Shown here one piece after another: positions 1 to 40,527 of a DNA stretch of 40,527 nt. The notes under the pieces were generated by a model, which saw only the letters and a list, made by a program, of their open reading frames with translations, made no database searches and was not told the origin of the DNA. The stretch covers positions 1 through 40,527 of the forward strand of contig JAJFHO010000253.1 in NCBI GenBank assembly GCA_021775575.1, in the 5' to 3' direction. How positions within the stretch are numbered: the first letter of the stretch is position 1; every line of letters begins with the position of its first letter. The stretch is from Hyphomicrobiales bacterium (GTDB lineage Bacteria > Pseudomonadota > Alphaproteobacteria > Rhizobiales > Methyloligellaceae). The position numbers were made by a program, and so were the translations under genes.

Positions 1-55
1 AGCGGCTAATAGTCGTACCCAGGCGCAAATGTGCGATTAAATTTTGGAGGAGACA

Positions 56-718
56 ATGTCACTGCAAATAGGCAGTTTAGCCCCCGATTTCGAAGCCGAG
101 ACCACGCAAGGACCGATCAAGTTCCATGACTGGGTCAGCGATAGCTGGTGCGTCCTGTTCTCGCACCCGAAGGACTTCACCCCCGTCTGCACGACGGAAT
201 TGGGGTATATGGCGAGGATCAAACCGGAATTCGACAAGCGGAATGTCAAAATCATCGGCCTGAGCGTCGATCCGGTCGACAACCACGCGAAGTGGGCCAA
301 GGATATTGAGGAGACGCAAGGCGTCGCCCCCAACTATCCGATGATAGGCGATACCGACCTCAAGGTAGCTAAGCTCTACGGTATGTTGCCTGCGGGCGCC
401 GGCGAGACGTCGGAGGGCCGTACCGCGGTCGACAACCAGACCGTTCGCAACGTCTATGTGATCGCGCCGGATAAATCGATCAAGCTGATCATCACTTATC
501 CGATGAGCACGGGCCGCAATTTCGACGAGGTGCTGCGGGTAATTGATTCGCTTCAACTCACCGCCAGCCACCAAGTCGCGACTCCAGTGAACTGGAAGGC
601 CGGTGAAGACGTGATCATCGTCCCGGCGGTTTCCGACGAAGATGCGAAAAAGAAATATCCCGATGGCTGGAGCGCGCCGAAGCCCTATCTCCGGATTGTG
701 CCGCAACCGAAGGGATAG
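56..718 (+). CDS. Peroxiredoxin, AhpC/TSA superfamily, 1-Cys Prx6-like
   Basis: ORF with SLAPDFEAETTQGPIKFHDW and active-site HPKDFTPVCTTELG; ATG at 56 preceded by ggagga; no second C-terminal VCP-type cysteine motif. Confidence 0.93.
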   Translation: MSLQIGSLAPDFEAETTQGPIKFHDWVSDSWCVLFSHPKDFTPVCTTELGYMARIKPEFDKRNVKIIGLSVDPVDNHAKWAKDIEETQGVAPNYPMIGDTDLKVAKLYGMLPAGAGETSEGRTAVDNQTVRNVYVIAPDKSIKLIITYPMSTGRNFDEVLRVIDSLQLTASHQVATPVNWKAGEDVIIVPAVSDEDAKKKYPDGWSAPKPYLRIVPQPKG

Positions 719-818
719 GCCTTAGCCTTCCCGGCACGACGATGTGGAATGATGGCGGGGGCCGGGAGGTTCCCGCCGGTTCCTGGAATTCACGCCACCT
801 CGCTGGCCGGCAGAGTCC

Positions 819-1445
819 TCAAAGCCGCTGTTGCAGAAGCGGCAGGCGGTCGGCGCCCCAGTAGATTTGTCCTGCAAACGCGAATGTCGGCACGCCGAAG
901 ATGCCCAGAGCTTCGGCATTCTCCTTTTGGCGGGCAAGTTCCGCCGGTCCCGCCTCGGCCAGAAATGCATCGAATTCGTCAATGGAGCCGCCGAGTTCCT
1001 CGATCAACCCCGCCATCGCCGCCCGGTCTTCGATATCGATGGCGTGGCTGAAAAACCCAGCGAAGACGGCGTCTATATACGCGTCGAGGAATGATGACAT
1101 GTCCGCGAACAGCATACCGATATGGGCGATCTCCGCATTGTATACGCGCCGCGGTCCGCGAATTTCGAGACCCCGCTCCGCGCCAAGCCGGCGGGCGTCG
1201 TGATAAATATATTTAACCTTTCTCAATGCGCGGGGGTTGCGTGCGTCCTGGGCGCCATAAGCGGCTTCTATGTCGATTGCATAAGGGTGCCAGCATAACT
1301 GGAGATCCAATTCGCGGGCGAAAGCGCGCACCGGTTCGACGGCGACATAGGAATAAGGGCTGCGCAGATCGATATAAACATCGAGATCGCGCCGGCGGGT
1401 TTGTCTGTTCATGCTCGAATTCATGCCAGGGTCGCGTTTCTTCAA
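819..1445 (-). CDS. DsbA-fold / 2-hydroxychromene-2-carboxylate isomerase family protein
   Basis: DVYIDLRSPYSYVAVEP N-terminus with Ser instead of CxxC, C-terminal GIFGVPTFAFAGQIYWGADRLPLL; exact start uncertain (1445, 1424 or 1412). Confidence 0.85.
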   Translation of the reverse strand: MKKRDPGMNSSMNRQTRRRDLDVYIDLRSPYSYVAVEPVRAFARELDLQLCWHPYAIDIEAAYGAQDARNPRALRKVKYIYHDARRLGAERGLEIRGPRRVYNAEIAHIGMLFADMSSFLDAYIDAVFAGFFSHAIDIEDRAAMAGLIEELGGSIDEFDAFLAEAGPAELARQKENAEALGIFGVPTFAFAGQIYWGADRLPLLQQRL

Positions 1446-1513
1446 GCTACCGCTACGTGACTTTACCGGCTTGTAACCGATCCGGCACGTCTTTGCGGCG
1501 CCTAACGCTTCTT

Positions 1514-1547
1514 ATTGCAAATAATTCCTATTGGCTTTTAGTGCAAT
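1514..1547. promoter_or_regulatory. Inverted repeat ATTGCA-N22-TGCAAT upstream of metal exporter
   Basis: Perfect 6-nt arms read directly (1514-1519 and 1542-1547). Confidence 0.4.
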
Positions 1548-1554
1548 TCGTTCT

Positions 1555-1567
1555 TATAATCATTATA
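1555..1567. promoter_or_regulatory. Fur/Mur-family-like operator palindrome TATAATCATTATA
   Basis: Perfect odd-centred palindrome 33 bp upstream of the probable ATG at 1600; core ATAATCATTAT matches half of the classical Fur box. Confidence 0.55.
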
Positions 1568-1599
1568 GACTGGCGGATGGATGCAAGCGGCGGACAGAC

Positions 1600-2808
1600 A
1601 TGACGGAACTGGTACTCAAGACCGGAAGACAGGCGCTTCGTTGGGTCGGTATCGAGTGGCCTGCCAATGGCTGGCGGATGCTGGTCATGGCCATTCTGGC
1701 GGCGCTGGCGCTGAGTGGCCCGGAAGTCCGTGAAATCGTCTTCACCTCCATTTCCGATGCCTATCTGCAGGTTACGGTGTTCGTCGCGGCGACGCTGGCG
1801 CTGGTCTATGCCTTCGAAACCGCATTCCGCTTCGATCTCGGCCAGGCCATGGCGCGGGCGCGTTATTTCCAGGCACCGATCGCCTCATTTCTCGGCGCTT
1901 TGCCCGGTTGCGGCGGTGCCATCATTGTCGTCACGCAATATACCCGTGGCCTTGTCTCTTTCGGCTCCGTGGTCTCGGTGCTTATCGCCACCATGGGCGA
2001 TGCCGCATTTCTGCTGATAGCACGAGAGCCGATGACAGGTCTGACTATCATGGCTATGGGCTTCACAATCGGCAGCGTCAGCGGCTGGCTGGTCGACTGG
2101 ATTCACGGTACGCAATTCATGCGCGGTGGCGGCGGCGATGAAAAAGCGCCCGCATGCACCGATCCCGTCCGCCGGGAAATCACCGCCAATGCGCCATGGA
2201 CCACACGGATCACGAACAATATCTGGCTGTATCTCGTTGCCCCAGGGGTCGTGCTTGGCCTGTTCGTCGCCACCCAGGCGAATTCGGATTGGCTGTTCGG
2301 ACCGCTGTCCGGCTTCGAGCCAACGCGCTGGTTTGGCGTATTGGCCGGAATCCTCTGTCTTGTCATGTGGTCTTCGGGCAAAAGCGAGAAAGCCTATATG
2401 GGCCAGAGCGGCAAGGACGAGGGTGTTCTCACTCTCGCAGAACGTGTCATCAAGGACACCAATTTTGTTACCAGCTGGGTCGTGCTCGGCTTTCTGACAT
2501 ATGAACTCGGCACCTATCTGGCCGGCGGCGGCATCGAGAGCTTGCTGCAGGTTTGGGCGCCATTCGTGCCGCTGATGGCGATCCTTGTCGGCTTCATTCC
2601 GGGATGCGGACCCCAGATCGTTGTCACCACGCTTTACTTGTCGGGCGCGATCCCGCTTTCCGCCCAGTTCGGTAACGCCATCGCCAATGATGGAGACGCG
2701 CTGTTCCCGGCAATCGCGCTGGCGCCGCGCGCGGCGTTCCTGGCAACCCTGTACTCGGCCGTACCGGCGTTGCTGATCGGCTACGCCTGGTTTTTCCTGT
2801 TCGAATAA
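1600..2808 (+). CDS. Putative 10TM heavy-metal/manganese exporter (ArsP_2-like family)
   Basis: Hydrophobic protein with two internally repeated motifs GALPGCGGAIIVVTQYTRG and GFIPGCGPQIVVTTLYLSG; ATG at 1600 (MTELVLKTG) preferred over TTG at 1531. Confidence 0.8.
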   Translation: MTELVLKTGRQALRWVGIEWPANGWRMLVMAILAALALSGPEVREIVFTSISDAYLQVTVFVAATLALVYAFETAFRFDLGQAMARARYFQAPIASFLGALPGCGGAIIVVTQYTRGLVSFGSVVSVLIATMGDAAFLLIAREPMTGLTIMAMGFTIGSVSGWLVDWIHGTQFMRGGGGDEKAPACTDPVRREITANAPWTTRITNNIWLYLVAPGVVLGLFVATQANSDWLFGPLSGFEPTRWFGVLAGILCLVMWSSGKSEKAYMGQSGKDEGVLTLAERVIKDTNFVTSWVVLGFLTYELGTYLAGGGIESLLQVWAPFVPLMAILVGFIPGCGPQIVVTTLYLSGAIPLSAQFGNAIANDGDALFPAIALAPRAAFLATLYSAVPALLIGYAWFFLFE

Positions 2809-2880
2809 GCGGCATTTCCCCGACGGACCACCTGCGCTATTCCTAAGGCTTCACGGGCGCATGAAGGGGGAGCAATTCGC

Positions 2881-3354
2881 ATGCAATACGGTTTCGAGAA
2901 ATTTGAAGGCCGCGCCGACATCGCCGGTGCGGTACTGGTCAAGCTCTTCCACCTGCTTGCCCTGTTCGCCATCGGCGGTGCGACCGTCTGGTCGGCGGCA
3001 CATGCCTTTCTGGGCATGGTCGAGAATGGCCGTGCCGAAATCGCCGACATTTTGCTGCTGTTCATCTATCTGGAGCTTGGCGCCATGGTCGGCATCTATT
3101 TCAAGACCAACCGTATGCCGGTCCGCTTTCTCATCTATGTCGCCATAACCGCGCTGACGCGGCTGATGGTTGAGATCATCAGCGTTACCCACGAGGCCGA
3201 CCTGGCCGTGATCATGATTTCCAGTGCAATTCTGCTGCTGGCGTTCGCCGAGCTTGTATTGCGTTACGGTTCAGTAAAAATGCCGATTTCAGGAGGCCCG
3301 GAGGAAATCGCCGACCGGCCTAACTCTCAGAGCAGTGCCAAGCGGCCGGACTGA
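2881..3354 (+). CDS. PsiE family (phosphate-starvation-inducible) membrane protein
   Basis: Four hydrophobic segments; FIYLELGAMVGIYFKTNRMPVRFLIYVAITALTRLMVEI is PsiE-like. Confidence 0.85.
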   Translation: MQYGFEKFEGRADIAGAVLVKLFHLLALFAIGGATVWSAAHAFLGMVENGRAEIADILLLFIYLELGAMVGIYFKTNRMPVRFLIYVAITALTRLMVEIISVTHEADLAVIMISSAILLLAFAELVLRYGSVKMPISGGPEEIADRPNSQSSAKRPD

Positions 3355-3361
3355 AAGCCGG

Positions 3362-3805
3362 TTAAGACAAGTCAGCACCGCGCTGCAACACCGGTCCCGC
3401 GTCATCGTCGGACGTCCCGGCCTTGTCGACCCATGTCTCGGCGTAGGAGCGCATTTGGCGGGCGATTGCCTGGGCGCCTTCATCTTCTTGCCGCGCGATC
3501 TTGCTCGCCTTATCGGTAAGGAAGTCGCGCAATTGCCCGAATACCTGACCGGCACTCTGCACGGGGTCGACGCGAATATCGAGGGCGCCGAGGAAGGATT
3601 CAAGCTGGCGCCCCTTCCAGGTCATTGCGCCGGCGCTGGCGCGTCCGGCGAGACCCGCCGCCTCTTCGACCCGGCAAAGCTCGCTCAGGATACGCGCATA
3701 GGCGTCGTCGAAGCCCGCTTGCGCCGGGACAAATTGCAGGGGCATGGCCGTCGTCGCGGCGAGCGCCAGCATCCCCCGGTTAAATTGCCTGCGTGAGATA
3801 TCCAT
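3362..3805 (-). CDS. Exported hypothetical protein with Tat-like signal
   Basis: N-terminus MDISRRQFNRGMLALAATTAMPLQFVPAQA (SRRxF motif, hydrophobic core, AxA-like site). Confidence 0.7.
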   Translation of the reverse strand: MDISRRQFNRGMLALAATTAMPLQFVPAQAGFDDAYARILSELCRVEEAAGLAGRASAGAMTWKGRQLESFLGALDIRVDPVQSAGQVFGQLRDFLTDKASKIARQEDEGAQAIARQMRSYAETWVDKAGTSDDDAGPVLQRGADLS

Positions 3806-3817
3806 GCGAGATTTCCG

Positions 3818-3976
3818 CTAGATTGTCGGCTGCGGAGCTTCGATACAGCTCCCTTCATTGTCCGACCACATCCAGCCGTCGGGACAAAAAATATCCTGGT
3901 CACAGGCGAGGCCACGGCCCATGGCAACGCCCATTATGGTGGCTGTTACGGCCACGGCAAGAAACACTCTCATCAT
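3818..3976 (-). CDS. Small secreted Cys-containing protein (about 52 aa), absent from the ORF track
   Basis: Reverse-strand translation MMRVFLAVAVTATIMGVAMGRGLACDQDIFCPDGWMWSDNEGSCIEAPQPTI*; signal-peptide-like N-terminus; ends 12 nt before the next minus-strand gene. Confidence 0.6.
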   Translation of the reverse strand: MMRVFLAVAVTATIMGVAMGRGLACDQDIFCPDGWMWSDNEGSCIEAPQPTI

Positions 3977-4082
3977 TCTGCCTTTCGGTTTGCGCCCATG
4001 GGAACCCAGAATATTCCGTAATTCCTAGTCCGTAACAATACCCCACATTCGAAATTTGCTCGCAAGTGCTTCAGATCGCGCG

Positions 4083-4096
4083 TTGATCAGGATCAA
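4083..4096. promoter_or_regulatory. FNR/FixK-type box TTGATCAGGATCAA
   Basis: Exact match to TTGAT-N4-ATCAA; lies 61 nt upstream of the ATG of the small ORF at 4158. Confidence 0.8.
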
Positions 4097-4157
4097 TGTC
4101 GGTCCCCGGCAGATGCGCGAACTTCTCCTTTGCAACTGAAGAGGAGGGCCTTCGGCG

Positions 4158-4247
4158 ATGAGTGAGGGAGAAATAGCCTATTTGGCGCTGGCGCTCGGCG
4201 CATTCTCTGTTTTTGCGATTGTGCTCGCATATTATTCGACCCGCTAG
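4158..4247 (+). CDS. Putative 29-aa single-pass membrane microprotein
   Basis: MSEGEIAYLALALGAFSVFAIVLAYYSTR*; one hydrophobic helix with charged ends; downstream of FNR-type box; below the ORF-track length cut-off. Confidence 0.6.
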   Translation: MSEGEIAYLALALGAFSVFAIVLAYYSTR

Positions 4248-4466
4248 GCGAAAACAGACCCGCGCAATTGGCAATCAAGTCACGACGCTGCGATGCACAA
4301 TATGTTGTGAGAGCAGTGCGACTGCTTTGGGTTGCCCTAATTAAATATCTGTTCTATAGCGCAAAACACTCGGCAACAATTTTATTGCGCCGCAATATTG
4401 ACGACTTGGGGCAAGGCATATATATTGCAGTGCAGCAAAATACTTCATGCAAGGGGTATATCCGAC

Positions 4467-5147
4467 ATGCCTGAACCCCAAATCATCGTGCTCGACCGGC
4501 ATCCGCTGTTTAGCCAGGGGCTATGCGCGGCGCTGAGCGCTGAAGATCTCGGTTGTACCGAGGCAAGTTCTTTCGATCATTTGGTCGCGCTTCTCGATGG
4601 CGGTAGCAAACCCGACCTCGTCCTGAGCGATCTTTGGCAATCGGGGCCCTCCAATACAGTCTGCCACAACTATCTGCGGATCAATTGTCTGCGTTCCCGC
4701 TTTCCCAAGCAGCGTTTGGCCATCGTCTCCGAAATCGACGAACCGGCTGTCGTCCGCAGCTGTGTTGCTCTTGGCGTATCGGGCTGTCTGCTGAAGTCAC
4801 AGACGGCGGTTCAGATGGCAAAGGCCGTGCGCACGGTCCTGGCCGGAAGAACTTATGTGCCGCCGGGCTACGAGGCGGAGATTCAGAGCGGCAGGATATT
4901 GCCGTTTGCGGATCGTTTGCGGTGCCTGACGGGGCAGGAATCGCGAGTGCTGATGCTGATCTGCGATGGTTTGTTCAATCAGCAGATCGCAGATGCGCTC
5001 GGGCTGACAGAGGCAACGGTCAAGGCGCATGTGTCAAAGGTGCTGCGCAAATTGTCAGTCCCCAACCGCACCAACGCCGTTGTCATGATAGGGCGCCTCG
5101 CCGAAGGCGTGCTCCAGGACCAATCGGCAGTCAGGCTTCAGGCGTGA
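4467..5147 (+). CDS. LuxR/NarL-type response regulator (REC-like plus HTH)
   Basis: IIVLDRHPLFSQGL, PDLVLSDLW, GVSGCLLKS receiver motifs; LTGQESRVLMLICDGLFNQQIADALGLTEATVKAHVSKVLRKL HTH. Confidence 0.88.
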   Translation: MPEPQIIVLDRHPLFSQGLCAALSAEDLGCTEASSFDHLVALLDGGSKPDLVLSDLWQSGPSNTVCHNYLRINCLRSRFPKQRLAIVSEIDEPAVVRSCVALGVSGCLLKSQTAVQMAKAVRTVLAGRTYVPPGYEAEIQSGRILPFADRLRCLTGQESRVLMLICDGLFNQQIADALGLTEATVKAHVSKVLRKLSVPNRTNAVVMIGRLAEGVLQDQSAVRLQA

Positions 5148-5923
5148 CGCGTGCCGGACTTGCCGGCCAGAATAAATAGCCGGCGAAAGGCGAACAGGGT
5201 CTTGCCGTCGCCACGTTTAGGATAGGCGGTGAGGATACGCTCCCTGTAGGCGGCTTCGAAACTGCTGCGTTGAGGTTCGTCGAGGGCGTCGAGAAAACGC
5301 TTGAGTTGCGTTCCCTTGACGAATTCCGCGACCGGGTTCTCGCCGTCCAGAATCTGGCAGTATTCCGTTTCCCAAATAGCGAGGCTTTGTGCTACGGGGC
5401 TGAGTATCTCGTAATAAATCTCCGGCGCGTGGGAAGGTGCCGGCCGCAGCAGCGGTTCCAATATCTCCCGCCACGCTCCGCTCTGCACCGCCTCGGTGAT
5501 GTTGGTGTGCGAAGGCGCGAACCAGTTGCGCGGCATCTGCACCGCCAGATAACCGCCCGGTGCAAGCTGCGCCGTCAGATGCGGAAACAGCCTCTCATGA
5601 TCGTCAAGCCAGTGCAGCGCGGCGTTGGAGTAAATCAGCTCGCAAGGCGCATCCGGCCGCCATTTGTTCAAGTCGGCCTCGACCCAGTGGATATCCGGGG
5701 CCTCGGCGCGGGCGCGTTCCAGCATTTCCGGCGAACCGTCAATGCCTGTGATCTTGGCTTGCGGCCAGCGGCTCTTCAGTGCTCTCGTGACATTGCCTGC
5801 ACCGCAACCCAGATCGACGATTGTCTGAGGCGCTTCCAGCGGAATACGCGCCAGCAGGTCGAGGGCCGGCTGGAGGCGTTCATTGCCAAAGGCAAGATAT
5901 TGTGTCGGATCCCATTTCGACAT
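5138..5923 (-). CDS. tam: Trans-aconitate 2-methyltransferase-like SAM methyltransferase
   Basis: MSKWDPTQYLAFGNERLQPALDLLARIP and VDLGCGAGNVTRAL; whole-protein resemblance to Tam. Confidence 0.85.
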   Translation of the reverse strand: MSKWDPTQYLAFGNERLQPALDLLARIPLEAPQTIVDLGCGAGNVTRALKSRWPQAKITGIDGSPEMLERARAEAPDIHWVEADLNKWRPDAPCELIYSNAALHWLDDHERLFPHLTAQLAPGGYLAVQMPRNWFAPSHTNITEAVQSGAWREILEPLLRPAPSHAPEIYYEILSPVAQSLAIWETEYCQILDGENPVAEFVKGTQLKRFLDALDEPQRSSFEAAYRERILTAYPKRGDGKTLFAFRRLFILAGKSGTRHA

Positions 5924-5933
5924 GGGCTCCCTT

Positions 5934-7217
5934 TTACCCCGGCGTCATGACGCCGACAATGGCGCCCGTGAGCAGGGTCGCCAGCGTGCCGGAAACGATT
6001 GTCTTCGGCCCCAGCGAGACGATTTCTCTGCGCCGCTCCGGCGCCATAGCGACGAGGCCGGCAATCATGATGCCGAGGCTGCCGAGATTGGCGAAACCGC
6101 ACAGCGCGTAAAGCAGGATCAGCCGGCTGCGGGGCGAGAGCGCGCCGGCAGGCAGTGACGCCATTTCGATATAGGCCAGCAACTCGTTGAGAATGGTCTT
6201 TGTCCCGAGCAGAGCGCCTGCCGTGCCGGCTTCCGCGAAGGGAATTCCGATGGCCCAGGCAAGCGGTGCGAACAACCAGCCCAGCAGCTTCTGCACCGTG
6301 AGTTCGAAACCGAACGGCGTTGTAACGGCACCCAATATCATATTGACCAACGCTACCAGCGCCACCATCACAACGAGCATGGCGACCACATAGGCAAGGA
6401 TCCGCAACCCGTCCGTTGTGCCCTGGGCGACGGCATCCATACTGCTGTGCGGCGCGTCCGTGATCGTTGCTTCGGCTTGTTCCGGCCCTTCGGAGAATCC
6501 CTCCGGCACCATTAGCCGGGCGATCATCAACGCGGCGGGCGCGCTCATCACCGAAGCCGCGATCAGATGCCCGGCGACGCCCGGCAGCGTCGCTTCCAGA
6601 AGGCTGGCATAAAGCGCCAATACGGTGCCGGCTACCGTCGCCATGCCCGCGGTCATGGTGGCGAACAGAGCGCCGCGCGACATGGTCTGCAAGTAGGGCC
6701 GGATCAGCAAAGGCGCATCGACCATGCCGACGAAGATATTGGCGGCGGTCGCGGTGCCAAGCGGGCCGCCGACATTCAGCGATTTTTGCAAGACCCAGGC
6801 GAATCCGGCCACCACGCGCTGCAGGACTCCCCAATGATAGAGCAGCCGCGACAGCACCGCCATAACCAGGATCAGCGGCAGCGCCTGAAAGGCGAGAAGA
6901 AAATTGTTTTCAGGGCCGGTCACATCAAAGGGCGCGGGCCCGCCGCCGAGATAGCCGAAAACCAGCCGCACACCCTCCAGCGTCGCGCGCTGCAGCGCCG
7001 TAACGGCACGGCTCATCAGGTCAAAGAGCACCCGCGAGGCTGGAAGCCCGAGCAGCAGCGCAGCGATGGCCGCCTGGAATGCGAGCCCCGTGGCGGCGAC
7101 TTTAAGAGCTCCGGTCTTGCCCAAAGCGGCGCGGTCCTCCGACAGCGTCCAGGCGATCAGCGGGATTAGCAAGACGCCGACAAGGCTTTGGGCCATGAGC
7201 ACCATGGGCGCAAGCAT
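5934..7217 (-). CDS. Concentrative nucleoside transporter (CNT/NupC family)
   Basis: Multi-TM; FGYLGGGPAPFDVTGPENNFLLAFQALPLILVMAVLSRLLYHWG and GTATAANIFVGMVDAPLLIRPYL are CNT motifs; start probably at 7217. Confidence 0.92.
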   Translation of the reverse strand: MLAPMVLMAQSLVGVLLIPLIAWTLSEDRAALGKTGALKVAATGLAFQAAIAALLLGLPASRVLFDLMSRAVTALQRATLEGVRLVFGYLGGGPAPFDVTGPENNFLLAFQALPLILVMAVLSRLLYHWGVLQRVVAGFAWVLQKSLNVGGPLGTATAANIFVGMVDAPLLIRPYLQTMSRGALFATMTAGMATVAGTVLALYASLLEATLPGVAGHLIAASVMSAPAALMIARLMVPEGFSEGPEQAEATITDAPHSSMDAVAQGTTDGLRILAYVVAMLVVMVALVALVNMILGAVTTPFGFELTVQKLLGWLFAPLAWAIGIPFAEAGTAGALLGTKTILNELLAYIEMASLPAGALSPRSRLILLYALCGFANLGSLGIMIAGLVAMAPERRREIVSLGPKTIVSGTLATLLTGAIVGVMTPG

Positions 7218-7310
7218 TGGCGGGTTTTGGCCCGATAGGCAAGAGCCGGCGCTGCGCATGAGTGTTCTAACCCTTGATAATGCATGTCGATGCGATTAAT
7301 CAGAAATCCC

Positions 7311-7961
7311 ATGAACACATTTCCGCCCGCGCTACTCAGAGGCTATAGCGAATTCAGAGACGGCCGGTTCGCTCTTGAAAGAGAACGCTATCGAGGTCTT
7401 GCCGATCAAGGCCAGACGCCCGAGATCCTGGTGATAGCCTGCTGCGATTCCCGTACGGCGCCGGAGACGGTTTTCAATGCCCGCCCAGGCGAAATTTTCG
7501 TAATGCGAAATGTTGCCAATCTCGTGCCGCCCTATAAGCCGGATGGTGAATATCACGGTACCTCGGCTGCTCTCGAATTCGCTGTCCAGAGCCTCAAGGT
7601 GAAGCATATCGTCGTGCTGGGTCATGGCCGCTGCGGCGGCGTCAAGGCGGTGCTCGATCCGGCGGTCGATCCTCTCTCGCCAGGCGATTTCATCGGCAAG
7701 TGGATGGAACTGCTCGCCCCCGCTGCAGAGGCGACCGGCGCAAACCAGTGGATGACGGGCGCGGAGCGGCAGACGGCTCTGGAACGTATTTCCATCCGCC
7801 ATTCGATCGCCAACCTCCGCACTTTCCCCTGCATTTCCGTTCTGGAGGGCAAGGGACGGGTGAGCCTGCATGGCGCGTGGTTCGATATATCGACCGGGGA
7901 ATTGTGGGTGCTCGACGCTGAAACCGGCGACTTTTGCTGCCCGTCGCCAGAAGGCGAGTGA
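7311..7961 (+). CDS. Beta-class carbonic anhydrase
   Basis: CCDSRTAPETVFNARPGEIFVMRNVANLVPPY and VVLGHGRCGGVKA zinc-ligand motifs. Confidence 0.94.
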   Translation: MNTFPPALLRGYSEFRDGRFALERERYRGLADQGQTPEILVIACCDSRTAPETVFNARPGEIFVMRNVANLVPPYKPDGEYHGTSAALEFAVQSLKVKHIVVLGHGRCGGVKAVLDPAVDPLSPGDFIGKWMELLAPAAEATGANQWMTGAERQTALERISIRHSIANLRTFPCISVLEGKGRVSLHGAWFDISTGELWVLDAETGDFCCPSPEGE

Positions 7962-7991
7962 AATAGCGACCGCCCGCCGTTTTGAGTCCGC

Positions 7992-8408
7992 TCAGCCTTC
8001 GGACTGTTCTATGGGGATATTCTGCTCGCCCAGAACGCTCTTGACCAGATCGCCTATCGAGACAAAGCCGATCAGCTTCTTTTTCTCCAGCACCGGGAGA
8101 TGGCGTACCTTCTTGGCCGTCATGAGCGCCAGACATTCGACCGCCGATTGCTCCGGCCGCGCGCAGACAACGCGAGAGGACATGATGTCCCGGACCGGTG
8201 TTTCCAGCGATGTCCGTCCTTTTAGAATGACATGGCGCGTATAGTCGCGTTCGCTGATGATGCCGACAAGCTTCTCGTCCTCCAGCACGACCAGCGCCCC
8301 CGTATTTTTTTTCATGAGTTCCGTGATGGCGTTATAGACGGAATCATCGGGGTCGATCGACCAAACGTTGCTGCCCTTTTGATCGAGGATTTGCTGTATC
8401 GTCGCCAT
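7992..8408 (-). CDS. Tandem CBS-domain protein
   Basis: MATIQQILDQKGSNVWSIDPDDSVYNAI...LVGIISERDYTR and VRDIMSSRVVCARPEQSAVECLALMTAKKVRHLPV. Confidence 0.92.
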   Translation of the reverse strand: MATIQQILDQKGSNVWSIDPDDSVYNAITELMKKNTGALVVLEDEKLVGIISERDYTRHVILKGRTSLETPVRDIMSSRVVCARPEQSAVECLALMTAKKVRHLPVLEKKKLIGFVSIGDLVKSVLGEQNIPIEQSEG

Positions 8409-8593
8409 CCCACCTCCGTGGCATCATAGGTTGTGAGCAAGAAACGCTATCACAAGCGGCGTTCCTCCACAAAGAAGCTCCCGCTGGGGGCGGATATGCC
8501 GCAATGCCGCTCATTACAATCATGGTCTTGGGTTGACCCGTTCAATGATCTATCTAGTACGGCGACGCGCATGCATTGCCGGAGGTTAGCGAC

Positions 8594-9655
8594 ATGAACA
8601 AGCCGAAACGCGCCAACGAGTTCGCGCCCGACGCCCGCTTCACCCCGGCGGGCCACCCGCGCCCCGCGATCGGTAAAGTCGGCGTGCTGCTCATCAATCT
8701 CGGCACGCCGGACGCGACCGATTACTGGTCCATGCGCCGCTATCTAAAAGAGTTCCTGTCCGACGCCCGCGTGATCGAGGTCAACCGGGTCCTGTGGTGG
8801 TTTATCCTCAACGGACCGGTGCTTCTGAAGCGCCCCTCGTCTTCGGGTGAAGCCTATCGTTCGATCTGGAATGAGGAGCTTGACGAGTCACCGCTCAGGA
8901 CCATTACCCGCGCTCAGGGCGAAAAACTTGCCAAGGCCTTCCAAGAGAATGAGCGCATCGTCGTCGACTGGGGGATGCGCTATGGCAACCCGTCGACGAA
9001 ATCGCGTATCGAAGCGCTTAAAGCGCAGGGCTGCGAGCGTATTTTGCTCTTTGCGCTCTATCCCCAATATGCCGCCGCCACGATGGCGACCGCCTATGAC
9101 AAGGCATTCGATGTCTTGAAGGAAATGCGCTGGCAGCCGGCGATCCGCACCGTGCCGCCCTATCACGACGATCCGGCCTATATCGACGCGTTGGCGAAAT
9201 CGCTCAAAAGCCATGTCACCAAGCTGAAATGGAGGCCGGACGTGATCCTCGCCTCCTTTCACGGCCTGCCAATTGAATATTTCGAGAAGGGCGACCCCTA
9301 TCACTGCCATTGCGCCAAGACGACGCGGCTGCTGCGCGAAAAACTCGGCTGGAGTGAAGATTATCTGCGCATGACCTTTCAATCCCGTTTCGGCAAGGCG
9401 GAATGGCTCCAGCCCTATACGATCGAGACCGTGGAAGCCTTGGCGCGGGAGGGGATAAAAAATCTGGCGATTGTCATGCCCGGCTTCGCCGCCGACTGTA
9501 TTGAGACATTGTTTGAAATCGATGTCGAGAACCGCGAAGTCTTTGAAGAGCATGGCGGTGAAAATTTCGCCGCCATCCCCTGCCTGAACGATTCAGCGGA
9601 AGGCATAAAGGTAATCCGGGCAGTCGTTGAGCGGGAGCTTGGCGGTTGGATATAA
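8594..9655 (+). CDS. hemH: Ferrochelatase
   Basis: [67 protein letters not shown]; ggaggt RBS before ATG 8594. Confidence 0.96.
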
Positions 9656-9681
9656 CGCAAAACGACCAGGCCGCCACTCTC

Positions 9682-10158
9682 ATGACCTCTTCCAAACCGA
9701 TTACCGTCTATATCGACGCCGATGCCTGTCCGGTGAAGAACGAGATTTATCGCGTGGCGGAGCGCTATGGGCTCACGGTTTTTGTCGTCGCCAACGCCTA
9801 TATCAATGTGCCGCGCACGCCGATGATCGAGCGCGTGGTCGTCGAGGAAGGACCGGACGTTGCCGACGACTGGATCGCCGAGCGCGCGGGCGCCGGCGAC
9901 ATTGTCATAACCGCTGACGTGCCGTTGGCGAGCCGCTGCGTGAAGGCCGGCGCGGGCGTTATTTCGCCCAAGGGCAAGCTGTTTGACGAGGCCTCTATGG
10001 GGCTGGCGCTGGCGACGCGCAACCTGATGGACGATTTGCGTTCGGCGGGTGAAATTACCGGCGGACCAAAACCCTTCTCGCCGCGGGACCGCTCGGCCTT
10101 TCTCTCGGCGCTGGACCTGGCCGTGGTTCATCTCAAACGGGAAGGGTTTGGTGCGTAA
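9682..10158 (+). CDS. YaiI/YqxD family (DUF188) protein
   Basis: [52 protein letters not shown]-type DUF188 motifs. Confidence 0.9.
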
Positions 10159-10212
10159 AGGCGGGCTGCCGCCGCGGCGCTTGCGCAGCAGCACAGCAGA
10201 ATATGTCGGGCG

Positions 10213-11373
10213 TTAGGCCGGACGGTCGATCAGATTGACGATCTCCTCGCGCCGGGCCATGGCATCGCTATAGCCCAATTCGATAAGCTCGTTGACGTAA
10301 CGAGGCTCGAACAGCAGATAACTCGCCAGTCTCCATCCGTGGTCCCAGGCGCCGACGCCGCGCAGAAGCATACGGACCGTGCGGGGAATATCATGGGCGT
10401 GCCGTCCGGCAATTTCGCGCATGTCCTGCGACGGCTCGATGGTGAGAATCTGTATTTCACGCAATTGCGTTGCCCTGCGCTTGGCAGCGGGTAGCAGGGA
10501 AATTGTCTCATTCACCCGGCAAAGTCTCTCTGTATCGGCCTGCAGGTTGTCCAGGAAAAGCAGATCGAGCATGTAGCCGCCAAGGTCGCCTAGCGAGGGA
10601 TATTCAACACAAGAGACGGAATCTGGCACCTCGTCGAGTTTCGTGTCCCGCGCGCCGATGACCAGGATCCGGTCGGCGCCCAGATGGACTGCCGGGCTCA
10701 GCGGCGATGTCAGCCGCAGCGACCCGTCGCCATAATACTCCTGGCCGATGCGCTGCGCTCGAAACAGGAATGGCAGTGACGAGGAGGCCATCAAGTGATG
10801 AACGCCGATGGTGTCGCGCACGCCTTCGCGGCGCATTCTGCCCCACTCCGCAACATCGTCGGCCCCTTGAAAAAAAGTCACTGCTTTTCCACGCGCATAA
10901 CCCGATGCAGTTATGCCGACCGCTCTCAATGCACCAGTGGATATCGCCGCGTCGATCCGCGAGAAATCAAGCGTCCGACCGAGCAATTCCTGCAGCGGTT
11001 TGCTGTCCAGCAAGCATTTCGGATTTGCCACACCCAGCCCGCCGAAGATCAGCGACGCCAGCCAGCGCAACCCGTTGCCCGCGACCGCTCCGAAATCGGT
11101 GCGGTAGACATTGTTTGCATGAAGCTGCGACCACATAGTGGCCAGTCTGGAAGCCCCCAGTGTGTAGTTGGCTGCATGGCTGGCCACGACGGCCGCGTTA
11201 ATTGCGCCGACCGAGGTTCCCGTGACGATTGGAAACGGGTTGGTTTTCCGGGGCACAAATGTAGCAATAGCCTTTAGAACACCAACCTGGTAAGCGCCGC
11301 GCGCGCCGCCGCCCGGCAGCACTAGGCCCGTACACGATCCGTGTTGCGCCTGGTTTTTCTTGTTCGCGCCCAT
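10213..11373 (-). CDS. Patatin-like phospholipase family protein
   Basis: GLVLPGGGARGAYQVGVLKAI oxyanion hole, GTSVGAINA nucleophile elbow, YGDGSLRLTSPLSPAVHLGAD; start likely 11373. Confidence 0.9.
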   Translation of the reverse strand: MGANKKNQAQHGSCTGLVLPGGGARGAYQVGVLKAIATFVPRKTNPFPIVTGTSVGAINAAVVASHAANYTLGASRLATMWSQLHANNVYRTDFGAVAGNGLRWLASLIFGGLGVANPKCLLDSKPLQELLGRTLDFSRIDAAISTGALRAVGITASGYARGKAVTFFQGADDVAEWGRMRREGVRDTIGVHHLMASSSLPFLFRAQRIGQEYYGDGSLRLTSPLSPAVHLGADRILVIGARDTKLDEVPDSVSCVEYPSLGDLGGYMLDLLFLDNLQADTERLCRVNETISLLPAAKRRATQLREIQILTIEPSQDMREIAGRHAHDIPRTVRMLLRGVGAWDHGWRLASYLLFEPRYVNELIELGYSDAMARREEIVNLIDRPA

Positions 11374-11598
11374 CGCAGTGTGTCCGTACCGCTGGTTACC
11401 GACCTCAGGGCGACATTCGCTCACAAAACGAGTGGACAGTCCATCTCGCGCTGAGCAATGTCACGGCTCTGTGAGGGAGCTATTTTCCAGCACACGTCAT
11501 ACTGCCGGAGGCGGACGCTCAGGCGGATTCTGATGGCGGTGTCAAGGAAACGGGTGCAAGGGGAATGGTTGCACGGCGTAGCGGGGTGAAAGAAATTT

Positions 11599-11650
11599 GC
11601 GGGCAGGCCGCCCGCGCGGAACATATCGTCCGCGACCGCCGCCTGCCCGC
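11599..11650 (-). terminator. Large stem-loop, probable Rho-independent terminator for the minus-strand small gene
   Basis: Outer arms GCGGGCAGGC/GCCTGCCCGC (10 bp perfect), inner arms CGCGGA/TCCGCG, followed on the minus strand by AAATTTCTTTC. Confidence 0.55.
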
Positions 11651-11679
11651 GCCGCCCCGTCAGGACGGGATGATGGCTG

Positions 11680-11880
11680 TTATCCTTCCTTCTTCTTGCA
11701 CTTCTTGGTCTCAGCGTCCCGGATCTCGCCTTCCTTGCACTTCTCCATTTCGTCGGCGAATACGACGGACGTACCGCTCACCGCCGCGGGAACAACGCTC
11801 TTTGAGACCGTGGCTCCAGCCGGTCCCGAAAAGGCAAATGCAAATGCCAGAGCGGTCAACGCAAGTGTCGTCTTCGTCAT
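11680..11880 (-). CDS. Small secreted Lys-rich protein with paired Cys (66 aa)
   Basis: MTKTTLALTALAFAFAFSGPAGATVSKSVVPAAVSGTSVVFADEMEKCKEGEIRDAETKKCKKKEG; signal peptide; the longer ORF start at 12468 is implausible. Confidence 0.65.
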   Translation of the reverse strand: MTKTTLALTALAFAFAFSGPAGATVSKSVVPAAVSGTSVVFADEMEKCKEGEIRDAETKKCKKKEG

Positions 11881-11947
11881 GTCAAACACCTCACTACTTA
11901 CACATGGGCGCAGCCGCGGGGGGGCTGCGGGCGCGCCCTGGTTGTTG

Positions 11948-12016
11948 GGGCATCCGTGAGGATGCCCGCGAGCCCGCATCCGCCGCGCGTCAGGCAAGCC
12001 TGGCGGCGGACGGGCT
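11948..12016. repeat. Two adjacent intergenic stem-loops
   Basis: GGGCATCC-GTGA-GGATGCCC (11948-11967) and AGCCCGCATCCGCCGC ... GCGGCGGACGGGCT (11971-12016). Confidence 0.6.
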
Positions 12017-12321
12017 TGAGCCGGTCCAAAAGATTCCTTTTTCAGTACAAGGGCCTCCCCGAAACGGCCCACGGGTAAAACGATAGAGGAAAAAGATGAT
12101 GGGAAGCAGACAGAAGCATGATAGGACGCAGGCCGAAATTTGAATTTTTCGTGGCGTCCGGAGAAAACAGGTGCGGGTTGCCGGGCATGGCTCTGTGCGC
12201 AGACCATAATCCGCGATCCAGGCACTCTGTTCCCGCATGAATGTAGTGCGGGATGCGGCGACGCGGCTGTCGCTCCAGTGGTGGAACGGGGTTTAATCCG
12301 CCGCGCCAGGGGGACAAGCAG

Positions 12322-13200
12322 GTGACGGCAACACACGCAGATCTCAGCCCGCAGATGAAGGGCGTTGTCGCGATGATACTCGCGGCCCTGCTGCTGACGC
12401 TGAATGACGCGATATCGAAATATCTGACCGAGACTTATCCGGTCGGCCAGGTCATCGCGCTGCGGCAATTATGTTCGATGCTGGTTATCCTGCCTTATAT
12501 TCACTGGGTCTCCGGCTGGCGGGCAATCAGCGTGACCAATCGAACGGGCATGGGCATCCGTGCGCTTTGCTTTGTCGCAACCACGGGGTTCATTGTTCTC
12601 AGTTTCAGCCTGCTTCCGCTGGCCCTGGTCACCGCGATAGCGTTCGCCAGCCCGATATTCGTGGTCGCCCTGTCGCGTCTGTTCGCCGGGGAGCATGTCT
12701 CGCGGCGGCGCTGGCTCGCGGTTGTGGCCGGATTTCTCGGCGTTCTGATTATTGTTCGTCCGGGCGGGTCGGACTTCGCGCCGATACTGATATTCCCGGT
12801 GCTGGCGGCCCTGTCGGCCGGAGTCCGAGATGTTGTCACCCGGCGCCTGTCGCGAACCGACAGCTCTATCGGCATTCTCTTCTGGTCGACGCTCGCCGTC
12901 GTGGCCTCGACCTCGCTCACCGCGGTTTGGGGATGGAATCCGGTGCCGCCGGCCGCCGCCGCGTGGCTGGTCCTGAATGGCATTCTGGGCGGTTGCGCCC
13001 ATTTCCTGATTATCGAGTCGTTGCGTCTGGGTGATGCGTCTCTGGTCGCGCCATTCCGCTACACGGGCCTGCTCTGGGCGACGATCCTGGGTTTTCTGAT
13101 CTGGGGCCAGTTCCCGGACAACTGGACGATATTGGGCGCGTTGGTTCTCGTCGCCAGCGGCGTCTATATTATCGAGCGCCAGGCGCATGGCCGGAATTGA
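12322..13200 (+). CDS. EamA/DMT-family permease
   Basis: Ten hydrophobic segments, MKGVVAMILAALLLTLNDAISKYL and paired EamA repeats; start GTG 12322 or ATG 12355. Confidence 0.88.
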   Translation: MTATHADLSPQMKGVVAMILAALLLTLNDAISKYLTETYPVGQVIALRQLCSMLVILPYIHWVSGWRAISVTNRTGMGIRALCFVATTGFIVLSFSLLPLALVTAIAFASPIFVVALSRLFAGEHVSRRRWLAVVAGFLGVLIIVRPGGSDFAPILIFPVLAALSAGVRDVVTRRLSRTDSSIGILFWSTLAVVASTSLTAVWGWNPVPPAAAAWLVLNGILGGCAHFLIIESLRLGDASLVAPFRYTGLLWATILGFLIWGQFPDNWTILGALVLVASGVYIIERQAHGRN

Positions 13201-13247
13201 CATGGCACGCGACGCGTGCCGCGAAACAAGCAATGAGGAACATAAAG

Positions 13248-13679
13248 ATGGCGGGAATTTCTCTGCAGCAAGCGCGTATGATCATCGCCAAAGCTTTCGC
13301 CAAGGCTGCCGACAAGGGACTCAAGCCGCTTGGTGTGGTTGTGCTGGATGCGGGCGGGCACACCACCGCCTTCGAACGCCAGGACGGGGCCAGCGCCATG
13401 CGCTTTAAGATCGCGCATGGCAAAGCCTATGGCGCCATCGCCATGGGCCTTGGCTCGCGCGCGCTATACGAGCGGGTGCAAAAACAGCCCTATTTTCTCA
13501 ACGCGATAAACGCGCTGGCCGATGGCGCCCTGGTGCCGGTGCCGGGCGGCGTTCTCGTGCGGGGCGCCCAGGGACAAATTATCGGCGCGGTCGGCATTAC
13601 CGGCGACAGCTCGGAGAATGACGAGGCTTGCGCCATCGCCGGCATCGAGGCGGCGGGGCTCACACCGGATGCCGGCTGA
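13248..13679 (+). CDS. GlcG/HbpS-like (DUF336) protein
   Basis: ISLQQARMIIAKAFAKAADKGLKPLGVVVLDAGGHTTAFERQDGA...GAVGITGDSSENDEACAIAGIEAAGL; gagga RBS before ATG 13248. Confidence 0.92.
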   Translation: MAGISLQQARMIIAKAFAKAADKGLKPLGVVVLDAGGHTTAFERQDGASAMRFKIAHGKAYGAIAMGLGSRALYERVQKQPYFLNAINALADGALVPVPGGVLVRGAQGQIIGAVGITGDSSENDEACAIAGIEAAGLTPDAG

Positions 13680-13697
13680 GCCCACGCCTCTCGGCCT

Positions 13698-14123
13698 TCA
13701 ATATTCCTCGACGTCCGGATTGTCCTTGAAGAAGCGGTGCTTCATTTCGGAAAGCTCGGTCTGGCGCATCGCCTGTTTCACCAGCCGCTCGTAATTGCGA
13801 TCCCATTGCTTATACATCTTGGCATTGAGCGACAGGCTCTTCATCGCGGCGATGTCGGGATCGAGCGTGCGCGAGCGGCGGGCATCGTCGCGCAAATCGT
13901 CCTTTTTCCAGGCGGGAATGCCCATATCTTTATGGGCCTGCCACAGGCTTCGCATATTGGGCGTCAGATCCGGCGCGACGATGCCGGTATAGAGGGAATC
14001 TCCGTGCAGGCTTATCCCGGCGGCCTGCATCTGTGCTTCTTCCATCGCCTTCGTCGCGATCTCCTTTGCGGCCAACGGAGAGGCGGCCGCTACACCGAGG
14101 AATTTACGTCGATCGAGTTTCAT
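13698..14123 (-). CDS. Hypothetical protein with DRRKFLG twin-arginine-like N-terminus
   Basis: MKLDRRKFLGVAAASPLAAKEIATKAMEEAQ, charged helical remainder; family not recognised. Confidence 0.65.
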   Translation of the reverse strand: MKLDRRKFLGVAAASPLAAKEIATKAMEEAQMQAAGISLHGDSLYTGIVAPDLTPNMRSLWQAHKDMGIPAWKKDDLRDDARRSRTLDPDIAAMKSLSLNAKMYKQWDRNYERLVKQAMRQTELSEMKHRFFKDNPDVEEY

Positions 14124-14520
14124 ACTTCTCCCCTTTCCGACCGGGCGGCAGACATGCCGCGCGGTCCATTGCTGTCAACGTCTGTTGCGTGTTGAGAGAA
14201 TGCGGGGAGGGCCTGACAAGGCCTCATCCGTCAGTATTGGCTTCGATGCATCCCGAGCGCGCCACAATATAACGCGCGCTCGCACCGAAAAAAAATCGCT
14301 GCCGGCATCCAGCGACGCCGACATTAATATACCGGCCGGATTAGCAGCGGGCCGCCGGTCCGTCAATAAAGGGACTCAGGCTCGCCGCTCCGGCCTTGTT
14401 TGCATGTATGAACTGAGCGGGCCTCCCGCAAGGGCCGGGACGGGCGTAACGTCTTAACAGACAAGCTCATAAACCCTAGATATAGTCCAGACAGGTTTCA
14501 ATCGCGGTGAGGGTCATCCC

Positions 14521-15492
14521 ATGTTCGGATTCGAGATTTTCGTTATCGTTGTCGTCCTGCTGGTCATCTTGACGATCATTGCCGGCATCAAGATCGTTCC
14601 CCAAGGCTACAACTACACGGTCGAGCGTTTCGGTCGCTACATGCGCACCCTGACGCCGGGTCTCGCGATCATCATCCCGTTCATCGACCGGATCGGGCAC
14701 AAGATAAACATGATGGAACTGGTGCTCGCCGTCCCGAGCCAGGAGATTATCACCAAGGACAATGCCATGGTGCAGGTGGATGGCGTGGCCTTCTATCAGA
14801 TTCTGGACGCCGCCCAGGCGAGTTACGAGGTCAACAATCTGGAGAACGCGACCCTCAATCTGACCATGACCAATATCCGTACGGTCATGGGGTCGATGGA
14901 TTTGGACGAGTTGCTGTCACAACGCGATGAAATCAACCATCGGCTACTCAAGGTTGTCGATGACGCGACGCAAACCTGGGGGGTGAAGGTTACGCGTGTG
15001 GAGATCAAGGATATCAATCCGCCGCGCGATCTGGTGGATGCCATGGGCCGGCAGATGAAGGCGGAGCGTGAGAAGCGCTCGGAAATCCTGATCGCGGAAG
15101 GGATGCGGCAGTCGGAAATCCTGAAAGCGGAAGGCGAGAAGCAGGGGCAGATTCTTTCCGCTGAAGGCCGCCGCGAGGCTGCATTCAGAGATGCCGAAGC
15201 GCGCGAGCGTGAGGCCGAGGCCGAGGCCCGCGCGACGCAAATGGTCTCGGATGCGATCGCTTCGGGCAATTTGCAGGCGATCAATTATTTTGTCGCCAAC
15301 AATTATATCGATGCGCTGAAGGAGCTGGCCAAGGCGCCAAACCAGAAAGTACTGATGCTCCCCGTCGAGGCGGCTTCGGTGATCGGCGCAATCGGCGGTA
15401 TCGCCGACATTACGCGCGAAGCATTTGGCGGCGGCGGAGACAATCCGCAAGCTCCCGCAACCCGTCCGCGCGGCTCGGTCCCCAGCAGCTGA
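14521..15492 (+). CDS. qmcA: SPFH/band-7 stomatin-like protein (paraslipin/QmcA type)
   Basis: N-terminal [34 protein letters not shown], long [28 protein letters not shown] coiled coil. Confidence 0.93.
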
Positions 15493-15518
15493 TTGGAATT
15501 GGAGAGGTAACAACCGGC

Positions 15519-15968
15519 ATGTTCGAATTCATGGCAGAACTTAAGGAATGGAACTGGCTCATTCTTGCAGGGCTGTTTCTGGCGCTCGAATTGCTGGCGC
15601 CGGGTATTTTTCTGATCTGGTTGGGGATCGCGGCGGCCATTGTCGGGATGATTTCATTGACCATCGAAATGGGCTGGCAGTGGCAGCTGGTCCTGTTCGC
15701 AATTCTGTCCCTGCTGGCCGTGTTCGCAGTGCATAAATTTTTGCGCACCAGCGATACGGTTTCCGACCGGCCATTACTCAACCGCCGCGCTCAACAGCAA
15801 ATCGGCAAGACCTATGTCCTCGCCGAGGCTATTGAGAACGGCCGCGGCAAAATCAAGATCGGCGACTCTCTGTGGCGGGTCGAAGGACCCGATGCAGCCG
15901 AAGGAAAATCGGTAACCGTCACCGGCGCCGACGGCACCGTGCTCCAGGTCAAGCCTGAACAGGTCTGA
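15519..15968 (+). CDS. NfeD-like membrane protein (SPFH partner)
   Basis: Two TM segments followed by OB-like C-terminus KIKIGDSLWRVEGPDAAEGKSVTVTGADGTVLQV; directly downstream of SPFH gene. Confidence 0.9.
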   Translation: MFEFMAELKEWNWLILAGLFLALELLAPGIFLIWLGIAAAIVGMISLTIEMGWQWQLVLFAILSLLAVFAVHKFLRTSDTVSDRPLLNRRAQQQIGKTYVLAEAIENGRGKIKIGDSLWRVEGPDAAEGKSVTVTGADGTVLQVKPEQV

Positions 15969-15988
15969 CCCTTACGCAATTGCTCGGC

Positions 15989-16843
15989 CTATGGCTTGTG
16001 GTCGACCGGGTAGGGCGGCGCTTCCGCCATGATGAGAATAGTAATGCGCCGGTTCGAGGCAAGGAAGGGGTCGTCGGGGAATAGCGGCTGGGTGTCCGCC
16101 CGGCCCATAATCGAATGGAAGCGGTCGTGCGGGATGCCATTTCTGGCAAGAATGCGCCGTGCTGCTTTCGCCCGGTCGGCGGACAGATCCCACAGCGTGT
16201 AGCCCGGACGTTCATACAGACGCGACGAGTCGGTGTGCCCGGTAACCTGTATCCGGTTCGGCAGGCCCTTGAGGACCGGCGCCATCTTGGCCAGGATGCG
16301 GCGGGTGCGCTCATAGGGTGCCGTCGCGCCGGGCGGAAACATCGACCGGCCCTCTTGGTCTACGAGCTGAATATGCAAGCCTTCCGGCGTTTCCTCGACA
16401 AGGATATTATCTGACAATTCGGAGATTTCAGGCATTTCGCGCCAGGCTTGGCGGAGAGAAGCCGCCGCGACGGCAAACTGCCGGGGCCGTTCGATATCGG
16501 TTTTCTCGATGTCGTGGGTATTCGCTTCCGGCCCCTGTTTGCGATGCTCGTCATGGCGCTGTTCGGAGAAATCGGAATCGGTTTCGCGCGGGATCGGCGA
16601 CACGGCCCGGATATAGTCGCGCACCGGCGATCCTTCCTTCTCGATCATGCCGGCCTTACGGGCAACATATTTGATGCCGAAAGCCTCGCGCATCGATCCG
16701 GCGACGACCTGCAGCTTCTCCTTATCCTGGATCGAGAAAGAGATGAGCAAGACAAAAAAGCAGACAAGGATCGACATCAGATCGGCGAAGGTGATCAGCC
16801 ATTCCGGCAAGCCGGCAGGTGGTTTTTTTGGTCTCTTTGCCAT
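15989..16843 (-). CDS. motB: MotB-like flagellar motor stator protein with OmpA-like PG-binding domain
   Basis: LPEWLITFADLMSILVCFFVLLISFS (plug/TM with Asp) and IQVTGHTDSSRLY...LSADRAKAARRILARNGI. Confidence 0.88.
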   Translation of the reverse strand: MAKRPKKPPAGLPEWLITFADLMSILVCFFVLLISFSIQDKEKLQVVAGSMREAFGIKYVARKAGMIEKEGSPVRDYIRAVSPIPRETDSDFSEQRHDEHRKQGPEANTHDIEKTDIERPRQFAVAAASLRQAWREMPEISELSDNILVEETPEGLHIQLVDQEGRSMFPPGATAPYERTRRILAKMAPVLKGLPNRIQVTGHTDSSRLYERPGYTLWDLSADRAKAARRILARNGIPHDRFHSIMGRADTQPLFPDDPFLASNRRITILIMAEAPPYPVDHKP

Positions 16844-16887
16844 TGTTCTCTACGGAACCTCGTCAGGCCTGCAGGGGTTGTCTTCGG

Positions 16888-17670
16888 TCAGCTCGCGACG
16901 GCGACTTCGGCAGCCAGCATCTGCGCCCGCTGTTTTTCCGGCAGGTAGGAGACCAGCATCTCGCGGATCAGATTTGGGTTCTTGCCCTGGCTGAGCTGAA
17001 TAATGCCGTCGATCGAGAGTGTCTGGTTGACCTCGACAATCTTGCCTTTGGTCGACAGCTTGTCTGCGATGGGAAGGGCGATGAGGTTGGAGATTACCGC
17101 GCCATAGAGCGTTGTCAGCAGGGCGACGGCCATGGCCGGGCCGATGGATGAAGGATCGTCCATGGCACTGAGCATTTGCACGAGGCCGACCAGAGTGCCG
17201 ATCATTCCAAAAGCCGGCGCCGCGTCGCCGATCGCCTTGTAGATACGCTGTCCCTCGTCAAGCCGCTCAAGATTGAGATCCCGCTCTCGTTCCAGCATTT
17301 CAACGATTACGTCCCTCTCATATCCGTCGGCGACGAACCGGGCGCCTTTGGAGAGGAATTCATCTTCGATCTCGACATTCTCAAGACCCAGCGGTCCATC
17401 CTTGCGAACAACCTCGGCGAGCTGCGCGATCTGCTCGATCATGTCCTTGGGGTTCGTGTTTTTGTGGGTAAAGGCCACCTTTCCGCCGAGAACAAGGGCA
17501 TGGTAAACGTTAGCAAGCGGAAAACGGATAACCGTGGCGGCGAAACCGCCCCCTACGACGATCAGTATGGAAGGTACATTGACAAAGGTCCCGACATCGC
17601 CGCCTATCAGAATCGCGACGGCAACGACGGTCGAGCCAGCCAAAATACCGGCGATTGTGGCAATATCCAT
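16888..17670 (-). CDS. motA: MotA/PomA-like flagellar motor stator protein
   Basis: MDIATIAGILAGSTVVAVAILIGGDVGTFVNVPSILIVVGGGFAATVIRFP; AFGMIGTLVGLVQML. Confidence 0.9.
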   Translation of the reverse strand: MDIATIAGILAGSTVVAVAILIGGDVGTFVNVPSILIVVGGGFAATVIRFPLANVYHALVLGGKVAFTHKNTNPKDMIEQIAQLAEVVRKDGPLGLENVEIEDEFLSKGARFVADGYERDVIVEMLERERDLNLERLDEGQRIYKAIGDAAPAFGMIGTLVGLVQMLSAMDDPSSIGPAMAVALLTTLYGAVISNLIALPIADKLSTKGKIVEVNQTLSIDGIIQLSQGKNPNLIREMLVSYLPEKQRAQMLAAEVAVAS

Positions 17671-17823
17671 TTTGACTCCCGAAACTCATACTGAACGGCC
17701 TGGCAAATGCCGCAGGTCTCATCAGCTGTTGGAATTTTAAGGCTGCTCCCCTAACCAAACGCTAAGCGAGTGCCGCTGGAAACGGCTCTCCTGCAGGCTT
17801 TTTGGGGCTTTGGGCCGGTTTTG

Positions 17824-17844
17824 GACGGTTTGGGAAAGACCGTC
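17824..17844. terminator. Inverted repeat GACGGT-N9-ACCGTC downstream of glpD
   Basis: Perfect 6-bp arms read directly; weak T-tract. Confidence 0.35.
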
Positions 17845-17873
17845 TTAACCATAACGTCATTTGTGCGACGCAA

Positions 17874-19370
17874 CTAAGAGTGAAACCACCGTGAGACAGC
17901 TTTCCGATCGGATTGGGAAAGCGTCATGAAGAGCTTTGTCCGCCTGAGCAGAAAATCCTCCGCTGTTGCGGCGTCTTCGGTTTCCCGCGAGAAGACCAAC
18001 TCCGCCTCGGGCACGCCCGGGACAATTTCATGCGCCAATCCAGGCCGGTGGGCGATCTGGTCGAACAAAGCCATCATACGGTCGCCATAGGTGCGGGCCC
18101 AGCGATGGCGAATGTGCGAGCCAAGCGCTTCCGGCCCATGTTCGGCGTGGCTTGCCAGCTCCTCATGCGAAAAATGCCCGCCGGGCAGGATCGCGCTGCG
18201 CGTCCAGCGTCCGCCCATGCGCGCGCCCATCCGGGCAAGGCGCCGCATCACCGTCTCGGCCAGATGGCGGTGCGTCGTCAATTTCCCGCCATAAACAGTC
18301 ACGAACCCGCCATTGCCCTGCGCGCGGTAATTCAAATCGGAACCGCGTGTGACCTTGCTGGGGTCTCTGCTGCCATCGTCGATGAGCGGGCGCACGCCCG
18401 ACCAGGTCCAGACGATATCTTCCGGTTCGGCAGCCCCTCCGGGATGTGCGAAGTAGCGGTTGTAGACGCGCAGCAGATAGTCCGCTTCCGCAGCGGTGCA
18501 TTTTGCGTCGGAGGGATCGCCGTCATGCGGTACATCCGTCGTGCCGATTACGAGGAACCGGTTCCGCAGCCAGGGCAGCGTGAACACCACGCGTCCGTCG
18601 TCATTCTGCAGCGTGTAGGCGTTGAGTTCTGGCGGTTCCGGCATCGGCAGGACAAGATGGCTGCCGCGAATGAGCCGAAGATCCTGCGCCGCCGGCGGCG
18701 CATCGCATAGTCCGGCAATCTCATTGGCCCAGGGACCGGCGGCATTCACGACGAAACGGGCGTCGACCTCAAAGCGGTTGCCGCCCTGAGACAGGGTGAC
18801 GGAATAGCCGTCTTCCTTCGCCCGGATGTCTTTCACCGCGCGGCGGTTGGCGATATCGGCGCCGCGTTCGCGGGCATCGATCAGAAGCGCCAACACCAGC
18901 CGGGCGTCGTCGGTACGGCAATCGTGATAATGCAGTACCGCATTGAGCTTTTCCGGGCGCAGCCGCGGCAGGGCGCCGATTTCGGCGCGTGAAAGACGGC
19001 CGCTGGCGGCGAGAGATTTGCTGCCGGACAGAAAGTCGTAGAGTTTCAGGCCAAGATGAACGAGCCAGGCCGGGCGTTTCTGGTCCGAGGTCAGCGGCAT
19101 CAGGAATTTGAGCGGTTCGACGAGATAAGGCGCCGCCTTGAGGAGGCTTTCGCGCTCGCGCAGCGACTGCCGCACCAGCGAAAACTCGTATGACTCAAGA
19201 TAGCGAAGTCCGCCGTGAATAAGTTTGGACGAGGCGGATGACGTGGCACAGGCGTAATCACCTTTTTCGGCGAGCATGACCGACAGGCCACGTCCCGCGG
19301 CGTCGCGCGCGATTGCGGCACCGTTGATTCCGCCGCCGACTACAAGCAGATCAACCGCTCTTTTCGTCAT
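17874..19370 (-). CDS. glpD: Aerobic glycerol-3-phosphate dehydrogenase
   Basis: DLLVVGGGINGAAIARDAAGRGLSVMLAEKGDYACATSSASSKLIHGGLRYLE; WTWSGVRPLIDDG. Confidence 0.95.
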   Translation of the reverse strand: MTKRAVDLLVVGGGINGAAIARDAAGRGLSVMLAEKGDYACATSSASSKLIHGGLRYLESYEFSLVRQSLRERESLLKAAPYLVEPLKFLMPLTSDQKRPAWLVHLGLKLYDFLSGSKSLAASGRLSRAEIGALPRLRPEKLNAVLHYHDCRTDDARLVLALLIDARERGADIANRRAVKDIRAKEDGYSVTLSQGGNRFEVDARFVVNAAGPWANEIAGLCDAPPAAQDLRLIRGSHLVLPMPEPPELNAYTLQNDDGRVVFTLPWLRNRFLVIGTTDVPHDGDPSDAKCTAAEADYLLRVYNRYFAHPGGAAEPEDIVWTWSGVRPLIDDGSRDPSKVTRGSDLNYRAQGNGGFVTVYGGKLTTHRHLAETVMRRLARMGARMGGRWTRSAILPGGHFSHEELASHAEHGPEALGSHIRHRWARTYGDRMMALFDQIAHRPGLAHEIVPGVPEAELVFSRETEDAATAEDFLLRRTKLFMTLSQSDRKAVSRWFHS

Positions 19371-19455
19371 GAGTGCAAGTCCTGGTATAGCCGCGCAGCG
19401 ACTCGCGCCCGCGCCAAGGGTAGGTGGCTCGGATTGTCAAACCGAGCCGGTCCGG

Positions 19456-20466
19456 TCAGGCGACGCCGGCTCGCAATAGGTCGTGAATATGGACGATTCC
19501 AACCGGGAGATCGTCTTCGACGATGAAAAGCGCGGTAATATTGGAGCTATTGATCAATTCCAGGGCCGCGCTGGCGAGCGTGTCGGGCGTCGCGGTTTTG
19601 GGGCTGCCGGTCATTATCGTCCCGGCACTGCGATTGACGAGATCGTCGCCCATGTTTCGCCGCAGGTCGCCATCCGTAATAATGCCGGCGAGCTTGCCGT
19701 CCGCGTCGACGACGCCAAGGCATCCGAAGCTTTTTTCCGTCATCGTCACAAGCGCTTCGCCCATGACCATATCGGTGTTGACCAATGGCAGCTCGCTTCC
19801 GGTGTGCATGATGTCGGAGACGAATTTCAGCTTGGCGCCAAGCTGCCCGCCCGGATGGTAGGTCTTGAAGTCCCTTGCGGTGAAGCCCTTGCTTTCCAGC
19901 AGAGCGATCGCCAGGCAGTCGCCCAGTGCGAGTTGCATTATCGTTGAGGTCGTGGGCGCGAGCCCATGCGGGCAGGCCTCCTTGGTTTTCGGGAGGACGA
20001 GGGAGATTTCCGCGGCCTTGGACAGAGAGCTGCCGGCCTGTGAGGAAACGGCGATCAGGGGTACGGCAAACCGGCGCGAATAGGTGATCAGGTTGGCGAG
20101 TTCGATCGTCTCTCCCGACCAGGAAAAGGCCAGCACGACGTCGTCGCGGGCAATCATGCCGAGATCGCCATGACTGGCTTCGCTCGGATGTACGAAATAG
20201 GCGGGCGTGCCGGTCGAAGCAAGCGTCGCGGCGACTTTTTGGCCGACATGGCCGCTTTTGCCCATACCGGTAACGATTGTCCGGCCGCTGGCCTTGCCGA
20301 TCAGGCTGACAGCGCCGGCAAAAGCTTCAGCCAGTGGTCCGCCGAGAGCGTGCCTGAGCGCACCCAGGCCTTCATATTCAAGTTCGAGCGTGCGGCGCGC
20401 GGAGGCGGCGATCTCGTCGGGGCCCGGGATTTTTCCCTTTGGCACGCTTTTCAGTGACACCGGCAT
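19456..20466 (-). CDS. kdsD: Arabinose-5-phosphate isomerase (KpsF/GutQ), SIS plus two CBS domains
   Basis: GMGKSGHVGQKVAATLASTGTPAYFVHPSEASHGDLGMI; CBS repeats with ITDGDLRR; start MPVSLKS at 20466. Confidence 0.93.
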   Translation of the reverse strand: MPVSLKSVPKGKIPGPDEIAASARRTLELEYEGLGALRHALGGPLAEAFAGAVSLIGKASGRTIVTGMGKSGHVGQKVAATLASTGTPAYFVHPSEASHGDLGMIARDDVVLAFSWSGETIELANLITYSRRFAVPLIAVSSQAGSSLSKAAEISLVLPKTKEACPHGLAPTTSTIMQLALGDCLAIALLESKGFTARDFKTYHPGGQLGAKLKFVSDIMHTGSELPLVNTDMVMGEALVTMTEKSFGCLGVVDADGKLAGIITDGDLRRNMGDDLVNRSAGTIMTGSPKTATPDTLASAALELINSSNITALFIVEDDLPVGIVHIHDLLRAGVA

Positions 20467-20655
20467 GGCGGTTCTTATTCCTTCAGTGGACAGGGTATCG
20501 GACCACGGCACATTAGCCGCTCGCATCGCTCCATTCCAGCGCCATTCGTGCTGCGATGGGCGATGTCGGGGCAGACTTGGCGCAACTTTATGGTAAACGG
20601 CTCATTAACCCGTCTCACCTTAATCTTCAGCAGTAATCGGTAGTGCGTACCCTAA

Positions 20656-20679
20656 CCGGGCTTCGTTAAGAAGCGCCGG
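20656..20679. promoter_or_regulatory. Stem-loop in leader of outer-membrane barrel gene
   Basis: CCGG-GCTTC-GTTAA-GAAGC-g-CCGG. Confidence 0.4.
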
Positions 20680-20691
20680 GCCCTGTGACTT

Positions 20692-22371
20692 ATGAGACGG
20701 TGCCACGTGCCGCGTTCCACTGAAAATTACCGGTTTCACCGAGCTGCCGCTGTGCCGCTCCTTATGGTCCTGGGGGTGGCCGGAGCGGGGAGCGCGCTGG
20801 CGCAGACGCCTGAACAGCGCGATGGCGCGCGACCGGGCGCATCCGCCGTCGGCTCGGGCGGGCAACGGCAAATTGAAGACCTTCGCAGGCAAATCGACCC
20901 TGATGCGCCGGCCGACCCTTTTGCCGCCGACCGCGCCGCCGACGATGCTAGGGAAAGCCGCCGGCGCAGCGAACGCGGCAGAGCGCTGGACGGGAGCCTG
21001 GACATCGAAATCGATCGGGCTGACGATAATTCAGCCGAGGGCATCTCCGCGCGCGACGATACCGATTCGCTCGACGATGCCGACGACAGGGCCCCCTCGC
21101 GCGACCGCGATGGTCAGGACCGCACTGCGACCGAGGACCAACGGGACGACCGCGTGCCTCAAACAGCGGACCCGCTTCTGGCGTCGGACAGCGATGACGA
21201 TAGAGCCGCCACCGGCCGCGACATATCCGAGACCAGCCCCTACGACGCGACGGGAATCCGTGTTGGCAGCTTTCTGCTGTTCCCCGAACTCAGCGTCGAG
21301 ACGGTATTCACCGACAATGTGCTGCAATCATCGACCAGCGCGCGCTCCGACCATGCCTACGCCTTGTCGCCAAGCCTTGTTCTTCGGTCCGACTGGAGTC
21401 GCCACTCGCTGGAAGCCACGCTCGCTGCGACGCGGAGCTATTACGATGATTTCCAGGAGCAGGATGATGAGACCTACGCCGGCGCGCTGCAGGGACGCTT
21501 CGATGTAACGCGCCGGACGGCAATTCAGCTCGATACGGCCTATCTGTTCGACAAGGAAGAAGTCTCCTCCGACGATACGCCGGCCGGGGCGGCAGAACGT
21601 ACACCATTCATCATACGCAGCGCGGAGGCCGAACTGCGGCATCGTTTCAACCGGCTGACCGCCAGCCTGCGCGGGCGGCTCAGCGATGAAGACTATGACG
21701 ACGTGGCGCTGATTGGCGGGGGAACCGCGAATAATGACGACCGCGATCTGACCGAGCGGGAAGTGACGGGACGTCTGTCTTACGAATTCCGGCCTGGAGT
21801 CGCCGGGTTCATCGAAGGCAGCAGGAATGAGCGCGACTTCGACACGCCGATCGACGATAACGGTATTCGCAGCGGATCGCAGGGCTACCGGGCCCTGACC
21901 GGCCTGACGCTGGAATTCACCGGCAAGCTCACCGGTGAAATTGCCGCCGGGTTCGCCCGGCAGACGCCCGAGGAAACGCGCCTTGAAGATGTGTCGGGGC
22001 TGATATTCACTGCCGGCCTGGAATGGCGGGCGACGCCGTTGACCACATTGCGGTTCGACGCCACATCCGAAATTGAGGAGACCACGCTGGCCAATTCTGC
22101 CGGAGCGCTGGTGCGGCGGGCCGAAATCTCCGTCGAACACGCTTTCCGCGAAAATATAATCGCCGGTATCGCGTTCGGCTATGAAATGGAAGACTTCTCG
22201 GGTTCGGGCCAGCAGGATCGGGACTATACGGCCGGCATTACCGGCGAATATTTGTTGACGCCGTCGGCCGCACTGACCGGCTCTTATGAATTCAACAAAT
22301 CCACAAGCAGCATACCGGGCAACGATTATGTCGAGAACGAAGTGCGGCTCGGCTTCCGGCTGCGGCGGTGA
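20692..22371 (+). CDS. Outer-membrane beta-barrel protein (BBP2-like) with Asp/Arg-rich N-terminal linker
   Basis: Signal peptide (AAAVPLLMVLGVAGAGSALAQ), amphipathic repeats such as GSFLLFPELSVETVFTDNVLQ and terminal YVENEVRLGFRLRR; start uncertain (20692 or GTG 20707). Confidence 0.85.
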   Translation: MRRCHVPRSTENYRFHRAAAVPLLMVLGVAGAGSALAQTPEQRDGARPGASAVGSGGQRQIEDLRRQIDPDAPADPFAADRAADDARESRRRSERGRALDGSLDIEIDRADDNSAEGISARDDTDSLDDADDRAPSRDRDGQDRTATEDQRDDRVPQTADPLLASDSDDDRAATGRDISETSPYDATGIRVGSFLLFPELSVETVFTDNVLQSSTSARSDHAYALSPSLVLRSDWSRHSLEATLAATRSYYDDFQEQDDETYAGALQGRFDVTRRTAIQLDTAYLFDKEEVSSDDTPAGAAERTPFIIRSAEAELRHRFNRLTASLRGRLSDEDYDDVALIGGGTANNDDRDLTEREVTGRLSYEFRPGVAGFIEGSRNERDFDTPIDDNGIRSGSQGYRALTGLTLEFTGKLTGEIAAGFARQTPEETRLEDVSGLIFTAGLEWRATPLTTLRFDATSEIEETTLANSAGALVRRAEISVEHAFRENIIAGIAFGYEMEDFSGSGQQDRDYTAGITGEYLLTPSAALTGSYEFNKSTSSIPGNDYVENEVRLGFRLRR

Positions 22372-22388
22372 CGTCGCCGGCGGTCCGT

Positions 22389-23261
22389 TCAGATCAGCCT
22401 TTTGATCTCTTCGCGCAGGGCCGGCGCGATTTCCTCGCGCGCCAGAGCGAAGGCCAGATTGGCGGCAAGGAAACCAACCTTCGAACCGCAATCGAAACTG
22501 CGCCCTTCATATCGGACACCGTGAAAGGGCTGCGTGGCAAGCAGGGTGATCATCGCATCGGTGAGCTGAATCTCGCCGCCAGCGCCGCGCTCCTGGTTTT
22601 CCAGGATGCCGAATATTTCGGGCTGCAGGATGTAGCGGCCCATGATGATCAGGTTGGATGGTGCCGTCCCCGGCGCCGGTTTCTCGACCATTCCCGTGAT
22701 TGGAATTGCGTTTCCATCATCTTCGCCAATGCTGACGACGCCATAATTCTGCGTATCGCTTTCCGGCACTTCTTCCAGGGCCAGCACGTTGCCGCCACGC
22801 GCTTCATAGATCTCGTTCAGTTGCGCCAGGCAGCCTTTGCCTGCGGCCTGAACCAGAACATCGGGGAGCAGCAGGGCAAAGGGTTCGCCGCCGACCAGAT
22901 CGCGGGCGCACCAGACCGCGTGGCCGAGGCCAAGCGGCGACTGCTGGCGGGTAAAGCTGGTCTGGCCCGCGTCCGGCATATCGGTTTCGAGCAAATCGAG
23001 CTCGGCCTGTTTGCCGCGCTCCCGCAGCACCGATTCAAGCTCGAACTGCCGGTCGAAATGATCCTCGATAATGCTCTTGTTCCGCCCGGTTACGAAAATG
23101 AAATGTTCGATTCCAGCCGCCCGCGCCTCATCGACGACATGCTGAATCAGCGGTCTGTCGACCACGGTCAGCATTTCCTTCGGCATCGCCTTGGTCGCCG
23201 GCAGGAACCGGGTGCCAAGGCCGGCGACGGGGAAGACGGCTTTTCGTATCGGTTGGGTCAT
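22389..23261 (-). CDS. galU: UTP-glucose-1-phosphate uridylyltransferase
   Basis: [41 protein letters not shown]; start MTQPIRKA at 23261. Confidence 0.96.
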
Positions 23262-23343
23262 AAATTCAGTTTCCGGTAACCAAGAAATTCGAGAATCACC
23301 TTGTAACCAAGGATGGTACAGGCCGCCAGCTGCGGGCTTAGCG

Positions 23344-23356
23344 GTCGTTAAACGAC
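23344..23356. promoter_or_regulatory. Palindrome GTCGTTAAACGAC between divergent galU and galE
   Basis: 6-bp arms GTCGTT/AACGAC around a single A. Confidence 0.4.
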
Positions 23357-23417
23357 TTTCCTGTATCACAGCGTCATTGCGAAAAGCTTATCTCCGGGGG
23401 GAAAGGGCGTTAGTGCT

Positions 23418-24410
23418 ATGACCGTTCTGGTTACCGGCGGCGCCGGATATATCGGCAGTCACATGGTCCTCGAATTGCTGGACAGCGGCGAGGAGGTTGT
23501 TGTCGTCGACAATTTGTCTACCGGCTTCCGCTGGGCGGTTGCCGATGCCGCGAAACTGATCGTCGGCGACGTTGCCGATCAGGAACTTGTCGGCGGCTTG
23601 ATTGCAGAACATGGCGTCGACGCCATCATTCATTTCGCCGGGTCGATCGTCGTTCCCGATTCGATCGCCGATCCGCTCGGTTACTATCTCAACAACACCG
23701 TCAAATCGCGCGCCCTCATCGAATGCGCGGTGAATTGCAGCGTGAAACATTTTATCTTTTCCTCGACCGCCGCCGTTTACGGCATGCCGGAAGAAAACCC
23801 GGTTTTCGAAGACGCTTCGCTGCGGCCGATCTCGCCCTACGGCACCTCGAAACTGATGACGGAGATCATGCTGGGTGACGCCGGTAAGGCGCATGATCTC
23901 GATTTTGTCGCGCTGCGCTATTTCAATGTCGCCGGCGCCGACCCCAAGGGCCGTTCCGGCCAGTCGACGCCGCGCGCCACTCATCTCATCAAGGTGGCCT
24001 CGCAGGCGGCGCTCGGCCAGAGGCCGCATCTGGAGGTGTTCGGGACGGACTATCCGACGCCCGACGGCACCTGCATCCGCGACTATATCCATGTTACCGA
24101 CCTGGTCCGCGCGCATATGGCGGCGCTTGCGCTGTTGCGTCGTGGCGGGGGCAGCCAGGTGCTGAACTGCGGCTATGGCCGTGGTGCTTCGGTGCTGGAG
24201 GTGATCGAGGCGGTCAAGAAGGCCTCCGGCGCCGATTTTCCGGTTCGAATTGCGGAACGCCGGCCTGGCGATCCGGCGGCGCTGGTGGCCGGCGCGGAGC
24301 GTATCCGCGAGGTGTTGGGCTGGATGCCGCGCTATGACGATCTGGATATGATCGTCGCCCAGGCGCTGGCGTGGGAGCGGAGGTTGAGCGCGCTGAAGGA
24401 AGCCTCCTGA
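23418..24410 (+). CDS. galE: UDP-glucose 4-epimerase
   Basis: TVLVTGGAGYIGSHMVLELLDSGEEVVVVDNLSTG; FSSTAAVYGMPEENPV; SPYGTSKLMTE. Confidence 0.96.
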   Translation: MTVLVTGGAGYIGSHMVLELLDSGEEVVVVDNLSTGFRWAVADAAKLIVGDVADQELVGGLIAEHGVDAIIHFAGSIVVPDSIADPLGYYLNNTVKSRALIECAVNCSVKHFIFSSTAAVYGMPEENPVFEDASLRPISPYGTSKLMTEIMLGDAGKAHDLDFVALRYFNVAGADPKGRSGQSTPRATHLIKVASQAALGQRPHLEVFGTDYPTPDGTCIRDYIHVTDLVRAHMAALALLRRGGGSQVLNCGYGRGASVLEVIEAVKKASGADFPVRIAERRPGDPAALVAGAERIREVLGWMPRYDDLDMIVAQALAWERRLSALKEAS

Positions 24411-24545
24411 CGCCAGCGGCGATTGCAGACCAGTCATCGACTTGCCTACTTTTCACCAAGCTTCGATCCGGCTGCGCATTGACGCTTTCTCTGGCTCTGT
24501 TATTGCTCACAAGCAGTGACAATGTTGCGGGGAGGTGCGGCAGGG

Positions 24546-25874
24546 ATGCGGGGTCGCAAGATAATCGCTCGGTGGCTTTTCTGTTTTGGCATGGCGGCTT
24601 ATGCGCTGGCCGCCGGCCTTCCACCGGCACCGGTAGTTGCCGCGACAAAGCAGGAGGTCGCGGCCTATCGAAAAGCCGTCGGCAAACGTTTTGCCGGGTG
24701 GGTTCGGCAATTACGGGCCGAGGCGCAGGCAAAGGGCATCCGCGCATCGACATTCGATGTCGCGATGAAAGGCGTGAAAGTCAATTGGTCGCTGCGTGAT
24801 CTTGCCCCGCCGGACCTCGGGCCCGGGCAGCCGGCCCGGCCCGCGGTTGAGAAGAAGAGCCGCCAGAAACAGCAGCCCGAATTTGACAGGCCCGCGAAAT
24901 ATTTCCCGCCCAACGGTTTGGCCTATGTAACCAAGCTCGGCCGACAGAAACGCTCGGCCTGGGGCAAAACCCTGGAGGCGATTGAGAAGAAATATGGCGT
25001 CGAGCCGCATGTCGTGCTCGCGATCTGGGGCCGCGAAACGGCCTATGGTCGCGCCAAGCTGCCCTATTATGCGATCGCGGCGCTGGCCACGCAGGCCTTT
25101 ATGGGGCGGCGCGCGGAAAAATTCCGCGAGGAACTTCTGCTTGCGCTGCAAATACTGGACGAAGGCCATATCACGCGCGCCGGCATGAAAAGCTCATGGG
25201 CCGGAGCGATGGGGCACACGCAGTTTCTGCCCAGCGATTTCCGCAAATATGCGGTCGATTTCAACGGTGACGGCAAGCTCGATATTTGGGGCACGATCCC
25301 CGACGCGCTCGCCTCCACAGCCAATTTCCTGCGCTCAAACGGCTGGGAGGCCGGCAAGACCTGGGGCTATGAGGTCAGCCTGCCCAAAGGCTTCGATTGC
25401 ACGCTTGAAGGCGTCGCGGGCGAACGCAGCATCGGGGAGTGGGTCGACCTCGGCGTTACCCGGACGCGCGCGCGCAAATTCCGCCCTGACCGGCTGCCCG
25501 AGCGCGCCTATCTCGTCGCCCCGGCGGGGACGCTCGGGCCGGCCTTTCTGGTGCTGAAGAATTTTGCCGTGTTCCGGACCTACAACAAGGCCGACCTCTA
25601 TGCCCTTTATGTCGGTCACGTCGCCGACCGCATCGCTCTTGGCGGCGCCTTCGAGGGGGGGTGGTCACGGGTTGAGAGCTTCACCCGCGACGAGATGAAA
25701 CGCCTGCAGCAAGCGGTAACGGATGCCGGCTTCAATGTCGGCAAGATCGACGGTCTGATGGGGACGATCACCCGCGCGGCGATCGGCAAATGGCAGCGCA
25801 AGCTTGGACTGCCCGTCACCTGCTATCCGCCGCGCTCGTTGCTGAAGAGGGCGGCGGCGCGCGCGCCTGAGTGA
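24546..25874 (+). CDS. MltB-type (SLT_2) lytic murein transglycosylase with C-terminal PG-binding domain, copy 1
   Basis: VVLAIWGRETAYGRAKLPYYAIAALATQAF, SSWAGAMGHTQFLPSDFRKYAVDFNGDGKLDIWGTIPDALASTANFL; C-terminal DAGFNVGKIDGLMGTITRAAIGKWQRKLGL. Confidence 0.94.
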   Translation: MRGRKIIARWLFCFGMAAYALAAGLPPAPVVAATKQEVAAYRKAVGKRFAGWVRQLRAEAQAKGIRASTFDVAMKGVKVNWSLRDLAPPDLGPGQPARPAVEKKSRQKQQPEFDRPAKYFPPNGLAYVTKLGRQKRSAWGKTLEAIEKKYGVEPHVVLAIWGRETAYGRAKLPYYAIAALATQAFMGRRAEKFREELLLALQILDEGHITRAGMKSSWAGAMGHTQFLPSDFRKYAVDFNGDGKLDIWGTIPDALASTANFLRSNGWEAGKTWGYEVSLPKGFDCTLEGVAGERSIGEWVDLGVTRTRARKFRPDRLPERAYLVAPAGTLGPAFLVLKNFAVFRTYNKADLYALYVGHVADRIALGGAFEGGWSRVESFTRDEMKRLQQAVTDAGFNVGKIDGLMGTITRAAIGKWQRKLGLPVTCYPPRSLLKRAAARAPE

Positions 25875-25877
25875 GCC

Positions 25878-26285
25878 ATGGGCCAAGCGCTTCGTCATGC
25901 AGCCCTTGTTGTCTCCGCCATTATGATCTCGGGGTGCGGAACCTCGGGACAGGTGAATCGGGATGAGAGCAATGGCCAGTCCATATCCCTGTCGCCGGCC
26001 CAAATCCAGATCGTGAGGAACGGCGTGAAGTCGATGATCGCCAATCCGGAGTCGGCCGAGTTTACCAAGATGACGGCCCTGACATTCGCCGGAGAGGAGG
26101 GCGTGCAGATCTGCGGCCATGTCAAATACAAGGATGCAACCGGTGCCGATGCGCCGATGCAGCCTTTCTATCTGGAACTGAGAGAGGCCGGCGGCAAGCC
26201 GGTGGCGGAACGCGGTCAAGTGGGCTCGAGCCCGTCGGCGCTGTCGAAGGTCAATTTCATGTGCCGCCGGCATGGCGGAGGATGA
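25878..26285 (+). CDS. Small predicted lipoprotein
   Basis: N-terminus ALVVSAIMISGCGTSGQ with ISGC lipobox; family not recognised. Confidence 0.7.
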   Translation: MGQALRHAALVVSAIMISGCGTSGQVNRDESNGQSISLSPAQIQIVRNGVKSMIANPESAEFTKMTALTFAGEEGVQICGHVKYKDATGADAPMQPFYLELREAGGKPVAERGQVGSSPSALSKVNFMCRRHGGG

Positions 26286-26297
26286 AGCCGCGGCGGG

Positions 26298-26981
26298 TCA
26301 CGCGATGGTCGGCGCGGCCGGCGGTTTTTTCAGATGCTCGCTCTTGACCCACACCCTGCACCCCTCGGCTCCGGCCCTGGCCTTGAGCGTTCCACCCGCC
26401 GGCAGGCGCAGCCAGGACTGGTAGGTGAAGGCTTCTCCGCCTTCTGAAAAGGACCCCTCAAGGACGAGAAGTTCCATGCCGCCCGGCGTGTCGAGTTCGA
26501 CGTCGGCGTCCGGCGCCCAGCTTTCGACCCGCACGTCCTCGCCCGCATCCTTGTACAGCGGCGCAACCGATACGCCGGGGCGATCGGGCGCCGCTTCTTC
26601 GCTCAGCGTGTCTGTCTGCGTGTAGATTTGCGTGCGATCGTCGGGATCGAATTGCCAGAGCTTGACGAAAATTACGCAGCCCGCTTTGGAACCCGGCGTG
26701 TGTTTCGATGTCGGCGGGTTACGGACATAGGTCCCGGCCGCAAAGTCGCCATGCTCGTCTTGGAACACGCCTTCCAGCACAAGGAACTCTTCGCCGCCCG
26801 TATGTACATGGGATGAGAAGTGGCTGTTCGGGGCGTAGCGGACGATGGTCGTCGCGCGCGCGACTTCATCGCCAATCCGGTCCAGCATCCGCCGCTCGAC
26901 CCCCGCCATGGGCGACGCGACCCATTCCATCGATGCTCCATGCATCGACGCGCGCCTGGAAAAATCCGCATTTATTTCCAT
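26298..26981 (-). CDS. ChrR-like bicupin protein
   Basis: VRYAPNSHFSSHVHTGGEEFLVLEGVFQDEHGDFAAGTYVRNPPTSKHTP cupin plus second degenerate cupin GMELLVLEGSFSEGGEAFTYQSWLRLPAG; start MEINADF at 26981. Confidence 0.85.
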   Translation of the reverse strand: MEINADFSRRASMHGASMEWVASPMAGVERRMLDRIGDEVARATTIVRYAPNSHFSSHVHTGGEEFLVLEGVFQDEHGDFAAGTYVRNPPTSKHTPGSKAGCVIFVKLWQFDPDDRTQIYTQTDTLSEEAAPDRPGVSVAPLYKDAGEDVRVESWAPDADVELDTPGGMELLVLEGSFSEGGEAFTYQSWLRLPAGGTLKARAGAEGCRVWVKSEHLKKPPAAPTIA

Positions 26982-27123
26982 CAAGAAGCTCCCTAGGGAA
27001 TGGCGGCCCGGTGGCTGCGCCGGACGATGACGGCGGGCATCGCTTCGCTCACGATGACATGAAGGGTCCATTGTCCTAGATTGGGCCGCGAAAGGCAAAA
27101 TCGGCGAATAAGATGTGCGAGTA

Positions 27124-28023
27124 ATGTCGGAATCCGCCAAGAGAGTCTTTATTAGCTATGCACGTGAAGATCAGTCGATGGCCGCCGCGTTAGCGGGTGC
27201 TCTTGAACAGCATGGGATCTTGGCGTGGTGGGATTTCAAACTGATCGGTGGCGTCGATTTTCGTGCAGCGCTTCAGCGCGAGCTTGACCGGGCGGATGCC
27301 GTCTTGGTGCTTTGGTCGGAGGATTCCGTTTGCTCAGCTTTCGTCATAGACGAAGCTTATGAGGGCCGCCGGCAGAACAAACTGATCCCGATCTCCGTTG
27401 ACGGCATGGGACCGCCTTGGGGCTTTGGCGACATTCATACGATCGATTATTCCGGCAGGTCCATCGAGGATGTCAGGCCTGTTCTCGAAGCGATTTTATT
27501 GATCGGCGATGGCGAAAAGACGCTTCCGCCGGCGCGCGGTGTAAGCTATTCGGCTCCTGCCCCGGCAAGGGGACGCGCCGATGAGGACCTCGACTATGTC
27601 AAGTATCACAGCGAGGTTCTGGGATTGAGTTTCTCCTATCCGAGCGCGCTGCTCACGCTGGATACGACGCGATTCAAGGACGGGTATTTCGAGCTGCTCA
27701 ATCTGTCCAACGAGACCGAGGCGACACTCTGCTTGACGTCGGTACCAGGGCACAAGGATATCCGGAAAGGCCAGCGGATCGAGCAGGAGATGCTCGAGCG
27801 GCAGGGGAGCCGTTGCACCTATATCGGCCCGCAGGTGGAGAAAAACTGGAGCAACTGGTACGTGCTGAGCGGCTTCGGACCGGACGGAAAATTGTTTTAC
27901 CTGAGACGCTGGTACACGGACCGCGGCACGGTGTCCTTCGAGTTCTGCTTCGATGGTGCGCGGAAGCCGATCTACAACCAGGTCATTGAGGAAATGACGA
28001 TCAAGAGACTGTCATTCGATTAA
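27124..28023 (+). CDS. TIR-domain protein with unassigned C-terminal domain
   Basis: N-terminal TIR: KRVFISYAREDQSMAAALAGALEQHGILAWWDFKLIGGVDFRAALQRELDRADAVLVLWSEDSVCSAFVIDEAYEGRRQNKLIPI; C-terminal about 140 aa beta-rich segment from YHSEVLGLSFSYPSALL. Confidence 0.88.
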   Translation: MSESAKRVFISYAREDQSMAAALAGALEQHGILAWWDFKLIGGVDFRAALQRELDRADAVLVLWSEDSVCSAFVIDEAYEGRRQNKLIPISVDGMGPPWGFGDIHTIDYSGRSIEDVRPVLEAILLIGDGEKTLPPARGVSYSAPAPARGRADEDLDYVKYHSEVLGLSFSYPSALLTLDTTRFKDGYFELLNLSNETEATLCLTSVPGHKDIRKGQRIEQEMLERQGSRCTYIGPQVEKNWSNWYVLSGFGPDGKLFYLRRWYTDRGTVSFEFCFDGARKPIYNQVIEEMTIKRLSFD

Positions 28024-28142
28024 ACACGCTGGTGCGCGCTTCCTTCTTCTCTGGATACGGGCGGGTTGATCGTGGCCGGCTAGGACTGAAACTGCTCGAC
28101 TGATAGAATCGCCGGTATCGATTCGCGGGGGTAGTCTTGCCT

Positions 28143-29375
28143 ATGAAAAGACCATTGCGATCAATCGCACTTGCCTCCGGCATGTATGCGCTGGCGATAC
28201 TCGTTGGCGCAACAGCGCAGCCATCCCCGGTCTTCGCGCAGGACGCCGCCTTCGGGCGTTTCGTCGATGACTTCTGGTCCCGCGCGCGCAAGGCCGGAAT
28301 ATCGCGCAAGACCTACCGGGGTGCCTTTTCCGGTGTCGGGCCGGATCCGGAGGTTTTGAAGAAGGCGGATTACCAGCCCGAATTCACCAAGCCGGTCTGG
28401 GAATATCTGGCCTCCGCCGTATCGCAGAAGCGGATCGAAAATGGCCGCAAAATGCTACGCAAATACGGCGGCGTGCTAAAACGATTGGAGCAGCGTTACG
28501 GCGTCGACCGGCATATCGTCCTGGCGATCTGGGGCATGGAAACCGCCTATGGTTCCTTCATGGGCGACAAATATGTCATCCGCTCGCTGGCCACCCTGGC
28601 CTATAGGGGGCCGCGCCAGAAATTCGGGCGCTCCCAGCTCGTCGCCGCGCTGAAAATTCTCCAGAATGCCGACACGACGCCGAACCGAATGATTGGATCA
28701 TGGGCCGGCGCCATGGGCCACACGCAGTTCATTCCCACGACCTATGCGTCCTATGCGGTCGATTATGACGGCGACGGCAGGCGTGATATCTGGGATACGA
28801 TCCCCGACGCGCTGGCCTCGACCGCCAACTATCTCAAGGTTTCGAAATGGCGCCCGGGCGAGACCTGGGGTTACGAGGTCGAATTGCCCAGGGGCTTCAA
28901 CTTTGCGCTGGCGTCGCGGCGTACGGTCAAGACGCTTGCCGCGTGGAAGGCGCTCGGCGTCAAACGCGTCGGCGCCAAGTCCTTTCCCCGGCCGGACGAC
29001 CGGTCATCGATCATCCTGCCGGCAGGCGCGCATGGGCCGGCCTTCGCAGTTCTGAATAATTTCCGCTCGATCCTGCGCTACAATAACGCCACCTCCTATG
29101 CGCTGGCCGTCGGTCATCTTGCCGACCGTATCCGCGACGAGAAATTTCGTGGTTTCGTCAAGCCCTGGCCGACGGAGTACCGGCCGCTGTCGCGCAAGCA
29201 GCGCTTCGAATTGCAGACGTTGCTGGCATCGAGCGGATTCCTGAAAGGCGAAGCGGACGGCGTCATCGGTTCAGGCACACGCGCCGCGGTGCGCGCCTAC
29301 CAGCGCGCGCGGGGCTTGACGGTCGACGGATATCCCAGCGTAAAGCTGCTTGAGCATCTGAAAAGAGGCGGATGA
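28143..29375 (+). CDS. MltB-type (SLT_2) lytic murein transglycosylase with C-terminal PG-binding domain, copy 2
   Basis: IVLAIWGMETAYGSFMGDKYVIRSLATLAYRG, GSWAGAMGHTQFIPTTYASYAVDYDGDGRRDIWDTIPDALASTANYL; GFLKGEADGVIGSGTRAAVRAYQRARGL. Confidence 0.94.
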   Translation: MKRPLRSIALASGMYALAILVGATAQPSPVFAQDAAFGRFVDDFWSRARKAGISRKTYRGAFSGVGPDPEVLKKADYQPEFTKPVWEYLASAVSQKRIENGRKMLRKYGGVLKRLEQRYGVDRHIVLAIWGMETAYGSFMGDKYVIRSLATLAYRGPRQKFGRSQLVAALKILQNADTTPNRMIGSWAGAMGHTQFIPTTYASYAVDYDGDGRRDIWDTIPDALASTANYLKVSKWRPGETWGYEVELPRGFNFALASRRTVKTLAAWKALGVKRVGAKSFPRPDDRSSIILPAGAHGPAFAVLNNFRSILRYNNATSYALAVGHLADRIRDEKFRGFVKPWPTEYRPLSRKQRFELQTLLASSGFLKGEADGVIGSGTRAAVRAYQRARGLTVDGYPSVKLLEHLKRGG

Positions 29376-29436
29376 GGGGAGTGTTTCCACTCTCGAAGGC
29401 GCCTTTTGCCTCGCAGACGCCGCAATCCGATGCGAA

Positions 29437-29481
29437 TTTGTCACAACGGGACAAAATTTCACTCTTTGGAAAGCATTTTCC
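29437..29481. promoter_or_regulatory. Two operator-like dyads in the leader of the SGNH/MBOAT cluster
   Basis: TTTGTC-N7-GACAAA (29437-29455) and GGAAA-GCAT-TTTCC (29468-29481). Confidence 0.4.
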
Positions 29482-29581
29482 GGCACCTATTATGACTCTG
29501 TGGTTGGCAAACCCATACCATGCGATCAGAAGCGTACCAGGATGGGACGTGGAGGGTAGTAGTAGCGTCGGAGTAACAAGA

Positions 29582-30886
29582 ATGTTCAGTCTCGCGTATC
29601 TTAAGGCTCTTAACGCCCGATTTTTTTTCCGCCGGGTAGAATTTCTCACCATCGCAATCGTCTGTGCCGCAGTCATGGCGACCGGCGCGCAGGCGCAATC
29701 CTTCAGCCAGTTCGGCCAATATTCGCACAGCTATGTGACGCCCTTCCCGGAAGGCGACCGCTACAAGCTGTATGTGTTCGGGGATTCGCTGGGCGATGGC
29801 ATTTGGGCCGGGCTCTACCGGGCCTTCAAGCCCGACGGCAATATCGATGTCGTCAAGAAATCGAAAGTCTCCACCGGTTTCGTCCGGATCGACTATTTCG
29901 ATTGGAATACCCGTATCCGAAAGATCACCAAGGCTGAGAAATTCCATATCGCGGTGATTATGGTCGGCGCAAACGACATGCAGCCAATCCGCCTGAAGGG
30001 CAAGTGGCACAAGGTCGAAACCGAGGGCTGGCGCGAGATTTACAGTCAGCGCATCGATACTTTCATCAAGCGGCTGAAAGAAACGCATGCGGCTGTCTAC
30101 TGGGTTGGCTTGCCGGTCATGCGCAGCGAAAATCACAACGCCGCCATGCAGGTTATGAATGAAATTTTCCGCGAGAAGGCTTTCGTCAACGGTGTGAAAT
30201 TCATCGATACGTGGAATGGTTTCGCGGACCAGTTCGGCCGCTACAGCGCATTCGGGCCGGACCTGTCGGGGCAGGTGCGCAGGCTCCGGGCCAATGACGG
30301 TGTGCACTTCACCATGAAGGGCTACAGAAAATTGGCTCACTTCGTGGAGCGCGAAATCCGCCGCGATATGCGCAGCGCCAAATCCGAACGCGAGATTCCA
30401 TTGGCTGGCGACGAACCCGAGCAGGCCCGTGCGGTTCCGCGCGAGAGCGGCGAGGGCGCGAAAGATCCGCGGCCCCGCAAAGAGCTGCTGCCTGTTAGGC
30501 CCGCACGCGAGACGGCGGTTGAGAGCGAGCGCAAGAAAAGGCAAGCGAAGACCGAGCCGGCAACCAGTGCCGCCGCGGATACCGCGGCATTCAGCGAAAG
30601 CGAAAAGACCGTGGCCGGGGTCACTGTGCTGCGGCCCGAGATATCGGCCGCAGCCGCGATTGCGGCGACAACTTCCACCTATGCGCCGGAGGCCGAAACC
30701 ATCGCCAGCGACATTGGCGGCGGATTGACAGCGCTTGCGTCGGTGTCGCCCATCAACGATCCGACCCTTTCAGCACGGCAGCGTCTGCCGCTTACGCAGC
30801 GTCCTTATTACCGGGTGCTGATCAAGGGAGAGCAAGTGAAGCCGAAGACTGGCCGGGCCGACGATTTTTCCTGGCCGCGCAGCTGA
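29582..30886 (+). CDS. DUF459-type SGNH hydrolase, exported, with long low-complexity C-terminal extension
   Basis: Signal-anchor then YKLYVFGDSLGDGIWAGLYRAFKPD, VIMVGANDMQPI, ANDGVHFTMKGYRKLAHFVEREIRRDM (Ser, Asn, Asp/His blocks). Confidence 0.85.
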   Translation: MFSLAYLKALNARFFFRRVEFLTIAIVCAAVMATGAQAQSFSQFGQYSHSYVTPFPEGDRYKLYVFGDSLGDGIWAGLYRAFKPDGNIDVVKKSKVSTGFVRIDYFDWNTRIRKITKAEKFHIAVIMVGANDMQPIRLKGKWHKVETEGWREIYSQRIDTFIKRLKETHAAVYWVGLPVMRSENHNAAMQVMNEIFREKAFVNGVKFIDTWNGFADQFGRYSAFGPDLSGQVRRLRANDGVHFTMKGYRKLAHFVEREIRRDMRSAKSEREIPLAGDEPEQARAVPRESGEGAKDPRPRKELLPVRPARETAVESERKKRQAKTEPATSAAADTAAFSESEKTVAGVTVLRPEISAAAAIAATTSTYAPEAETIASDIGGGLTALASVSPINDPTLSARQRLPLTQRPYYRVLIKGEQVKPKTGRADDFSWPRS

Positions 30887-30948
30887 AAAGATTTTGAACG
30901 GCCGCGCCTGCCGCGGACCGAATTGTTTGATTGACTAAGAGGCGTCGT

Positions 30949-32490
30949 ATGTCTGGCCTGCGTATTCATGGCCGTAAATCCGCAACCCGTTGCTCCGGGC
31001 GCGCTTTGGCTGTCGCGTTTGCAAGCGTGACCCTGCTGACCGGATGCCTGCCCGAGGCATGGCAATCAGCGCCCCCGGATCGTGAATCGATCGTCGACTT
31101 CCAGAAGACTTCCGACCAGGTCCAGCGGTCGCGCAAGATGGCGCGGCTGCAACCGGCCGAGACGGAAATCACCGACGTCTATCCGCAGACCATCGAGCGC
31201 GATATTGCCGAGCCGGTGCGCCCGCCGGCGGCCGAGCCGGTCACCGCGCCGCCGGTCAAACCGGCCAATTTCTCATTGGCGCGCTTCCATGGCGCCTTGC
31301 GCGCTCTCGAAGCGGGGCAGCGCCAGAAGCCGGTCACGATCCTGCATCTTGGCGACAGCCATATAGCCTCCGACCGGCTGACCGGCGACATGCGGGCGAT
31401 GTTCCAGAAGCGCTTCGGCGACGCCGGGCGCGGCCTTATGATGCCTGGTTTCCCCTTCACTTATTACCGCGCCCGCGGCGTGCGCTTCGCTAAACGCGGC
31501 GCCTGGAAAGCCGCAAACAGCTTCAAGCGCGCCGGTGGACTTTATGGCGTAACCGGCGTTCGGCTGACGACACATCAAAAGGATGCGCGGCTTTCGCTGA
31601 CGAGCGAGAACGGGCCGTTCGAATGGGCGGAGGTCGCCTTTCTCGCCGGTCCGAAGCAGGGTTCCGCGGTCGTCGCGGTGGATGGCAATGGCAAAGTCGT
31701 GAAGACAAGGGCGCCCAAGTCAGCCGTGCAGCGCGTGCGTATCGATCACAAGGGGACGAAGCTCACGATCCGCGCCACGGGAGGCGGGGCGGTCACGGTT
31801 CTTTCCTGGTCGGTCGGGCAGAACCGTCCCGGCGTCCGCTACGTCAATCTCGGCATTCCCGGCGCTACCGCCGATACGCCGAACCTGTGGAACGAGCAGT
31901 TTGTCAGGGACGATGTGGCCAGTCTCAATCCGGATCTGATCGTGCTGGGTTTCGGGACCAATGAAGGCTTTAACGACGGTCTCGATCTTGAAGCCTACCA
32001 ACGCCGTGTCACGGATTTGACCGGCCGGTTGCTGGATGCCGCTCCCGATGCGTCGCTTGCGATCATCGGACCCGCCGACGGGGCGCGGCTGCCGCGTTTC
32101 GCGCGCGGCAGGAAATCGGTGTGCCGCGTGCTCGACGCTGCCGCGCGGCGTGACTACCGGCGGCTGTTGCGGGCGGGCAGCGCCAAACTCGCCGGCTGGC
32201 ACGCGCCTCCGAAACTGGCCGGCGTGCGCGATACGTTGCGGCGTATCGCCACCGAAAAAACCGCGCATTTCTGGGATTGGTCGGATGCGATGGGAGGAGA
32301 ATGCGGCGTCCATAAATGGGTGCGGTCGAAGCCGCAGCTCGCGTCCTCCGATCACGTGCATATAACGCGTGCGGGGTCGCGCCGTTCAGCCCAGGCTTTC
32401 TTTGAATCGCTCATGGCCGGATATGAAGCAGGCGGCAAACTTGCCAGCCGTTCGGTCGCCGGCAGCCGGGGCGAGAGTGTGAGTAGGTAA
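30949..32490 (+). CDS. SGNH/GDSL-family hydrolase, predicted lipoprotein
   Basis: Lipobox ALAVAFASVTLLTGC; VTILHLGDSHIASDRLTGDMRAMFQKRFGDAGRG, VLGFGTNEGFNDG, SSDHVHITRAGSRRSAQAF. Confidence 0.85.
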   Translation: MSGLRIHGRKSATRCSGRALAVAFASVTLLTGCLPEAWQSAPPDRESIVDFQKTSDQVQRSRKMARLQPAETEITDVYPQTIERDIAEPVRPPAAEPVTAPPVKPANFSLARFHGALRALEAGQRQKPVTILHLGDSHIASDRLTGDMRAMFQKRFGDAGRGLMMPGFPFTYYRARGVRFAKRGAWKAANSFKRAGGLYGVTGVRLTTHQKDARLSLTSENGPFEWAEVAFLAGPKQGSAVVAVDGNGKVVKTRAPKSAVQRVRIDHKGTKLTIRATGGGAVTVLSWSVGQNRPGVRYVNLGIPGATADTPNLWNEQFVRDDVASLNPDLIVLGFGTNEGFNDGLDLEAYQRRVTDLTGRLLDAAPDASLAIIGPADGARLPRFARGRKSVCRVLDAAARRDYRRLLRAGSAKLAGWHAPPKLAGVRDTLRRIATEKTAHFWDWSDAMGGECGVHKWVRSKPQLASSDHVHITRAGSRRSAQAFFESLMAGYEAGGKLASRSVAGSRGESVSR

Positions 32491-32491
32491 G

Positions 32492-33976
32492 ATGTTGTTT
32501 CCAACCCTCGATTTCGCCCTGTTTTTCGTCGTCGTCTTTGCCGTTTCCTGGGAACTGAGGCACAGCCACGAATTCCGCAAAGTATTTCTGCTGGGCGCGA
32601 GTTACTTTTTTTATGGCTATTGGGATTGGCGCTTCACCCTGCTGCTCGCGGGCAGCTCGCTGATCAACTATGTCGCTGGCAGGCTTGTCGGGACCACCGA
32701 CGACGAGAAGCAGCGAAAGCTGCTGGTCGGCATCGCCGTTGCGTTGAATCTCACTATTCTCGGCTTCTTCAAATATTACGGCTTTTTCCTGGATTCCCTG
32801 GCTGATCTTCTGGCGCAGGCCGGACTGGAACGCGACTTGCCCTTCCTGGAGATTATTCTGCCGGTCGGCATTTCCTTTTTCACCTTCCAGGGCATCTCCT
32901 ATGTGATGGATGTCTATCGGCGGGAGATCGAGGCGGTCCGCTCGCCACTCGATATTTTTCTCTATATCTCCTTCTTCCCGCAACTGGTCGCCGGCCCGAT
33001 CGTCCGGGCGGCGGATTTCCTGCCCCAGCTCAAGGCCGAGCCGCGGCTGAACCAGCAAATGATTTCGCTCGGTATCGTTCTCATCCTGCTCGGCCTGTTC
33101 AAAAAAATGGTGATCGCCAACTATCTGGCCACAGAACTCGTGGACATGGTGTTCTTTGATCCGGCCGCTTTCGGCGGACCTGATCTCATCCTCGCGGTCT
33201 ATGGATATGCCGCGCAAATCTATTGCGATTTTTCAGGCTACAGCGACATTGCGATCGGTATCGCTGCGCTGATGGGCTACCGGTTCAAGTGGAATTTCAA
33301 CCAACCCTACCGCGCCGCGTCACTCAAGGAATTCTGGCGGCGCTGGCATATTTCGCTCTCCGAATGGTTGCGCGACTATCTTTACAAACCGCTGGGCGGG
33401 AGCCGTGGCGGTAAGCTGAAGACGTACAGGAACCTGTTGCTGACAATGCTGCTCGGCGGTATTTGGCATGGGGCCGCCTGGACCTTTGTCATCTGGGGAA
33501 TTATTCACGGTTCGGCCCTTGCCATAGAGCGGATCGTCGCGGGCCTTGCGCGCGATCCGGCGAGGGAATTGGCGATGGCCCCGCAGGCGGCACGCGGCAC
33601 CTTGTCGGCGGCGGCGGTGCCCAAGCCGCGGCCCGCTTCAGCCCTGAGCTGGTTTGCCGGCGTCCTGATCACCTTCCATGTGGTCTGCCTCGCCTGGATT
33701 TTCTTCCGTGCGGAGAGCCTTGAAGTTGCACTCGCCTATCTCTCGGGGCTCGCCAACTGGAGTGAACCGACACAGTATATTCAGCCCTTCCTGGTGTTTC
33801 TCGTCGCCGGCTCGCTGATCGCGCATTTCCTTCCCAGGGGCTGGGTCACGGGCTCGGCCGAATTCCTCGGACGCTATGGAGTGCTCGTCCACGGGGCGGC
33901 GCTCGGGTTCGGGATCCTCCTGATCGAATCCATCGCGCCGGAAGGCGTGGCGCCCTTCATCTACTTCCAGTTCTGA
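32492..33976 (+). CDS. MBOAT-family O-acyltransferase (AlgI/PatA/DltB-like)
   Basis: LLGASYFFYGYWDWRFTLLLAGSSLINYVAGRL, FPQLVAGPIVRAADFLPQL, YCDFSGYSDIAIGIAALMGYRFKWNFNQPYRAASLKEFWRRWHISLSEWLRDYLYKPLGG, GGIWHGAAWTFVIWGIIHG catalytic His. Confidence 0.96.
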   Translation: MLFPTLDFALFFVVVFAVSWELRHSHEFRKVFLLGASYFFYGYWDWRFTLLLAGSSLINYVAGRLVGTTDDEKQRKLLVGIAVALNLTILGFFKYYGFFLDSLADLLAQAGLERDLPFLEIILPVGISFFTFQGISYVMDVYRREIEAVRSPLDIFLYISFFPQLVAGPIVRAADFLPQLKAEPRLNQQMISLGIVLILLGLFKKMVIANYLATELVDMVFFDPAAFGGPDLILAVYGYAAQIYCDFSGYSDIAIGIAALMGYRFKWNFNQPYRAASLKEFWRRWHISLSEWLRDYLYKPLGGSRGGKLKTYRNLLLTMLLGGIWHGAAWTFVIWGIIHGSALAIERIVAGLARDPARELAMAPQAARGTLSAAAVPKPRPASALSWFAGVLITFHVVCLAWIFFRAESLEVALAYLSGLANWSEPTQYIQPFLVFLVAGSLIAHFLPRGWVTGSAEFLGRYGVLVHGAALGFGILLIESIAPEGVAPFIYFQF

Positions 33977-33989
33977 TTGAGGAAGACCT

Positions 33990-34535
33990 ATGTCCTTTGT
34001 GCTCGAGTTCAGAAAGAAAATGCAGGCGGACGCCCGCAAGACGACTCGCAAGAAGACTGCCGTGAAAAAGTCGGAGGAGGGATTTGCGTTTCTTCCCGCC
34101 AAGCGCAATGCGGACACTGGCGGGAACCGGCGGCGGGTCCTGGCGGCACTATCACTCGCCGCGATTATCCTGTCGGTCTTCAATTCCGGCGCGATGGTCC
34201 AGTATGCCGGCGGGCTCGGTTACAACAATCTCACCATGCAGATCATTTCCGCGTCGGAGCGATGGCACCAGATCATGGAGGAGACACGGATGACAGCGCT
34301 GGTCGAGGAAATTCGCGGCGCGGTCACCAAGGCGCGGCAGTCGAGCTGGCAGGATCTGGCCTTCGGAAAATCGCCGGTCCCCGCTGATCCCTGGCCGGTG
34401 GTGCCGGCGAAGGCGCATCCACAGAGCGACACGCCTGAAAAGAGCGCACCGGCCGAAGTCACGCCGGACAGCGAACAGACCGCGCCCGAGGGTCCCGTGA
34501 TGCGCGCGGCGGTCGAACCGGCATCGAACCGATAG
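33990..34535 (+). CDS. Single-pass membrane accessory protein of the SGNH/MBOAT cluster
   Basis: Basic N-terminal tail, TM VLAALSLAAIILSVFNSGAMVQYAGGL, periplasmic Pro/Ala-rich tail; 13-nt gap from the MBOAT gene. Confidence 0.75.
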   Translation: MSFVLEFRKKMQADARKTTRKKTAVKKSEEGFAFLPAKRNADTGGNRRRVLAALSLAAIILSVFNSGAMVQYAGGLGYNNLTMQIISASERWHQIMEETRMTALVEEIRGAVTKARQSSWQDLAFGKSPVPADPWPVVPAKAHPQSDTPEKSAPAEVTPDSEQTAPEGPVMRAAVEPASNR

Positions 34536-34548
34536 GCGCCACGCGGGC

Positions 34549-34914
34549 TCAGGCGTCCGACGCGCGCTCTTCGCGGCGTTTCCCCTTTCCCTCCATCCTG
34601 CCGGCATAGTCCTGCAGCTGCCGGGTCGCCTTGCTGAAAGCATCGCGTACCGCCACATAGACATCCTCATGCGCGCGGTTGAGTTCGCGCTCGTTGCTGA
34701 CGACAAGTTCAGCCTGTTTGGGAACGCCCATCTCAATCTTTACGTGATAGATCTTGCCCTTATGGTGATGCCGGTGCGGTGCCTCGATGACGACGCGGCA
34801 ACTGATGAGATGCGAGAAATATTGCTCCAGCTTTGCCGCTTTCTCGCGCACGCGCGCCTCGATGGCGTCGGAGTGGTCCATATTCTTGAAACTGACCTGC
34901 AGGGGAATATCCAT
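34549..34914 (-). CDS. hpf: Ribosome hibernation-promoting factor / RaiA-like (short form)
   Basis: MDIPLQVSFKNMDHSDAIEARVREKAAKLEQYFSHLISCRVVIEAP...VYVAVRDAFSKATRQLQDY. Confidence 0.92.
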   Translation of the reverse strand: MDIPLQVSFKNMDHSDAIEARVREKAAKLEQYFSHLISCRVVIEAPHRHHHKGKIYHVKIEMGVPKQAELVVSNERELNRAHEDVYVAVRDAFSKATRQLQDYAGRMEGKGKRREERASDA

Positions 34915-34968
34915 AAGCTGCCCTTTCGCTTTCGATAAGAAAGAATAGCACCTGATTGCGGTTCGGGA

Positions 34969-34982
34969 TTGATGCCGGTCAA
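34969..34982. promoter_or_regulatory. FNR/FixK-type box TTGATGCCGGTCAA upstream of hpf
   Basis: Matches TTGA-N6-TCAA; 54 nt upstream of the hpf ATG, in the gltD-hpf intergenic region. Confidence 0.65.
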
Positions 34983-34987
34983 TTTTG

Positions 34988-36406
34988 TCAGCGGGGCAGT
35001 TGCGACGTTCCCATCAGAAATGCGTCGATGGCTTGGGCCGCCTGACGGCCCTCGCGGATAGCCCAGACGACGAGCGACTGGCCGCGGCGCATATCGCCGG
35101 CCGCGAAAACCCCATCCCGCGAGGTCCGGTAATTCTCAACCGTAGCCTTCACATTGCCGCGCGGATCGAACTCCAGGCCGAGTTCGTCAAGCATTCCTTC
35201 ACGGACAGGGTGCACGAACCCCATCGCCAGCAGGACCAGATCCGCCCTCAAGTCGAACTCGGACCCTTTGACCGGCTTCATATCGCCGTCGATCCGCACG
35301 CAGTGAAGCCTGCTCGCCCGGCCGTTCTTGCCGGTGATTTTCGTCGTCATGACGCTCCAGTCGCGGTCCGCGCCCTCGGCTTGGCTCGACGAGGTCCTCA
35401 ATTTCAGCGGCCAGTGCGGCCAGACCATCTCCTTGTCTTCTTTTTCCGGTGGCTTGGGCAGAATTTCCAGCTGCGTCACCGAAAGAGCGCCCTGGCGAAA
35501 AGAAGTGCCGATACAGTCCGATCCGGTATCACCGCCGCCGATCACGATCACATGCCTGCCGTCGGCCAGAATCGGCGAAATTTCGCCGAGAGGTTCTCCC
35601 GAATTGCGGCGGTTCTGCTGCGGCAGAAACTCCATGGCGAAATGGACGCCGTCCAGATCTCGGCCCTCGACGGGGAGGTCGCGGGGATGTTCGGAGCCTC
35701 CGGTGAGCAAAACCGCGTCATGGTCCCGTTCCAGCTCGGCTGCTTTCTTGTCGACGCCGACATGGACATTGCAGTGGAAGGTGACGCCTTCCGCTTCCAT
35801 CTGCGCCACGCGGTTGGCGATGACGTCCTTTTCCATCTTGAAGTCGGGAATGCCATAGACAAGCAAGCCGCCGGGCGTCGCGTTTTTCTCAAAGACATGA
35901 ACGTCATGTCCGGCGCGGGCAAGCTGTTGGGCCGCGGCCAGGCCGGCTGGCCCGGATCCGACGACGGCGACGCACTTGCCCGTTTTCGACGCCGGCGGCT
36001 GTGGCAATATCCAGCCCTCCTTAAGGGCCTTGTCGGCAATCGCGCATTCAATCGTCTTGATGGTAACGGGAACGTCCTCGAGATTGAGTGTGCAGGAGGC
36101 TTCGCACGGCGCCGGGCAGATGCGGCCCGTTACTTCGGGGAAATTGTTGGTCGAGTGAAGGTTGCGCGCGGCTTCCTCCCAGTCTGCGCGATAGACGAGA
36201 TCGTTCCAGTCGGGGATCTGATTATTCACCGGGCAGCCGGTATGGCAGTAGGGAACGCCGCAATCCATACAGCGCGCGGCCTGACGCTTCACCGACGACT
36301 CGTCCAGCGGAATGATGAATTCGTTATAGTGCCGCACGCGGTCGGCGGCGGGGAGATCCTTGCGGTCTTGCCGGTCGATCTCCAGAAATCCCGTTGCCTT
36401 GCCCAT
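34988..36406 (-). CDS. gltD: Glutamate synthase small subunit
   Basis: [87 protein letters not shown]. Confidence 0.96.
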
Positions 36407-36410
36407 AGCC

Positions 36411-39400
36411 TCAAGCGCCTCCGCGCAATCCGATTTCGAGCTTGTCGAAACCGGTCGTGTCAGCTTCCTGATGCTTGGTCATTTCCTCCAGCGCGCGGCG
36501 ATATTCGACCGGCATCACCTTGACGAATTTCGGCAGATAGACGTCCCAATTGTCGATGATCGCGCGGGCGCGGGCCGATCCGGTATAGTGGAGGTGCTTC
36601 TCGATAAGCTGGTGCATCCGCTCGCTGTCGTAGCGCGTCATGTCGGACATGATATCGACGAGACCATGACTTTGCAGATCGCCGCTCTGGTGCGCCCGCC
36701 GCATCACCTCATGCTCGGCCGCGACTGGCTCCAGATCCACCATCGCCATATTGCAGCGCTTGGGAAAGTCGCCTGCCTCGTCCAGCACATAAGCGATGCC
36801 GCCCGACATGCCGGCGGCAAAGTTGCGCCCGGTCGGCCCGATCACGACGACGACGCCGCCGGTCATATATTCGCAGCCGTGATCGCCGGTACCCTCGACG
36901 ACGGCGATGGCGCCGGAATTGCGCACCGCAAAACGCTCGCCGGCAACGCCGCGGAAATAGCATTCGCCGGAGGTCGCGCCATACAAGACCGTATTGCCGA
37001 CGATGATGCTCTCCTCGGGAACTATCCGGCTTTCCTCGGGCGGCCGAACGATGATCCGCCCGCCGGAAAGGCCCTTGCCGACATAGTCGTTGGCTTCGCC
37101 CACGAGATTGAGCGTCACGCCGGCCGCGAGCCAGGCGCCGAAGCTCTGCCCGGCGGTGCCTTTGAGATTAACGAAAATCGTGTCGTCGGGCAGCCCTTCG
37201 TAACCGTAGCGTCTCGCCACCATGCCCGACAGCATGGCACCGGTGGAGCGGTCGGTATTGCGGATCGGCAGGTCGATTGTGACCGCTTCGCGTTTATCGA
37301 GCGCCGGTTTGGCGGTCTTGATGAGTTTGCGGTCCATGATATCGAAAATATGGTGCGTCTGGCGCTCGCAGTTCCAGATCGCGACGTCGTCGCCCATCTC
37401 CGGCTTATGGAAAAGCCTGGTGAAGTCGAGGCCCTTCGCCTTCCAATGTTCGATCGCCATTTCCTTGTCGAGATGTTCGGTCTGCCCGATCATGTCGGAG
37501 AATTTGGTGAAGCCCAGCTCCGCCATCAGCGCACGGACTTCCTCGGCCACGAAGAAGAAATAATTGATGACATGCTCCGGCGTGCCCCGGAAGCGCTTGC
37601 GCAGGACCGGGTCTTGCGTGGCAATGCCCACGGGGCAGGTGTTGAGATGGCATTTGCGCATCATAAGGCAGCCCGCCGCAATCAGCGGAGCGGTCGAAAA
37701 GCCGAATTCGTCAGCCCCCAGCAGCGCGCCGACGACGGCGTCGCGCCCGGTTCGGAGGCCGCCATCGACCTGCACCGCGATGCGGCCGCGCAATTTGTTG
37801 AGCACCAGCGTCTGATGGGTCTCGGCGAGGCCGATCTCCCAAGGGCTGCCGGCATGCTTGATCGAGGTAAGGGGAGACGCGCCGGTGCCTCCTTCATAGC
37901 CGGATATGGTGACATGGTCGGCACGCGCTTTCGACACGCCCGCGGCCACCGTGCCGACGCCGACTTCGGCGACCAGTTTCACTGATACGTCGCCGTCCGG
38001 ATTGACGTTTTTCAGATCGTAGATGAGTTGCGCAAGATCCTCGATCGAATAGATGTCGTGATGGGGCGGCGGCGAAATCAGGCCGACACCCGGGGTCGAA
38101 TGGCGTACTTTCGCGATTACCGAATCTACTTTGTGCCCGGGCAACTGACCGCCTTCACCGGGCTTGGCGCCTTGTGCCATCTTGATCTGCGCCATATCGG
38201 AATTGACCAGATACTCGGTCGTCACGCCAAAGCGGCCCGAGGCGACCTGCTTGATCGCGGAACGCATGGAGTCGCCGTTCGGCATGGGCGTGAACCGGTC
38301 GGATTCCTCGCCGCCCTCGCCAGTGTTCGACTTGCCGCCCATCCGGTTCATCGCAATGGCGAGCGTCGTATGCGCTTCGCGTGAAATAGAACCGAAGGAC
38401 ATCGCTCCCGTCGCGAAACGCTTCACGATTTCCGATGCCGGCTCGACATCGTCGAGTGCGACGGGTTTGCGGCCCATTTCCTCCGCGCCGCGCAAGCGGA
38501 ACATACCGCGCATCGTCATCAGCTGCGCGTCCTGCCTGTTCACCCGGTCGGCATATTCGCGGTATTTCTCGGGCAGATCGCCGCGCACGGCATGCTGCAA
38601 ATCGGCGACGGCCTCCGCCGTCCAGACATGCGCCTCCCCGCGTACCCGGTAAGCATATTCACCGCCGACATCGAGCGCGGTCGCGTAGACCGGCGCATCG
38701 GAAAAGGCGAGGCGGTGGCGTTCCATCGTTTCGCGCGCGATTTCCTCCAGTCCGACGCCCTCGATCTGGCTGTGGGTGCCGGCGAAATATTTGTCGATGA
38801 AATCGGAGCGCAGGCCGACAGCGTCGAATATCTGGGCACCGCAATAGGACTGATAGGTGGAGATGCCCATCTTGGACATCACTTTCAGGATACCCTTGTT
38901 GATGGCCTTGATGTAGCGCGTCCTCGCATCCTTGAGGGTCAGCTCTTCTTCGGTATCGTCCAGCATGGTCGCGAGCGTATCGAAGGCCAGATAGGGGTTG
39001 ATCGCCTCGGCGCCATAGCCGGCAAGCGTACAGAACTGATGCACTTCATGTGCTTCGCCGGTTTCGACGACCAGCCCGACGGAGGTGCGTTGCCCCTTGC
39101 GGATCAGGTGGTGATGAACCGCTGAAGTCGCCAGCAGGGACGGGATCGGGATGCGGTCAGGCCCGACCTGCCGGTCGGACAGAATGATGATCGTATAATC
39201 GTCGTTGACAGCCTTCTCGGCGGCTGCGCACAGCGCATCGAGGGCCGTCGCCATCCCGGCCGCTCCGGTATCGGCGGCATAGGTAATGTCGAGCGTCTTT
39301 GTCCTGAATTCATTGTCGGCGATTTCGCCGATACGGCGGATTTTTTCGAGCCGCGCATTGTCGAGGATCGGTTGATGCGCCTCGAGCCGCTTCAGCTTCG

Positions 39401-40527
39401 ACGTGCCCTTCAGATCCAGGATGTTCGGCCGCGGACCGATGAAGGTGACGAGCGACATCACCAGCTCCTCACGGATCGGGTCGATCGGCGGATTGGTGAC
39501 TTGCGCGAAGTTCTGCTTGAAATAGGTGTGCAGCAGTTTTGGTTTTGAGGACAGTGCCGAAATCGGCGTATCGGTTCCCATCGAGCCGATCGCTTCCTGA
39601 CCGGCGTGGGCCATCGGCGCCATCAGGAATTTAAGGCTTTCCTGGGTGTAGCCGAAAGTCTGTTGGCGATCGAGCAGGCTTACATTTGTGCGCGGCGCTT
39701 CGACGTCGCCGGCGGGCAATTCGCCGACGCGGATTTGGCCGCGGTCCAGCCATTTCTGATAGGGATGGGCATCGGCGAGCTCCGCCTTGATTTCCTCATC
39801 GGCAACGATCCGGCCCTTTTCGAGATCGATGAGCAGCATCTTTCCTGGCTGGAGCCGCCATTTGTGAGTGATGTTCTCTTCCGGTACCGGCAGCACACCG
39901 GCCTCCGACGCCATCACCACCAGATCATCCGTGGTCACCATGTAGCGCGCGGGCCTGAGGCCGTTGCGGTCGAGGGTGGCGCCGATCTGCAGCCCGTCGG
40001 TGAAAGCGACGCCGGCCGGTCCGTCCCACGGCTCCATCAGCGCGGCATGATATTCGTAGAAAGAGCGGCGCTTGTCGTCCATCAACGGGTTGCCGGCCCA
40101 TGCCTCGGGGATCAGCATCATCGCCGCATGGGCCAGAGAATAGCCGCCCCTCATGAGGAATTCGAGGGCGTTGTCGAAGCAGGCGGTGTCCGATTGCCCC
40201 TCATAGGAAATCGGCCAGAGCTTTTCGATATTGTCGCCAAACAGCGGCGAGGAAACCGACGCCTGGCGCGCCGCCATCCAGTTGACGTTGCCCCTGAGAG
40301 TATTGATCTCGCCGTTATGCGCGATCATCCGGAAGGGATGGGCGAGCTTCCAGGAGGGGAAAGTATTTGTTGAAAAGCGCTGGTGGATCAGCGCCAGCGC
40401 CGACTCAAAACGCGCATCGGTGAGGTCGGGATAATAGGGTCCGAGCTGATCGGCCAGGAACATACCCTTGTAGACGAGGGTGCGGCAGGACAGGGAAACA
40501 GTATAAAAGCCGTTATCCCTGCCTTCG
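36411..40527 (-). CDS. gltB: Glutamate synthase large subunit, 5' end truncated by window edge
   Basis: [47 protein letters not shown]; reading frame continues past the listed ATG to the edge (..[25 protein letters not shown]). Confidence 0.97.

Follow-up and report, generated by a model that had tools for sequence, protein, structure and literature searches.

The window analysed here, i.e. the whole stretch of 40,527 nucleotides from a Hyphomicrobiales bacterium (contig JAJFHO010000253.1), contains four same-strand open reading frames (ORFs) within positions 29582-34535 (+), as seen in the ORF listing. They are tightly packed: the ORF of an MBOAT protein begins 1 nt past the stop of the gene for an SGNH protein with a lipobox, and the fourth gene follows 13 nt past the MBOAT gene. 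The coordinates and both gaps given in the initial annotation were all correct, and the LLTGC lipobox of the second SGNH protein and the segment FNSGAMVQYAGGL of the fourth protein were found there as described. The four genes also stood as a set, although an MltB-type lytic transglycosylase gene at 28137-29375, which belongs to it, had been omitted. The genes and their assignments are as follows.

28137-29375, + strand: lytic transglycosylase, MltB-type (MltB_2), with SLT_2 and PG_binding_1; likely start ATG 28143
29372-30886, + strand: patB, putative DUF459 SGNH peptidoglycan O-acetyltransferase, from NF045704 and PDB PatB matches; likely start ATG 29582
30931-32490, + strand: ape1, putative lipoprotein SGNH O-acetylpeptidoglycan esterase; TTG start, likely start in-frame ATG 30949; lipobox TLLTGC
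32492-33976, + strand: patA, putative MBOAT acetyl-CoA-dependent transferase; His326; C-terminal FIYFQF (Tyr491)
33990-34535, + strand: fourth gene, putative PatB N-terminal membrane module encoded separately, from homology to fused PatB N-termini and AF2 helices

A profile search, as the initial annotation had suggested, placed three of the four proteins in the Pfam families DUF459 (E 4e-71), Lipase_GDSL_2 (E 6e-11) and MBOAT (PF03062, E 1e-34), respectively, and the fourth in none; no relative of the latter was found in the NCBIfam or PDB searches either.

The ORF of the DUF459 protein opens at 29372, and the in-frame ATG at 29582 was judged the likelier start because a signal-peptide-like stretch begins there. 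The protein matched the solved PatB structures (PDB 8tlb/7trr/7tjb), and DUF459 is the family of the peptidoglycan O-acetyltransferase PatB (PMC9487903). Its match to the PatB equivalog model NF045704 (E 2e-23) reached 83 bits, far below the cut-off of 580. This model is tight, and divergent PatBs such as the one at L141, which is encoded in a patA-patB-ape1 cluster, likewise fall under it. Alignment with the homologues revealed that the Ser, Asn, Asp and His catalytic residues were all retained, and that the Gly of block II was replaced by Ser, the position being occupied by Ser, Ala or Asn in most homologues. Replacement of this Gly (Ser161 in Ng, Asn165 in Cj), giving a noncanonical oxyanion hole, has been reported as a mark of the transferases (PMC12148441). 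In a phylogenetic tree, in which the deep Hyphomicrobiales branches were not resolved, the DUF459 protein fell within a supported group whose members all occur alongside PatA and Ape1. We also considered whether it belongs to a separate family linked with lytic transglycosylases, which is found in many Hyphomicrobiales lacking PatA, and the tree placed it with the PatA/Ape1-associated members instead. Transferases of the AlgJ/AlgX, DltD or WssI type were ruled out, as the Pfam, NCBIfam and PDB matches indicated PatB and Ape1. On these family matches and residues, the DUF459 protein was assigned as the PatB transferase.

For the lipoprotein, the top PDB match (E 8e-25) was the group 4k3u/4k40/4k7j/4k9s, which we take to be Ape1 of Neisseria meningitidis, followed more weakly by 8gkd/8gld, presumably Ape1 of C. 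jejuni. Ser143, Gly311, Asn344, Asp474 and His477 were conserved in the alignment, with the Asp-x-x-His arrangement present. About 170 residues separate Ser143 (block I) from Gly311 (block II), a spacing as would be expected of an Ape1 with an inserted module; in the N. meningitidis enzyme, the insert between blocks I and II is a CBM. The protein was accordingly classified, by homology, as an Ape1-type esterase. The proposal in the initial annotation of an envelope O-acylation system, with one SGNH protein as the transferase and the other as an esterase, was thus borne out by the assignment of the two proteins as homologues of PatB and Ape1.

The PDB matches of the MBOAT protein included relatives with the DltB fold. 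The catalytic His of the MBOAT family (His326) and Tyr491 were invariant among 97 aligned homologues, and its C-terminus, FIYFQF, fits the FXYXXF motif that was present in essentially all of them. In Campylobacter PatA, for which the motif was defined, its Tyr is auto-acetylated by acetyl-CoA and passes the acetyl group to PatB (PMC12148441). The acidic residue of helix 1 reported elsewhere as strictly conserved varies among the present sequences. Judging from its family and motif, the MBOAT protein was identified as PatA. The claim in the initial annotation that the gene set matches no named system did not hold, since an MBOAT protein, a DUF459 protein and Ape1 constitute PatA/PatB/Ape1, of which PatA/PatB had been named there.

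The lytic transglycosylase was recognized by the Pfam families SLT_2 (E 8e-115) and PG_binding_1 (E 4e-14), and matched TIGR02283 above its cut-off. The neighbourhood survey showed that its position directly upstream of patB is kept in Hyphomicrobiales relatives of the source genome, where lytic transglycosylase genes likewise lie ahead of patB. The enzyme is a probable functional partner of the operon; in Neisseria, Ape1 and the lytic transglycosylase LtgA stimulate each other (PMC7083599).

The distribution of the cluster was surveyed by searching about 85,000 species genomes with the MBOAT protein. The best 80 loci were mostly from Alphaproteobacteria, and among them the order patB-ape1-patA-module recurred in Hyphomicrobiales, Parvibaculaceae and Caulobacteraceae. 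The arrangement is not a product of chance, because this order is repeated in dozens of alphaproteobacterial loci. Two of 81 distinct patA loci had no room downstream, which left 79 informative loci, and a small gene of the fourth type followed patA in 77 of these (73 called automatically, and L055, L073, L110 and L127 by inspection). At L073, where the sequence is of low quality, the small gene is in one frame with patA, and at L127 it lies about 1 kb away. The other two loci, from Armatimonadota and Spirochaetota, have a fused PatB at the position after patA, with the module at its N-terminus. Across 41 related genomes, patA of the present kind (at least 58% identity) and the fourth protein occurred in the identical 14. 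One genome (G038) has two patA copies, one of which does not share the strand of the fourth gene. Some loci come from metagenome bins with labels that look doubtful; L116, for instance, is assigned to Anaerolineae, and its PatB is almost the same as that of the alphaproteobacterial L115.

The fourth protein comprises a cytoplasmic helix, a single transmembrane (TM) segment (about residues 43-64), two periplasmic amphipathic helices (80-99 and 101-117) and a disordered tail. The AF2 model (mean pLDDT 76) placed helices at 43-64, 66-75, 80-99 and 101-117, and the tail from about residue 128 was modelled with low confidence and is variable in sequence; such a tail could serve as a contact to PatB. 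The C-terminus reads VEPASNR and carries no FXYXXF motif.

When a profile was built from the small proteins encoded downstream of patA, it matched the proteins of L125 (Armatimonadota, E 5e-6) and L135 (Spirochaetota, E 6e-5), with the next match at 0.4. Both are one-piece PatBs encoded right after patA, and the matched part is their N-terminus, which precedes the SGNH domain. Further fused PatBs were matched at L202, in third place, and weakly at L209, in fourth, so that the sequence-matching fused PatBs are few (three strong and one weak); surveys of Gammaproteobacteria and Armatimonadota for more of them returned almost exclusively unrelated SGNH proteins. Comparison of the module with the fused PatB N-termini by hhalign gave E 7.5e-8, and a stricter set-up gave a score of 41.4 (E 3.3e-8), as against a best E no better than 0.003 in the shuffled controls. 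Separate shuffling of the TM and the post-TM columns gave 15.1 as the highest of 100 scores, and shuffling of the post-TM columns alone gave at best 18.8; both parts thus contribute to the match, since the score fell under either shuffling. TM windows of PatA gave no match to the module profile (E 0.02 or worse).

The predicted structures also agreed. AF2 modelled the fused PatB of L198 (mean pLDDT 81) with helices at 6-23, 25-33, 39-58 and 61-74; beyond these come a linker modelled as disordered and then the SGNH domain. The alignment pairs F64 of the fourth protein with F23 of this PatB, i.e. an offset of 41, and the same constant offset superposes the helix boundaries within about two residues, except where the first helix begins. 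These comparisons indicate that the fourth protein is homologous to the N-termini of fused PatBs. Conversely, the N-terminus of the present PatB gave no match to the fourth-protein profile, and thus no docking module was detected in the same polypeptide; profile comparison of split PatB N-termini in general likewise gave no trace of the module (E 0.02 or worse). The initial annotation had placed the short TM protein outside the described systems, which remains appropriate, whereas the general accessory role that it proposed gives way, on the profile homology and the AF2 models, to that of a probable detached membrane module of PatB.

For the PatBs of the Neisseria type, the link is topological only. 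Comparison of the module with their N-termini gave E 0.2 or worse, which is non-significant, and bridging profiles provided no significant link; the predicted topology is the same. The N-terminus of Campylobacter PatB has been modelled with this same architecture, as a long TM helix plus two amphipathic helices lying on the membrane, in contact with helices 1 and 17 of PatA, and the enzyme without its N-terminal 112 residues is still active in vitro (PMC12148441). As PatB works in vitro without these residues, the module may matter solely in the cell.

The present set thus resembles PatA/PatB/Ape1 of Neisseria and Campylobacter in its MBOAT protein with an FXYXXF tail, its DUF459 SGNH transferase, its Ape1 esterase and the clustering of their genes. 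It differs in gene order, which is patB-ape1-patA here and patA-patB-ape1 in the Neisseria-type loci, in its alphaproteobacterial host, and in that the Hyphomicrobiales operon also includes the lytic transglycosylase. Moreover, canonical PatB is one polypeptide in which a PatA-docking part, made of a TM helix and two amphipathic helices, is connected to the SGNH domain through a flexible linker, whereas the present PatB has no membrane-docking N-terminus and a separate gene after patA encodes the module. The one-piece PatBs of Spirochaetota and Armatimonadota (L198, L202 and L196) carry the homologous module at their N-terminus and are also encoded right after patA; unlike here, module and SGNH domain form a single polypeptide, and no Ape1 homologue was detected alongside.

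What the computation shows, namely the families of the proteins, their catalytic residues, a gene order that is conserved and a fourth protein homologous to the N-termini of fused PatBs, is consistent with an operon for O-acetylation and de-O-acetylation of peptidoglycan (PG), comprising a lytic transglycosylase, PatB, Ape1, PatA and a separate PatB membrane module, i.e. a split PatB, a reading to which we assign a probability of roughly 0.7. By analogy with the characterized systems, PatA would move an acetyl group from acetyl-CoA to its own Tyr491 in the C-terminal FIYFQF, and its tail would deliver the group to the Ser of PatB, the DUF459 enzyme in the periplasm; PatB would then place it on the C6-OH of MurNAc. 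The lipid-anchored Ape1 would strip the acetyl group, so that the adjoining lytic transglycosylase could cut the strand. The catalytic domain of PatB would be secreted alone and its N-terminal module made as the fourth protein from the gene after patA; the module most likely lies alongside PatA, recruiting PatB or positioning it. We regard it as reasonably probable that Alphaproteobacteria possess such a three-part O-acetyltransferase, consisting of PatA, a free secreted PatB domain and a PatB-derived membrane subunit recruiting or controlling PatB, in one operon with Ape1 and the lytic transglycosylase.

The fourth protein might instead be an unrelated, co-conserved small membrane protein, such as an assembly factor, chaperone or regulator, added to a plain PatA/PatB/Ape1 operon. 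Single-TM proteins often resemble each other, no database family names this one, and its similarity to the Neisseria-type PatB N-termini is non-significant; however, the profile match to fused PatB N-termini is significant and was lost on column shuffling, even of the post-TM columns alone, the predicted helix boundaries agree with those of a fused PatB, and module and fused PatB are distributed complementarily, all of which make an unrelated protein unlikely. A DltX-like acyl shuttle was suggested by DltB/DltD/DltX of teichoic acid D-alanylation, which also combines an MBOAT protein, an SGNH protein and a small single-TM protein, DltX, encoded beside the MBOAT gene (PMC12148441). In that system, however, the acyl-Tyr motif is carried by DltX (PMC12148441), whereas here PatA already has FIYFQF and the fourth protein has no C-terminal FXYXXF; this absence refutes a shuttle by sequence and leaves it a negligible probability.

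It could also be that the set acetylates another envelope polymer, such as exopolysaccharide, LPS or capsule. Many polymers are modified by MBOAT-SGNH pairs (PMC12148441), a logic shared with AlgI/AlgJ/AlgX and WssH/WssI, and the published list includes no tested member from Alphaproteobacteria (PMC6174289). Nevertheless, those systems employ other SGNH families and another substrate, and the SGNH proteins of the present set have no Pfam match to theirs; the transferase belongs to the PatB family and not to the AlgJ/AlgX, DltD or WssI families, the same operon holds Ape1 and a murein lytic transglycosylase, and no polysaccharide synthase lies next to it. A substrate other than PG therefore appears very improbable. 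Acetylated PG in the present hosts is a prediction, because Alphaproteobacteria are missing from the published table of Gram-negatives that have O-acetylated PG and the cluster (PMC6174289); our literature search, of partial coverage, found no paper on this cluster in Alphaproteobacteria.

Under the split-PatB reading, the enzyme set is ordinary and well understood, and the PatB membrane module as a gene of its own is the sole new element, probably undescribed. The three-part complex, if true, would contain a subunit of a family not described before and would mean that nature has itself dissected PatB. No function has been assigned to the N-terminal region of PatB, which the enzyme can do without in vitro (PMC12148441). 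In a lineage in which this region is its own gene, it could be deleted or tagged with the enzyme untouched, which would make accessible the question of whether it holds PatB on PatA in the cell. PG O-acetylation, mostly treated as a trait of pathogens, is also predicted to extend to environmental Alphaproteobacteria, and the presence of a lytic transglycosylase within the operon fits the idea that acetylation controls autolysins of that kind. The position after patA that the module gene occupies is, in other phyla, the site of the one-piece PatB genes.

A lytic transglycosylase gene paired with a DUF459 gene, with no PatA of the window kind, was found in many Hyphomicrobiales, as at nine surveyed loci (L181-L188 and L191; genomes G207, G143, G284, G052, G147, G111, G083, G135 and G087). 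Eight of these nine genomes yielded no MBOAT at all that matched PatA of the window, and the ninth yielded only a distant, partial match; no Ape1 gene adjoined the pair at any of the nine loci. As judged from the gene content, the predicted DUF459 enzyme at these loci is without its acetyl donor.

In some Hyphomicrobiales, two or three DUF459 genes adjoin a single patA (L118, 2544-7801; L119, 2745-7795; L085; L109). The gene for the small single-TM module was usually present at these four loci, and Ape1 was detected at none of them; one PatA may possibly serve several transferases there. At a further locus, L073, a single open frame of 656 codons (6001-7971) spans PatA and the module. The contig is of low quality and contains Ns, and the frame reflects either a true fusion of the two proteins or an error in the sequence.

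Upstream of the operon transglycosylase, the window carries the following features:
20692-22371, large putative beta-barrel porin 2 (BBP2_2)
23418-24410, NAD-dependent epimerase, near the porin
24516-25874, second MltB-type lytic transglycosylase
within 25878-28023, small ORF with a lipobox-like N-terminus
within 25878-28023, minus strand, ChrR-like cupin
27115-28023, TIR-domain protein (Pfam TIR_2)

The two transglycosylase genes lie side by side in several relatives, and in the window they are parted by the stretch 25878-28023, which carries the small ORF, the cupin and the TIR-domain protein. The last of these gave weak matches to the defence TIR models SAVED-TIR and ThsB, with no family assigned for its C-terminal half, and its gene is a possible defence gene, with no partners recognised. 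The porin and the epimerase possibly belong to an exopolysaccharide-related locus.
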